Source of the DNA: a virus
IMG/VR virus record: IMGVR_UViG_3300042559_001107
Coordinates: 1-48,211 of that record
Strand: one strand, 5' to 3'
Length of the DNA: 48,211 nucleotides
This document shows positions 1 to 48,211 of the stretch, piece after piece. The notes beneath the pieces were generated by a model. It searched no databases. It was not told where the DNA came from and saw only the letters and a program-made list of their open reading frames with translations. Each line of letters starts with the position of its first letter. Position 1 is the first letter of the stretch. The position numbers and the translations under genes are program-made.

Positions 1-1617
1 AGGTACCAGCCTTCCGACACAATCATTGACTCACTGTCTACTAGAACTACCTTCTATATTGAACCTTGGGATTACAACACTACCCGAATCGTTTGGGGCG
101 TAGATGACGTAGTCAATAAGAAAGTTCTTGATGATGTAGAAGCCGGACTCACACCACTAGTGGCGGTTACTAGATCTGCATTTGGTTACCCGATGACACC
201 GCTTGATGGTCAGAAAATCTTTGAGCGTAAATATACGGACGTATTTTCCTATAGCGGAAATCTTCAGGTCCCTATGGTTATGGAGACCCAGCCTGCTGCT
301 GCGGATAATGAATTCCAGCGTCCAGTAGCATCATCGCAAAGTCTGTACGACCGTAATCTACCCTCCGGTCGCTGGTATTACTACACGCTGTTCTTCTATA
401 TTAAGGGTAGTTACAGTAGTGCTCGGTGGGTGTCAGGTGGTTCCACTGAGGCTCTTGTTCCTAATAACTACAAGCACTTTGAGACTTTTTACGATCTAAT
501 TCCTCCCTACTACCGTATTAAAGACCGGGAGTTCGTTGCCGGTACTGGTCAGGCAGGAGTTCTTGAGCGACTTGTTCGGGCAATAGGATTTGAGGCTGAC
601 TACACCCGTACCCTTGCGGAAGGCGTAGAGAACGTATACAACGTGGATTACGTTCACGAGGGCCTACTCCATGCCCTTGGAGAAACCAACATGGGCGTAG
701 ACGCAGAGGAAGGTCTCGGAGACGTTAGGTATAGGTCACTGTTGGCTACCGTCAACAAGTTGTATGACGAGCGTGGAAGTACCCGAGGAATTCAGAAGTT
801 GGCTCTAGCAAGCACTAAGTACAACAACAAAATTCTTGAGGGAGTCAATATGATGAATCTCACGGATGACGCTGAGTTTGTATTTAATACTGGGTCTTGG
901 GGAAGCCTTGTAGGTACCGAGGATACGTTCGTTAACTCAGAAGAATGGGGCGCTACGGCGACGGATTGGAACCCAATCGATATCGCAACGGTCGATGAGG
1001 CTAACTCTCCTTCTATTAGGAAACGTGCGCTTTACGCTACCTATAATCCTGACGATAACGCATCAGATGGTACTGCTGCTTCTGCCGATAAAGGGCTTCT
1101 ACTTATGTGCGGTCTAGGCGTAGGGGAAGTTATTAACCGATTCTACCTAGTGGAAGACGTATCGTTTTACCCCCAGTTTCATGGTATCCGCTGTGACTCG
1201 GGCAATATCTATACGTTTTCGTTCTACGCTAAGCGCCTTGGTACTGACCCCGGTAGCACTGCTGCAAACGTAACGGCTGGCGTTATGTGGTTCAATTTAC
1301 CGGCTAATCATACTTTTGATATCAATGACGATTTCATCTCATTCAGCAAGCAAATTACTTCTACCGCAAATGGTGCCGATACTACTAACCTAGTCAGATA
1401 TTCAGTTCAGTCTGAGTCTCCACTATCTCTTCGTGGTGAGGAATATGTATACGCTGTTCCGTATATCGCTTTTAATAACTCCTATGAGCGACATATCGCT
1501 GCATGTATGTTTAGCCCTCAATTGAACTCTGCTTCCCAGTTCGCAGTAGAGCCTGATACAACACTTACTCTCGGTGTTCCTAATGAACTCCTTGGATCTT
1601 CTTACCTGCTGGGGTGA
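1..1617 (+). CDS. Tail/baseplate protein, 5'-truncated by the window edge
   Basis: The frame is open from base 1, so the gene begins outside the window; at least 538 residues are visible. A GTG at 160 is internal and not a credible start. The middle part (motif FYDLIPPYYRIKD at about 485-530 bp, then LERLVRAIGFEADYTR and a DERGSTRGIQKLA segment) resembles the P2 gpI-like tail protein/baseplate wedge family, which links tail tube end and fibres. That assignment rests on motif resemblance only. The C-terminal third is a beta-rich, Gly/Ser/Thr-rich region typical of exposed tail modules. The next gene starts 6 bases after the stop, so the two are probably cotranscribed tail genes. Confidence 0.7.
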   Translation, partial: RYQPSDTIIDSLSTRTTFYIEPWDYNTTRIVWGVDDVVNKKVLDDVEAGLTPLVAVTRSAFGYPMTPLDGQKIFERKYTDVFSYSGNLQVPMVMETQPAAADNEFQRPVASSQSLYDRNLPSGRWYYYTLFFYIKGSYSSARWVSGGSTEALVPNNYKHFETFYDLIPPYYRIKDREFVAGTGQAGVLERLVRAIGFEADYTRTLAEGVENVYNVDYVHEGLLHALGETNMGVDAEEGLGDVRYRSLLATVNKLYDERGSTRGIQKLALASTKYNNKILEGVNMMNLTDDAEFVFNTGSWGSLVGTEDTFVNSEEWGATATDWNPIDIATVDEANSPSIRKRALYATYNPDDNASDGTAASADKGLLLMCGLGVGEVINRFYLVEDVSFYPQFHGIRCDSGNIYTFSFYAKRLGTDPGSTAANVTAGVMWFNLPANHTFDINDDFISFSKQITSTANGADTTNLVRYSVQSESPLSLRGEEYVYAVPYIAFNNSYERHIAACMFSPQLNSASQFAVEPDTTLTLGVPNELLGSSYLLG

Positions 1618-1623
1618 AAACGT

Positions 1624-3120
1624 ATGACTACTTCCACAATGATTCTTACCGATTGGTTTAAGAGTAATTACGACACAATCACTTGGGATGGATCGCAACA
1701 AGTTAAAGTGTTTTTGTATAGCCGATCCCCTTTATTCTCTGAAGATGAAGCAGCAAGATTCGCTGATATTGAAAGTATTAGCGACCTTGACGCATACCCG
1801 GAATGGGTAAAGACACAGTTATTGCTTACTGAGCAGACTTCTATCGATGGTGCTCCATCAAGTTTTTACCTTACAAAGATCACACTTGGCGGAGATTTAG
1901 AAGGATTACAGGTTGTTGATGGCGATGGAATATTTGTATCAGTGGAGGATGGTGCTGGTTGGTACGTCGATAACGACCCATCACAGGCCCTAGTCTCTTC
2001 CGCAGTGTTCTATCTAGTAGGTCCACACGGCGGTGTAACTAATCCAGTACTGTTCGCATCGACTCAAGGTATCGGTCCCGACACAGTCGCTCACTATCAA
2101 TCCGTATATGGACAGTTTGAAACAGGCGCTGTAATCGGAGAACAGTACATAATCGGATATGACACTTCAACGGAAGTATTCTCGGTCGGATATACCCTTT
2201 TGAGCCTTTCCACACCCGTTTGGGAAGGGGCGCATGCTCAGCACATTTGGGTTCAGCCACAGAGGATTAACTTTGTAGCAAACCCTTCCTTTGAACGATC
2301 TTCTGCTCCCGTTCCATATTGGAGAGCAGGTCGTGAGTCGGGTTCCGGTTCAGCGACTCTTAGCCGTGCAGGTTCTACACCTACTCCAGCAGGTGTTGGA
2401 GGTACTGAACGTCCGTACTGTGGAAAGGTCCTCTCTTCCGGTGGGTCAGAGCGGTTGGTGCTGGAATCTAACCTATTCCCAGTAGTTAACGACTGGTACT
2501 CAATTAGTTTCTATGCGAGCGGAAATGGTTCTACTGAAGAAACAACTGAGTTGTATTTCGGTATTGTTATTCGTCCAGCAGATGCCAGCGGTTCTATTTA
2601 CATCAGAAACAGAGCAGCCGAAGTGCTTGGTGGGGGCACTTCGACTTCAGGGTTTAAGAAGTTTACGGCACTCATCCAAATACCGGACGACGTATCTGAT
2701 CTTATGCTCCGAATTGAATACTCAGGTTCTACTCTTTGGGTAGATGATGTACTTATCGACCCACACGAGGGTCAGTATGAGTATTTTGATGGGAACTCAA
2801 CGCTGAGTCTTCCCGGCGATTACCGCTGGATGGGCGGGTCTACCTACGCCAATAGTCACTTTTCTATGTGGTACAACAACTATGAAAACACTCGTGCTCG
2901 GTTGCTAGGTGACTACGACACTCTTGATAACCTATACAAGCCGGGATTGTTGGAAGAGTGGTCCCCCACTGGATCTAACATAACAGCGCATTGGGACGCA
3001 GTTACTAACGTGACTCCACTTAACTGGGTAGGAGATGCCTATTACCCCATCTCTGACGTTAATGGTACTCCGGTCAGCACAATTGATAGTTCGCTTGACT
3101 TCAACCTTGGTGCAATCTAA
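1624..3120 (+). CDS. Minor tail protein with carbohydrate-binding-like domain
   Basis: 498 residues. The N-terminal half is of unknown fold. From about residue 218 it reads INFVANPSFE, the usual opening of a CBM-type jelly-roll domain (family 4/9-like), and the strand pattern continues to about residue 390 (LWVDDVLIDP near the end of the domain). Such domains in tail proteins are thought to bind cell-surface polysaccharide. The gene starts 6 bp after the upstream tail gene. It is probably a host-adhesion component of the tail tip. The exact structural role is inferred from domain and position. Confidence 0.65.
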   Translation: MTTSTMILTDWFKSNYDTITWDGSQQVKVFLYSRSPLFSEDEAARFADIESISDLDAYPEWVKTQLLLTEQTSIDGAPSSFYLTKITLGGDLEGLQVVDGDGIFVSVEDGAGWYVDNDPSQALVSSAVFYLVGPHGGVTNPVLFASTQGIGPDTVAHYQSVYGQFETGAVIGEQYIIGYDTSTEVFSVGYTLLSLSTPVWEGAHAQHIWVQPQRINFVANPSFERSSAPVPYWRAGRESGSGSATLSRAGSTPTPAGVGGTERPYCGKVLSSGGSERLVLESNLFPVVNDWYSISFYASGNGSTEETTELYFGIVIRPADASGSIYIRNRAAEVLGGGTSTSGFKKFTALIQIPDDVSDLMLRIEYSGSTLWVDDVLIDPHEGQYEYFDGNSTLSLPGDYRWMGGSTYANSHFSMWYNNYENTRARLLGDYDTLDNLYKPGLLEEWSPTGSNITAHWDAVTNVTPLNWVGDAYYPISDVNGTPVSTIDSSLDFNLGAI

Positions 3121-3189
3121 GGTTGCAAACAACTCGGAACCTTGCTAGGTTTCGAAATGCACAACTGACCACACATTGAACGGAACGCA
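3121..3189 (+). other. Gap with two small hairpins
   Basis: The gap after the tail gene holds GTTG-CAAA-CAAC (3122-3133) and GGAACCT-TGCT-AGGTTTC (3136-3153, one G-U pair). Neither is followed by a T-run, so a termination role is uncertain. Confidence 0.3.
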
Positions 3190-3441
3190 ATGGACTATGT
3201 ATTGATGGCCCTAGGGGTCTTTTGGATAGTACGTCTTCTACAAACTTGGGTAGATGCACCAGCATGGCTATGGGGCATCATCCAGTTGGCTCTTTCTGTG
3301 ATCGTTATGCTCCCGTGGGATAACTACAAGTGGTTTGCTCCGCTTGGAGTTGCGGGTATTGTCGCCTTCCTTCAGATGGCTGAGAATCTTCTCATCGCCA
3401 AGTCTGATGAGGCTTTGTCCACGATCATGCGTCGTCGCTAA
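3190..3441 (+). CDS. Small membrane protein
   Basis: 83 residues with two or three hydrophobic segments (about 3-17, 23-42 and 48-70) and a short basic tail ending MRRR. Size and topology would fit a holin or other small phage membrane protein, but no family is recognised. It sits between tail genes and a soluble acidic protein, 69 bp after the previous stop. Better holin candidates lie at 24.0-24.7 kb, so the function is left open. Confidence 0.6.
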   Translation: MDYVLMALGVFWIVRLLQTWVDAPAWLWGIIQLALSVIVMLPWDNYKWFAPLGVAGIVAFLQMAENLLIAKSDEALSTIMRRR

Positions 3442-3453
3442 AAGGGAGAAGAA

Positions 3454-4299
3454 ATGCTATACACACTTATCGGTAACGGTAATGCCAATAAGAAGGAAGT
3501 CCTGTCGTCACTTTCCAGCCTGTCTGATGCGGTTGAAGAGGATGAGGATTTTTGGATGATCTTTGTTGATGGGGATCAGGATATGTCTGATACCTACAAG
3601 GACATCGTCCAATGGTCTATCAAGAACTCAGTTCCATTTGAATACGTCACATCGGATTCGGGTGATTTAGCAATCCCTGAGTGGACTGACAAGGCTGACT
3701 ATTGTCATTTCGTCAAGAGTCCAACGGCTTTTACCGTCAAACTGACTAGGGTCCGTCCTCAACCTGATGAGGAACGTGCTGTCCTTATCCTGTCTGATGA
3801 TCTTGATAGTGACGAAGAAGTCCTCAGCGCTATTGAGAAGTTCATCGATCTAGGTATCCCTGTCTATGACCTCGGTAATCAGATGGTGGAGATCACCTTT
3901 GAAGAAGTACCTGAGGAAGAGACAATTGCTGAGCCGCTGGAGACTCCAACTGCCGAGGACTTCTATATCAACATCGAATCCTCTAATGAGGACGAGATTG
4001 ATTTCACCCGAGAAGATCTCATGGAGTTGAATCTCACCGAACTTAAGACCATGGTTCAGAGCCGTGGACTAGTTCCTAGGGATATGCGCTCAAAGGATTC
4101 CATGATCGATGTACTCATGGGGACCGTTCCGGTCACACCGGAAGAGGTCGCAGAGTCAGTACTTGTACAAGAACCTGTACAGGAGTATGATACTAAATCA
4201 TCTACTCCTGTAGGAAGATTCTACCTAGTCAAGATCGACGCTGACGGAAAGGCTGAGATGCGCTTGCTTACCGCCAAGCAGGCTGCACTCGTCTATTAG
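3454..4299 (+). CDS. Acidic protein with SAP/HeH-like helical motif
   Basis: 281 residues, preceded by a good ribosome site (AAAGGGAGAA). The N-terminal part (1-150) looks like a compact alpha/beta domain, followed by a Glu-rich linker. Residues about 190-225 (TREDLMELNLTELKTMVQSR, then GLVPRDMRSKDSMIDVL) match the SAP/HeH/Rho-N helix-extended-helix pattern used by some phage proteins to bind nucleic acid. No overall function is recognised. It is the last gene before a strong hairpin, so it closes the tail transcription unit. Confidence 0.65.
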   Translation: MLYTLIGNGNANKKEVLSSLSSLSDAVEEDEDFWMIFVDGDQDMSDTYKDIVQWSIKNSVPFEYVTSDSGDLAIPEWTDKADYCHFVKSPTAFTVKLTRVRPQPDEERAVLILSDDLDSDEEVLSAIEKFIDLGIPVYDLGNQMVEITFEEVPEEETIAEPLETPTAEDFYINIESSNEDEIDFTREDLMELNLTELKTMVQSRGLVPRDMRSKDSMIDVLMGTVPVTPEEVAESVLVQEPVQEYDTKSSTPVGRFYLVKIDADGKAEMRLLTAKQAALVY

Positions 4300-4332
4300 T
4301 ACGGTTCCCCTTTCCCGTACTGTCAGCGTCCT

Positions 4333-4366
4333 GAGAGGCCCCTCAGTCCGCCCTGAGGGGCCTCTC
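4333..4366. terminator. Strong hairpin terminator between tail and replication modules
   Basis: Perfect 14-bp stem (GAGAGGCCCCTCAG, 4333-4346, pairing with 4353-4366) with a 6-base loop. There is no clear T-run on either strand, so it may act as a bidirectional or factor-assisted terminator. It lies 33 bp after the last tail-module stop codon. Confidence 0.75.
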
Positions 4367-4589
4367 ACCCATCTAGGTAGATATCCAGCATATTCCTAAG
4401 ATCAGCCGCCATACGGCGATTTAGGACGATGTGGAGTTCATCCCCTACTTCGGTATTGATTTCCACGCTCACGACTAAGTCACTCCTGTAGGACAGGATG
4501 ACTGGCACCTCTTCGGCTTGATAGTGAACGTGTGGATACACGAGTAGTAATTTAGTCGGTACCCTAAGAAATCCACAAGCCCTCCACAA
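4365..4589 (-). CDS. Possible small minus-strand protein
   Basis: 74 codons from a TTG; GTG codons at 4541 and 4508 are alternative starts and none has a clear ribosome site. The C-terminal half reads like a folded domain (VSVEINTEVGDELHIVL, then NRRMAADLRNMLDIYLDG), which is the main reason to list it. The stop codon touches the terminator hairpin at 4333-4366, which would suit a convergent arrangement. It may also be chance. Confidence 0.33.
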   Translation of the reverse strand: MWRACGFLRVPTKLLLVYPHVHYQAEEVPVILSYRSDLVVSVEINTEVGDELHIVLNRRMAADLRNMLDIYLDG

Positions 4590-4604
4590 GGCTGTGGAAG
4601 GCTT
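4577..4604. other. Near-perfect inverted repeat upstream of replication operon
   Basis: AAGCCCTCCACA (4577-4588) and TGTGGAAGGCTT (4593-4604) pair with one mismatch around a 4-base loop. There is no T-run. It is either an operator-like element or a hairpin. The remaining 4590-4787 stretch carries the probable early promoter and no gene. Confidence 0.45.
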
Positions 4605-4728
4605 GGGACACAGATTACGGCCAACTCGTATCTGACGCTAAGGGCCTACCCAGCCCGGAAAGCGAACGACGGTCGGAACTCGTACTGTGCGACAAGACTG
4701 TACCACATAGAAACCGTAGAAAGATCGA

Positions 4729-4757
4729 ATGACACACCACCGCATAGTGTGCTTAAC
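4729..4757 (+). promoter_or_regulatory. Probable early promoter of the replication operon
   Basis: ATGACA (4729-4734), a 17-bp spacer and CTTAAC (4752-4757), 31 bp before the initiator start. The run GTGTGCTTAAC resembles TGTGCGCTTAAT of the right-arm promoters at 36407 and 42747, which supports a shared promoter type. Confidence 0.5.
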
Positions 4758-4787
4758 TCGCGACCCTCGTAACTATCGGAGTAACAA

Positions 4788-5837
4788 ATGTCACCTACCT
4801 ACAGAACGCTGGACCTAGTCCGAGCCACCTCGTTCGGATGGTCCCAGCAGCACGATCTCAGTCAGTCTGAGTATCAGGTGCTTCAGTTCATCGCCCTCAG
4901 GGGAAAATCGAATGAGCCGGGTAACGCTTATGCGTGGTTCCCTAAGTACGGCCAAGAGTGGTGGGCAGACATCATGTCGATCTCTCATAACGTACTCAGA
5001 AAGACACTCTCCCGCCTCCGAAAGAAGGGCCTGATAGTAAATATCAACGGCTCTGCGGACGAGCGGTTCACCATGATCAAGGGTTACGGAATACCGGTAC
5101 ACGTCATGGAAGAGTGCAAACAGTGGTACGAAGATCGTCAAGATATGGTCTACACACAGGTTCCAAATACCATTGAAGAATTGGATGAAAATGTGACTAG
5201 TGGTCACATTGATGTGACGTGTGGTCACATTCATGTGACGAGTGGTCACATTGACAACGCTGTGACCTGCGGAAATGCCCTACATACCCATGTATATACC
5301 CGAGAGGGAACCCAACTCCTTACGGATAGATCGAGATCTTCGATCTCTCCTACACAGACAGAGGACTCAATGAGATACGAAGATGAGTGGAGTGCTCCTA
5401 AAGAATCACGATCAAAGCCGACTCGGTCGAAGGTAGAGGTTGACGACTTCTCAGTACCTAGGGAAGCGAAGGAGAAGCCTGCCCCGGTTTATGGACCGAA
5501 CATGCGTTTGACCCAGCAGTTCCACAAGTGTTGGATGGTTGCTCGGGAGAAGCGCCTGAACATCGCAGTCGATTGGTCGGTTCAGAAGATATTTCAGGCC
5601 CGTATGAAATCTCTGCTGGAGACTCACTCTGAAGAGCAGATTTCAGAGATGATCGATATCTTCTTCCGGCTGATCGATTCAGGTCAGGTTCCTCTCAAGG
5701 CTGACGAACTGTGGAAAGACTTTTGGTATAACCGAGGACGCTTGCAGAAGATCGCTACTCAGACTTCAGAAAAGCCCTCTGTTGCAAATGATGACAAGTC
5801 CGAACTAGAACGATTCCGAGAGAGGATGAATCGATGA
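4788..5837 (+). CDS. Winged-helix replication initiator-like protein
   Basis: 349 residues. Residues about 20-110 form a winged helix-turn-helix (SQSEYQVLQFIAL, then MSISHNVLRKTLSRLRKKGL and a wing), as in phage replication initiators and DnaD-like proteins. A short repeat segment follows (VTSGHID, VTCGHIH, VTSGHID, residues about 136-156), encoded by three tandem 21-bp iterons in the DNA. A disordered linker leads to a helical C-terminal domain (about 240-349) that could contact a helicase loader. It is the first gene of the replication operon, and the next genes are a helicase loader, helicase and primase. By analogy with lambda O, the origin may lie inside this gene. Family-level function is inferred from domain and context. 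Confidence 0.75.
   Translation: MSPTYRTLDLVRATSFGWSQQHDLSQSEYQVLQFIALRGKSNEPGNAYAWFPKYGQEWWADIMSISHNVLRKTLSRLRKKGLIVNINGSADERFTMIKGYGIPVHVMEECKQWYEDRQDMVYTQVPNTIEELDENVTSGHIDVTCGHIHVTSGHIDNAVTCGNALHTHVYTREGTQLLTDRSRSSISPTQTEDSMRYEDEWSAPKESRSKPTRSKVEVDDFSVPREAKEKPAPVYGPNMRLTQQFHKCWMVAREKRLNIAVDWSVQKIFQARMKSLLETHSEEQISEMIDIFFRLIDSGQVPLKADELWKDFWYNRGRLQKIATQTSEKPSVANDDKSELERFRERMNR
5191..5253 (+). repeat. Three tandem 21-bp iterons (candidate replication origin)
   Basis: Units at 5191-5211, 5212-5232 and 5233-5253. Each contains ATGTGAC, five variable bases and GTCACAT, a dyad-symmetric site spaced exactly two helical turns from the next. A degenerate half-site (TGTGAC) follows at 5261-5266. 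Iterons inside an initiator gene are a known origin design (lambda O). Confidence 0.8.
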
Positions 5838-6001
5838 ACGGCGAAGACATTGTTTGGGAACTCCGTAACCACGATGGAAACTCCCATCGTGATGGATTCC
5901 TCTGCGTGCGGTGCCGAGCCGCTAATGAGATTGATCGAATGAGAGAAGACATAAACGCTATGCGTGCAGAGATTCAATTTCTTAATGCGAGGGCTAGATG
6001 A
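5834..6001 (+). CDS. Small CxxC protein
   Basis: 55 residues, overlapping both neighbours by ATGA junctions (5834-5837 and 5998-6001), which is strong evidence that it is translated. It has a single CVRC motif at residues 24-27 and a charged, probably helical C-terminal half (DRMREDINAMRAEIQFL). One CxxC pair could support a dimeric zinc site. No family is recognised. Position between initiator and helicase loader suggests a replication accessory role, which is inference. Confidence 0.7.
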   Translation: MNGEDIVWELRNHDGNSHRDGFLCVRCRAANEIDRMREDINAMRAEIQFLNARAR

Positions 6002-6567
6002 TTCGTTCAGGAGAGAACCAGTTCATTCCCGGCTCCAGTATTCCTAAGACGATAAGTATCGATATCACCTCTAACGAACTAGTTCAGGAATATCTTCTTT
6101 CGGCAGGATGGGAAAGCGGCGTAGGTATTCTCATGCTTGGGACAGCCGGTTGTGGGAAGACCACTACTGGTATTGAGATTCTTAAGCAGATCCACAAGGT
6201 GAACAGAACAGAGATGTTCTACTGGACCGAGTATGACTTCCTTGCTGATCTTCGTAACTTGTGGCGCATGGAAGAGATGACTCAGAAATACGCACGGGAC
6301 GATGCTCTTTGGAAGGAGTACACCGAGTGGGAACGATCCTTTTGGAACATGAAAGAATCACCTTTCCTATTTCTTGATGACGTTGGTCGTGGGTACACAC
6401 CAATGCAGACGTACGAAGTTGAGAATCTTCTCCGACTGCGAGAGAACAAACGACTTCCTAACGTAATCGCATGTCAGAGCGGTCTTTGGGACAATTTGCC
6501 ATTGGGCTTCCGATCTGTGGTAGAACGCAACAGCATGACGATCCGGCTTGATGCGAGGAACCTCTAA
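5998..6567 (+). CDS. AAA+ ATPase, DnaC-like helicase loader
   Basis: 189 residues. Walker A is GTAGCGKT at 48-55 and Walker B is FLFLDDVG at 123-130. The fold and size match the phage DnaC/DnaI-type loaders that deliver the hexameric helicase to the origin. It overlaps the preceding small gene by 4 bp and the following gene by 1 bp. Placement directly after the initiator and before the DnaB-like helicase fits the loader role. The N-terminal 30 residues, where a helicase-binding region would be expected, are short. Confidence 0.85.
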   Translation: MIRSGENQFIPGSSIPKTISIDITSNELVQEYLLSAGWESGVGILMLGTAGCGKTTTGIEILKQIHKVNRTEMFYWTEYDFLADLRNLWRMEEMTQKYARDDALWKEYTEWERSFWNMKESPFLFLDDVGRGYTPMQTYEVENLLRLRENKRLPNVIACQSGLWDNLPLGFRSVVERNSMTIRLDARNL

Positions 6568-7001
6568 TGGAAAATGGCGACATTGCAACATGGATGGACA
6601 ACAGAATCATTGTTGTTCTTGAGGGAATCCTCGCTCAGGTTCCTCCCCCCGAAGTTCATCGTTCGGGAATTGTTCGACAGCACAAAGAAACCGAATGGGT
6701 CTCCGCTGACAATTGGGGTTGGAATAAGCAAGCCATCAAGGTCATCAACGACAAGGCTTACCGACTGAACACCCCTGTCGATGTCGTCACATTCCTTGCT
6801 CCTGAGGTCGGTGACATGGCTGCCGATTGGTTAGAGAAGTACGAGGTCCGTGTATCGGCTTGCGATTACAGCGAATTCGACATGTTCTGCGAGTCGCTCT
6901 CTTGGAGACCTAACGTCCATCACGTCGTTGACTCTGTACCTGAACGTCTTGATCGATATGGCATCCGTGCGTATGAGACTCAGTACGGGGGCATGTTCTA
7001 A
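6567..7001 (+). CDS. Conserved-looking protein of unknown function, alpha/beta
   Basis: 144 residues. The pattern of alternating strands and helices (PVDVVTFLAPEVGDMAADWL, YEVRVSACDYSEFDMFCESL, NVHHVVDSVPERLDRYGI) is reminiscent of a HAD-like or other Rossmannoid fold, but I see no convincing catalytic DxD motif at the N-terminus. It overlaps the loader by 1 bp and is followed immediately by the helicase gene (GTG at 7002), so it belongs to the replication operon. No function is assigned. Confidence 0.7.
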   Translation: MENGDIATWMDNRIIVVLEGILAQVPPPEVHRSGIVRQHKETEWVSADNWGWNKQAIKVINDKAYRLNTPVDVVTFLAPEVGDMAADWLEKYEVRVSACDYSEFDMFCESLSWRPNVHHVVDSVPERLDRYGIRAYETQYGGMF

Positions 7002-8330
7002 GTGGACACTCAGAACGCTTGCCTTTCTAAGATTGTTCTTGAAGGGGAATTACTCCCGTTTATTGAATCTAAGATCTCTGACGACTTCTTTCCCGATGAT
7101 CGACATGCTCAGATTTGGGACATGGTTATTGGGCATTACAAGAAGTACGGCAAGCCACCGTCCGAGGATGTAGTTCACAAGGCTTATCCGACATATGAGT
7201 TTGTTGATTACTCAGAGCCTGTTGATTATTACCTGAACCAACTCAAGCAGGATCGCAAGAAGGTAATTCTTACCAATGCGATGCAGGAATATGTCAATCG
7301 ACTGAACGAAGAAGAAGGGCCTGAAATTGGTGACGATCTAGAAGGGATCATTCGCCAAGGATTGGCTGATGCTGCCCATGAGATCTCACAAGGTCGGGAC
7401 ACAGATTTCTTCTTGTCCCAAAGTCGCATCATGGATCGACTTATTGATCGTCGTGATAATCCCGGTTATCTCAGAGGTATCACTACAGGACTTGATGGTA
7501 TTGATCGACTTACTGGAGGATTACAACCTGAGCAACTGATTACCATGGTCGGAACTCCTAAAGCCGGTAAGTCAAGCATTCTTCTCAAACTGGCTTTTAA
7601 TGCTCACCGTAATGGGAATCGTATTCTGTTTGTTACTTTCGAAATGGGTACCGAAGAACAGGAAGACCGACTTGTTTCTCTAATCTCAGGAGTAGGGCTT
7701 ACAAAGATCCTTACAGGAACTTTCGATCCGATTGAGGAATCGAAGATAAAGAAAGTACTGGGTCTCCGTAAGGAGATGGAAGGGTTCACTATTACCAGCG
7801 ACATAACTAGCGCTATCACCGTCTCAGGTGTGCAGGCAAAGATCCAGCAGTATCAACCTGCTCTAGTAATTGTCGATGGTGTCTATCTCATGGATGACGA
7901 GAACGGTAACGACAAGGGAACGCCTCAGGCTCTCACCAGCATTACCCGAGGATTTAAGCGTCTCGCTCAGACAGCACGCATACCTATTGTGATATCCACT
8001 CAGGCCATGCTGTATCGCTCTAAGGGCGGCTTGAAGATGGAATCCATCGGATACTCCTCCTCATTCGCTCAGGACTCTGACATTGTGTTTGGTGTTGAAC
8101 CACACGAGCAGATCCAAGGAATGTCACGCTTCAAGGTTCTTGCTTCACGATCAAGCCCTAAGGGTGAAGCGTATGTCAATTTTGATTGGAGCAAGGGTCT
8201 TATCGAAGAGGTTGATCACAACACTTACGAGCAGATGATAAATAATCAAATGCCTATCGCTAACTCCAATAGCGCTCCTAAGCCTTCATCGCTTCATAGC
8301 CAGTGGGACGACGACGAAGATGTTGCTTGA
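7002..8330 (+). CDS. dnaB: Replicative DNA helicase, DnaB-like
   Basis: 442 residues, start GTG directly after the previous stop. The N-terminal domain (1-75, VLEGELLPFIES then FFPDDRHAQIWDMV) matches the DnaB N-terminal helical domain. The RecA-like motor has Walker A GTPKAGKS at 184-191, an ATPase glutamate region FEMGTEEQEDR at 213-223 and Walker B LVIVDG at 288-293. It unwinds DNA at the fork as a hexamer. The primase gene overlaps its end by 11 bp, matching the usual helicase-primase partnership. The C-terminal tail is acidic. Confidence 0.93.
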   Translation: MDTQNACLSKIVLEGELLPFIESKISDDFFPDDRHAQIWDMVIGHYKKYGKPPSEDVVHKAYPTYEFVDYSEPVDYYLNQLKQDRKKVILTNAMQEYVNRLNEEEGPEIGDDLEGIIRQGLADAAHEISQGRDTDFFLSQSRIMDRLIDRRDNPGYLRGITTGLDGIDRLTGGLQPEQLITMVGTPKAGKSSILLKLAFNAHRNGNRILFVTFEMGTEEQEDRLVSLISGVGLTKILTGTFDPIEESKIKKVLGLRKEMEGFTITSDITSAITVSGVQAKIQQYQPALVIVDGVYLMDDENGNDKGTPQALTSITRGFKRLAQTARIPIVISTQAMLYRSKGGLKMESIGYSSSFAQDSDIVFGVEPHEQIQGMSRFKVLASRSSPKGEAYVNFDWSKGLIEEVDHNTYEQMINNQMPIANSNSAPKPSSLHSQWDDDEDVA

Positions 8331-9222
8331 TATCGAAAGTATTCTTTACGAACTTGATATCCATGTCCTGAGGGAGACCGGTGATGAACTATTGGCGAAG
8401 TGCCCGATGCACTTGGCACGAACAGGGAAGGAAGACGGACACCCATCTTGGTCGATCAACGCCAAGACCTATGTACATCACTGCTTCTCTTGCGGATATG
8501 CCGGATCTCTATCAACTCTCTACCGAGACATTGTCGGTGAAGTTCCCGACGACTTGGAATGGGAACTATCCAAGCAGTCTGTGCTTTCATCGTTCAACAG
8601 GGACAAATCTGTAGAGAAGGAAACTGGACCTCTCGTAGATGAATGGTCTTTGCAGAACTACACGGATTTACCTGACCGGCTCCTTGAGCGCCGACACCTT
8701 TCCCGAGATGCCGCAGATCATTTTGAAATTCGCTGGGATGGTACAAACAAGACATGGGTAATACCTGTCCGTACACCTAACGGGAAACTAATGGGATATC
8801 AGTTCCGTCAGAAGGGCATCGTCCTAAACCATCCAACTGGTATGGAGAAGTCAACAACTCTGTTTGGATTCCATTTGTTCAAGAATGAGAGCAAGATAAC
8901 AATCGTTGAATCCCCTCTTGATGCCGTTCGTCTGTATGGAGTCGGTATCCCGGCGGTATCAAGTTTTGGAGCGGCCATTAGTTCGGAACAGATGAATCTT
9001 CTATCACGAACTTTCCGCTATGTAATTTCTGCAATGGACAACGATTCCGTTGGTAAACGAGCCACGGATCTGCTACACAAGCGCCTTACAAAGAAAGGTT
9101 GCGTTGTATTCGACTTTGACTACAACGGGCTTGATGTAAAAGACCCCGGAGACGTAGTGTCCGATGAGGACCTACTCGCCGCTTGGCATCGCAGTATTTC
9201 ACTTAACCTGACTAATCACTAG
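8320..9222 (+). CDS. dnaG: DNA primase, DnaG-like (CHC2 zinc finger plus Toprim)
   Basis: 300 residues. An N-terminal zinc finger uses C28, H31, C55 and C58. The Toprim part shows IVESPLDAVRL (catalytic E197) and AMDND (D240, D242). At 300 residues it is about half the bacterial DnaG and lacks the C-terminal helicase-binding domain, as many phage primases do. It synthesises RNA primers for the lagging strand. It overlaps the helicase gene by 11 bp. Confidence 0.9.
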   Translation: MLLDIESILYELDIHVLRETGDELLAKCPMHLARTGKEDGHPSWSINAKTYVHHCFSCGYAGSLSTLYRDIVGEVPDDLEWELSKQSVLSSFNRDKSVEKETGPLVDEWSLQNYTDLPDRLLERRHLSRDAADHFEIRWDGTNKTWVIPVRTPNGKLMGYQFRQKGIVLNHPTGMEKSTTLFGFHLFKNESKITIVESPLDAVRLYGVGIPAVSSFGAAISSEQMNLLSRTFRYVISAMDNDSVGKRATDLLHKRLTKKGCVVFDFDYNGLDVKDPGDVVSDEDLLAAWHRSISLNLTNH

Positions 9223-9229
9223 GAGACTG

Positions 9230-9460
9230 ATGAGCAGAGCACGCCAACCTATTTGTGACCCTTGTTGGGTTTACGAAACTGCCGAGTGGGCTGAAACTGA
9301 TGACGGAGAGTGGGTACCAGTCTCCTATTCAATACCTGCTACTGCGCCCGGATACCCGCTTGAACTGTGTTGCCAATGTGGTAACCACACTATTGCTGGT
9401 ATCTATGTAATGCGGGACACGGATAGTGTCCCCTTCCCTACGATCATTCCTGAGGACTGA
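9230..9460 (+). CDS. Small Cys-rich zinc-binding-like protein
   Basis: 76 residues, preceded by AGGAG at 9221. Two cysteine pairs, CDPC (residues 9-12) and CCQC near residue 47-50, followed by GNHTIAGIYV, look like a treble-clef or ribbon zinc site. Similar short proteins are common between phage replication genes. No defined function. Confidence 0.7.
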   Translation: MSRARQPICDPCWVYETAEWAETDDGEWVPVSYSIPATAPGYPLELCCQCGNHTIAGIYVMRDTDSVPFPTIIPED

Positions 9461-9461
9461 T

Positions 9462-9635
9462 ATGAATACTATTGAAGAAGCAGTACACGAATATGTAAAC
9501 TCACGCCGCTGGGATACCTTGGTTGGACGTGCATACGATATGCACTCTCCCGAAGGTAAGGAAGACTTCGCTAAGTTTCTTGCTATTCACATTGAAGGTG
9601 TTATTACTATCCTTCCCCCACTAAACCGTGGCTGA
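9462..9635 (+). CDS. Small helical hypothetical protein
   Basis: 57 residues from ATG at 9462, one base after the preceding stop. An upstream in-frame codon at 9426 would overlap the previous gene and is less likely. The sequence is mostly helical (IEEAVHEYVNSRRWDTLVGRA) with no recognisable motif. The stop overlaps the next gene's GTG start region by 8 bp. Confidence 0.65.
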   Translation: MNTIEEAVHEYVNSRRWDTLVGRAYDMHSPEGKEDFAKFLAIHIEGVITILPPLNRG

Positions 9636-9861
9636 AAACACTTGGACTTGGGTCCTATTCTTCTTCGAACTAATTGGCATCACAGGAATGTGGTTTGTCG
9701 GTAAGAAGTTGTGGTGGGGGTGGGCCATTGTATTAACGCACTCTGTCCCGTGGTTTGTGTACAGCCTTATTTACGGGAAACCCGGATTCATTGCTATGTC
9801 ATTCATGTGGTGGTCTATGAACTTTTATAACATGAGGAAGTGGAAAAATGAGCGGAATTGA
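9628..9861 (+). CDS. Small Trp-rich membrane protein
   Basis: 77 residues from GTG at 9628. Two to three hydrophobic helices (about 5-22, 28-47, 50-68) rich in Trp and Phe, with a basic C-terminus (MRKWKNERN). Likely inserted in the host inner membrane. The fold vaguely resembles part of small PnuC-like membrane proteins, but it is too short to assign. It is embedded in the replication operon and overlaps its neighbours on both sides. Confidence 0.65.
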   Translation: MAENTWTWVLFFFELIGITGMWFVGKKLWWGWAIVLTHSVPWFVYSLIYGKPGFIAMSFMWWSMNFYNMRKWKNERN

Positions 9862-10027
9862 AATGACCATTGATGAATGGATTCAGTACGGAATTGATAA
9901 GGGTTACTGTTCCGACGCAACGTGTGTTACCCATGAAGGGCTTCCTAATACCAAGGAAGAAGAACAGGCATGGGAAGACGGGTGGGACCCTTGCGTCCCC
10001 GGTATTCGACTTTGGATCAATGACTGA
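9848..10027 (+). CDS. Small conserved phage protein with CSDATCVTHEG motif
   Basis: 59 residues. The pattern IDKGYCSDATCVTHEGLP, then EEEQAWEDGWDPCVPGIRL, is one I recognise from many actinobacteriophage small proteins of unknown function, with three conserved cysteines and a histidine that could bind a metal. It overlaps the membrane protein gene upstream by 14 bp and the SNF2 helicase gene downstream by 8 bp (ATGACTGA), a tight translational coupling. Confidence 0.75.
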   Translation: MSGIEMTIDEWIQYGIDKGYCSDATCVTHEGLPNTKEEEQAWEDGWDPCVPGIRLWIND

Positions 10028-11576
10028 ACTTCCCCCTCTTCGTCCTTATCAAGAGGAAGCAATTGAGCAGGCTCTCCATCGTGGGAGCCTGCTACTAGCC
10101 ATGACTATGGGTTCGGGAAAGACTCGCACGGCTATTGAAACCGTGGAGAAATTGGCCGCCGAGCGGAAGATCATCGCTGGTGCTGTGTTTGTTCAGAACT
10201 CAACCAAGTTTCAGTGGAAGCGTGAAATTGAGTATTGGGCAAAGCCTAGTGTCATGGTCATTGACGGTAACAAGAAGCAGAGGACCGCTCAATACAAGCA
10301 AGCCCATATGTATCGATACACAATTCTTAACTATGAGGCTCTTATCCACGATTGGGATCTGATTCAGGAGTATCTTCCAATCGACTTCATCATCGCTGAC
10401 GAAATCACAAACATTAAGAGTTTCAAGGCCAAGAAGTCTCGCCACATGAAGGCTCTTGGTAAACATACCGACTACCGGTTTGGTATGTCGGGACAGCCTG
10501 TAGAGAACCGTCCTGAAGAACTGTTCTCCATTATGGAGTTCGTAGACCCTGACGTTCTCGGGTCCTTCCATAAGTTCGACAGGACATTCATTACCCGGGA
10601 CAATTGGGGCCGACCGAAGTTTTATAAAAACTTAGATACTCTTGCGTCAGCCTTGACTGAGTCAATGTTCCGACGCAGTCGATCTGATATCGCTGAATTT
10701 CTTCCCAAAGTCCTTACGTTGGAGACCCCGACTCCGCTGGATGACTGGAGCAAGAAACTTTACGATGAAATCAAACTTGATCTTATTGATCTTATCGATA
10801 TGGCTATGGCGGCGGGTATGGGTGGATTTGATCTGCTGGCTAATTATGGTCGTGGTGACGATGAGGCTGCTAACCAGTTCAAGGGGATGATTATGTCCCG
10901 GGTCACTGCGATGCGCCTCCTATGCGACCATCCGGCTCTCCTTCTCAAAAGTGCTTCTGACTTTGATGACGAGGAGTCCAAAGGAGGTTCTCAATACGCT
11001 TCGGAGTTGAAGGAGTCGGGCCGCTTAGATAAGGCTCCTTCTACGTCAACCAAATTAGTTGCGTTAATGGAGACAGTTAACGACATCTTGTCAGAGGACC
11101 CTATGAACAAGGTCGTGATCTTCTCGGGCTTCAAGGCGATGCTGGCAATCATTTCAGCAGAGTTGAAAAAAGCCAAGTATGGACACACTCTTATCTCGGG
11201 GGACGTTCCCTCCAGTGTTAGAGACGAGCGTATAGTTAAGTTTAATTCCGACTATTCTTGTCGGGTTTTCTTATCAAGCGATGCAGGAGCCTATGGTGTA
11301 AACCTAGACTCCGGTACTCATTTGATTAGTTATGACCTTCCATGGTCTGCGGGTTCTTTCGCACAGCGAGTGGCCCGTATCGATAGGACTTCTTCTAAGC
11401 ATGAAACGATTGTTATCGATTCAATGTTTTGTAAGGGGACTATCGAAGAGCGTCAATACGACATGCTGATTCAGAAGAGGAAAATCAGCGAAGCCTTTAT
11501 TGACGGGCAATATGACGCAAAGGGCCAACTTCCGCTGGATCTAACGAGCCTGCGTCAGTTCCTTGCCGATAATTGA
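10020..11576 (+). CDS. SNF2-family DEAD/DEAH helicase
   Basis: 518 residues from ATG at 10020; an upstream in-frame codon at 9870 would run through the preceding gene and is rejected. It opens with LRPYQEEAIEQAL (Q-motif-like), Walker A MGSGKT at 30-35 and DEIT at 127-130 as motif II. The C-terminal RecA-like lobe ends with QRVARIDRTSSKH as motif VI. Phage SNF2 proteins of this size are thought to act in fork remodelling or recombination. A second, unrelated-looking SNF2 gene lies at 45990. Confidence 0.88.
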   Translation: MTELPPLRPYQEEAIEQALHRGSLLLAMTMGSGKTRTAIETVEKLAAERKIIAGAVFVQNSTKFQWKREIEYWAKPSVMVIDGNKKQRTAQYKQAHMYRYTILNYEALIHDWDLIQEYLPIDFIIADEITNIKSFKAKKSRHMKALGKHTDYRFGMSGQPVENRPEELFSIMEFVDPDVLGSFHKFDRTFITRDNWGRPKFYKNLDTLASALTESMFRRSRSDIAEFLPKVLTLETPTPLDDWSKKLYDEIKLDLIDLIDMAMAAGMGGFDLLANYGRGDDEAANQFKGMIMSRVTAMRLLCDHPALLLKSASDFDDEESKGGSQYASELKESGRLDKAPSTSTKLVALMETVNDILSEDPMNKVVIFSGFKAMLAIISAELKKAKYGHTLISGDVPSSVRDERIVKFNSDYSCRVFLSSDAGAYGVNLDSGTHLISYDLPWSAGSFAQRVARIDRTSSKHETIVIDSMFCKGTIEERQYDMLIQKRKISEAFIDGQYDAKGQLPLDLTSLRQFLADN

Positions 11577-11620
11577 TTATTAATGTACCTTGACCATCCA
11601 CCCTATTTAAGAGAGCACTG

Positions 11621-12028
11621 ATGATTGATCCTGAGATTGAGGACTACATTCACCACTATCTCCAGTTCCGACATGGCCGGGAGCGTCTTCAAAAGAACGA
11701 AGACACCGCCAAGAAGCACCTGATGACCTACCTCGCAGAACAAGGCGAGGTAGACGATCGTGGGTCTTCATACTTTGAACTGGAAGAACCCATTGACAAC
11801 GTCACGGGAGTTAAACGGGAGCGCCGTGTCTCTCAGATTCTTGATGAAGATGTCGCTATGGAATTAGTTACCAAATACAAGTTGGAAGACTCTTGTTTGG
11901 AAACAATTACAGTTCTCAATGAGGATGGGTTGCTCGCTGCCAACTTTGCAGGGGTTATCCCTGATGACGAAGTTAAGCGTCTGTACTCAGAGAAAGAGAC
12001 ATTTGCTTTTATTCTAATGAAGGAGTAG
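11621..12028 (+). CDS. Hypothetical protein of replication operon
   Basis: 135 residues. The N-terminal half is helical and charged (IEDYIHHYLQFRHGRERLQ, then KHLMTYLAEQ), and the C-terminal half is alpha/beta. No catalytic motif is visible. It follows a 44-bp gap after the SNF2 gene with only a weak ribosome site (GAGAG). The position beside SNF2, SSB and polymerase genes suggests a replication role, unproven. Confidence 0.65.
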   Translation: MIDPEIEDYIHHYLQFRHGRERLQKNEDTAKKHLMTYLAEQGEVDDRGSSYFELEEPIDNVTGVKRERRVSQILDEDVAMELVTKYKLEDSCLETITVLNEDGLLAANFAGVIPDDEVKRLYSEKETFAFILMKE

Positions 12029-12030
12029 AC

Positions 12031-12192
12031 ATGAAATCAGTAAGGAAGGCACCACCTGAGCCTTCCATAATGTTTACCCGCAGCGATCTACTGGTAATGC
12101 AGCAGGTTTTAAAAACTTGCTCAATCCTTCCAAACCTGCAACACTCTGCAATCGATCTTTACGATAGGATCACGGACTACCTAAACCAATGA
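12031..12192 (+). CDS. Small hypothetical protein
   Basis: 53 residues with a good ribosome site (AAGGAG) and an ATGA overlap with the next gene (12189-12192), which supports translation. The body is a predicted helical hairpin (TRSDLLVMQQVLKTC, then SAIDLYDRITDYL). No family is recognised. Confidence 0.65.
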   Translation: MKSVRKAPPEPSIMFTRSDLLVMQQVLKTCSILPNLQHSAIDLYDRITDYLNQ

Positions 12193-12638
12193 GCGACCCT
12201 CTACTTGATAGATTTGCTGACCTGAACTACCCCGGTAGGCGAAAGCCTACTAACCGTCCTTCCTCTGCTCCTGCCGAGAAGACGACCGAGGTTTGGGATG
12301 AGAAGCCGGTCCACTACTTTGTTAAGGGAGAGAAACGTGAGTTCTTCACAATCTCTCACTTGGCTAGCGCTCTAAACAGATCTGTGGTAACAATCAGGTC
12401 TTGGGAGAACAAAGGCCTTATGCCTCGTACTCCCTACAGTTCTCCTCGCCCCCGAGGGGAAAACCTTCCCGGCACCGCTTCTAAGGGCAAGAGGCTATGG
12501 ACCCGAGATCAGATTCTCGGGATCATGCAGATTGCTACTGAGGAAAAGGTGATTCTTAACGGGAAGCCGCCCACAAAGAGGTTCAGCCAAAGAGTGTTGG
12601 ACCTTTACGCACAATTGATAGAAAGCGATTCACGATGA
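12189..12638 (+). CDS. MerR-like helix-turn-helix protein
   Basis: 149 residues. Residues about 52-115 show a MerR/excisionase-type winged helix (FTISHLASALNRSVVTIRSW, then ENKGLMPRTPY and a terminal KRLWTRDQILGI). It lacks the long dimerisation helix and effector domain of classical MerR regulators. Such proteins beside phage SSB and polymerase genes could be transcription or replication regulators. It has ATGA overlaps at both ends. Confidence 0.75.
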   Translation: MSDPLLDRFADLNYPGRRKPTNRPSSAPAEKTTEVWDEKPVHYFVKGEKREFFTISHLASALNRSVVTIRSWENKGLMPRTPYSSPRPRGENLPGTASKGKRLWTRDQILGIMQIATEEKVILNGKPPTKRFSQRVLDLYAQLIESDSR

Positions 12639-13402
12639 GTACCGAAGAATATGACTACGACGACGAGGAAGAGATTGCTCCTCGCCCCCGTACCATGAAG
12701 CGTCCTCCAGTAGAGGACGACGTTGAGGATGAGGCTCCTGCGCCTCGTGCTCCCCGTGCCTCAGAGCCGGAAGAAGAAGACGATGAGGATGAGGCCCTTG
12801 CGGTCGAAGCCCCCATACATAGTGGTTGGACTGCTGGGCAGAAGGTCATGGACTCCTCGTCCGACTACGCTCAGGTTCTGAAGTTGGAAACCAACATTCA
12901 GATCATCAAGTTCACCGAAGATCAACCTTACGCTAACTACCGGCGACATTGGGTTGACCGTATGACAGCCAAGGGTCCGCAGAAGCGTGCGTACACCTGC
13001 TTGGAGACTGTGGGCAAGACTTGTCCGCTGTGCGCCATCGGTGATCGACCGCAGGCTGTGTCAGCCTTCAATGTCGTGCTTGTTGGTGACGACGGTCAGG
13101 TCATGCTGAAGACATGGGATGTAGGCGCTCGCCTGTTCAATGTCCTCAAGGCTTATGCCAACGACCCGAAGATTGGTCCCCTCTCAAAGGGATACTTCGC
13201 CGTCAGCAAGACCGGAGTGAAGCAGAACACTCAGATGAATGTGATTCCGGTGCGTGAAAACGCTCTGTCAGAGGATTACGACATCACTCCTCCTACCCCC
13301 GCCGAACTCAAGGCAGCAGGTAGGTATGACGCTTCCATCATTCAGATCCCTAAGAAGACTGACTTGGAAGAGATCGCTCAGGAAATCAGCGAATACGACT
13401 GA
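12635..13402 (+). CDS. Probable single-stranded DNA-binding protein
   Basis: 255 residues. The first 60 residues are disordered and strongly acidic, with several Asp/Glu runs. The core (about 75-240) has IIKFTEDQPYANYRRHWVD, three cysteines (C122, C130, C133) in a zinc-knuckle-like segment around CPLC, and SKTGVKQNTQMNVIPV. This combination recalls gp32-like phage SSBs, in which a zinc site stabilises the OB fold. The acidic tail is N-terminal instead of the usual C-terminal position. It lies directly upstream of DNA polymerase (1-bp overlap). Assignment is by pattern and context. Confidence 0.65.
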   Translation: MSTEEYDYDDEEEIAPRPRTMKRPPVEDDVEDEAPAPRAPRASEPEEEDDEDEALAVEAPIHSGWTAGQKVMDSSSDYAQVLKLETNIQIIKFTEDQPYANYRRHWVDRMTAKGPQKRAYTCLETVGKTCPLCAIGDRPQAVSAFNVVLVGDDGQVMLKTWDVGARLFNVLKAYANDPKIGPLSKGYFAVSKTGVKQNTQMNVIPVRENALSEDYDITPPTPAELKAAGRYDASIIQIPKKTDLEEIAQEISEYD

Positions 13403-15408
13403 TGTCTGAGGATCGTACGCCGGGGAAGGGGCTTCGGCCTCTTCCCAGCGTCATCCGTACTCGTGAGCAATTAGAGAAGGCTATTGAGCATCTCTCTAAA
13501 TACGACGAGTTTACGGTGGACGTTGAGACCAACTTTGCCCATCCTAAGATTAATGAGATCTCATGGATCGGGTTTGCTGTCCCTGATAGGGTCGTTCTTA
13601 TTCCTATGGGTCATCCCAAAGGGGTATTGATAACGCCCTCATACTCTGAGAAGCGACTCCCTCCCGAAGAGGAGCGCAAAGTTCTTAAGAGCGGCAAGTT
13701 GAGTGAAGTAAAGAAGTCGTACACAGTCCCGGCTACATTCGCTGATCCGGGGCCTCAGTTGCGACAGGATGAGGTGTTTGAACTCCTTAAGCCTCTCTTC
13801 TTTAGTGACCGCACAAAGATTGGTCACAACGTCAAGTTCGATATTGAGTCCATCTCTAAGTACTACGACGAGATGCCTCCCGGCCCTTACGTCGATACCA
13901 TCATCCTTACCCATGTACTGGATGAGAACTTGGATCGTTATGGACTCAAAGACCTCATCATGGATTGGCTCCGTGTGCCTCCTAACCCCGATGTGAGGAA
14001 GAAGTTTTATCCAAACTTGGGAAAGATCGGTGTAAGTGAGCAGCCCATTGATGAGGTCGCTCAGTACTTAGCCAAGGATGTTTGGTATACGCATTTGTAC
14101 TACCGGGAAAATATGCGGCTCCTGAACAAGGTTCCTGAGTTGCGTAATACGTTTGATATTGAGATGGGTCTATATCCGGTACTCATGGATATGGAATTGA
14201 CCGGTATCAAGATCGATGTCGATCTTCTTAAACGCCGTGGAGAAGAACTAGAACACGAACGTGCTGCTACTGCCGGTCGTATTTGGAGCATCTGTGGGGA
14301 ACAGTTCCCTATCTCCAACCCGACCATGAAGCGCAAGTATCTCTTCGGCCCTAAGAAGGACGGAGGTCAAGGTCTCAAACCTATGACCTTTACCGCCAAG
14401 ACCAACACGCCTCAGTTGAATCAGGCGACTCTTGAGCATTACGCCCAAGAGAATGAACTAGCAGCACTAATGTTGGAATGGGCCGACAAGGACAAGATCA
14501 TTGGTACCTTCATCGAAGGTCTGACCGAGAAACTTGTTAAGGGTCGCCTTCACACATCTTTCAACCAGCACCGTACGGTTACTGGCCGCTTGTCCAGTAT
14601 GAACCCGAATCTTCAGCAGATCCCTCGTGGCGACGTTATCCGTGATGCCTTTATTGCTGACGATGGCATGCTGTTGGTAGTGGCTGATTACGATCAGGTC
14701 GAACTCCGTTGTGCAGCCTTCTTGTCTAACGACGCAGAAATGGTGCGAGTGTTTAGGGAGGACCTAGACATCCATGCTCAGGCCGCAGCAGCCATGTTGG
14801 ACGTGCCTTTGGAAGAAGTAACTAAGGACCAGCGTCAGGTTGGTAAGACTCAAAACTTCGGAACGCTATACGGAGCAGGTCCTCAGAAGATTGCCACTGT
14901 TGCCGATTGCTCCATGGAGCAGGCTCAGGAGTTCATTGCTAGGTACTTCGAACAGTTTGCAGGTCTATCAGCATGGAAGGATTCCATGATCCTGAAGGCC
15001 CGTAAGACCGGTCGAAGGAACGATGGCAAGATGATCCCTTATGCAGACATCCCCCCGTTCGGTCGCCGTCGTCGCCTTCCTGATCTATATGCGGAAGAAA
15101 TGCGTGATCGTTCGCGGGCAGAACGTCAGGTGATCAACAGTATTGTTCAGGGATTTGCCGCCAGCGTTATGAAATGCGCTCTAATTGATATTCGGGAGAA
15201 CATCATTGAGTCGGGACTTCCCATCGACATCCTTCTCAATGTCCATGACGAGGTCGTTGTTCAGGCTCCCGAGAATATGATAGAAGAAGCAAAGACTCTC
15301 GTAGTGACCACTATGGGGGCAGTCACCTATAATGGCGATCCCGTTCTCGGACCAGTACCCCTTACTGCCGATGCCGGGATTGGTAAATCTTGGTCGGAGG
15401 CTAAGTGA
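13402..15408 (+). CDS. polA: Family A DNA polymerase with 3'-5' exonuclease
   Basis: 668 residues. The exonuclease domain has D40/E42 (DVETN), GHNVKFD at 141-147 and an Exo III Y-x3-D (Y222, D226), so proofreading should be active. The polymerase domain has motif A VVADYDQVELR (D429), motif B R478, K482, F486 and Y490, and motif C HDE at 615-617. Phe at the F762-equivalent position predicts normal discrimination against dideoxynucleotides. There is no 5'-3' exonuclease domain. It is the main replicative polymerase of this phage. Confidence 0.95.
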   Translation: MSEDRTPGKGLRPLPSVIRTREQLEKAIEHLSKYDEFTVDVETNFAHPKINEISWIGFAVPDRVVLIPMGHPKGVLITPSYSEKRLPPEEERKVLKSGKLSEVKKSYTVPATFADPGPQLRQDEVFELLKPLFFSDRTKIGHNVKFDIESISKYYDEMPPGPYVDTIILTHVLDENLDRYGLKDLIMDWLRVPPNPDVRKKFYPNLGKIGVSEQPIDEVAQYLAKDVWYTHLYYRENMRLLNKVPELRNTFDIEMGLYPVLMDMELTGIKIDVDLLKRRGEELEHERAATAGRIWSICGEQFPISNPTMKRKYLFGPKKDGGQGLKPMTFTAKTNTPQLNQATLEHYAQENELAALMLEWADKDKIIGTFIEGLTEKLVKGRLHTSFNQHRTVTGRLSSMNPNLQQIPRGDVIRDAFIADDGMLLVVADYDQVELRCAAFLSNDAEMVRVFREDLDIHAQAAAAMLDVPLEEVTKDQRQVGKTQNFGTLYGAGPQKIATVADCSMEQAQEFIARYFEQFAGLSAWKDSMILKARKTGRRNDGKMIPYADIPPFGRRRRLPDLYAEEMRDRSRAERQVINSIVQGFAASVMKCALIDIRENIIESGLPIDILLNVHDEVVVQAPENMIEEAKTLVVTTMGAVTYNGDPVLGPVPLTADAGIGKSWSEAK

Positions 15409-15791
15409 TGTCTAGTGATTCAGGCTGGTGGTCACGTCAGTTGGGTACTTCTCAACAACAGCAGCAGCGGACACCCATCTACCCACAGCAGCAGTACCCT
15501 CAATATCAGCAGCAGCCTCAGCAGGCTCCTGTGCATCCTCAGGCCCCTCAAGCGCAACCGCAACAGCAGATGAAGGTAACTCCCGCAAATCTGTTTGATG
15601 CTTGTATGACATGGCAAGGAGGCCCCGCCGCTCGTACAGAGACTCAGTCTTGCCCACAATGCGGAGGCGGTCACTATTTTTCTCGTACAAATGGTCCGTC
15701 TAGAGGACCCGCACCTGCTCCAATGTGCTATGACTGTGGCTACAACGGAATGTTCATTCAGGGCGATCCCGGTAACTGGCAATCAGCGTAA
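15408..15791 (+). CDS. Gln-rich protein with zinc ribbon
   Basis: 127 residues from ATG at 15408; GTG at 15405 is equally possible. Residues about 12-60 are Gln/Pro-rich and disordered (many CAG/CAA codons). The C-terminal part has CPQCGGGHYF and CYDCGYNG, a two-pair zinc ribbon. It sits between polymerase and RecA. Similar Q-rich zinc proteins occur beside phage polymerases, but no function is known to me. Confidence 0.7.
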   Translation: MSSDSGWWSRQLGTSQQQQQRTPIYPQQQYPQYQQQPQQAPVHPQAPQAQPQQQMKVTPANLFDACMTWQGGPAARTETQSCPQCGGGHYFSRTNGPSRGPAPAPMCYDCGYNGMFIQGDPGNWQSA

Positions 15792-15799
15792 GGAAAACA

Positions 15800-16816
15800 A
15801 TGAGCGCAACACTTGAAGAGATCATCGCACGAGTTAATAAGAAGTACGGAAGTGACACACTGGTCCGAGGCGATCAGATCAACAATACAGAGGTGCCTCG
15901 CTGCACTACCGGTTCTCTAGCATTCGACGTAATGCTTGGTGGTGGATGGCCTCTTAACCAGTGGAACGAGATCATTGGTAATGAATCTAACGGTAAGACC
16001 GTTATGGTTCTTAAGACGATTGCTGCCAATCAGGCTCTCAACCCTGATCACCACACTCTTTGGATTGCTTCGGAGGAGTTTGTACCCGATTGGGCTACAA
16101 CTCTCGGAGTTGATCTCAGTAGAGTCACTCTTGCAACGACAAACGTGATGGAAGAGGCATATCAAATTGTTATCGATACTTTGGATGCCCGTGCAGTTGA
16201 TGCTGTTGTTATCGACTCGCTTCCTGCCCTTGTACCCGGAGAAGAAGACGAAAAGACGATGGAGCAGTTTGCTGTCGGTCTCGGTGCTCGCCTCACGGGT
16301 AAATTTATGCGTAAGTCGTCTAAGGCGCAGAAGCGTTCGCTAGTCAACAAGGAGCGTGACTGTCTCGGACTCATCATCAATCAGTGGCGTGAGAAGATCG
16401 GAATTGTATATGGAGACCCCCGAACCACTCCCGGAGGAAAAGCCAAAAACTTCCACTACTTCACCCGTGTCGAAGTGGCGAGAGATGAGTGGCTGGAGAA
16501 CGACAAAAAGAAGGTCGGGCTTGCCATCAAAGCGAGAACCCTTAAGAACAAGACCGCCCCTCCGCAACGGATGGGGGTTGTAGATTTCTACTTCGATGAC
16601 TGCTCACCTTTCCATAAAGGCGAATACGATTCAGTCAAAGAGGTATTCAGTTTGGCAGTAGCAAGTGACCTCGTCACACGCCGGGGGGCGTATTACGAGT
16701 ACCAAGGGAATCGCTGGCAGGGCAAGGACTCGGTACTTGCATCTCTGCGAGAGGAACCCGAACTTGCTAAGGCCATGCACGACGAGGTTATGGAAACCCT
16801 TACTCGTGGATTATAA
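15800..16816 (+). CDS. recA: RecA-like recombinase
   Basis: 338 residues with ribosome site AAGGA. Walker A is GNESNGKT at 60-67, and the Walker B region is DAVVIDSLPAL from about 134. The typical RecA opening TGSLAFDVMLGGGWPLNQWN precedes Walker A. It should form filaments on ssDNA for strand exchange, feeding the resolvases encoded downstream. The length is close to bacterial RecA (about 350) but the sequence is divergent. Confidence 0.92.
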   Translation: MSATLEEIIARVNKKYGSDTLVRGDQINNTEVPRCTTGSLAFDVMLGGGWPLNQWNEIIGNESNGKTVMVLKTIAANQALNPDHHTLWIASEEFVPDWATTLGVDLSRVTLATTNVMEEAYQIVIDTLDARAVDAVVIDSLPALVPGEEDEKTMEQFAVGLGARLTGKFMRKSSKAQKRSLVNKERDCLGLIINQWREKIGIVYGDPRTTPGGKAKNFHYFTRVEVARDEWLENDKKKVGLAIKARTLKNKTAPPQRMGVVDFYFDDCSPFHKGEYDSVKEVFSLAVASDLVTRRGAYYEYQGNRWQGKDSVLASLREEPELAKAMHDEVMETLTRGL

Positions 16817-16976
16817 GTCGATAGTTGTTATCGCTGATAAAGCCTTAGATGACGTTCAGAAATTCTTAGCGCCGCATCTATTCAGCGTTGATACAGACGA
16901 ACTTAAAACGATATGGGACACCGTATTCAAGGCTAGAGAAGCATGCGAATATGCATTAGGTGAAGAAGATGAGTGA
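16806..16976 (+). CDS. Small hypothetical protein
   Basis: 56 residues from GTG at 16806, overlapping recA by 11 bp and the next gene by 8 bp. The sequence is a compact alpha/beta pattern (YKSIVVIADKALDDVQKFL, then TIWDTVFKAREACEYAL) with an acidic end. No family is recognised. A longer reading from 16665 would overlap recA heavily and is less likely. Confidence 0.6.
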   Translation: MDYKSIVVIADKALDDVQKFLAPHLFSVDTDELKTIWDTVFKAREACEYALGEEDE

Positions 16977-17325
16977 ACTTAGTTATCAGACATTTCGAAC
17001 TGGAGAGCCGGAGCAGTTTTCATCGGGCGCTATTCGTGACACCAACGAGGCTAAACCTCGCTATGACTTGATCCCACCGGAGCCGCTACGTCGTCTTGCT
17101 GACGTGTACTACCGTGGTGGGCTTCTCTACGGCGACCACAACTGGACTCAAGGTATTCCGTGTTCTAGGTTCCTTGCCTCAGCCATGCGCCATATTGAGG
17201 CTGCACGAGATGGTGACATAAGCGAGGACCATTGGGCACAAGCACTTTGGAACATCATGGGCATCATGCACTTTGAAAACACCGGTTGGAACGATCTAAA
17301 AGACTGGACACCCAGTGAACCATGA
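16969..17325 (+). CDS. dATP/dGTP diphosphohydrolase-like protein (DUF5664 type)
   Basis: 118 residues from ATG at 16969. The pattern KPRYDLIPPEPLRRLADVYY, then GDHNW, CSRFLASAMRHIEAA and DHWAQALWNIMGIMHFE, matches the DUF5664 family, described as the N-terminal domain of phage dATP/dGTP diphosphohydrolases in the all-alpha MazG-like group. The His/Glu/Asp residues in the helices would bind Mg-nucleotide. A nucleotide-pool role fits the polymerase and RecA neighbourhood. No purZ is in this window. Confidence 0.75.
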   Translation: MSELSYQTFRTGEPEQFSSGAIRDTNEAKPRYDLIPPEPLRRLADVYYRGGLLYGDHNWTQGIPCSRFLASAMRHIEAARDGDISEDHWAQALWNIMGIMHFENTGWNDLKDWTPSEP

Positions 17326-17639
17326 GCGAACAAATGAAGCGTTCCCAAGCCCAAGAGAAACGAATAGCGAAGGCTACTGGGGGCAGTCGGAACGCTGGTT
17401 CTGGAAACGGGTGGCAGAGGAAACACGACGTACGTTCGGGGGGCCACGAGGGTTTCCTGTGGGAAATGAAACGAACGGACAAGAAACAGATAACTATCAA
17501 GGCTTCTGATTTAGATTCCGTTAGAAAGATTGCTTGGCAGGAAGGGCGTACTCCCGTATTCCACATCGAACTTGCAGGTCGCCGGTATGTAATGCTGGAA
17601 GAACCTGACTTCATGGAAATGATTGATGACAATGACTGA
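17322..17639 (+). CDS. PD-(D/E)XK Holliday junction resolvase-like nuclease
   Basis: 105 residues with a 4-bp ATGA overlap upstream. E12, D36 and the pair E48-x-K50 (LWEMKRTDKKQITIKASDL) outline a restriction-fold nuclease centre like those of Hjc and T7 endonuclease I. The basic N-terminal loop (GGSRNAGSGNGWQRKHD) is typical of junction-binding members. Expected to cut branched DNA during replication and packaging. A second resolvase (RusA) is at 20547. Confidence 0.75.
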   Translation: MSEQMKRSQAQEKRIAKATGGSRNAGSGNGWQRKHDVRSGGHEGFLWEMKRTDKKQITIKASDLDSVRKIAWQEGRTPVFHIELAGRRYVMLEEPDFMEMIDDND

Positions 17640-18609
17640 TAACACTTTGAAGACTTTGAAAAGCACTTACAAGAGATCTGATGTTTTACTCCCCTCTATT
17701 GAACGTCATGTCCTTAAGAAGGCTAAAGAGCCTTCAGACCGACGCTCCGACATCATGCACCCCTCCGAGATGGCTAAGGGAGATTGGTGTGGTCGCCACG
17801 ATTATTACCGCATCATTGATGAACCTAAGAACTACAAGGGCCGGTCACCTTCATTTCGTTTAGAGAATGTCTTTGACTACGGGCATAGCGTTCACGCCAA
17901 GTACCAGCGGTGGCTTCAAGAGATGGGCGTAATGTGGGGCAAGTGGTACTGCAAAGAATGTGGTAATACTTGGCTAGGTGACACTCCTACCTCCTGCGAT
18001 CGCTGCGCCGGTACCGACATTAAGTACAACGAGGTCCCGTTTGTCTCAGAAGAGATGATGATTGCTGGTCATAGTGACGGAATCGTCAATATGGACGGCG
18101 TTTACAAAATGATTGAAATCAAAACAGTAGGTATGGGAACCCTTAGGTTTGATGCTTACAGTTTGTTTGATAAATATCAGAAGGAAAATCTAACTCTTGA
18201 TGAGTTATGGTGGAACATCAAAAGACCCTTTGCGTCGCATGTACGTCAAGGTCAGATCTATCTGCACCTTACTCAGATGCTTTATCCCGAGTTGGGTGTT
18301 GACGAGATCATTTTCATTTATGAGTGGAAGCCCACTCAGGAAGTAAAAGAGTTCTCAGTAAAGTACAACCCTGATCTAATTAGCGGGATCTTGGATACTG
18401 CTGAACTAGTTGCTGAGTCAGTTCGTAACGGAGAACCCCCTACTCCCCCCGAGTGGGCGGTCAAAGACGGAAAGAAGTGTTCATCCTGTGAATATCGAAA
18501 CACCTGTTGGGGAGAAGACGATGACAGTACGCAAAGTGAAGCGGCTAAACCCGCCATCAGAATCAAGCGAAGCACAACCGCTAAACGAGGCCGAGCGATT
18601 CGATCCTAG
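17632..18609 (+). CDS. Cas4/RecB-like PD-(D/E)XK exonuclease
   Basis: 325 residues from ATG at 17632 (TTG 17623 and ATG 17626 are alternatives). The catalytic set is H85 (GHSVH), D149 (GHSDG), E162 and K164 (IEIKTVG). C53 with C283, C286 and C292 would bind a 4Fe-4S cluster as in Cas4/AddB nucleases. An additional CKEC...CDRC ribbon (107-125) is inserted between the first histidine and the active site. It probably resects ends for RecA. The end overlaps the next gene by 89 bp in another frame. Confidence 0.85.
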   Translation: MTDNTLKTLKSTYKRSDVLLPSIERHVLKKAKEPSDRRSDIMHPSEMAKGDWCGRHDYYRIIDEPKNYKGRSPSFRLENVFDYGHSVHAKYQRWLQEMGVMWGKWYCKECGNTWLGDTPTSCDRCAGTDIKYNEVPFVSEEMMIAGHSDGIVNMDGVYKMIEIKTVGMGTLRFDAYSLFDKYQKENLTLDELWWNIKRPFASHVRQGQIYLHLTQMLYPELGVDEIIFIYEWKPTQEVKEFSVKYNPDLISGILDTAELVAESVRNGEPPTPPEWAVKDGKKCSSCEYRNTCWGEDDDSTQSEAAKPAIRIKRSTTAKRGRAIRS

Positions 18610-19009
18610 GCCCGAGTATGATGTACCGGAACTACCGTGGGACATCACGGAAGTATCAGACGCTCTTCTCATGGAGCATTTCTCCAAGCAACTCTCATGG
18701 CAGAACTTTTTTGCTACTCAAGTCGCTGAAGCGGAAGTTATTGAAGCCGAGGCTGAGGCACATCTCAAGACCCAAGAAGCGGTAGTAATGCTCACCGGCA
18801 AGAAGGTGACTGAAGCCCGGGCCGAGCGTGATATCGATGAGAACGTCGTTGCTGCACGGAATGATTATCTCGTATCAAAGGCCCGCCGAAAGATGCTTCA
18901 GGTCACTATGGAGAACCGTGAGCGTTGCGCCAACTTGATCAGCCGAGAACTGACCCGCCGAGTGGGACGTGAAGGTAATCAGCGGCGCAATGATCGTTGG
19001 AACGCCTGA
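18521..19009 (+). CDS. Coiled-coil protein, possibly recombination mediator
   Basis: 162 residues from ATG at 18521, with ribosome site GGAGAA; the first 89 bp lie inside the nuclease gene. A disordered N-terminus is followed by long charged helices (VAEAEVIEAEAEAHLKTQ, then a basic NRERCANLISRELTRRVGRE). Coiled-coil size, basic tail and position beside RecA and a nuclease recall UvsY-like recombination mediators. The resemblance is general and not diagnostic. Confidence 0.6.
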   Translation: MTVRKVKRLNPPSESSEAQPLNEAERFDPRPEYDVPELPWDITEVSDALLMEHFSKQLSWQNFFATQVAEAEVIEAEAEAHLKTQEAVVMLTGKKVTEARAERDIDENVVAARNDYLVSKARRKMLQVTMENRERCANLISRELTRRVGREGNQRRNDRWNA

Positions 19010-20208
19010 TGATTAGCGTATTCACACCCACTAACAACGACAAGTACCTACTTCGTGCTTATAAGTCTTTGCTATCTCAGACATACCAAGATTGGGAATG
19101 GGTGGTTCTTACCAATGGCGATGTCAGTGTTCCTGAGTTTAGCGATGACCGGGTAAAGGTATTCCATACTGAAGAGACCGGTATGGTCGGCACCTTGAAG
19201 AGGCTTGCGTGCAGTTACTGCACTGGTGAATATCTAGTGGAGTTGGATCACGACGATGAGTTGACTCCTGATTGCTTGGAAGAGATCAGTAAATGCACAG
19301 AGGACTTCGTTTACAGCAACTGCTTTCAGGTAGACGATGAATGGAACCCGTACACATGGGCTGACGGATTCGGCTGGGAATGGCGTGAAAATGACTACGA
19401 AGACCACAAGGTACTAGAAGCGGTTTCTCCTGAACCAAGCCCTTCTAACTTCAGCCGTATTTGGTTTGCTCCTAACCACGTCCGTGCTTGGAAGCGTGAG
19501 TTCTACTGGAGTATCGGTGGTCATGCCGATATGAAGATCTCCGACGATCACGATCTATGTGCTCGTAGTTATTTGAGTGGGACTATCAAACATATTGATA
19601 AGCCCCTTTACCTATACCGTGTACACGGAAACAACACTTGGCTTGGTCTTCAGAAGGAGATCAACGACACCATGTGGCAAAACCACGACAAGTACTTCAT
19701 TCCCATGCAGGAGAAGTGGTGTGCTGACAACGGTCTGTACATGGTTGATATTGGAGGGGCTATAGATTCTCCCGAGGCGTATGTCTCGTACGATCGCCAT
19801 AACGCCGATATTGTTGGTGACCTCAATGAAGATTGGGAACTTGGTAGCGATTCTGTAGGTCTTCTTCGGGCACATGATGTGATCGAACATCTCAAGGACC
19901 CTATTCACACTATGAACGAGGCGTGGCGTGTCCTCGTCCATGGCGGCGTTCTAGATATCCTCGTCCCCAGTACGGATGGCGTAGGAGCATGGTGCGACCC
20001 TACCCATATCTCTTTTTGGAATAAGCGTAGTTTCCGCTACTACACCGAGTCTGACGTACGCAGGTACATCGAACCGGAGTGCGTGGCTCGTTTTCAGGTA
20101 GTAAAACTGGTAGACGTTCAGATGTGGGAAGGTATCCCATATGTTCAGGCCCAACTTCTTGCCATCAAAGACGGCGGTATTCGATACCACGGGGAACTAA
20201 AGATATGA
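19009..20208 (+). CDS. Glycosyltransferase family 2-methyltransferase fusion
   Basis: 399 residues from ATG at 19009 (TGATG junction). Residues 1-215 form a GT-A glycosyltransferase: MISVFTPTNND opening, SLLSQTYQDWEWVVLTNGD, and metal site DHDD at 80-83. Residues about 243-345 look like a class I SAM methyltransferase: VDIGG at 246-250, an acidic NADIVGDLN, and HDVIEHL at 289-295. The glycosyl acceptor is unknown; it could be phage DNA, a virion protein or a host glycan. Its placement inside the recombination operon is unusual for a cell-wall enzyme. Confidence 0.8.
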   Translation: MISVFTPTNNDKYLLRAYKSLLSQTYQDWEWVVLTNGDVSVPEFSDDRVKVFHTEETGMVGTLKRLACSYCTGEYLVELDHDDELTPDCLEEISKCTEDFVYSNCFQVDDEWNPYTWADGFGWEWRENDYEDHKVLEAVSPEPSPSNFSRIWFAPNHVRAWKREFYWSIGGHADMKISDDHDLCARSYLSGTIKHIDKPLYLYRVHGNNTWLGLQKEINDTMWQNHDKYFIPMQEKWCADNGLYMVDIGGAIDSPEAYVSYDRHNADIVGDLNEDWELGSDSVGLLRAHDVIEHLKDPIHTMNEAWRVLVHGGVLDILVPSTDGVGAWCDPTHISFWNKRSFRYYTESDVRRYIEPECVARFQVVKLVDVQMWEGIPYVQAQLLAIKDGGIRYHGELKI

Positions 20209-20387
20209 ATGGATCGCTAGCGGATGAGGTTGAGTACTGGCGTGCCGAGGCTTATAAACTCGCCAGTATCCTTATGTCATCGTACACTTGGGTACACGAA
20301 TACAAGATCGAAGAGGTAGATAAGGCTCTAGCGCCTTATCTAGGTACGGGACATGATGCTTCAATTAAACCCACCTCAGCCACTTGA
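20205..20387 (+). CDS. Small hypothetical protein
   Basis: 60 residues with an ATGA junction to the upstream gene. Helical N-terminal half (ADEVEYWRAEAYKLASILMS). The last 35 bp overlap the next gene in another frame. No motif recognised. Confidence 0.55.
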   Translation: MNGSLADEVEYWRAEAYKLASILMSSYTWVHEYKIEEVDKALAPYLGTGHDASIKPTSAT

Positions 20388-20550
20388 TACCCCCAAGGGT
20401 GCTGCGTGGGCAGTAGCACTTATAGACTACGGCCCTGATCACGATCTATGCTGGGTGTGCTTTGTAGGAGACACCGGAGAATGCTGGACATTCCGTAATA
20501 GTGATATTCGACAGCCTTCTAACATAACGTACGGAAGGTACGAAAAGTGA
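20353..20550 (+). CDS. Small hypothetical protein
   Basis: 65 residues from ATG-ATG at 20353. Short beta-rich sequence (WAVALIDYGPDHDLCWVCFV, then CWTFRNSDIRQPSN) of a kind common in phage early operons. The stop overlaps the RusA start by 4 bp (GTGA), which supports expression. Function unknown. Confidence 0.6.
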   Translation: MMLQLNPPQPLDTPKGAAWAVALIDYGPDHDLCWVCFVGDTGECWTFRNSDIRQPSNITYGRYEK

Positions 20551-20963
20551 TTGAGTTTAGAGTCTATGGAACGCCAGCCCCGCAAGGATCTAAAACAGCC
20601 TTCGTCCGTGGAGGACGTGCTGTTGTTGTTGATGGCTCCTCAACTACTGGTCGTCAAAAACTATCTTCGTGGCGTGCGGAGGTGGCTCGTGAAGCAGCGA
20701 ACATCGCTTCAGGAGAACTCTTGGAAGGTCCTATTGGAGTTGAAATCAACTTTGTCATGCCGAAACCTAAATCGGCCCCCAAAGGGAAGATCTTCTGCGA
20801 TAAGAAGCCGGACATCGACAAACTCATCAGGTCCACGTTCGATTCCATGACTGGAGTTCTGTATCGGGACGACTCTCAGATAGTCCAAGTCCGAGCAACA
20901 AAGGTGTATGTCACATCTGACGAGCCGTCAGGTGCTGTTATCCGAATTTACCCACTTTCATAG
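20547..20963 (+). CDS. rusA: RusA-family Holliday junction resolvase
   Basis: 138 residues from GTG at 20547. The sequence has the RusA signatures: GTPAPQGSKTAFV at the start and KPDIDKLIRSTFDSMTG, then VLYRDDSQIV, carrying the catalytic aspartates. RusA dimers resolve four-way junctions symmetrically. The phage therefore appears to carry two unrelated resolvase-type nucleases. Confidence 0.9.
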   Translation: MIEFRVYGTPAPQGSKTAFVRGGRAVVVDGSSTTGRQKLSSWRAEVAREAANIASGELLEGPIGVEINFVMPKPKSAPKGKIFCDKKPDIDKLIRSTFDSMTGVLYRDDSQIVQVRATKVYVTSDEPSGAVIRIYPLS

Positions 20964-21005
20964 TTCTGATACCATTTTCATACCGTTCTAACTAAAGGTA
21001 AGAGA

Positions 21006-21299
21006 ATGACCGAGCATACACAGGCAGAGGAAGACGCTATCCTTCGGGTTTCAGCATCTAGTGCACCTCAATCAGTAGCAGCGGCTATCAGCAAGTGCAT
21101 TAGCGATAGCCACAAATACCCGGTTCTCCGGGCCATCGGCCACGGTGCTGTTGGTCAGGCCGTTAAGGCGCTGGCTATCGCTCGTGGATATGTGGCTCCC
21201 CGAGGGACCGATCTTGCCTTTGTGGTGGGGTTTGACACCATTGAAAACGCCGAAGGCAAGGAAATCTCTGCCATGGTATTCCGTACCTTCGCTCGCTGA
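21006..21299 (+). CDS. SpoVS-like (Alba-fold) protein
   Basis: 97 residues. From residue 10 to the end it follows the bacterial SpoVS family closely: VSASSAPQSVAAAISKCI, VLRAIGHGAVGQAVKALAIA and RGYVAPRGTDLAFVVGFD. SpoVS is an Alba-fold nucleic-acid-binding protein known from sporulating Bacilli. Here a short N-terminal extension is added. The role in a phage is unknown; nucleic-acid binding is plausible from the fold. The gene closes the replication region, 42 bp after rusA. Confidence 0.85.
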   Translation: MTEHTQAEEDAILRVSASSAPQSVAAAISKCISDSHKYPVLRAIGHGAVGQAVKALAIARGYVAPRGTDLAFVVGFDTIENAEGKEISAMVFRTFAR

Positions 21300-21318
21300 T
21301 ATACAGTAAGGTCTCTCT

Positions 21319-23259
21319 ATGACCGCATCGGGTACAAAGATCTTCTCAGGCCTTTTCAAGGCTCGCTGCGTCGCTGTAACAGGCGACGAATTGACTGTAT
21401 ATGTGCCACAGGCGTTTGGTGATACATCTATCACTACCAACAATGTGGTGGATGTGTATCCGAAGGCGGGTAGTTTTGGATACGTCACGTTTGAGGGTGG
21501 AGATCCGGCGTTTCCCATTTGGATTGGAACGTCTGCTGGTCCTTACTACACCGATACTGAGGCTCAAGAACCTATTTTTACCGAAGTCAGGGATGCCACT
21601 AGAGAGCCTATTGGACATACGGATCTAACTCAGAGCACTCTTGCTTTTAATAATTCCTCAAGGACTCTAACCATCGCCCCGGCGGCTGGTCAGGATTACT
21701 TCGAAGTTTGGTGTATTGGTAAGTCTTATCGTAAGACGACCCCTGAATCAGTCACTATCCCCAATACCTCTGCCTTTTACTACATTTATTACTCCAGTGA
21801 GGGTATTCTCAGTTACAAGACTTCTTACTTTGACTGGGATTCAGATACACCTACGGCGTATGTCTACTGGAACTCAACAACCGGTAAGGCCGAGTACTTC
21901 GCTGATGAGCGACACGGGATTGTTCTTGATTGGCAGACCCACGAATACCTTCACCGAACTCGTGGAGCGGCTATTGCCAACGGGTTTTCGGTTTCTAACT
22001 ATGTATTAGGCGGTAACGGGTCTTCTAACACCCACGCACAATTAGATATTGCCAACGGTACGTTCTTCGATGAAGATCTTCAGGTCGATATCACCCATTC
22101 CAATAGCCCCACGGCTAATACTTGGCAGCAGGATCTTCAAGGACCTGCCCGTATTCCGGTTATGTACCGGTCGGGAGCGCATTGGATAGTTGATGCTCCT
22201 ACCGATTTCCCTATGAAGCAGGGAACTACCACCGTCAAATACAACACGGTTTCGGGTAGTACATGGTCAACTACCAATGTACCGAATAACTCATATCTGC
22301 CGATGTTTATAGTCGCTACCAATAACCTGAACTACCCAGTTCTTGCCATCATGGGTCAGTACGTTGATTCCAACCTTGGAAAGGTTCAGGAGTACGACTG
22401 GTCAAGTATGGACTTGGGAGATTTCCCATCCGTAGAATTCCGACCGCTGTACAAGGTAATTGTTAAGGCTCTCACTGGTGCGTCTAACACAGTTAAGGCT
22501 TCTATTACTGAGATTCAAGATATGCGGGTGGATCAGGTTAATCCCGTAGGTATTGCTCAGGTGGTATCTAGTTCCCCTACAGGTGCCCTTACAGCATTTG
22601 CTGGCTCCAGCGCTCCTACTGGCTGGCTTCTCTGCTACGGACAGGCTGTAAGCAGAGCCACTTACGCCGCTCTATTTTCTGTAGTTGGTACCACTTACGG
22701 TTCAGGAGACGGTTCCACTACTTTCAACATCCCCGATATGCGTGGGCGTGCTCCAGTAGCCCTAGACAACATGGGCGGCACTGATGCTGGTCGTCTAAGT
22801 GTCGCTAATACCCTTGGTGGTACGGGTGGTGAAGAGAAACACCTTCTTCTCGTTGCAGAAATGCCTAGCCACTCCCACCTTGCCGGACTATTAGCCGCTA
22901 CAAGTGCTGGCTCGCACGTTCACACTTTAAATACTCTCGCCATTGGAAATACCGGATCAACCCACTCTCATGACGCTGGTAACTATGATGGCGGTGGCAT
23001 CAATAACTATGTTGTAGATAATTCGTCGGGTCCAATCGCTCAATATCAGGGTCTCGTTGCTGATGGACAGGCTGCAAATAATCGCATTAAGGCAACCGCT
23101 TCAGCCGACAGCGCTCATATTCACAACATAACCGGAGCGTTACAAACAACTGGTGACCACACTCACACTGTATCCGGGTCAACGGCAACAGAAGGTGGAG
23201 GAGGCGAGCATAACAATATGCAGCCTTACATCCTCACTAACTACATCATTAAGACCTGA
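21319..23259 (+). CDS. Tail fibre/receptor-binding protein with collar domain
   Basis: 646 residues. The N-terminal 75 residues look like the OB-fold of gp5/baseplate-V proteins (GDELTVYVPQAFGD). A central beta region follows. At about 420-490 there is a phage tail collar domain (SAPTGWLLCYGQAVSR, then TTFNIPDMRGRAPVALD). The C-terminal tip has five H-x-H motifs (HSH, HVH, HSH, HIH, HTH), like metal-binding receptor tips of T4-type fibres. It probably recognises the host surface. It stands apart from the tail genes at the left end. Confidence 0.85.
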   Translation: MTASGTKIFSGLFKARCVAVTGDELTVYVPQAFGDTSITTNNVVDVYPKAGSFGYVTFEGGDPAFPIWIGTSAGPYYTDTEAQEPIFTEVRDATREPIGHTDLTQSTLAFNNSSRTLTIAPAAGQDYFEVWCIGKSYRKTTPESVTIPNTSAFYYIYYSSEGILSYKTSYFDWDSDTPTAYVYWNSTTGKAEYFADERHGIVLDWQTHEYLHRTRGAAIANGFSVSNYVLGGNGSSNTHAQLDIANGTFFDEDLQVDITHSNSPTANTWQQDLQGPARIPVMYRSGAHWIVDAPTDFPMKQGTTTVKYNTVSGSTWSTTNVPNNSYLPMFIVATNNLNYPVLAIMGQYVDSNLGKVQEYDWSSMDLGDFPSVEFRPLYKVIVKALTGASNTVKASITEIQDMRVDQVNPVGIAQVVSSSPTGALTAFAGSSAPTGWLLCYGQAVSRATYAALFSVVGTTYGSGDGSTTFNIPDMRGRAPVALDNMGGTDAGRLSVANTLGGTGGEEKHLLLVAEMPSHSHLAGLLAATSAGSHVHTLNTLAIGNTGSTHSHDAGNYDGGGINNYVVDNSSGPIAQYQGLVADGQAANNRIKATASADSAHIHNITGALQTTGDHTHTVSGSTATEGGGGEHNNMQPYILTNYIIKT

Positions 23260-23266
23260 TAGTTAG

Positions 23267-23294
23267 CCCATATCGCCCTTAGTGGTAATATGGG
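23267..23294 (+). promoter_or_regulatory. Hairpin immediately before the 23298 start codon
   Basis: CCCATAT (23267-23273) and ATATGGG (23288-23294) are perfect inverted repeats ending 3 bases before ATG 23298. No clear ribosome site lies outside it. It may end fibre transcription or modulate translation of the next gene. Confidence 0.4.
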
Positions 23295-23297
23295 TAT

Positions 23298-23819
23298 ATG
23301 GCATCGTTCTCCCAAAACCTCGCACGAGATTATCCACAGAGCGATGCCCCGTTCCGGGCGGCTGAAACGGGTGGTCCATCCCCGTTCTTCCATGATGATT
23401 TGGACCGAATGCGTACCCAATGGCGTTCTACGCCGGAGGCTACCTATCCCGACGGATACCTTGGAACCATCAATAGCCGCCGTCAGGACCGTCTTCTAGA
23501 TGGCCTGAAGCAACGTACCAATTCAAAGCCTTATACCCGTGGTATCCATAAGGGTGAGCGCCGAGACCCTTCGGATTACATGTGGCCTGCCGAGTTCAAC
23601 CTGTTCACAGGCTTGGAACTTGAAGCCCAAGGCATTAAATATGCTCCCCCGGGACTTGGTCTTGAGATTGGCGAGCGCCTCGTTAACGGTGGAAAGAACC
23701 CGGACGAGTGGCGTAATGGCGAGGCTCAAAACTTAGACCGGGCACAGCAGATGCGTAAATTGGCCCCACCGTGGGCAGGACGAGGCCCCGGCATGGCTAT
23801 TGCCTATCCGGGCCGATGA
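23298..23819 (+). CDS. Hypothetical protein, possibly virion-associated
   Basis: 173 residues, Pro/Arg/Asp-rich with little predicted regular structure (RDYPQSDAPFRAAETGGPS). No enzymatic motif. It begins a run of tightly packed small genes between tail fibre and holin candidates. Its extended composition would suit a virion-packaged or structural linker protein, which is inference. Confidence 0.6.
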   Translation: MASFSQNLARDYPQSDAPFRAAETGGPSPFFHDDLDRMRTQWRSTPEATYPDGYLGTINSRRQDRLLDGLKQRTNSKPYTRGIHKGERRDPSDYMWPAEFNLFTGLELEAQGIKYAPPGLGLEIGERLVNGGKNPDEWRNGEAQNLDRAQQMRKLAPPWAGRGPGMAIAYPGR

Positions 23820-24019
23820 AACTTCCGGGTCACTCAACCCCAATCATTCCTAAGCGGCGACTGGTATCTCCCCACAGCGGATCTTGGAAGATGGAGCCTG
23901 AGGACCGACAGATTGATCGTAACCAGTATAAAAATCAACTCCATGGCAATGTAAACCCGTGGATCATGCAGCAACTTCAGAGAAACGAAAAGTTCAACGT
24001 AACGGCCTTTGAGCGATGA
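23816..24019 (+). CDS. Small basic hypothetical protein
   Basis: 67 residues with an ATGA overlap upstream. Basic N-terminus (IIPKRRLVSPHSGSWKM) and a Gln/Asn-rich helical end. A 17-codon reading frame (24016-24069) joins it to the next gene by overlapping starts and stops, and may only serve translational coupling. Confidence 0.6.
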   Translation: MKLPGHSTPIIPKRRLVSPHSGSWKMEPEDRQIDRNQYKNQLHGNVNPWIMQQLQRNEKFNVTAFER

Positions 24020-24065
24020 AAGAGATATTGATCCAAATGTTTGATACTAGTAAGGCGGCGGTCTG

Positions 24066-24320
24066 TTGAGCGGCGAAGCACTTGCGATAATTATCGCTGC
24101 ATCTATAGGCGCTATCGGCACCGTAGTTGTGGGAATCCTCTCTCTCACGGTCTCTATTCGTCAGATGCGAGAAGAGAACAATATTGACCACGGTGTAGTC
24201 CAAGAAAGGCTTCAAGCCTTGAGGACAGATGTGGCAGAAGTAAAAGATGATGTAAAATCAGTAGGTACCCGCTTGGACTCTCATGTTGAGTGGCACGTTG
24301 AACACCCCACTAAGGACTAA
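24066..24320 (+). CDS. Membrane-anchored coiled-coil protein, holin-like
   Basis: 84 residues from TTG at 24066, with AAGGCGG as ribosome site. One long N-terminal transmembrane helix (about 5-30) is followed by a charged coiled coil (REENNIDHGVVQERLQALRT). Single-TM proteins of this form are often found next to holins in actinobacteriophage lysis cassettes. The next gene, 2 bp downstream, is a multi-TM holin candidate. Confidence 0.65.
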   Translation: MSGEALAIIIAASIGAIGTVVVGILSLTVSIRQMREENNIDHGVVQERLQALRTDVAEVKDDVKSVGTRLDSHVEWHVEHPTKD

Positions 24321-24322
24321 TA

Positions 24323-24679
24323 ATGAATATCAGCGCCGTAGCCGTAACCCTAATTATTGGCACCATTCTCCCAGTGCTAGTCGGCCTAGTAACGAAGTTG
24401 GACGCTTCCAGCAAACTTAAAGGTGGACTCCTCCTAGTCCTGAACGCTACTCAGGGACTCATTGTCGCATCCCAAGTTAGTGACGGTGGCGCTAGTTTCA
24501 CCGTTGATGCCGTTGTTCTATTCATTGCTGGCGTGGCAGTGTCTCTTATGTCTTACTATGGTTTTTATAAGCCCAACGATGTTCCGGCTAAGTTGGCCCC
24601 CGGTTTTGGTGTTGGTGGCACGCACGCTGAGGTAGAGGTCCCCACTATCGACTCAGACCGTAAGGATCTGCCAGCCTGA
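24323..24679 (+). CDS. Putative holin
   Basis: 118 residues with three hydrophobic segments (about 3-24, 34-52, 66-85) and a soluble charged tail. Size and topology fit holins, which form pores in the inner membrane to release lytic enzymes. No endolysin is seen in the window, so the lysis role remains likely but unproven. Confidence 0.65.
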   Translation: MNISAVAVTLIIGTILPVLVGLVTKLDASSKLKGGLLLVLNATQGLIVASQVSDGGASFTVDAVVLFIAGVAVSLMSYYGFYKPNDVPAKLAPGFGVGGTHAEVEVPTIDSDRKDLPA

Positions 24680-25101
24680 TGTCTATCCGAGTTGATCGGG
24701 AAGGCTTTGGTCAGGTCATAGATCCGGGTTCTGTCGGACAAAGGTCCAGCGGTGCTCAGATCTATGACGACGGAACACGCCCCGATCCGTGGGTACCCGG
24801 TCCTTGGGCTGGTCGAAACGAATTAGCCGTATCGGATACTCTTCGGCTTATGTCGATACCTTCCGAAGAAATTGCTGCTATTCGACCTCCGGTTCCCTAT
24901 GTTCTATTTCCCGATGAAGAATTGGGATTTGTAAATCAACCTTTGACTATTGATGAGGTCCTTGATACCGACCGCTGGTCACCAAAACAGCGTTCATGGC
25001 TTTCCCCGACCATTAGACCCAATACCCGAGCCGATTTTCAGGAAAACGCTTGGAGCGGTACCGCTCGTGGCGTTTCCATGTCAGTCAACCCAATGTTGTG
25101 A
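24679..25101 (+). CDS. Hypothetical protein
   Basis: 140 residues, overlapping the holin candidate by 1 bp (TGATG). Rich in Pro, Gly and Asp with few predicted helices (DDGTRPDPWVPGPWAGRNE). No catalytic motif. Similar composition to other small proteins of this region, which may be virion components. Confidence 0.6.
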   Translation: MSIRVDREGFGQVIDPGSVGQRSSGAQIYDDGTRPDPWVPGPWAGRNELAVSDTLRLMSIPSEEIAAIRPPVPYVLFPDEELGFVNQPLTIDEVLDTDRWSPKQRSWLSPTIRPNTRADFQENAWSGTARGVSMSVNPML

Positions 25102-25108
25102 GAAACCG

Positions 25109-25549
25109 ATGCCAAAAGATCCCACCCTCCGTGTAAAAAATGTTGTAAATCAGAATGCTCCCAAGTGGCAGCGCCGTATGGGGCTAATGCATTGGGATAT
25201 CGAACATGTGTTCATCGACTCATACTACGACGATGCTTCAGGTGAAGACTTCAAAGTCACTGCTATCACCGAAAGCCGCTGGCAGTACATGCAGGCTCGT
25301 ATCAAGTGGTATCTCCCGAGCGCTGTGCGACACGACAACAATGTTCTTGAAAAGGTTCTCGTTCACGAACTCTGCCATGTGCTTTTAGCACCCGAGCAGG
25401 CTCTGATTGACACCAAGACCACAAGCGACCTGTACCACAGTCACGCACTTGGGTCGGACGCTGACGCTCTGTGGGAGCGTAACTACGAACACCTTGAACT
25501 CGCCACCGAAATGGCTACTAAGGCAATCATGGCGGGCTGGGAGGATTGA
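25109..25549 (+). CDS. Zinc metallopeptidase (HExxH)
   Basis: 146 residues from ATG at 25109. HELCH at 86-90 in the context EKVLVHELCHVLLAP is a classic zincin active site, and E127/E130/E134 (YEHLELATE) offers the third ligand. The layout resembles small SprT/ImmA-type phage peptidases. A role in cleaving a host regulator or a virion protein is possible. It is next to the holin region but has no cell-wall-binding domain, so it is not called an endolysin. Confidence 0.75.
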   Translation: MPKDPTLRVKNVVNQNAPKWQRRMGLMHWDIEHVFIDSYYDDASGEDFKVTAITESRWQYMQARIKWYLPSAVRHDNNVLEKVLVHELCHVLLAPEQALIDTKTTSDLYHSHALGSDADALWERNYEHLELATEMATKAIMAGWED

Positions 25550-25550
25550 T

Positions 25551-26315
25551 ATGGCTCACCAACCTCGCTTACCAATGGCTCTAGGCTCGTCTCACCAGTT
25601 TGAGCCAGTCTCATATATTGCCGAAGGCGCTAAGTCTTACTCCGAGGGTAAGGGTCTGAAATACGACCCCAGCGGCCTTGAACACACTCGTGTTGATCCA
25701 GTCCGTGGGTGGTCTGCCGGACAAGAGTTTCAAAAGCGAATGGGAGATGCTCCTACTCCTGAAACCCTTCGTAGTTACGAAGCACTCCGTAAGGAAACTG
25801 TCGATCAATACACCCACATGACTAGGCCCACACATGAGGGCGGTATGGGTATCAGTGTTCAAGTTACGGATGACGATCCTTACAGCAATCCTGAAGATCT
25901 TGCCAACGATCTTCGTAACCGTCAGATCAAGGTTCTTTCCACCAAGTCAACTGGTCCACACGGTTACTTCTCAGACGAAGAGAATGACATGTTCCGTGCA
26001 GTACACGACGTATTTGGTCATGCAGGCATTGGAAGGAACTTTGGAAGGCATGGAGAGGAAGCAGCATTCCAATCCCACCGTCAGATGTTTACCCCAGCCG
26101 CTCAAACCGCTCTTACCGCAGAAACCCGTGGTCAGAACAGTTATCTGAACTATGTTTCTCACGGTGAGTTTCCCGACAATGTTCCGGTAAATATGCCCAA
26201 GTGGACTCAGTCCACCGGGAAGTTCCGTGGTACGCCTGAAGAACGTGCTCAGACACGGGAGCGTAAGCAGCGGAACAAGGAAATGTCAGGCGAACAATTG
26301 AAGTTCGATATTTAG
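25551..26315 (+). CDS. Conserved His-motif protein, possibly virion-injected
   Basis: 254 residues. A conserved-looking core at 149-200 has RAVHDVFGHAGIGRNFGRHG, EE at 169-170 and ETRGQNSYLNY at 191-201. I recall this HDxFGH/ETRGQNS module from large polyvalent or virion-injected phage proteins, without a proven activity. H152, D153, H157, H167 and E169/E170 could form a metal or catalytic site. It starts one base after the metallopeptidase stop, so the two are probably co-expressed. Confidence 0.6.
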   Translation: MAHQPRLPMALGSSHQFEPVSYIAEGAKSYSEGKGLKYDPSGLEHTRVDPVRGWSAGQEFQKRMGDAPTPETLRSYEALRKETVDQYTHMTRPTHEGGMGISVQVTDDDPYSNPEDLANDLRNRQIKVLSTKSTGPHGYFSDEENDMFRAVHDVFGHAGIGRNFGRHGEEAAFQSHRQMFTPAAQTALTAETRGQNSYLNYVSHGEFPDNVPVNMPKWTQSTGKFRGTPEERAQTRERKQRNKEMSGEQLKFDI

Positions 26316-26357
26316 AAAGCCATATGGCATACTTGTTATAGTTCTTTAGGAGGACAA

Positions 26358-26603
26358 ATGGCCGTAAACGTAAGTCGAAGCATGAACGAGGAACTTGAAC
26401 AGGGTCTTCGTGATGGTAAGTACATTCACCTTTCCCCCGATTGGGGAGTTAATAGCAACCCACCGGTTGAGCGAATGTCGTGGCCTACCTATCAGCGGGC
26501 TGAGCGGCACACCGAGTGTGACTGCTACGAAGAGATCACGCCTCGCGAGGCTGGTCCTGTCGGTGACATCTTCACGGTTCCCCGTCATCAGCCTGCGTTC
26601 TGA
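26358..26603 (+). CDS. Hypothetical protein with strong ribosome site
   Basis: 81 residues. It has the best Shine-Dalgarno of the region (AGGAGG at 26349-26354), implying high expression. The preceding 42-bp gap contains the palindrome GCCATATGGC (26319-26328) and an AT-rich GTTATAG, so a local promoter is possible. The protein is a mixed, soluble sequence with TECDCYEEITPRE. A structural role would fit. Confidence 0.6.
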   Translation: MAVNVSRSMNEELEQGLRDGKYIHLSPDWGVNSNPPVERMSWPTYQRAERHTECDCYEEITPREAGPVGDIFTVPRHQPAF

Positions 26604-26851
26604 TGTACGTCCCTCGCTGGCACGGCTCTGAAGAGGCCGAAGAAGCGAATAGCGAGGACTCGGGTAAGACCGGTAATCAGCCTGTTAATACACGCACTAA
26701 GCGTCACGAAGAGGTCTTGGAATCTTTTGCACGGAACGCTGTGCGTATGAAAGTGCGTTATACCAACGGCAGCAGGGCTTCTAAGAAAGAAGCCGGTCTA
26801 GAAGCCGGAAAGAAAGCCCACAACGCTATGGAAAAGCAAATCAAACCGTAA
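26603..26851 (+). CDS. Small charged hypothetical protein
   Basis: 82 residues, TGATG junction upstream. Acidic N-terminus and very basic C-terminus (RASKKEAGLEAGKKAHNAM). Probably DNA- or virion-associated by composition alone. No family recognised. Confidence 0.6.
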   Translation: MYVPRWHGSEEAEEANSEDSGKTGNQPVNTRTKRHEEVLESFARNAVRMKVRYTNGSRASKKEAGLEAGKKAHNAMEKQIKP

Positions 26852-26861
26852 GGAAGGTATC

Positions 26862-27176
26862 GTGGCATCAGCAGCATGGCAGCGTAAAGAAGGACAGAAC
26901 TCTAAGGGTGGCCTTAATGAAAAGGGCCGTAAATCCTACGAGAAGCAGAACCCCGGTAGCGACCTAAAGGCTCCGGTCAAATCGGGAGATAACCCACGCC
27001 GTGCATCATTCCTAGCACGAATGGGTAATGCTAAGGGACCGGAACGAGATGATAATGGTGAGCCGACTCGCCTATTGAAATCATTGAACGCTTGGGGAGC
27101 ATCTTCAAAGGCTGACGCTAAGAAAAAGGCTGCTGCTATCTCCGCTCGTAATAATGCGAAAAAGGGTGCAAAATAA
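26862..27176 (+). CDS. DUF6321-like basic phage protein
   Basis: 104 residues from GTG at 26862. The pattern WQRKEGQNSKGGLNEKGRKS, YEKQNPGSDLKAPV and ARMGNAKGPERDDNGEPTRL is recognisable as DUF6321, a small protein family shared by many T4-like, cyano- and other marine phages. Its function is unknown, but its strong basicity suggests nucleic-acid contact or packaging into the head. A second basic protein follows directly. Confidence 0.8.
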   Translation: MASAAWQRKEGQNSKGGLNEKGRKSYEKQNPGSDLKAPVKSGDNPRRASFLARMGNAKGPERDDNGEPTRLLKSLNAWGASSKADAKKKAAAISARNNAKKGAK

Positions 27177-27349
27177 TGCCAGTCAAAAAGGCCGCTTCAA
27201 AACCAGTTTGGGACAAGAAGAATCCCAAGAAGACCAGTGAGAAGTTATCTCCCTCAGAGAAGTCTGAGGCCAAGGCACGGGCTAAGAAAGCCGGTCGTCC
27301 TTACCCCAATGCTGTAGACAACATTGCTGTTGCTAAGAAAAAAGGTTGA
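27176..27349 (+). CDS. Small Lys-rich phage protein with AGRPYPNxVDN motif
   Basis: 57 residues, overlapping the DUF6321 gene by 1 bp. Lysine-rich with a distinctive KKAGRPYPNAVDNIAVAKKK ending that I recognise from short proteins accompanying DUF6321 in other phages. It is too small for an enzyme. A DNA-condensing or virion role is plausible. Confidence 0.75.
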   Translation: MPVKKAASKPVWDKKNPKKTSEKLSPSEKSEAKARAKKAGRPYPNAVDNIAVAKKKG

Positions 27350-27350
27350 T

Positions 27351-27605
27351 ATGGCTAACGGACTTAATGGCTCTTACGGTCATAGAACTGAAAATGACCC
27401 AAACCGAAGCGTAGCCAAGGCCGCTATGCCTCAGTCTCTTGCCTCCAAACTCCACTATGGTGGTAAGTCCTCTAGAGAGATCTATGACATGCCTGATTCC
27501 GAGTGGGATAGTGTAAGCAAGGGCGGGCTAGTTACAAGAGACGAAGTATTTAATAGTATGAGGGCATACGAGCACTACGCAGACAGTGCTACCACCAACG
27601 ACTAG
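27351..27605 (+). CDS. Small hypothetical protein
   Basis: 84 residues from ATG at 27351, one base after the upstream stop; an in-frame codon at 27324 is a less likely start. It has an Asn/Gly-rich N-terminus and an acidic helical C-terminus (TRDEVFNSMRAYEHYADSA). No motif recognised. It is part of the small-protein cluster behind the DUF6321 gene. Confidence 0.6.
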   Translation: MANGLNGSYGHRTENDPNRSVAKAAMPQSLASKLHYGGKSSREIYDMPDSEWDSVSKGGLVTRDEVFNSMRAYEHYADSATTND

Positions 27606-27640
27606 TATCACCAATCCTTTCAATAACAGGAGTAAGAATC

Positions 27641-28261
27641 GTGCCACGCCTTGCCAGTTGTATGATGTGCGCCAAAATCGAGCGTATGCCTGATCCCCCT
27701 GCCGACGTTCCCCACGTTCCGGCCAAGATCTCCTATATGGATATGGGAGTAGAGCGGGATTACACCTTTGAGATGGAAGACGGGACGGCCATTATGGTCC
27801 CCGAGTACGACCCTCTCTTGGAAGACTTTGTTGGACGACATGGGCACGGTCGCCCTGATACCGACGTTATGGGCTTTATCAAGGTATTTCCCGTAGATCA
27901 GAAGACCTACGAGAAGATGGATGTCGTTACGGAGTTGAAGAAGGAACTCAACGAGCAGACCGGATTGCTGTTCGAAGAGGCCAATTACTACAAAGATGAA
28001 GCAGTAAAGTGTTACAATGAGCATAAGAACCCAAGCCTTCCCGGCAATGGGTGTATCGATTTCTGCGACGACAGCAAGCAGATCGGGCCTACGGTTCCGA
28101 AAAAGTACCAAACGTATCTGTGCCATATGTGCCCTTATATGCAGACATATATTGCTCAGGAAATGCGAAGCAAGTCGGGTCTTTACGATCCTAAGAAGTC
28201 TAAGCGGACAAACGGCCTACAGATCGCCCGATCTATGCCGAAGAACTTGAAACGTCGATAG
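27641..28261 (+). CDS. Cys-rich hypothetical protein
   Basis: 206 residues from GTG at 27641 with AGGAG. CMMC near the N-terminus, a helical middle (TELKKELNEQTGLLFEEA), then GNGCIDFC and YLCHMCPYM form several cysteine pairs able to bind zinc. No enzymatic motif. The neighbourhood suggests a virion or assembly role, unproven. Confidence 0.6.
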   Translation: MPRLASCMMCAKIERMPDPPADVPHVPAKISYMDMGVERDYTFEMEDGTAIMVPEYDPLLEDFVGRHGHGRPDTDVMGFIKVFPVDQKTYEKMDVVTELKKELNEQTGLLFEEANYYKDEAVKCYNEHKNPSLPGNGCIDFCDDSKQIGPTVPKKYQTYLCHMCPYMQTYIAQEMRSKSGLYDPKKSKRTNGLQIARSMPKNLKRR

Positions 28262-28271
28262 GAGTATCGCC

Positions 28272-28634
28272 ATGCCCGGTCCATTAGCAGCAATCATCCC
28301 AGCAATCACAGGTGCACTAGGTGCAGGTGGAGCAGCAGGTGCCGCAGGCGCTGGAGCAGGTGCCGCAGGCGCTGGAGCAGGTGCCGCAGGCGCTGGAGCA
28401 GGTGCCGCAGCAGGAGGCGTTGGAGCAAGAGGAATGATGGGTAATCTTGCTAAGCAATTTGGACCTCAGATGCTTATGGGCGGCGGCGGTGGCGGTGGCG
28501 ACCAGCAAGGTGGCGGTGGAGGAGGCATTCCTAATCCTTTGGATGCGGCTACCGGTATGGCAAACAACACTTTGGACACAATCGCTAATGTAGCCAATCA
28601 GGGTTTTAACGCAATGCTTGATAGAAACGTGTAA
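28272..28634 (+). CDS. Gly/Ala-rich repeat protein
   Basis: 120 residues. Residues about 15-50 are an AGAGAAG repeat encoded by three identical 21-bp units; a poly-Gly segment follows (about 70-87). The hydrophobic Gly/Ala stretch could insert in a membrane or act as a flexible spacer. The C-terminal 35 residues look folded (AATGMANNTLDTIANVANQ). A minor structural role is most likely. Confidence 0.6.
   Translation: MPGPLAAIIPAITGALGAGGAAGAAGAGAGAAGAGAGAAGAGAGAAAGGVGARGMMGNLAKQFGPQMLMGGGGGGGDQQGGGGGGIPNPLDAATGMANNTLDTIANVANQGFNAMLDRNV
28338..28400 (+). repeat. Three perfect tandem 21-bp repeats in coding DNA
   Basis: Units at 28338-28358, 28359-28379 and 28380-28400, each starting GGTGCCGCAG and ending CTGGAGCA, with a 9-base partial fourth copy. 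Each adds seven Gly/Ala residues in frame. Perfect identity suggests recent expansion by slippage. Confidence 0.85.
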
Positions 28635-28648
28635 TATCGCCGTTAATT

Positions 28649-30358
28649 ATGGCTATTCACGGGATTGTTTCAACTTACTTTGGAGACCTTGAGTTCGACA
28701 TAGGTAAATCGCTGAACTGGACTAAGTCTTTCTGCGACACTATGTATGTCATGGATATCAATACGGCTGATTCCAGCCGTCAATACGTTGTTGACTGGGA
28801 TCGATCCTTTCCTACAGTGAAGAAATCATTCTTCTCTCAATATTCCTTTCTCACCAACGCAACTACTGCGAAGAATTGGCGAAAGGAAAGTTTCACCCGT
28901 GCAAAAACGGCTTGGAACTACGGCGCTGACGATTGGGTCATGTTTATCGACGGAACCGAAGGTCTGAACGCTTATCACGCTCCTCCCACGACTTTCGATA
29001 TTGATTCAGCAGCCTTGGTCTCTCAAGAAGACTCCACGGTAAGTCGTATCACCTTTACCACCGCCACCAATCACGGTGCTGTGGAAGGTAATACCCTGAC
29101 AGTTACCGGCGCTTTCATCACCTATAACTTCGGCGGGGACGACGACGTAACTATTGACCTTAGTGGTTCTTATTTAGTCACAGATGCTTCATCACCTACT
29201 GAAGTCAGTGTGGAACAGGATTTTGAAGCGGTTATCGATATCGCTGATACTCCTCTTGATATTACGGCTCATGGTTCCCTTACCACCGAGCCGACTGGGT
29301 ACTTCAGCGGCGACGTGTTCAAGTGCTGGATTCAAGCAGAAATCGATGCAGCCATTGCCGACGGCAAGAACTTCATCAGCCTTGACGGATGGGCACTAAT
29401 CGGAAGCGGTGCTCCTACTGACTTAGTGTTCACTCTCAGTCAGCCCGGTCTTCAAGCCAACGATGCGACTGTTACGACCTGTGAGGAATACTACGTTCCT
29501 ATGGGTTCAATGATCCGTATCGCTAAGGTAAGCAGTCTGAACAACCCAGCCTTCAACTGGCTTAGTATTGATCAGCCGGAAGAGACTTTCGCAAACGCCT
29601 ACCCAGCAGACAACCTCTCTCTCATTTCGTACTCTTATGTCCGCTGGTCGGATAACCCTGTGAACATGACTCAGGCCGTTGACAGCGATGCTCCGAACTA
29701 TGTCACGACATCTCCCCCTCTCCGGCCTGTCGCCATTGAGTACGACGTTGGTTATGCGATGCGCCGACTCATCAGTCAGGTTCGTCCGCTTACCGGAGTT
29801 CCCATTGCCCCGGAAGATTGGTCTGATCCCGATCCCGAAGGCGAACAACCAATGGTCGGTTCCTATAAGAAATTGGATCTCATTTATGTATATAACGAGG
29901 TCTACGCAGACGGAGAATTCTCTGACTTCGGCTTTAGGCCCTACGGAGGTTCTCCTCTATATCCCGCAATTCTTCGATCAAACCTTCGTGAAGGTATTTG
30001 GTACACAAACCAAGGAACTGCTCCGGTAACCATTAGTTGCGCCAGCGCTAGTTGTACTGGCGGTATCGCTACTATCGATACTGGCAAACCTCATTATCTT
30101 CCGGTTGGAACGAAGATTTCTGTTTACGGTACTGACTCTAATTTTAACGGTGCTCACACCATAGAGACGGTTCCAACTAATAAGTCGTTTACCTTCAGCC
30201 GTGATATCGCTGACGTTACTTCTACTGACTTCCCTATCGGTCAGGCCATTACTATGCCTGCAACCTTTGGACCAGTCCCTTGGAACTACTTGCTGAACAC
30301 TTTTGGTATCGACAATCCATCTCAATGGATTAAATACAGCGGACCACGGACTATCTAA
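28649..30358 (+). CDS. Tail-associated protein with GT-A-like N-terminus and beta-domain repeats
   Basis: 569 residues. The N-terminus (IHGIVSTYFGD... DDWVMFIDGTEGL, about 88-100) resembles a GT-A glycosyltransferase, but the metal DxD is replaced by DGT, so activity is doubtful. Two related beta-sandwich-like modules occur: around residues 130-190 and 455-520 (IDTGKPHYLPVGTKISVYG, FNGAHTIETVP). Repeated adhesion-type modules point to a virion surface protein. The gene has no visible Shine-Dalgarno. Confidence 0.6.
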   Translation: MAIHGIVSTYFGDLEFDIGKSLNWTKSFCDTMYVMDINTADSSRQYVVDWDRSFPTVKKSFFSQYSFLTNATTAKNWRKESFTRAKTAWNYGADDWVMFIDGTEGLNAYHAPPTTFDIDSAALVSQEDSTVSRITFTTATNHGAVEGNTLTVTGAFITYNFGGDDDVTIDLSGSYLVTDASSPTEVSVEQDFEAVIDIADTPLDITAHGSLTTEPTGYFSGDVFKCWIQAEIDAAIADGKNFISLDGWALIGSGAPTDLVFTLSQPGLQANDATVTTCEEYYVPMGSMIRIAKVSSLNNPAFNWLSIDQPEETFANAYPADNLSLISYSYVRWSDNPVNMTQAVDSDAPNYVTTSPPLRPVAIEYDVGYAMRRLISQVRPLTGVPIAPEDWSDPDPEGEQPMVGSYKKLDLIYVYNEVYADGEFSDFGFRPYGGSPLYPAILRSNLREGIWYTNQGTAPVTISCASASCTGGIATIDTGKPHYLPVGTKISVYGTDSNFNGAHTIETVPTNKSFTFSRDIADVTSTDFPIGQAITMPATFGPVPWNYLLNTFGIDNPSQWIKYSGPRTI

Positions 30359-30862
30359 ATGGCTATCGTCGTTATGAACGTCGAAGGAGTGCTTACTGAC
30401 AGCCCTCCCAACGCCAATATCCTCACCTATGAGTCATGTGGATCAGGTCGTGTCCTGTACAACATGCTGCGAGACTCAAGCCGACTGGTCCTACTGTCCT
30501 TGGACCATTCCAAAGAACGAGTACAAGCGTGGATGGCTCGTGAGAGGCTTACTCGTTATGCCGATATCCATTGCTATCCCCCCGGTTCTGACCTAAATCC
30601 TGCCGAGTGGAGAATTAAGCATTTAAACGACATGATCGGTATCGGTCATCACATATCGTTCTATATCGATAGCGACCCAGCGACTGTTGGAAGAGCCTTG
30701 GAGTGTGGTGTGAATGCCCTTCTCGTGGCTCAGGCCGGGGATGTTCCGGGCAAGTCCGAAAAGGAGCAGGCATATAGCCCATGGTATGATCTTGTGGAGA
30801 CTATTGAGCAGCAAAGTCTTATAAAGGCTGCTCGTGGGATAGAGGAAGAGATCGATGGCTAG
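30359..30862 (+). CDS. HAD-like protein with degenerate nucleophile motif
   Basis: 167 residues starting directly after the previous stop. HAD-type motifs appear in order: NVEGVLTD at 7-14 (first Asp replaced by Asn), LLSLDHS as motif II, a lysine in the WRIKHL segment, and YIDSDPATVG as motif IV. The missing nucleophile predicts loss of phosphatase activity. It may be a binding or regulatory relic. It overlaps the next gene by 8 bp. Confidence 0.65.
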   Translation: MAIVVMNVEGVLTDSPPNANILTYESCGSGRVLYNMLRDSSRLVLLSLDHSKERVQAWMARERLTRYADIHCYPPGSDLNPAEWRIKHLNDMIGIGHHISFYIDSDPATVGRALECGVNALLVAQAGDVPGKSEKEQAYSPWYDLVETIEQQSLIKAARGIEEEIDG

Positions 30863-31874
30863 AAAGTCAGGGCTAGGCCCTCAGGGTCGTAGAACAATCG
30901 ATGAGGCTCGTGCCGGTGACGGTCCCAGCAAGGGGGCCTTCTCTGAGATTCCCGGTCGTGTTGAATCAGGTCAGACAAAACCTACCGATACTATCCCCGG
31001 ATATGTAACCGCTGCCGAGCGACCAACTACGACTCCGGCCCGTGGTGGACTTCTTGGAGGAACCCTTGGAAGGGGTGGACCCGGAGGTCGCCTGCTTCCC
31101 GGTGGTACCCGCTACACCGGTCCTGTGAGTCCTAATGACGTAGTTCCAATGCCTAGGTCTGTATCCACGTCATCCTCCAGCCCGGTGATGTCAAGCAGGG
31201 TCACAGGCAACACCCCTTCGGCGGCTAATGCAGGACCCGGTCGTAGCGCTCCTGTGGGGAATGCTGCGTACGGGGGAAGCGGTGGCGGTAACCCAGTTAT
31301 TTCCAGTACGTCAACATCCGGTGGTGGTGGAAATGCCGGTGGTGGGAAGGGAGACTCTTTTATTGATATGGGCCTTAAGATAGGCAAGGCTCTTGTCACT
31401 CCTTCTCCGTATGCTCCTTTGACATGGATGGAACGCAACATGTCTGCCGAGGGCCTCTCCATGCTCTACGGCAACGGAACTGGCGGGTCAGCCCCTCTGT
31501 ATGGTTATCAGACCAGCCGATACCACATTGAACCTAAGAGGAAAGATCCGAGCGACAATTTCCGAACTGCTCGTCGTGATCCAACTATTGCAGACCCTGA
31601 GCCTCTTAGCGGGCAGCAACAGCAACAGCAAATTAACCATCAGTATCAGAACTCAGATAATCCCCCGTTTCGACAGGGTGGTTCCTCTAACGCCAATCAG
31701 CGTCTTCACCGTGACCGATTGCACGATATCAATACTGGTCAGGGATACGCCGGTACCCACGCCGACGCTATCGGCAACACATGGGGAGATGCCCACAGTC
31801 GTGCTACCAGCGGCGTGGGAGCACCCGAGAATCCTTTCAACGTACAATCCATCCGAGCACCCAAACCCGAATAG
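30855..31874 (+). CDS. Disordered Gly/Ser/Pro-rich protein
   Basis: 339 residues, nearly all low complexity: Gly-rich runs (GGLLGGTLGRGGPGGRLLPG), Ser-rich stretches, a Gln run near residue 253, and one short ordered segment (FIDMGLKIGKALVTPSPYAP, then TWMERNMSAEGLSMLYG). It is a likely virion-packaged or scaffold-like protein. No family recognised. Confidence 0.6.
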   Translation: MARKSGLGPQGRRTIDEARAGDGPSKGAFSEIPGRVESGQTKPTDTIPGYVTAAERPTTTPARGGLLGGTLGRGGPGGRLLPGGTRYTGPVSPNDVVPMPRSVSTSSSSPVMSSRVTGNTPSAANAGPGRSAPVGNAAYGGSGGGNPVISSTSTSGGGGNAGGGKGDSFIDMGLKIGKALVTPSPYAPLTWMERNMSAEGLSMLYGNGTGGSAPLYGYQTSRYHIEPKRKDPSDNFRTARRDPTIADPEPLSGQQQQQQINHQYQNSDNPPFRQGGSSNANQRLHRDRLHDINTGQGYAGTHADAIGNTWGDAHSRATSGVGAPENPFNVQSIRAPKPE

Positions 31875-31880
31875 ACCGGT

Positions 31881-33209
31881 ATGACCGATATCTATCTCGC
31901 TGGCGCTGAGAATCCTACGCACCAGCAAATACTCGCCTCCTGCGCTGCTAGCCGGGTGGCCGTAAATGTGACCTCCCTGCTCCGTCGAAAGACGCTGACG
32001 TGGGAACTAGACCTCCCCTACCCTGATTGGGAATGGGTGGCTTATTGCGATGGTCCCGCTACTGCTGACGACCTTCACCTCGTCCTAGACAGGGCTTCTA
32101 AGCCCCCTGTGTGCGTCGTAGGGCCTCTCGCATGGGACGAATGGGATAACTACCTACCCCTTTGGAATGGCGAGGGAGATATCCCCCGAGATCGTCCGAA
32201 TGGTCTCGTCGTTACCGACCGGGTGTTCAAGGACAAAGCCCTGAACCGTCGAGCGCTTGCCGCACGAAGTGTTGGAACAACCCTTGGAGCGATTACAGGA
32301 AGTATCGATCCGGGTATCGGAAAATATGACCTAGTCATTTCCGGCTCATGGTGGTCATCGATGAAGTTCGGTGAGACTCAGGTGTGGGATGGCAAGAAGA
32401 TGCATCGGTACAATGCCGAACGGAAGAACGAAGTACGCTCCCGGCATACTGACCATATCGAATCCATGGGTATCGATATCGCTGGAATCCTCTTGGAAGA
32501 CTCCGACGAGATTGCTCGCCTAGCCATTACCAGTTGGCAACACTTCTCTGAAAACCTCTCAGGCGGTATCGTTATACCGCTACCACAAAGGTCTGAAGTA
32601 ACTATCGGGGGAGAAAGTATGGACGAGTTTCGCGGTTCCGAGGTCAATCTCCTTGATACGCGACCCCCTGAAGGGCGGCACCGAAAGGTTCTCCCGGTCA
32701 TGGGGATGTCCTCCATTACGTCTACAGAACGCCTTGGAGACGGTACTGAGATCATCGAAGAGCAGGCCATCGTCCGGGTTGTATCGGAAAGTATCAGGGC
32801 ATGCGATAACTGTTTCCTAGCGACCTCAGGGTGCCCCGGTTTCGTCCCCGGAGCCTCTTGCGCCTACTCCATCCCCGTAGAAATCCGGTCCAAGGATCAA
32901 TTGCAATCGGTCATGCAGTCGATGGTTGAACTACAGACCCAGCGAGTACTACAGGCCCGATTTGCCGAAGAAATCGCAGGTCAGGAACTTACGCCCGAGG
33001 TTGGCAAAGAGATGGATCGACTCTTCAACTCCATGGAGAAGATGCGAGACATCATGGACAACCGTGACACCGTGAAGATGACGGTAGAAGCACGAGGCCG
33101 CTCAGGTGTCTTGTCACGTCTCTTTGGAGACAAGGTTGGAACCAACGCCAAGATGTTGGCTCATCCTGTCGATTCTGAAGACGTGATCGACGCAATCATC
33201 GAAGAATGA
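31881..33209 (+). CDS. Conserved-looking phage protein with Cys cluster
   Basis: 442 residues. The N-terminal half is alpha/beta (DWEWVAYCDGPATADDL, YDLVISGSWW). From about residue 306 there is a cysteine cluster, CDNCFLATSGCPGF then CAYSIPVEIRSKDQ, followed by a helical tail with VEARGRSGVLSRLFGDK. I have the impression this C-terminal module occurs next to terminase genes in other actinobacteriophages, but cannot confirm it. Positions 32586-32607 carry a 22-bp sequence repeated just after its stop codon. Confidence 0.6.
   Translation: MTDIYLAGAENPTHQQILASCAASRVAVNVTSLLRRKTLTWELDLPYPDWEWVAYCDGPATADDLHLVLDRASKPPVCVVGPLAWDEWDNYLPLWNGEGDIPRDRPNGLVVTDRVFKDKALNRRALAARSVGTTLGAITGSIDPGIGKYDLVISGSWWSSMKFGETQVWDGKKMHRYNAERKNEVRSRHTDHIESMGIDIAGILLEDSDEIARLAITSWQHFSENLSGGIVIPLPQRSEVTIGGESMDEFRGSEVNLLDTRPPEGRHRKVLPVMGMSSITSTERLGDGTEIIEEQAIVRVVSESIRACDNCFLATSGCPGFVPGASCAYSIPVEIRSKDQLQSVMQSMVELQTQRVLQARFAEEIAGQELTPEVGKEMDRLFNSMEKMRDIMDNRDTVKMTVEARGRSGVLSRLFGDKVGTNAKMLAHPVDSEDVIDAIIEE
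32586..32607 (+). repeat. 22-bp direct repeat, copy 1
   Basis: Begins CAAAGGTCTG and ends AACTATCG. Identical to 33212-33233. This copy is inside the coding sequence of the 442-residue protein. Confidence 0.9.
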
Positions 33210-33211
33210 CC

Positions 33212-33233
33212 CAAAGGTCTGAAGTAACTATCG
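33212..33233 (+). repeat. 22-bp direct repeat, copy 2
   Basis: Exact copy of 32586-32607, located between the stop codon of the 442-residue protein (33209) and the AP2-domain gene (33254). Confidence 0.9.
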
Positions 33234-33253
33234 ATCAGCGATAGGAGTGGTAT

Positions 33254-33484
33254 ATGGGTATGTATCGGGGAGTCTACGAAACCTCTTGGGGAGGAACGTG
33301 GTTTGCTTCCATCAAGAACGGCGGTATCCCGAGATATCTTGGAACCTTCAAGACACAAGAAAGCGCCGCCCGTGCATACGACGAGGCGGCGCTATCAATG
33401 CATGGACCGAAGGCCAAACTGAACTTCCCAGCGTTAACTGATGGCGATGAGAATGATGAAGAAGAAGCAGAACATGATGGCTGA
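33254..33484 (+). CDS. Stand-alone AP2/ERF-type DNA-binding domain protein
   Basis: 76 residues with ribosome site TAGGAG. Residues 4-60 are an AP2/ERF domain: [20 protein letters not shown], then [20 protein letters not shown] and a final LNFP. In plants this is a transcription-factor domain; in phages it usually accompanies HNH homing endonucleases. Here no nuclease domain remains, only a short acidic tail. It may be a regulator or a decayed homing-endonuclease remnant. Its last 51 bp overlap the convergent minus-strand gene. Confidence 0.85.
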
Positions 33485-33862
33485 CACTCCTCCGGCCACC
33501 ACGAGCACCCACGTCGGTATTTTGTAGGAGATCACATTCGTGGCAGGTTCGTGTACCCATTTTTGCAGCCTTACGAGGATGACCACCGCCAGCATTACTT
33601 GGAAGAATTTCCACAGCATGATGAGGGGGTTTGGAACCCATATGACAAGGGCCGTGAACATGGCAACTGGGAACACAAACAGCCAGTAATAGAACAACGC
33701 TGTCGCTGCATGTGACCCGTGCTTCGCTGCCAGTTGTTGCGGCACTCCTCTCGCTGCCTGAGACCTAGCAATCCGGTATGCCGTGTCGGCCTGAGCCATA
33801 GCGACAGCGATCTGAAGGTCTGCCTTCGGGACTAGCCCATTCTTGCCGGTGTTGATTGCCAT
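33434..33862 (-). CDS. Membrane protein
   Basis: 142 residues, start ATG at 33862. A helical soluble N-terminus ([19 protein letters not shown]) is followed by three hydrophobic segments (about 55-73, 78-100, 118-140). No family recognised. It is transcribed with the large metallopeptidase-VWA gene upstream on the same strand (75-bp gap) and could anchor or partner that protein. Confidence 0.65.
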
Positions 33863-33937
33863 GAGAACTCCTTGGGATGCTTGTTGGAAGGGGTACGAAC
33901 CCCTCCCCCAAGGCGGGGTGAGGGAGGGGTCCGAGAA

Positions 33938-36058
33938 TCAGACGAGGCCGATGAGCATCGATTCAAGTGCCCGAGGGATGTCGGACAGATCACCGATCTC
34001 GTATGCCTCGTCCATGCTGGTCCGCTTTGCCCACCGAGGTGATGGCACCATCTTGGTGCTGGCATCGCCGTCGTAGAAGAACAGCATGGAATGAATGTTG
34101 GAGTGCTTGTAGGGCACGAACGCTGCCATGTCGCTCCATTCGCCGTCGGTCATCACCATGACGATGTGGTGCTTCTTGGGGCGCTCTTCCCACAGCATGG
34201 CGGTGAATGCGTCCTTGGGGCATGTGCCGCCCGTGCAATTGAGGAACGGGATGTCGCTGGGTGACTCGTTGGTCCCCCACACGCTGTATGCACCGTGGTC
34301 GAACGCTGTCACCTCGCAGTCGATGCTGATTCGTTCGCAGGCGGTCTTGACGGCCCATGCCATGGCACCGAGCGCCGAGCCTGCGTACTTCATCGATCCC
34401 GAGACATCCAAGAACAACGAGACGGTGATGTCGGTACCGGGTTCGCCGTCTTCGGCCCATGAGCGGAATACTTCCATGTCACCGGGCTGACGGGTGCGGT
34501 ACCGGATCGGCTCCAGCACTCCACGTCGCTGCTGTGACTCCCAATGCGGGGCGCAGTCAGCGGTGGCGATGTTGAAGGCACGTTCGATGTCTTCGACCAT
34601 GGAAAGGGCCTTGGAACGATCTTCCTCGTCGGTGTTGGGGAAGCAGCCACCGAACTTCGGAAGGGAACCTTCGTCACAGTTGTACGCCTCGTTCATGGCG
34701 ACCACGTCGTCGTTGATCGTCTGATCGTTGGCGAGGTTGTCCAGCGCTTCGTCCAGCGCTTCGTTGACCTTCTCCATGGCCTCACGGCGTGCCTTATGGG
34801 AATCAAGGTCGAACTGGTAGTCGTCGCTGTGATCTCCAGCCTCGTCTCCAGCGGTCGTGCTTGAACCGGGAGCCGATGACTGAACGTCGCTGCTGGACTG
34901 TCCAGCGTCAGTCTCCTGCTCAGAACCTTCACCCTGCTCACCTTCGCCGGACTGTCCTTCAGCACCAGCGTCAGAGTCATCCTCGCCGTCAGCGTCGTCC
35001 TGCTTGCTGGCGATCTCCTGAGCACGCTCACCGGACTCCTTGAGGCGCTCAGAGCCACGCTGCACGTCCTCAGGACGGGTGCTGCCGGATTCCTTGGTCA
35101 TCTCGTTGTGGTTGTCGAAACCACCTACGGAGAGACTCTCCAGCATGACCCGCATGTCTTCGATGCACTCCATCATCGTCCAAGCGTTGTCAGCGACCAT
35201 GTAGCGGTCCACGACAGCCTTGATCGACTTCGACGGGACTCGCTTGTCGCTCTTGAATCCCTTGTCCCACATTGCACGGGAGGAGTCACGGACCTCGCTG
35301 GGGAGGTAATGACGACCGGCCACGAGTGCCCACGAAGTGTCGGCACCAGCGCCCATGAGCATGTTGCGGATCACGAGCACCGTGAGCATCGAAGCGATGA
35401 CCGGTGACTCCTCCACGAGGAGCATCTCCATGCGCTGATCTTCCAGCACGTTCCATGCCTTGTGGAATCCGGGGTCCACGTTCCAGCGCTTCCAGTTGTC
35501 GCCGGTATTCCCGACCTTCGCCTGCTGCTCGTGGAAGGTGTAGCCCTCTGCCTCAGCGATGTTGAGGAGTTCCTGAAGCGGCGTGGTGAAGAGGTTGTGT
35601 CCGACCTCGTGGTAGAAGACACCACGAGTCTCAGCGGCGATCTGACGGAGTTCTTCGATGGTCACCACAGAGTCTTCGTCTCTGCTGATGCGATTGGTCA
35701 GACGATGGTCGTGGGTGACCCGGATGCTCTTGAAGTCGGTCACGCCGGAGACCGACGAAGACGGGGTGATGCTCACCGGGAGGGAGATGCCCCACGAGTT
35801 CATCACGGCACTCAGACGAGGAGTCAGGCCGTTGGCGATCATGTTCGATCGCTTGTTCACTTCCTGACGTGTCTGACGGTATGCCGCACGATCAAGGTCC
35901 TGCTTGCCACGGACGATTCGTTCGACCTCGCGATTCGCTGCCTCACGAGCAAGAGCACGACGTGCGTTGCTGTGCTGCTGGCGAGCGATCTCACTGGCCC
36001 ACTTCTTCTGACGTGGCTTCCGGGTCTTCGGGATGGAGGTGTTGCTGGGATTGGTCAT
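33938..36058 (-). CDS. CobT-like protein: zinc metallopeptidase plus VWA domain
   Basis: 706 residues from ATG at 36058 (a further upstream ATG at 36094 is possible). After a basic N-terminus, HEVGH at 150-154 with LEDQRMEM from 205 forms a gluzincin-like site. An acidic linker (about 350-430, Glu/Asp/Ser/Gly) follows. The C-terminal VWA domain has the full MIDAS: DVSGSM at 551-556, a Thr near 612 and D638 (MTDGEW). This matches the CobT/VWA partners of MoxR-type ATPases. A MoxR/CobS-like gene diverges from it at 36462. The substrate is unknown; a chaperone or protease role in virion maturation or host takeover is inferred. Confidence 0.85.
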   Translation of the reverse strand: MTNPSNTSIPKTRKPRQKKWASEIARQQHSNARRALAREAANREVERIVRGKQDLDRAAYRQTRQEVNKRSNMIANGLTPRLSAVMNSWGISLPVSITPSSSVSGVTDFKSIRVTHDHRLTNRISRDEDSVVTIEELRQIAAETRGVFYHEVGHNLFTTPLQELLNIAEAEGYTFHEQQAKVGNTGDNWKRWNVDPGFHKAWNVLEDQRMEMLLVEESPVIASMLTVLVIRNMLMGAGADTSWALVAGRHYLPSEVRDSSRAMWDKGFKSDKRVPSKSIKAVVDRYMVADNAWTMMECIEDMRVMLESLSVGGFDNHNEMTKESGSTRPEDVQRGSERLKESGERAQEIASKQDDADGEDDSDAGAEGQSGEGEQGEGSEQETDAGQSSSDVQSSAPGSSTTAGDEAGDHSDDYQFDLDSHKARREAMEKVNEALDEALDNLANDQTINDDVVAMNEAYNCDEGSLPKFGGCFPNTDEEDRSKALSMVEDIERAFNIATADCAPHWESQQRRGVLEPIRYRTRQPGDMEVFRSWAEDGEPGTDITVSLFLDVSGSMKYAGSALGAMAWAVKTACERISIDCEVTAFDHGAYSVWGTNESPSDIPFLNCTGGTCPKDAFTAMLWEERPKKHHIVMVMTDGEWSDMAAFVPYKHSNIHSMLFFYDGDASTKMVPSPRWAKRTSMDEAYEIGDLSDIPRALESMLIGLV

Positions 36059-36121
36059 GTCTGTATTGAACGCACACTTTCCGAAACATTGCAAGACCTA
36101 ATATGGGATTTCTTAGGTGAT

Positions 36122-36163
36122 CAAGGATTTCGTCTCATTGCCCTCTATATGGCCCTGAGAGCG
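36122..36163 (+). repeat. Right-arm repeat A, copy 1
   Basis: Opens CAAGGATTTCGTCTCATTGC and ends GGCCCTGAGAGCG. Four further copies lie at 42436, 44331, 45610 and 47643. Confidence 0.85.
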
Positions 36164-36382
36164 ATTTGAGGCCTTTTCGGCCATAACCATACATATCGAT
36201 GTCTCGCAGGCGTTCTCAGGGCAACGGACCCGAAACGTGATTTCATCGGTCGATTCAAATAAGTCAATGAAATCAAGTACTTTCGCAATCGTAAAGCGTC
36301 GAAAACGCAACTTTTCGTTCTACGGACGAAACGGGGTTTCTGAGGGGTACGAAAGAAATTTGGCCCGATAGGAAGAAATGAC

Positions 36383-36412
36383 TTGCAATCGGTTTCGGAC
36401 TGTGCGCTTAAT
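36383..36412 (+). promoter_or_regulatory. Promoter of the MoxR operon
   Basis: TTGCAA (36383-36388), 18-bp spacer, CTTAAT (36407-36412). Preceded by AATGACTTG and sharing TGTGCGCTTAAT with the 42723 promoter. Confidence 0.7.
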
Positions 36413-36461
36413 ACTTGAGACCAATCCAACGCCCCACGGGGCAGCACCTCAGGAGTACGAC

Positions 36462-37733
36462 ATGACCACGAAGACCGCTCGCATGAAGGCTGGTGACACC
36501 TACCGTGTCCGAGCCGGAGAGTTCGCCGGACGAGAGGCACGGATCATCGATCCCAAGCCCTTCCCCGACAGCGACCTCAACCGTCGCCGCAAGATCACCG
36601 TCGAAGTTGAAGGTGACACGGTGTACCTCCTCCCCCGTCTCCTTGAGACCAACGTCGTCCCGCTGCACCAGTATCAGGCTCCTCAGCAGTCGCTCGGTGA
36701 CATCGCTATCCCTCACCCGGTGACCGGTGTCCCGGTCCTCATTCCCGGTGACATCACCGACGCTGACGATCCCCGCCTTGATCCATGGCGACCGGACCCC
36801 AAGGACCCGTCGATCAAGAAGTACGTCAACCGTGTGATGCCCAACGGCACGACCGACGTGGAGTTCCTCATGTCCTTCTACGACAAGAAGGAGAACGTCC
36901 TGCTCGTCGGTGACACTCAGTCCGGCAAGACGCTCATGGTGCAGGTGCTGGCGGTCCTCGCCGGTCAGAAGCGCCCGAGCGGCAAACCGCTCCCGGTGTT
37001 CACCCTTTCCGGTTCGTCCGGTGTGACCGACTTCGATCTCTTCGGTCAGCCGACCGCCTACACGACTCCCGAAGGTGGGGAGCGCCTTGTGTGGCTGCCG
37101 GGTGTGGTCGATCTCGCATGCCGAGTCGATGCCTGCCTCCTCTACATGGACGAGGTCAACATGATGAGCGAACGAGTCACGTCGTCGCTGCACTCGCTGT
37201 GTGACCACCGTCGGTCCTTCGTCAACCGCATGAAGGCTGTCCGGGTCGTCCATGAGGGCACCGAGACCTTCGTCCCCGAAACCGTCAAGGCATCGGATGG
37301 CATGTGGATCATCGGCACCATCAACCCGTCCGGCTACAAGGGTGCTTCGATGGGCGAGGCATTCCTGAACCGCTGGATTCACATTCCGTGGGGCTACGAC
37401 GAGTCCGTTGAGAAGAAGTTGATCCCGAGCGCCACCGTGCGTCTGCTTGGTCAGGCTCTCCGTGAGGCTCGTGCGACTCGTGCTCTCAACACGCCTATCG
37501 GTACCGCCGCTCTGAGCCGTCTGTGCGAGCAGATTCCCGAGTACGGAGTCGATACCTCGCTGTGGATGCTCACGGCAATGTTCACTCCTCAAGAGCAGCC
37601 GAAGGTCGAAGCGATCATTCAGGATCGGTCGATCAAGATGCTGCTGGAGGACGAGGTGGCTGCGCTCAATGCGCCAGTCGCACCGGCTGCCCAGCCGCTC
37701 ATCGATTCCTTCAATCCTGCGGAGCCGTTCTGA
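36462..37733 (+). CDS. MoxR/CobS-like AAA+ ATPase
   Basis: 423 residues from ATG at 36462 with AGGAG. The N-terminus (8-60) looks like a KOW/SH3-type barrel (MKAGDTYRVRAGEFAGREAR). The ATPase has Walker A GDTQSGKT at 150-157, Walker B LLYMDEVN from 227, and a sensor-like IIGTINPSG. The C-terminal lid is helical. MoxR ATPases remodel protein complexes together with VWA partners; here the partner is the divergent 706-residue VWA-metallopeptidase. The coding DNA is clearly G+C-richer than the replication operon. Confidence 0.88.
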   Translation: MTTKTARMKAGDTYRVRAGEFAGREARIIDPKPFPDSDLNRRRKITVEVEGDTVYLLPRLLETNVVPLHQYQAPQQSLGDIAIPHPVTGVPVLIPGDITDADDPRLDPWRPDPKDPSIKKYVNRVMPNGTTDVEFLMSFYDKKENVLLVGDTQSGKTLMVQVLAVLAGQKRPSGKPLPVFTLSGSSGVTDFDLFGQPTAYTTPEGGERLVWLPGVVDLACRVDACLLYMDEVNMMSERVTSSLHSLCDHRRSFVNRMKAVRVVHEGTETFVPETVKASDGMWIIGTINPSGYKGASMGEAFLNRWIHIPWGYDESVEKKLIPSATVRLLGQALREARATRALNTPIGTAALSRLCEQIPEYGVDTSLWMLTAMFTPQEQPKVEAIIQDRSIKMLLEDEVAALNAPVAPAAQPLIDSFNPAEPF

Positions 37734-38032
37734 TGACCGCCACCACAGAGGGAGGGCTAAGGCCCTCCCTCGCTCCCCACGACACCGTTGAATTCGTTGA
37801 CGAGATTCCCCCGAAGTACCGACGACCTTTTCAACGCTCTTCCGTTCGATGGCCCGAACGTATCGTCGCTCAACTCCGTCAGCAGCCCGGTAGGTGGGCG
37901 ATTGTGCGCCGAGGAGGTCCTCACGAGAATCTTTCTCCGTACGGCAATTTTCTCCGCCATGCAGGAGCGGAGACTGTTACCCGTCAAGTGAGTGAGGCCG
38001 AGACTCTTCTGTTTGCGAGAGTGCTCCCATGA
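37733..38032 (+). CDS. Small basic hypothetical protein
   Basis: 99 residues, TGATG junction with the MoxR gene, so probably co-translated. It has a central Arg-rich segment (YRRPFQRSSVRWPERIVAQL) and short strands (GRWAIVRRGG). No motif recognised. It may be an accessory of the MoxR-VWA pair by position only. Confidence 0.65.
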   Translation: MTATTEGGLRPSLAPHDTVEFVDEIPPKYRRPFQRSSVRWPERIVAQLRQQPGRWAIVRRGGPHENLSPYGNFLRHAGAETVTRQVSEAETLLFARVLP

Positions 38033-38262
38033 ACATTCTTGATCACGACTCGTGCGGGTACGAACTAACGCTCGCCTCCTGCGACGAGACCTGTCAGACG
38101 TGCGTCACAATGGCTCACGAGGCCGCATACGACGCTTGCCGAGCAGGGTCTCGCAAGGCCGTGAAGTTCATGTACCTGACTGCTGATGACAACGCCGTGA
38201 CTCAGCACGAGGTGTTCGTGACCCGTCTCTACAAGGTCGATATCAGCGAGGAGCCGTTCTAA
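38029..38262 (+). CDS. Small Cys-containing hypothetical protein
   Basis: 77 residues, ATGA overlap upstream. SCDETCQTC gives three close cysteines, plus two more (C9, C37), possibly a metal site, followed by a beta-rich end. It is the last gene of the MoxR operon and faces a convergent minus-strand gene with a 4-bp overlap. Confidence 0.65.
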   Translation: MNILDHDSCGYELTLASCDETCQTCVTMAHEAAYDACRAGSRKAVKFMYLTADDNAVTQHEVFVTRLYKVDISEEPF

Positions 38263-38483
38263 GAACCAGCGGCCCGGTAGCGAGGACGAGGGTCCCTGCC
38301 CGGTGTAGCCCGACAGACTGCGGGATTACCTGATCCACGGATGAGGCGAGCGCCCTTCTCGTCAGGGTCGCAGATTGATCCACCACGGACGTACCGGATG
38401 GCTTCCTTGTGCTCTTCCTTCTTCTTGTTCTTCGCAAGGCTCTTCGGAGCAGGCTTACGAGAACCACGCTTCTGTTCACTCAT
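38259..38483 (-). CDS. Small basic minus-strand protein
   Basis: 74 residues from ATG at 38483. Lys/Arg-rich N-terminus (SEQKRGSRKPAPKSLAKNKK) and a more ordered C-terminus with RYVRGGSICDPDEKG. Similar short basic proteins are common in phages; DNA binding is plausible. It starts 28 bp from a divergent plus-strand gene and ends inside the MoxR operon's last stop. Confidence 0.6.
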   Translation of the reverse strand: MSEQKRGSRKPAPKSLAKNKKKEEHKEAIRYVRGGSICDPDEKGARLIRGSGNPAVCRATPGRDPRPRYRAAGS

Positions 38484-38511
38484 ACACCCATGATACCGCT
38501 GGAGGTGCTAT

Positions 38512-38823
38512 ATGGCCGAGTATAAGAATCCATATCAGCAATACATCGTTGACAAGAAGGACCCGTTGTCCGAATACCACCCAACGCCGAAGAAGAAAGT
38601 CATCTCTTCCGCAGGCGGTAGGAGTCGTACGCAAGAAGAACTGCCGTACCAGTATCCTGAGAGGGCATCACGCCCCGAAGCGGTAAACCAAGCCGGACTG
38701 TGGAGACGTGTGAAGCAAGTGTGGGACGACTGTCAGGCACTTGGCTGGGATGAAGAGGACACCGCTGAGGCGCTGTTCGGAATTGTCGAAGAACTAACTA
38801 GGACACCGGAAGGCAGCAAGTGA
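38512..38823 (+). CDS. Hypothetical protein upstream of WhiB
   Basis: 103 residues, good ribosome site GGAGG. Disordered N-terminus (EYKNPYQQYIVDKKDPLSEY) and a helical C-terminal domain (RVKQVWDDCQALGWDEEDTA). Overlaps the WhiB gene by 4 bp (GTGA), so it is expressed with it. Confidence 0.65.
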   Translation: MAEYKNPYQQYIVDKKDPLSEYHPTPKKKVISSAGGRSRTQEELPYQYPERASRPEAVNQAGLWRRVKQVWDDCQALGWDEEDTAEALFGIVEELTRTPEGSK

Positions 38824-39095
38824 AGGACAGAGCATCGGACATATTCGACCTCATCGCTGACATCGTCATCGCACGACAAAGCGAGTGGAGAGATCACGCA
38901 GCGTGCAAAGGATACGGAGCGGAGACGTTCTTCCCGAAGCAATCGAATCCGATGGGATACCTAACAGCGAAATCGATATGCGATACATGCAAAGTGCAGA
39001 AAGCATGCAGGGAGGATTGGTCGTCTATGCCTGCGGCAATGCAACGGCACGGAGTGTGGTGGGGAACCACCGATCGCGATCGAAGAGCGCTGTGA
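38820..39095 (+). CDS. whiB: WhiB-family transcription regulator
   Basis: 91 residues from GTG at 38820. The four cysteines C29, C54, C57 and C63 (ICDTCKVQKAC) should hold a 4Fe-4S cluster. GVWWGTTDRDRR at 78-89 is the WhiB turn plus basic DNA-contact region (usually GVWGGxxxxER). WhiB proteins are confined to Actinobacteria and their phages and bind the primary sigma factor. It may redirect host transcription or affect superinfection. A strong terminator follows. Confidence 0.92.
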   Translation: MKDRASDIFDLIADIVIARQSEWRDHAACKGYGAETFFPKQSNPMGYLTAKSICDTCKVQKACREDWSSMPAAMQRHGVWWGTTDRDRRAL

Positions 39096-39101
39096 ACGGA
39101 G

Positions 39102-39127
39102 AGGGCCACCCCAAACGGGGTGGCCCT
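39102..39127. terminator. Terminator after whiB
   Basis: 11-bp stem (AGGGCCACCCC, 39102-39112, with 39117-39127), loop AAAC, then TTCTC on the plus strand. It also lies just past the stop of the convergent gene at 39131. Confidence 0.85.
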
Positions 39128-39130
39128 TTC

Positions 39131-39316
39131 TCACTCTTCTGAGACTGCTGCACGCTTCTTCGGTCGGTCGTGAGTTCGAAGCGGGTCTCCATATGAGAGA
39201 CGGTTTCGGTTCCGACCGGCCTTCGTTCCTCCGACCTTCTCTCGTTCACCCGTGAGGGGATTGAGACGAGTTCGTTCGTTGGAGTGCGAGCCGCTGCTCT
39301 TCTTTCCTTTGCCCAT
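39131..39316 (-). CDS. Small basic minus-strand protein
   Basis: 61 residues from ATG at 39316. Very basic and Asn/Arg-rich (MGKGKKSSGSHSNERTRLNP, then GRNRNRLSYGD), likely disordered and nucleic-acid-binding. Resembles in composition the minus-strand protein at 38259. Convergent with whiB, sharing its terminator region. Confidence 0.55.
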   Translation of the reverse strand: MGKGKKSSGSHSNERTRLNPLTGEREKVGGTKAGRNRNRLSYGDPLRTHDRPKKRAAVSEE

Positions 39317-39379
39317 AGCGAGAGATCGTACTTCCAGTACGGCATCCGTGGGAAGGAAGGTGGCAAGGAAAAGAAAGAC

Positions 39380-39408
39380 TTGCGCCTGTCACAGGGGGCT
39401 GGTAAAAC
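39380..39408 (+). promoter_or_regulatory. Promoter of the 39445-42413 operon
   Basis: TTGCGC (39380-39385), 17-bp spacer beginning CTGTC, TAAAAC (39403-39408), 36 bp before the start codon. Same form as the promoters at 43269 and 45920, whose spacers also begin CTGTC. Confidence 0.7.
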
Positions 39409-39444
39409 ATGTGCATCGACCAATCCCGTCCTAAGGAGGACACA

Positions 39445-39816
39445 ATGTCAGCACCCACTATCAACCCGACAGAGCGCCGCACCGCTCTCCTCGTCGCTTT
39501 CGCTGAGGCCAAGGCCGCAGCAGACGAGGCCGCTGCCATCGCCGCCGAGGCCAAGGCTGCTCTCCTCAAGGCTTGCCCCGAAGAGGGCGTGCTGGAGGCC
39601 GACGGCTTCCGAGCCACCATCACCGTTCAGGCCCGCAAGGACTTCAACGTCGATGCTGCTGCCGAACTCCTCGCAGAGGATGACTTCGAAGCGGTCACCG
39701 TTCGCAAGATCGACACAAAGGCGTGGAGCGTTCTCGCTGCTCGCTTCCCGGCCAAGGTCATCGCCAAGGTCGTCATCTCCAAGCCCACCACCGTCGTCAC
39801 CGTCAAGGAGGTCTGA
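39445..39816 (+). CDS. Ala-rich helical protein
   Basis: 123 residues from ATG at 39445 with a perfect AAGGAGG. The first 55 residues are an Ala/Glu/Lys helix (AFAEAKAAADEAAAIAAEAK), followed by a small alpha/beta domain ending in Val-rich strands. No family recognised. First gene of an eleven-gene operon of small proteins. Confidence 0.7.
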   Translation: MSAPTINPTERRTALLVAFAEAKAAADEAAAIAAEAKAALLKACPEEGVLEADGFRATITVQARKDFNVDAAAELLAEDDFEAVTVRKIDTKAWSVLAARFPAKVIAKVVISKPTTVVTVKEV

Positions 39817-39818
39817 TC

Positions 39819-40100
39819 ATGGCCGTCAAACGAGTCCGATTCCACAAGGCTGGCACCCGATACGTCAGCGACGATTACAAGGCCCTGTTCTTCAAGGACA
39901 AGGCTCAGGGTAACTGGTGGCACCTTCAGCACCGTGTGCCCGGTGGCTACGCCACCCTTGGTCTGTCCTCCGGTGGCACCGTTGCCGATACCAAGCGCTG
40001 GGCCGAGCAACTTGTGCTTGAGGCACGAGCACGTTGGGAACAAGCAGAGTCCGACAACGAGGTTGCTGCCGAGTCAGCAGCGCAGGAGGTGACGGCATGA
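39819..40100 (+). CDS. Small hypothetical protein
   Basis: 93 residues from ATG at 39819. Basic, beta-rich N-terminus (VKRVRFHKAGTRYVSDDYKA, then GNWWHLQHRVPGGYATLG) and a helical acidic tail. No motif known. Overlaps the next gene by 4 bp. Confidence 0.65.
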   Translation: MAVKRVRFHKAGTRYVSDDYKALFFKDKAQGNWWHLQHRVPGGYATLGLSSGGTVADTKRWAEQLVLEARARWEQAESDNEVAAESAAQEVTA

Positions 40101-40294
40101 TCGAACTCATCGAATGCGAAGCATGTAACTCTCATATCGATATCGATACCGCCATCGTTGAGAAGTACACCGAAGACCCACGCTACGGTCAGCAGGCGAT
40201 GTACTTCTGTCCCGAGTGTGCAGACGAAGATGTCCAGCCCGGTCCCGATTGGGACGAAACCGAAGAACGACTCAAGATGGAAGGAATCCGATGA
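40097..40294 (+). CDS. Small zinc-ribbon protein
   Basis: 65 residues, ATGA junctions on both sides. CEAC near residue 7-10 and CPEC near 43-46 form a likely zinc ribbon. Acidic C-terminus. Function unknown. Confidence 0.7.
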   Translation: MIELIECEACNSHIDIDTAIVEKYTEDPRYGQQAMYFCPECADEDVQPGPDWDETEERLKMEGIR

Positions 40295-40596
40295 TCACCG
40301 TTTATGACAACGACAACAAGCCGCCACGCTGGAAGTCATGGGAAGACATTGGGGAGTGGCACTACGACGGTTTCTCTCTTGGAGGTGCTGTCACTTACCG
40401 AAAGCCAACTGACGAATTTGAATTCCCGTACCACGCCGTGATGATTGACGACAATGGCGACGAAGGTGAATGGCTGGCGCTCCACACATTTGAAGCAGCA
40501 CGCCTTTGGATCGAATCGCAGGACTTCGCTGCACATGCTAGGAATCTGTCTGACCAATCTGCACTCGCTGACCTACCGGAGGACTACTTCCAATGA
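40291..40596 (+). CDS. Hypothetical protein
   Basis: 101 residues, ATGA junctions on both sides. Acidic, with a beta-rich core (YHYDGFSLGG-like segment, then EGEWLALHTFEAARLWIESQ). No motif recognised. Confidence 0.65.
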   Translation: MITVYDNDNKPPRWKSWEDIGEWHYDGFSLGGAVTYRKPTDEFEFPYHAVMIDDNGDEGEWLALHTFEAARLWIESQDFAAHARNLSDQSALADLPEDYFQ

Positions 40597-40856
40597 ACCA
40601 CGAAAGCGATACACCATCGACCGCTGATCTCTCTCTTGTACTTACCGATTGGTTCGAAGAAGAAGAAGACATGGGATACGGCACCATCCATTTCGCAGCA
40701 GAGCCGTATAGCCATGTATCGATATGCGGTCGTGAAGGATTCGCATACCAGTACTACTCATCTCTGACGCTCGCTGATGACCCATTGCTATGTGCTAGTT
40801 GTGAGGACATTGCTCGTAGGGTTATCGATGCGATTATCAGCGGGGAGACCAACTGA
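40593..40856 (+). CDS. Small hypothetical protein with Cys residues
   Basis: 87 residues, ATGA junction upstream. Acidic stretch EEEEDM, then IHFAAEPYSHVSICG and LLCASCEDIARRVID. The pattern (C-G-x, later C-x2-C) is similar to short actinobacterial zinc proteins. Function unknown. Confidence 0.65.
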   Translation: MNHESDTPSTADLSLVLTDWFEEEEDMGYGTIHFAAEPYSHVSICGREGFAYQYYSSLTLADDPLLCASCEDIARRVIDAIISGETN

Positions 40857-41272
40857 TGCAGACCTTCCTCCCATACCCATCGTTCCGATCCTCAGCGCAA
40901 TCGTTGGATCGACAACGCCTTGGAAAGCAACGTGTAGAGGTCTTGCAGATTCTCAACACTCTCAACAATCCCGAGGCAAAGGGCTGGCGCAATCATCCAG
41001 CCGTGAAGATGTGGAAAGGCCACGAAGGATGGCTCATGCATTACGGACTGGCCGTGTGCGACGAGTGGGTACTTCGTGGTTACAAGGACACTTGTGCTGG
41101 CAAGATCGCAGCGTTCAACCACCTTCGTGATCCCGAGCCGCCAGCATGGCTTGGAGACGCATCGCTTCACCTCAGTCACAAGAGCAACCTGCTTCGAAAG
41201 GCTCCCGAGCACTACGGACTCCTGTGGTCCGACGTGCCTGACGACCTCCCATATGTTTGGCCGGTGGCGTGA
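40856..41272 (+). CDS. MSMEG_6728-like protein (pyrimidine-dimer glycosylase-related)
   Basis: 138 residues. The opening MQTFLPYPSFRSSAQSLDRQ, RLGKQRVEVLQIL, then GWRNHPAVKMWKGHE and the end DDLPYVWPV match the actinobacterial MSMEG_6728 family, which is related to T4 endonuclease V-type pyrimidine-dimer excision proteins. It may take part in UV-damage repair of phage DNA, but the activity of this family is not established to my knowledge. Confidence 0.8.
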   Translation: MQTFLPYPSFRSSAQSLDRQRLGKQRVEVLQILNTLNNPEAKGWRNHPAVKMWKGHEGWLMHYGLAVCDEWVLRGYKDTCAGKIAAFNHLRDPEPPAWLGDASLHLSHKSNLLRKAPEHYGLLWSDVPDDLPYVWPVA

Positions 41273-41517
41273 TGCAACTGATCGCTGACATGCATGACTG
41301 GATGCCCTTGGAACACACAAGGGTCTTGGAAGCATCCACCCACGTCCTTGGAGCACCCTCTGTACGCCTTGGAGACGCTCTGCTGGCCTTGGAGTGGGGG
41401 GATAACACCATCGAATTCAACGGTCCCGACGGCAGCGGCAAAAAGATGGCCGTCGTGATCATCAAGGCCCTCATCGCAGCCGTGCTGAGGGAAGACGAGA
41501 TTGGAGGATTGGAATGA
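41272..41517 (+). CDS. Small hypothetical protein
   Basis: 81 residues from ATG at 41272 (TGATG junction). Contains GPDGSGKKMAVVIIKALIAA, which imitates a P-loop, but the protein is too short and lacks a Walker B, so it is not an ATPase. No family recognised. Confidence 0.6.
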   Translation: MQLIADMHDWMPLEHTRVLEASTHVLGAPSVRLGDALLALEWGDNTIEFNGPDGSGKKMAVVIIKALIAAVLREDEIGGLE

Positions 41518-41678
41518 ATCCGAAACTGAAACAACGACTGACTGATATCGCCATACTCGTATCGATACTGCTGTTCGCTGTATTGGTTTTCTCCCGATGC
41601 AGCGCTGTGTCCGATTACTACAACGATCCGAACCTGAACCAGCACATCGCTCCGACCGAGATGAGGGGAACGCCGTGA
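41514..41678 (+). CDS. Small single-pass membrane protein
   Basis: 54 residues, ATGA upstream and GTGA downstream. One hydrophobic helix (about 11-27, IAILVSILLFAVLVF) after a basic start gives an N-in topology; CSAVSDYY follows. Cys29 is not in a convincing lipobox. Possible host-membrane effector, function unknown. Confidence 0.65.
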   Translation: MNPKLKQRLTDIAILVSILLFAVLVFSRCSAVSDYYNDPNLNQHIAPTEMRGTP

Positions 41679-42097
41679 GGTTCTTGGAACTCTTCCCGGC
41701 TCCCGACGATCACGAGGAGGTCGCTGACGTGCTGTCCCGTGACGCTTTGGATTTCGATGGCACCGTGCTCCTCCGTGACTGGCTATTGGAACGATGGATT
41801 ACTGATACCGACGACAGCGTGCTCGCCCTCTTGGGCACGAGTCGGGACGATCCCAAACTGCTCATCGATACCGCCGGATACGACATCACCGTCACGTCCG
41901 AAGAGAAGTGCACGTTCGTCTCTCGCGATCGCGAGGAGCCTGATGAGTACTCAACGCACTACTGGATCAACGTGTGCTCCCCCGATGGCGACCTAGCCAC
42001 TGATGAAGGGACCGACGACAGCGGCTACGAAGCGATTGGATCGTGCATAGAGATACTCATCAACGACCTCGTGAGGAGATGCTGTGAGCACGCTTGA
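41675..42097 (+). CDS. Acidic hypothetical protein
   Basis: 140 residues from GTG at 41675. Asp/Glu-rich alpha/beta sequence (TVLLRDWLLERWITDTDDSV, then CIEILINDLVRRCCEHA). No motif recognised. Overlaps the next gene by 14 bp. Confidence 0.65.
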   Translation: MRFLELFPAPDDHEEVADVLSRDALDFDGTVLLRDWLLERWITDTDDSVLALLGTSRDDPKLLIDTAGYDITVTSEEKCTFVSRDREEPDEYSTHYWINVCSPDGDLATDEGTDDSGYEAIGSCIEILINDLVRRCCEHA

Positions 42098-42413
42098 GGA
42101 GATGGTGGCCGAGGTGCTCACCGTCGGTCTCCCGGCCATCGGACATTGGTCCACGTTGATCCCCGGAGCGCCGGTCCCGACGGTCACCATCGATGAGGAC
42201 GACGACGGGATCGAATATGCCATCGACAGCACGCTCGTGGTCGAAGGTCTGCTCACCATCGTGCTCAGCGACGGCCATGGCATGGGACTGTCGAAGGGAA
42301 CACGGTCCTACGTCCGTGACCGGTTCTTCGGTCGAAACGACCACCCGTTCGATCCCGAGGAGGCCGACGAGATTCTTCAGGTGGCTCTCTTCGGACAGGT
42401 CGATTGGACCTGA
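42084..42413 (+). CDS. Hypothetical protein, end of operon
   Basis: 109 residues from GTG at 42084. Mixed alpha/beta, acidic, with VTIDEDDDGIEYAIDSTLVV. No family recognised. Last gene before a 374-bp regulatory gap. Confidence 0.65.
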   Translation: MSTLEEMVAEVLTVGLPAIGHWSTLIPGAPVPTVTIDEDDDGIEYAIDSTLVVEGLLTIVLSDGHGMGLSKGTRSYVRDRFFGRNDHPFDPEEADEILQVALFGQVDWT

Positions 42414-42435
42414 GAACGTCGAATATGGCCCTGTA

Positions 42436-42477
42436 CAAGGATTTCGTCTCATTGCCCCCTATATGGCCCTGAGAGCG
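42436..42477 (+). repeat. Right-arm repeat A, copy 2
   Basis: Nearly identical to 36122-36163 (CAAGGATTTCG...CCCTGAGAGCG, one substitution seen in the CCC-CT stretch). Confidence 0.9.
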
Positions 42478-42492
42478 CCTCGCACCCCTGAA

Positions 42493-42521
42493 TGAGACAA
42501 ACCCCCCACTTCGGGGTCTCA
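42493..42521 (+). terminator. Imperfect terminator-like hairpin
   Basis: TGAGAC (42493-42498) pairs with GTCTCA (42516-42521); inner CCC/GGG pairs enclose an ACTTC loop with an AAA bulge. It is the only candidate terminator for the 39445-42413 operon. Confidence 0.45.
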
Positions 42522-42573
42522 ATCGCTTAGAACGCAACGGAGCGAAATCCTTTATTCGATAGAATTCGACAGA

Positions 42574-42656
42574 AAAGTGCCTACTTATATGAGTTTTCTG
42601 AACAGGCATATGCTCAAAAGTCCAATAAACAGGTTCTACGGATGAATTGGCACTTT
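42574..42656 (+). repeat. Repeat C, copy 1 (bracketed by inverted repeats)
   Basis: Flanked by AAAGTGCC (42574-42581) and GGCACTTT (42649-42656). Inside are an 18-base segment (42575-42592), AAAGTCCAATAAAC (42617-42630) and TTCTACGG (42634-42641), all identical to copy 2. Confidence 0.85.
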
Positions 42657-42722
42657 CGTGCCTCGTGGCCCTGAGAAGGCCCTGTTCGACGTACTTCGAC
42701 CGAGCGCAAGGGAACGAATGAC

Positions 42723-42752
42723 TTGCATCCCTCTTGAGGCTGTGCGCTTAAT
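42723..42752 (+). promoter_or_regulatory. Promoter of the 42788 gene
   Basis: TTGCAT (42723-42728), 18-bp spacer, CTTAAT (42747-42752). The block AATGACTTGCA and TGTGCGCTTAAT are shared with the MoxR promoter. Confidence 0.75.
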
Positions 42753-42787
42753 GGAGACCTACCCACTACCGACCTACGGAGGTCACC

Positions 42788-43177
42788 ATGTCAGAATCAA
42801 TCGGAACCATCGCCCAGTTCAATGCCGACCTTGAGTTCTACGGCAGCGACGAGGTCAAGGAATGGAAGGAACGCCGAAGCGCAGTACCGACCATCGGAGC
42901 CATCTTGGACGAAACCGGAACCATCGTCTCCATCACGCTCAACGGCGTGGAGGTCGCTCAACTGAGCGCCGATTACTACCGGGACGGATCGTTCAAGGGC
43001 CTGATCTCACAGCGTGTGAAGTACGCCGTCGTGAATCACGACATGCCCGAATTCCCGTTCACGACGAACAGCCTCTCCGTTGGGAGCGTCTCGCTTTCAT
43101 CCGAACACGTCGTCCACGAGGTCTCCCTCCCGGTGCTCCGGGCGCTCTCCACGGCATCGGGGGTCGCTACCGACTGA
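42788..43177 (+). CDS. Hypothetical protein, single-gene cassette
   Basis: 129 residues with ribosome site GGAGG. Alpha/beta sequence (IGAILDETGTIVSITLNGVE, then SLSSEHVVHEVSLPVLRALS). No family recognised. It has its own promoter and terminator, so it is expressed as a monocistronic unit like its right-hand neighbours. Confidence 0.7.
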   Translation: MSESIGTIAQFNADLEFYGSDEVKEWKERRSAVPTIGAILDETGTIVSITLNGVEVAQLSADYYRDGSFKGLISQRVKYAVVNHDMPEFPFTTNSLSVGSVSLSSEHVVHEVSLPVLRALSTASGVATD

Positions 43178-43200
43178 TCCACCGCCAACCGAGGCGCACT

Positions 43201-43226
43201 AAGAGCCACCCTCCGGGGTGGCTCTT
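43201..43226 (+). terminator. Terminator after the 42788 gene
   Basis: 11-bp stem AAGAGCCACCC (43201-43211) with GGGTGGCTCTT (43216-43226), loop TCCG, followed by CTCGTTCTC. Confidence 0.8.
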
Positions 43227-43242
43227 CTCGTTCTCAGGCCCG

Positions 43243-43260
43243 ATCGATATCGATATCGAT
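43243..43260. promoter_or_regulatory. 18-bp palindrome of ATCGAT units
   Basis: Three overlapping ATCGAT units forming a perfect 18-bp palindrome, 8 bp upstream of the -35 at 43269. A 12-bp version is at 47615-47626. Possible operator. Confidence 0.6.
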
Positions 43261-43268
43261 TGGGATAC

Positions 43269-43297
43269 TTGCGGCTGTCGCACCCGTATGCCAATAT
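43269..43297 (+). promoter_or_regulatory. Promoter of the 43335 gene
   Basis: TTGCGG (43269-43274), 17-bp spacer starting CTGTCG, CAATAT (43292-43297). Leader ACCTACCCACC (43303-43313) follows. Confidence 0.75.
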
Positions 43298-43334
43298 CGT
43301 CCACCTACCCACCAACGACCCCGGAGGTCACGCC

Positions 43335-44234
43335 ATGTCCGCATCAACGAAGCAGATCAACTTCCTCACCACCCTCCTCGCTGAGACCGAGGCTGGACTC
43401 GCCGCCGCTTCTGAGAAGGGCGCAACCGATGTGCTCGCCGCCGTGTCCAAGGCGCTCACTCCCGAGATCGCCACAGCGATGCAGGCAGTCCGTGAAGGTT
43501 CGACGCTCATCGAATCTCGCGAGGCTTCGAAGGCCATCGACGCTCTTCTCAAGAACATCAATCCGATGCTCAAGCCGTTCACCGCTGTCGCCCTCCCCGT
43601 TGGTCTCGCATCGTTCAATGCCGAGCGAGTCATTTCGAACCGCTTCGCCAAGGGCTGCAACGTGTGCTCCCAGCGTGTCGATGCCGGTGCCGGTCACGCT
43701 CTTCTCGTCAACGGTTCATGGCTCACGATCTGCAAGGCATGTGCCGAGATTGATCCTGCCGAGCGTGAAGCGGCCCTCGCTGCCGAGCGTGCCGAGGCTC
43801 AGGCCCGTGTCGCTGCCGAGCAGGCCGAGCGTCAGGCTTTCGAACAGGCCCGTCAGGCCGCTCGTGCCGATGCCATCGCCCTCTCCCGTGATCTCTTCAC
43901 TCGTGCCGGTGTTGCTGGTCAGTCGAAGCCCGACCTTCATCTCGCCATCGACAACGTGACCGGTTCGAACGACCTTGATTTCTTCCGAGTCGTTCGCATC
44001 TCGCTTGGTGTCGCCGTCTACCGCATCATCGGCGGTCACCACGACCAGCACCTTGCGTACGAAGACGCTGTCAAGGTGCTGGAGCGCATCGCATGCACCG
44101 ACGATGTCGCTGGTGCCCTCGCCGCCTATGGCCGTGAGATCGGTCGCTGTGGCCGCTGCCATCGCACCCTGACCGATGAGGACTCGCGAGCCGCTGGTCT
44201 TGGCCCGGACTGCGCCAGCAAGATGGGCTTCTGA
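43335..44234 (+). CDS. Coiled-coil protein with C-terminal DUF6011-like zinc domain
   Basis: 299 residues from ATG at 43335 with GGAGG. Helical N-terminus (KQINFLTTLLAETEAGLAAA), a CNVCSQRV...CKAC zinc pair (about 114-136), an Ala/Glu/Arg coiled coil (ERAEAQARVAAEQAERQAF), an alpha/beta segment, and a C-terminal CGRCHRTLTDEDSRAAGLGP with final C, matching DUF6011. These domains occur in actinobacterial phage and plasmid proteins; function unknown, DNA binding plausible. Own promoter and terminator. Confidence 0.75.
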   Translation: MSASTKQINFLTTLLAETEAGLAAASEKGATDVLAAVSKALTPEIATAMQAVREGSTLIESREASKAIDALLKNINPMLKPFTAVALPVGLASFNAERVISNRFAKGCNVCSQRVDAGAGHALLVNGSWLTICKACAEIDPAEREAALAAERAEAQARVAAEQAERQAFEQARQAARADAIALSRDLFTRAGVAGQSKPDLHLAIDNVTGSNDLDFFRVVRISLGVAVYRIIGGHHDQHLAYEDAVKVLERIACTDDVAGALAAYGREIGRCGRCHRTLTDEDSRAAGLGPDCASKMGF

Positions 44235-44263
44235 TCGACCGCTTGATCAGAACGATCGTGCTG

Positions 44264-44288
44264 ATGACCGCCCTTCGTGGGCGGTCAT
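44264..44288 (+). terminator. Terminator after the 43335 gene
   Basis: 10-bp stem ATGACCGCCC (44264-44273) with GGGCGGTCAT (44279-44288), loop TTCGT, followed by TTGCGTTTC. Confidence 0.85.
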
Positions 44289-44330
44289 TTGCGTTTCAGG
44301 GCGGTATCGATATTGCCATACCGTCGATAT

Positions 44331-44372
44331 CAAGGATTTCGTCTCATTGCCTCCTGTATGCCCCTGAGAGCG
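44331..44372 (+). repeat. Right-arm repeat A, copy 3
   Basis: CAAGGATTTCGTCTCATTGC then CTCCTGTATGCCCCTGAGAGCG. Preceded by GGTAT...ATACC (44303-44322) and TCGATATC. Confidence 0.85.
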
Positions 44373-44456
44373 CCTCGTGGGGGTGGTCGGGTATATACCC
44401 CCCACCCGAGTGCTGGGAGGCCCTCACAGGGCCATACAGGCAGGGGTTCGAAAGGC

Positions 44457-44485
44457 TTGCACCCGTCGAATGGCCGCATTACGGT
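44457..44485 (+). promoter_or_regulatory. Promoter of the 44522 gene
   Basis: TTGCAC (44457-44462), 17-bp spacer, TACGGT (44480-44485). The 15-base leader at 44490-44504 is identical to 42756-42770. Confidence 0.65.
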
Positions 44486-44521
44486 CAGGGACCTACCCAC
44501 TACCGCCCCGGAGGGCCTGCC

Positions 44522-45535
44522 ATGACCACGACCATCACGACCACCAACATCTGCCCGAACTGCGAAGAAGATTCCCTCTCGCTCGCTGGCAACTACGAGC
44601 CACACAGTGGCTTCGTCTTCGCCGTCACCGAGCGCACCTGTCAGGACTGCGACTACATCGACACGCTGATCGACGGGGTCATCGTGAACGACGACACCGA
44701 ACTCAGTTTCGAGCCGGTCAAGTCCTACGACGAAGCGACCCATGCCGCTGCTGCCGCCATCGACACCGTGATCGCTGAGATCAACGGCGAGATCGCCAAG
44801 GAGCGTTCGTACATTCAGCATCACGAGCGTCAGATCGAACGTGCGGAAAAAAATGGTCTTGACCCGCAGAAGTTCTACGACTCCATCTCCCACGGTCGAT
44901 CCGTCATCGCCCGCCTTGATGCCAAAGTTGCTCCGTTCCACGACCTCTACAGCGAGCACCGCTGGAGCCGGTTCTTCCTCGTGCTCAACAGCAACGGTCA
45001 CATCCATCGCGACACGTCGTGCAGCACATGCTTCATCACGACCGAGTTCGGCTGGCTCCCGCAGTTGTCGGGACTGACCGAGGCCGACGCTGTCGCTGAT
45101 CAGGGCGAGATTCTCTGCTCCGTGTGCTTCCCGTCGGCACCGGTCGAATGGACCAACGGCACGTCGAACAACGACAAAGCAGCGAAGGCCGAACGTGCAG
45201 CGCTCAAGGCCGATCGTCATGCCAAGAAGGTCGCCAAGGCTCTCGTGCCCGACGACATCGATGGCGGTCTCACGTTCGTTCTTGAATGGGTCAACGACAA
45301 ACCTCGCAACGAACGCCTCAAGACCATCGCCGCTGCGAAGGCGTGGCTCACGGACTACTTCGACTGGAACGCTGCCTACCCCCGGACGTGGGAAGACGGC
45401 ACCGTGGTCCACCACCACCCGTCGTACCCGCCGAGCGCTCTTGAGATCGTGGCCGACGTGTACGCCGCTCGCATCGGATCTACTCCCGAGGCCGAGATCG
45501 AAGCGGCCAAGAAGCGAGCCGCCAAGCGTCGCTGA
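44522..45535 (+). CDS. Multi-zinc-finger hypothetical protein
   Basis: 337 residues from ATG at 44522, ribosome site GGAGG. N-terminal zinc pair CPNC...CQDC (about 11-41), a helical middle (AAIDTVIAEINGEIAKERSY), a second Cys/His set around NGHIHRDTSCSTC and ILCSVCFP (about 158-205), then a charged helical C-terminus. The segment RWSRFFLVLNSNGHIHRD looks like a domain seen in actinobacterial phage and plasmid proteins. Function unknown. Own promoter and strong terminator. Confidence 0.72.
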   Translation: MTTTITTTNICPNCEEDSLSLAGNYEPHSGFVFAVTERTCQDCDYIDTLIDGVIVNDDTELSFEPVKSYDEATHAAAAAIDTVIAEINGEIAKERSYIQHHERQIERAEKNGLDPQKFYDSISHGRSVIARLDAKVAPFHDLYSEHRWSRFFLVLNSNGHIHRDTSCSTCFITTEFGWLPQLSGLTEADAVADQGEILCSVCFPSAPVEWTNGTSNNDKAAKAERAALKADRHAKKVAKALVPDDIDGGLTFVLEWVNDKPRNERLKTIAAAKAWLTDYFDWNAAYPRTWEDGTVVHHHPSYPPSALEIVADVYAARIGSTPEAEIEAAKKRAAKRR

Positions 45536-45554
45536 CTCTCACACCTCCCCCAAG

Positions 45555-45588
45555 AAAGGCCCTCTCCAGTCCCCCGGAGAGGGCCTTT
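45555..45588 (+). terminator. Terminator after the 44522 gene
   Basis: 13-bp stem AAAGGCCCTCTCC (45555-45567) with GGAGAGGGCCTTT (45576-45588), 8-base loop, run of five T. Best canonical terminator of the window. Confidence 0.92.
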
Positions 45589-45609
45589 TTCGTTCCTGAA
45601 GGCAATCAG

Positions 45610-45660
45610 CAAGGCTTTCGCTCACTTGCCCTGAGAGGCCCCTGTATGGCCCTGAGAGCG
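45610..45660 (+). repeat. Right-arm repeat A, copy 4 (expanded)
   Basis: CAAGGCTTTCG at the left and TATGGCCCTGAGAGCG at the right as in other copies, with an extra CTGAGAGGCC segment inside. Confidence 0.75.
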
Positions 45661-45759
45661 CCTCGTGGCCCTTCCGGCCACTCTCACCCATATCGATTCC
45701 TCTCAGAGCCTCTCAGGGGAAAGGGCACGAAATGCTTTATTGCCTATCGACGTGCAAAT

Positions 45760-45849
45760 AAGTGCCTACTTATATGACTTTCTTGATCGATGACATGTTC
45801 GAAAGTCCAATAAACGGTTTCTACGGGCAAATATGCATATTTGGCACTT
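45760..45849 (+). repeat. Repeat C, copy 2
   Basis: AAGTGCC (45760-45766) and GGCACTT (45843-45849) bracket the element. An inner ACTTTC (45777-45782)/GAAAGT (45801-45806) inverted repeat is present. Shares the 18-base, 14-base and 8-base segments with copy 1. Confidence 0.85.
45828..45843. promoter_or_regulatory. 16-bp perfect palindrome (operator-like)
   Basis: CAAATATGCATATTTG, 77 bp upstream of the -35. Absent from repeat C copy 1, so specific to the SNF2 cassette. Confidence 0.6.
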
Positions 45850-45919
45850 CGACGTGCCCCGGGCGGTCCCTCGCGAGCCTTCACCGAGCGTCGGTCCCGA
45901 GGGCAAGGGAACCAATGAC

Positions 45920-45948
45920 TTGATCCTGTCGCTGCCGTGTGGAATGAT
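45920..45948 (+). promoter_or_regulatory. Promoter of the second SNF2 gene
   Basis: TTGATC (45920-45925), 17-bp spacer beginning CTGTCG, AATGAT (45943-45948), preceded by AATGACTTG as at 36383 and 42723. Confidence 0.7.
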
Positions 45949-45989
45949 CACGAGGTCGTCCCATCGTCTACCCACAGGAGAGCGACACC

Positions 45990-47531
45990 ATGACCAACAT
46001 CCTTGACTCACTTCTCAGCACCGCCGCTGCCAAGGGCGCTGTCGATGGCTTCATCGATCACGCTCGTGCCACCAGCACGTTCGACGGCACCGTCACCACG
46101 CCGACCGAGGGTTTCGTGCTCCCGGTCGCTCCGGCCACCAAGACGCTGTACGCCTACCAGCAGGCCGCTGTTGAGATGATCCTCAACCAGCGCCGTGTCC
46201 TGCTGGGTCTCCAGCCCGGTCTTGGCAAGACGGCCATCATGCAGGCCGCTGCTGCCGCTCTCGCTGCCGAGGGCAAGCGCTCCGTCATCGTCGTGCCCCC
46301 GTCACTTCGCATCTCCCCATGGGCCAACGAATTCGCAATCGACTTCCCTCACCTGTCGGTCGCACTCGTGTCCGGCACCAAGGCCGCAGCGTTCCCCGAG
46401 GCCGACGTGGTGATCGTGCCCGACTCCGTCCTCGCCCAGCGCATCGCTGATGTCGAAGCGTTCGCTCCCGATGCCGTGTTTGTCGATGAGGCCCACCGCT
46501 TCAAGAGCCGTGATGCGAAGCGCTCCAAGGCTCTCAAGGCATTCGCCGCCACCCTCGCTGCCGACGCTGTCGTCGTCATGGCTACCGGCACGCTCGTGTC
46601 GAATCGCATCATCGACGTGTACCAGCCGCTGTCGATCACGGGCAACGACAACGCCAAGGCCGTCTCCGGTGGATCGTCCTACAGCGTGTTCCTTGACCGC
46701 TGGTGCGAGACCGAACTCGTGTGGACCGGTCGTGCGAACATCCTCGTTGCCACGGGTGCGAAGGACCCTGAGGGCCTCCGTGCGGCTCTCACGAGCACCT
46801 GCATGATCTCAGTGCCTCGCGAGGACGTGCTTGATCTCCCGGCCCGCACCACCGCCGTACGTTCGCTCGTGCTCAACGGTGACGCTGCGAACTACCGCCG
46901 CATGGAGAAGAACTTCCTCTCATGGGTGCGCGAGACCAAGGGCGACGCTGCTCTCGCTCGTGCGGCCAAGGCCGAAGCGATCACCAAGTTGATGGCGCTG
47001 TGGGAGGCCGACGGTCTCGCCAAGGTGAAGGCAGCAACCGAGTACACCACCTCGCTCACCTCTCAGGGCGAGCAGGTCGTGCTCATGGCTCACCACAAGA
47101 GCGTCGTCCTCGCCATGTACGAAGCGCTGCTGGCCGAGGGCCTCAAGGTCGGTGCGATCATCGGCGGCATGTCGTCCGAAGCGAAGGCCGAGGTTGTCGA
47201 TGCGTTTCAGGCTGGCAACCTCGATGTCGTCATCGGCAACATCGAAGCGGCTGGCACTGGCCTCACGCTCACCGCTGCCCGTCACCTCGCCTTCGTGCAA
47301 CTCCCATGGGCACCGGGCACCTACGGACAGGCCGCTGACCGCATCTACCGAATTGGTCAAGAGCGTCACGTCACGACCCACGTTCTCAACATGAACGAGG
47401 GCGTGTCCGAGCACCTGTGGAACGTCCTCCAGTCGAAGGTCGCCGTGGCCGATGCGATCAACACCGGCACCGCCACCACCATCGACTTCGACAGCGTTCA
47501 AGAGGCCGTGCTGGAGTCCTACGGCTGGTGA
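45990..47531 (+). CDS. Second SNF2-family helicase
   Basis: 513 residues. LYAYQQAAVEMIL starts the motor; Walker A GLGKTA at 77-82, DEAH at 166-169, and C-terminal GQAADRIYRIGQER as motif VI. The compact form resembles SMARCAL1/annealing-helicase-like SNF2 proteins found in many phages. It is an independent cassette with its own promoter and terminator and is much more G+C-rich than the other SNF2 gene at 10020. This suggests a separate origin. Confidence 0.88.
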   Translation: MTNILDSLLSTAAAKGAVDGFIDHARATSTFDGTVTTPTEGFVLPVAPATKTLYAYQQAAVEMILNQRRVLLGLQPGLGKTAIMQAAAAALAAEGKRSVIVVPPSLRISPWANEFAIDFPHLSVALVSGTKAAAFPEADVVIVPDSVLAQRIADVEAFAPDAVFVDEAHRFKSRDAKRSKALKAFAATLAADAVVVMATGTLVSNRIIDVYQPLSITGNDNAKAVSGGSSYSVFLDRWCETELVWTGRANILVATGAKDPEGLRAALTSTCMISVPREDVLDLPARTTAVRSLVLNGDAANYRRMEKNFLSWVRETKGDAALARAAKAEAITKLMALWEADGLAKVKAATEYTTSLTSQGEQVVLMAHHKSVVLAMYEALLAEGLKVGAIIGGMSSEAKAEVVDAFQAGNLDVVIGNIEAAGTGLTLTAARHLAFVQLPWAPGTYGQAADRIYRIGQERHVTTHVLNMNEGVSEHLWNVLQSKVAVADAINTGTATTIDFDSVQEAVLESYGW

Positions 47532-47566
47532 TCCTGAGCACGGGCGGGTAGGCCCGACGCTCAAGC

Positions 47567-47600
47567 AAGAACCCCCTGACGGGTAGGTCGGGGGGTTCTT
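47567..47600 (+). terminator. Terminator after second SNF2 gene
   Basis: AAGAACCCCC (47567-47576) pairs with GGGGGTTCTT (47591-47600); the loop contains an inner GAC/GTC pair. TTGCGTTCC-like tail. Confidence 0.85.
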
Positions 47601-47614
47601 TGCGTTCCGGGGCA

Positions 47615-47626
47615 ATCGATATCGAT
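47615..47626. promoter_or_regulatory. ATCGATATCGAT palindrome
   Basis: 12-bp palindrome 14 bp after the terminator, followed by TGTCGATACC. Same motif and same position relative to a terminator as at 43243. Confidence 0.55.
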
Positions 47627-47642
47627 GTCGATACCGCTGAAA

Positions 47643-47690
47643 CAAGGATTTCGCTTCATTGCCCTCTGTATGCCTCTCTCGCAGCCTCGC
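47643..47690 (+). repeat. Right-arm repeat A, copy 5 (diverged)
   Basis: CAAGGATTTCGCTTCATTGC, then CTCTGTATGCCTCTC and CAGCCTCGC. The CCTGAGAGCG end is altered. Confidence 0.7.
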
Positions 47691-47734
47691 ATACCGTTCA
47701 GGTGTAACCACCACCCCGAGGTGCTGGGCGGCGC

Positions 47735-47920
47735 TCAGAGAGCCTCTGAGGGGCCTGTTTGAGGGTCGATCTCGCAGACCATGCAGGGACCGACGTACTG
47801 GCGACCCATCATCGGTCCCGAGTAGGTACCAGTGCCCGAGCACCACGGACAGGTCTCATCGACATCGACGGGCGGCGAGTGGAGAGCAGCAACGTGCTCT
47901 CTGAAGTCAGGGGGATACAT
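47735..47920 (-). CDS. Small DnaJ-type zinc-finger protein
   Basis: 61 residues from ATG at 47920 with AAAGGA just upstream. CPWCSGTGTYSG and CMVC form a CxxCxGxG zinc motif like half of the DnaJ cysteine-rich domain; no J-domain is present. Short proteins of this kind are frequent in actinobacterial phages. It runs opposite to the neighbouring cassettes. Function unknown. Confidence 0.7.
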   Translation of the reverse strand: MYPPDFREHVAALHSPPVDVDETCPWCSGTGTYSGPMMGRQYVGPCMVCEIDPQTGPSEAL

Positions 47921-48211
47921 GCATTCCTTTCACGAGCGTCTCTCGCTCTCATCCAGTACGAGCAACGCTCCATGCACAACTGTCAGAAATTTCTGCACCA
48001 ACGGGCGGCGAGAGAAAGTGATCCATCGACATATGTAAGAGATAGGCATGCATGCTCCAGCGTTCATCCATGCACGCCTGTATGACGTTCTCAGCCCTCG
48101 CATATCCCCTCGCATATCAACTACGCACATGCCCCACCCCCCTGTTTCCCTAGGTACACAAGGGGACACACACGCTCATCGAGCCTCGTGTAGTGGATGT
48201 GCAAGTGTAAA
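47921..48211. other. Right-edge region without a convincing gene
   Basis: 291 bp. It contains a 12-bp palindrome CAGAAATTTCTG (47984-47995), GCATGCATGC (48046-48055) and a tandem 12-bp repeat CCCTCGCATATC (48095-48106 and 48107-48118). Probably the control region of the minus-strand gene and/or of a gene beyond the edge. Confidence 0.5.
48095..48118. repeat. Tandem 12-bp direct repeat
   Basis: Two perfect copies of CCCTCGCATATC head to tail; a related CCTCGCATA is at 47683-47691. Possibly a regulator binding site upstream of the 47735-47920 gene. Confidence 0.7.

Follow-up and report, generated by a model that had tools for sequence, protein, structure and literature searches.

The viral DNA analysed here encodes a MoxR-like AAA+ ATPase and a 706-residue partner that combines a metallopeptidase-like domain with a VWA domain. 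These two proteins are an obligate pair, their genes being adjacent in 40 of 40 viral ATPase clusters. We give even chances to the view that the two genes make one machine, an ATP-driven ring with its VWA partner, that would act during replication or host take-over and couple remodelling to a specific cut.

The whole stretch of DNA, hereafter the window, has 48,211 bases and is a fragmentary contig from an IMG/VR virus record. It encodes a DnaB helicase, a primase, PolI, UvsX, a tail-fibre protein and a holin. An actinobacterial host is likely, because the nearest full-length relatives of PolI are found in Streptomyces phages and because a WhiB protein is also encoded. The features discussed below are the following.

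33938..36058, minus strand: metallopeptidase-like and VWA/MIDAS protein, 706 aa, ATG start at 36058; ORF, homologs in 40/40 viral ATPase clusters, AlphaFold, Foldseek
35597..35611, minus strand: HEVGH zinc-site motif, residues 150-154; H150, E151 and H154 in 40/40
35426..35446, minus strand: LEDQRME, residues 205-211, probable third zinc ligand region (E206); E206, D207 and E211 in 40/40
34439..34555, minus strand: residues 502-540, candidate pore 'finger' directly before the VWA core; conservation, profile alignment to CobT
34394..34408, minus strand: MIDAS DxSxS, residues 551-555 (DVSGS); 38/38
34223..34225, minus strand: MIDAS T612; 38/38
34142..34150, minus strand: MIDAS TDG, residues 637-639; T637 and D638 in 38/38
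36059..36461, no strand: divergent intergenic region, 403 bp, holding a module with further copies in the window
36377..36385, plus strand: AATGACTTG, promoter-like element of putative function, common to ORF 42788 and helicase 45990
36462..37733, plus strand: MoxR-like AAA+ ATPase (AAA_5), 423 aa; Pfam and profile matches
36909..36932, plus strand: Walker A GDTQSGKT, residues 150-157; G150, T152, Q153, G155 and K156 invariant in 13 aligned sequences
37137..37154, plus strand: Walker B (YMDE), ending with D230-E231, both invariant
37323..37325, plus strand: N288, invariant, putative sensor 1
37371..37373, plus strand: R304, invariant, candidate arginine finger
45990..47531, plus strand: SF2/SNF2-type helicase (Pfam Helicase_C and SNF2), ortholog of the pair-linked helicase in relatives

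A first-pass annotation had described a HEVGH site and a complete MIDAS in one 706-residue protein, and coordinates, lengths and motifs were verified. The complete P-loop ATPase that it placed across a 403-bp gap was also confirmed, with a length of 423 residues and a gap of exactly 36059-36461. An in-frame ATG is also present upstream in the ATPase ORF, at 36378; relatives favour 36462 as the start.

In profile scans of viral contigs, the ATPase was found at 54 loci and the partner at 42. The survey set, which counts the window among its 66 loci, was grouped into 40 clusters at 90% identity. A partner gene adjoins the ATPase gene in all 54 ATPase loci. Partner loci with no detected ATPase are contig ends, except locus L114, where a CobS-like ATPase lies directly beside the partner gene. 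With these apparent singles explained, gene content gives no relative carrying only one of the two genes, the case that the first-pass annotation had named as contrary to its view. No ATPase homologs were found in bacterial and archaeal genome contigs at the sensitivity used. The order of the genes varies. Seventeen clusters are divergent, 21 are tandem with the ATPase first and 2 are tandem with the partner first; on the ATPase tree, the divergent loci group together (two changes versus 13.8 in shuffles). Describing the pair as divergent is correct for these 17 clusters, to which the window belongs, and does not hold for the 23 tandem ones: the arrangement marks one branch of the family and is no trait of the system as a whole. 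The membrane protein once suggested as a possible third part (at 33434) can be set aside as a general component. Its homologs are limited to the three nearest viral loci, with identical matches in two of them, and isolated phages yielded none. At this position, a different transmembrane ORF is present in two further divergent loci but not in the rest.

The ATPase is assigned to AAA_5 by Pfam (2.5e-11, above cut-off), and its profile matches midasin, CbbQ and NorQ in the PDB. For the partner, Pfam gave nothing above cut-off, the best match being CobT_C (PF11775), which is sub-threshold (0.063, 13.4 bits versus a cut-off of 21). A single-sequence search of the PDB found no relatives of the partner, and a profile search added nothing beyond noise from acidic linkers and a single weak match of VWA type. 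Its predicted domains are assigned from conserved motifs, from an AlphaFold model and from Foldseek. The single-chain model has a pLDDT of 75.5 and a pTM of 0.68. Its top Foldseek matches in the PDB are human MDN1-MIDAS (9e-7) and the NorQD complex (2e-5), and it also matches a wide range of VWA proteins from viruses, among them haloarchaeal and Gordonia viruses. The pair is homologous to NorQ- and midasin-type rings and their VWA partners. Residues H150, E151, H154, E206, D207 and E211 are invariant in the partners of all 40 clusters. D551, S553, S555, T612 and D638 are present in 38 of 38, two further proteins being gapped there. To judge from the alignments, the motif set of the partner is not due to chance.

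The zincin hallmark, HExxH with a distal acidic ligand, is thus present in 40/40 partners and suggests zinc binding and peptidase activity. Among the distal acidic residues, E206 is the presumed zinc-binding glutamate. The N-terminal domain has no match to any named peptidase family, and in the literature searched we found no member of the pair with experimental proteolysis or zinc binding. Directly before the VWA core, P504, W506, G513 and G526 are found in 37-38 of 38 complete sequences, within a segment that was aligned with the corresponding CobT segment by profile comparison. We propose that this segment, 502-540, may be a pore finger. It stays a proposal because the single-chain model leaves the segment unfolded and gives it low confidence. 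The two-protein remodelling or proteolysis machine suggested at first pass thus gains from the pairing in 40/40 clusters, the invariant residues and the fold match to MDN1-MIDAS and NorQD; its proteolytic part is still putative.

By analogy, a NorQD- or midasin-like working is most likely, in which the ring would twist a VWA partner bearing a zinc-peptidase-like domain. In NorQD structures, the VWA finger penetrates the ring pore and a twisting model is supported (PMC13036017). In the phage case, the MoxR-class ATPase would assemble into a ring on which the 706-residue partner would dock via its VWA domain. The conserved finger-like segment of the partner may then reach into the pore, in the manner of NorD on NorQ. 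Hydrolysis of ATP would turn or pull the partner against a target held by the MIDAS, and the zinc-peptidase-like site could couple remodelling to a specific cut in this target. Such a cut is likely because the N-terminal domain keeps its zinc-peptidase-like site, unlike NorD and genuine CobT. The machine would act while the phage replicates or takes over its host, and not in virion assembly.

The pair could instead be a pure remodelling chaperone with a structural or vestigial zinc site, as suggested by the NorD-like and CobT proteins that have no HExxH and by its loss in a few phage relatives. This loss was seen in a small, non-random sample of phage proteins of the 'CobT-like/peptidase' kind, consisting of 11 isolates and viral contig L114; the sample omits two Staphylococcus G1 ORFs with no HExxH, only one of which has a DxSxS match. 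HExxH is kept in 10 of the 12 sampled proteins (syn9, MED4-213, RHph_Y2_11, SSU5, ICP2, Woes, CRP-810, Cantare, FlyingTortilla and DSL-LC01) and is missing from nickie and L114. L114 has a near relative in isolate BUCTxx99, at 92% identity. The zinc site is dispensable in some viruses, since the nickie and L114 lineages have lost HExxH and kept the pair. However, the two histidines, the glutamate and the distal acidic residues are strictly invariant in the 40 clusters, and the conserved E151 would be superfluous for a structural zinc. We therefore consider a pure chaperone unlikely.

Gene context bears on when the proposed cutting machine would act. In each of the 23 tandem clusters, the fetched flanks contain an SF2 helicase gene. 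For 48 of 48 pair-linked helicases, the best match in the window is helicase 45990, which stands 8 kb from the pair, and not the helicase at 9870. No such helicase was found in the fetched 12-kb flanks of three isolates (L001-L003). Other neighbours are gp46 and gp45/44 in syn9, a ligase and DnaE in nickie, a ligase and a DNA polymerase in SSU5, and a primase near the pair in ICP2. In halovirus Hardycor1, the pair lies within a replication/accessory module (PMC7911831). A Ku gene is found near the ATPase in 13 of the 17 divergent clusters (Pfam Ku 6.6e-15), the window's own subclade not being among them. A 442-residue neighbour had been labelled 'dpdA-like'; the label was not confirmed, a structure search giving no PDB match at E 0.001.

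Regulatory elements of the window were also compared. AATGACTTG occurs in only three exact copies in the window, all on the plus strand and roughly 60-80 nt before a start codon. They precede the ATPase, ORF 42788 and helicase 45990, and larger repeated modules surround them. The module of the 403-bp intergenic region has further copies at 42436, 44331 and 45619. Rigid promoter patterns with fixed spacers gave no match, which leaves the short AATGACTTG as the one element that stands, and a scan of the region for sigma-70 promoters and terminators was at or below chance. On the expression timing of cyanophage cobS, nothing was found in the literature searched.

Helicase, clamp, ligase, polymerase and primase neighbours favour a replication-phase role over virion assembly, and the context as a whole points to action in the replication phase. 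It could also be inherited synteny, and shared ancestry limits what can be drawn from gene order. A chaperone pair for virion assembly with processing of structural proteins, modelled on the tail of Acidianus two-tailed virus, has been proposed for jumbo phages, with citation of the ATV work (PMC7824862). The neighbours across unrelated phages are instead replication and recombination genes, and the halovirus module argues in the same direction. Virion assembly, one of the targets listed at first pass, is thus disfavoured, and we regard it as distinctly unlikely.

The non-structural location and the motifs are also compatible with a host-takeover or counter-defence factor that would dismantle a specific host complex, its zinc site cleaving a host protein. 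MoxR and vWA proteins are reportedly listed in conflict systems (PMC7159879). However, the pair is kept across very diverse phages and is linked to replication, unlike patchy counter-defence genes, and PADLOC gave one weak match for the ATPase (mad8, 0.0038) and none for the partner. This role appears improbable.

Distant relatives of the pair are annotated as CobS/CobT, CobT-like or porphyrin biosynthesis. Related viral pairs were named CobST and proposed to use host CobN, in haloarchaeal and other tailed viruses (PMC8651126). Such a pair would join CobN in the insertion of cobalt into the corrin ring, which would increase the cobalamin supply. Profile comparison relates the C-terminal half of the partner, candidate finger included, to CobT (E 2e-6), and the CobT family PF06213 matches some other phage proteins. 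In contrast, PF06213 was found in 0 of the 16 phage records of the set, versus 8 of 8 cobaltochelatase-bearing genomes used as positive control. Neither CobN nor the RNR family gave a match above cut-off in these 16 records, which are mostly fragments; a CobN of the host might still be used. The ATPase has no match to the NCBIfam CobS equivalog TIGR01650 up to E 0.1. HExxH is absent in 8 of 8 genuine CobTs examined, against its presence in 40/40 of the phage clade. Profile comparison of the N-terminal domain with genuine CobT was not significant (score 18.3, shuffle maximum 20.6). The SSU5 protein matches PF06213 with 130 bits and yet has HEVAH. Because SSU5 bridges both, the N-terminal family of CobT and the zinc-site domain seem to form a single family, whose site would have been lost in genuine CobT. 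With the CobT, CobS-family and CobN tests all negative, metal insertion in the CobST sense, another target considered at first pass, is very improbable, and the results suggest that the cobaltochelatase label (vitamin B12 metal insertion) is unfit for the window pair.

The pair is already known as a kind in jumbo phages (PMC7824862), and the window adds a member with divergent gene order. In the literature searched, we did not find its obligate pairing over 40 clusters, the invariance of its zinc site versus the absence of this site in genuine CobT, or its consistent link to replication genes. In T4-like cyanophages, cobS is one core gene (PMC3037559), and such pairs have been interpreted as viral cobalamin-synthesis genes (PMC8651126). 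Two cyanophages checked have HEVGH with LEDARIE or TEDIRIE. Tentatively, and with more doubt than confidence, we suggest that most phage 'CobS/CobT' pairs, including cyanophage cobS and its 'peptidase' neighbour, may not be B12 genes but encode a metallopeptidase machine powered by ATP, whose task would be to clear or process a protein complex where the phage genome is being replicated. If so, genuine CobT and NorD would be relatives that have lost the active site. If the partner has a functional zinc site, annotations of this cobalamin kind need revision and these phages carry an unstudied ATP-driven protease.

Among known systems, midasin/Rea1 (MDN1) likewise has an AAA_5 ATPase sequence and a MIDAS fold. 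It is a single giant chain, versus two separate proteins here, and we know of no peptidase site in it. NorQ/NorD, like CbbQ/CbbO, is a MoxR ring with a VWA partner bearing a MIDAS, and NorQD is matched in fold by the partner model. In contrast to the phage partner, the NorD-like proteins examined have no zinc site, and their known targets are cellular enzymes. A NorD-like group adjoining amidases has no HExxH but contains an EDARVE motif. The N-terminal part of this group gave a profile score of 34.7 (shuffle maximum 23.9), and its domain appears to be a degenerate relative of that of the partner. CobS/CobT is likewise a pair of an AAA+ and a VWA protein, and the VWA half and candidate finger of the phage partner are related to CobT. 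The phage pair differs by its intact HExxH, by having no PF06213 or CobS family match, and by the absence of CobN from the records. Also close is the pair of group 2.2 jumbo phages, where the same two kinds of protein, a MoxR ATPase and a vWA protein with an N-terminal metallopeptidase domain, were described and a virion role was proposed (PMC7824862). The viral records of the present family reach about 120 kb and are not jumbo; its genes are divergent in part of the family, and its context is linked to replication.

Several further genes of the window lie around the pair formed by the 706-aa HExxH-VWA protein and the MoxR-like ATPase:

31881-33209, + strand, 442-aa protein
33254-33484, + strand, AP2-domain-like fragment, similar to portions of HNH endonucleases
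38259-38483, - strand, small lysine-rich ORF
40856-41272, + strand, pyrimidine dimer DNA glycosylase (Pfam, 5.9e-27)

In 18 loci, a gene for the 442-aa protein occurs in the vicinity of the pair. Cysteines 308, 311, 318 and 327 of this protein are invariant, and a relative in a Streptomyces phage is annotated as dpdA-like. No fold was assigned by comparison with the PDB (E 0.001). The lysine-rich ORF, for which no family match was found, has a core of about 46 residues that is kept in 15 loci. The AP2-domain-like fragment overlaps the membrane-protein ORF on the opposite strand.

An intergenic repeat module is present in four copies in the window:

36122-36235
42436-42482
44331-44377
45619-45732

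The copy at 45617-45737 is predicted to fold into a strong hairpin (z -3.8). For the copy at 36120-36240 the predicted folding is weaker (z -0.8 on the + strand and -2.3 on the - strand).

ATPase and HExxH-VWA pairs are also carried by one Pseudonocardia plasmid and one Halomicrobium plasmid (L118:4285-7079 and L119:4875-7706). In 13 of the 17 divergent clusters, a Ku homolog is located close to the ATPase gene (for example L009:9845-10663, with equivalents in other loci). Roseobacter phage CRP-810 has, near its own pair, a gene whose annotation resembles that of the window's pyrimidine dimer DNA glycosylase.
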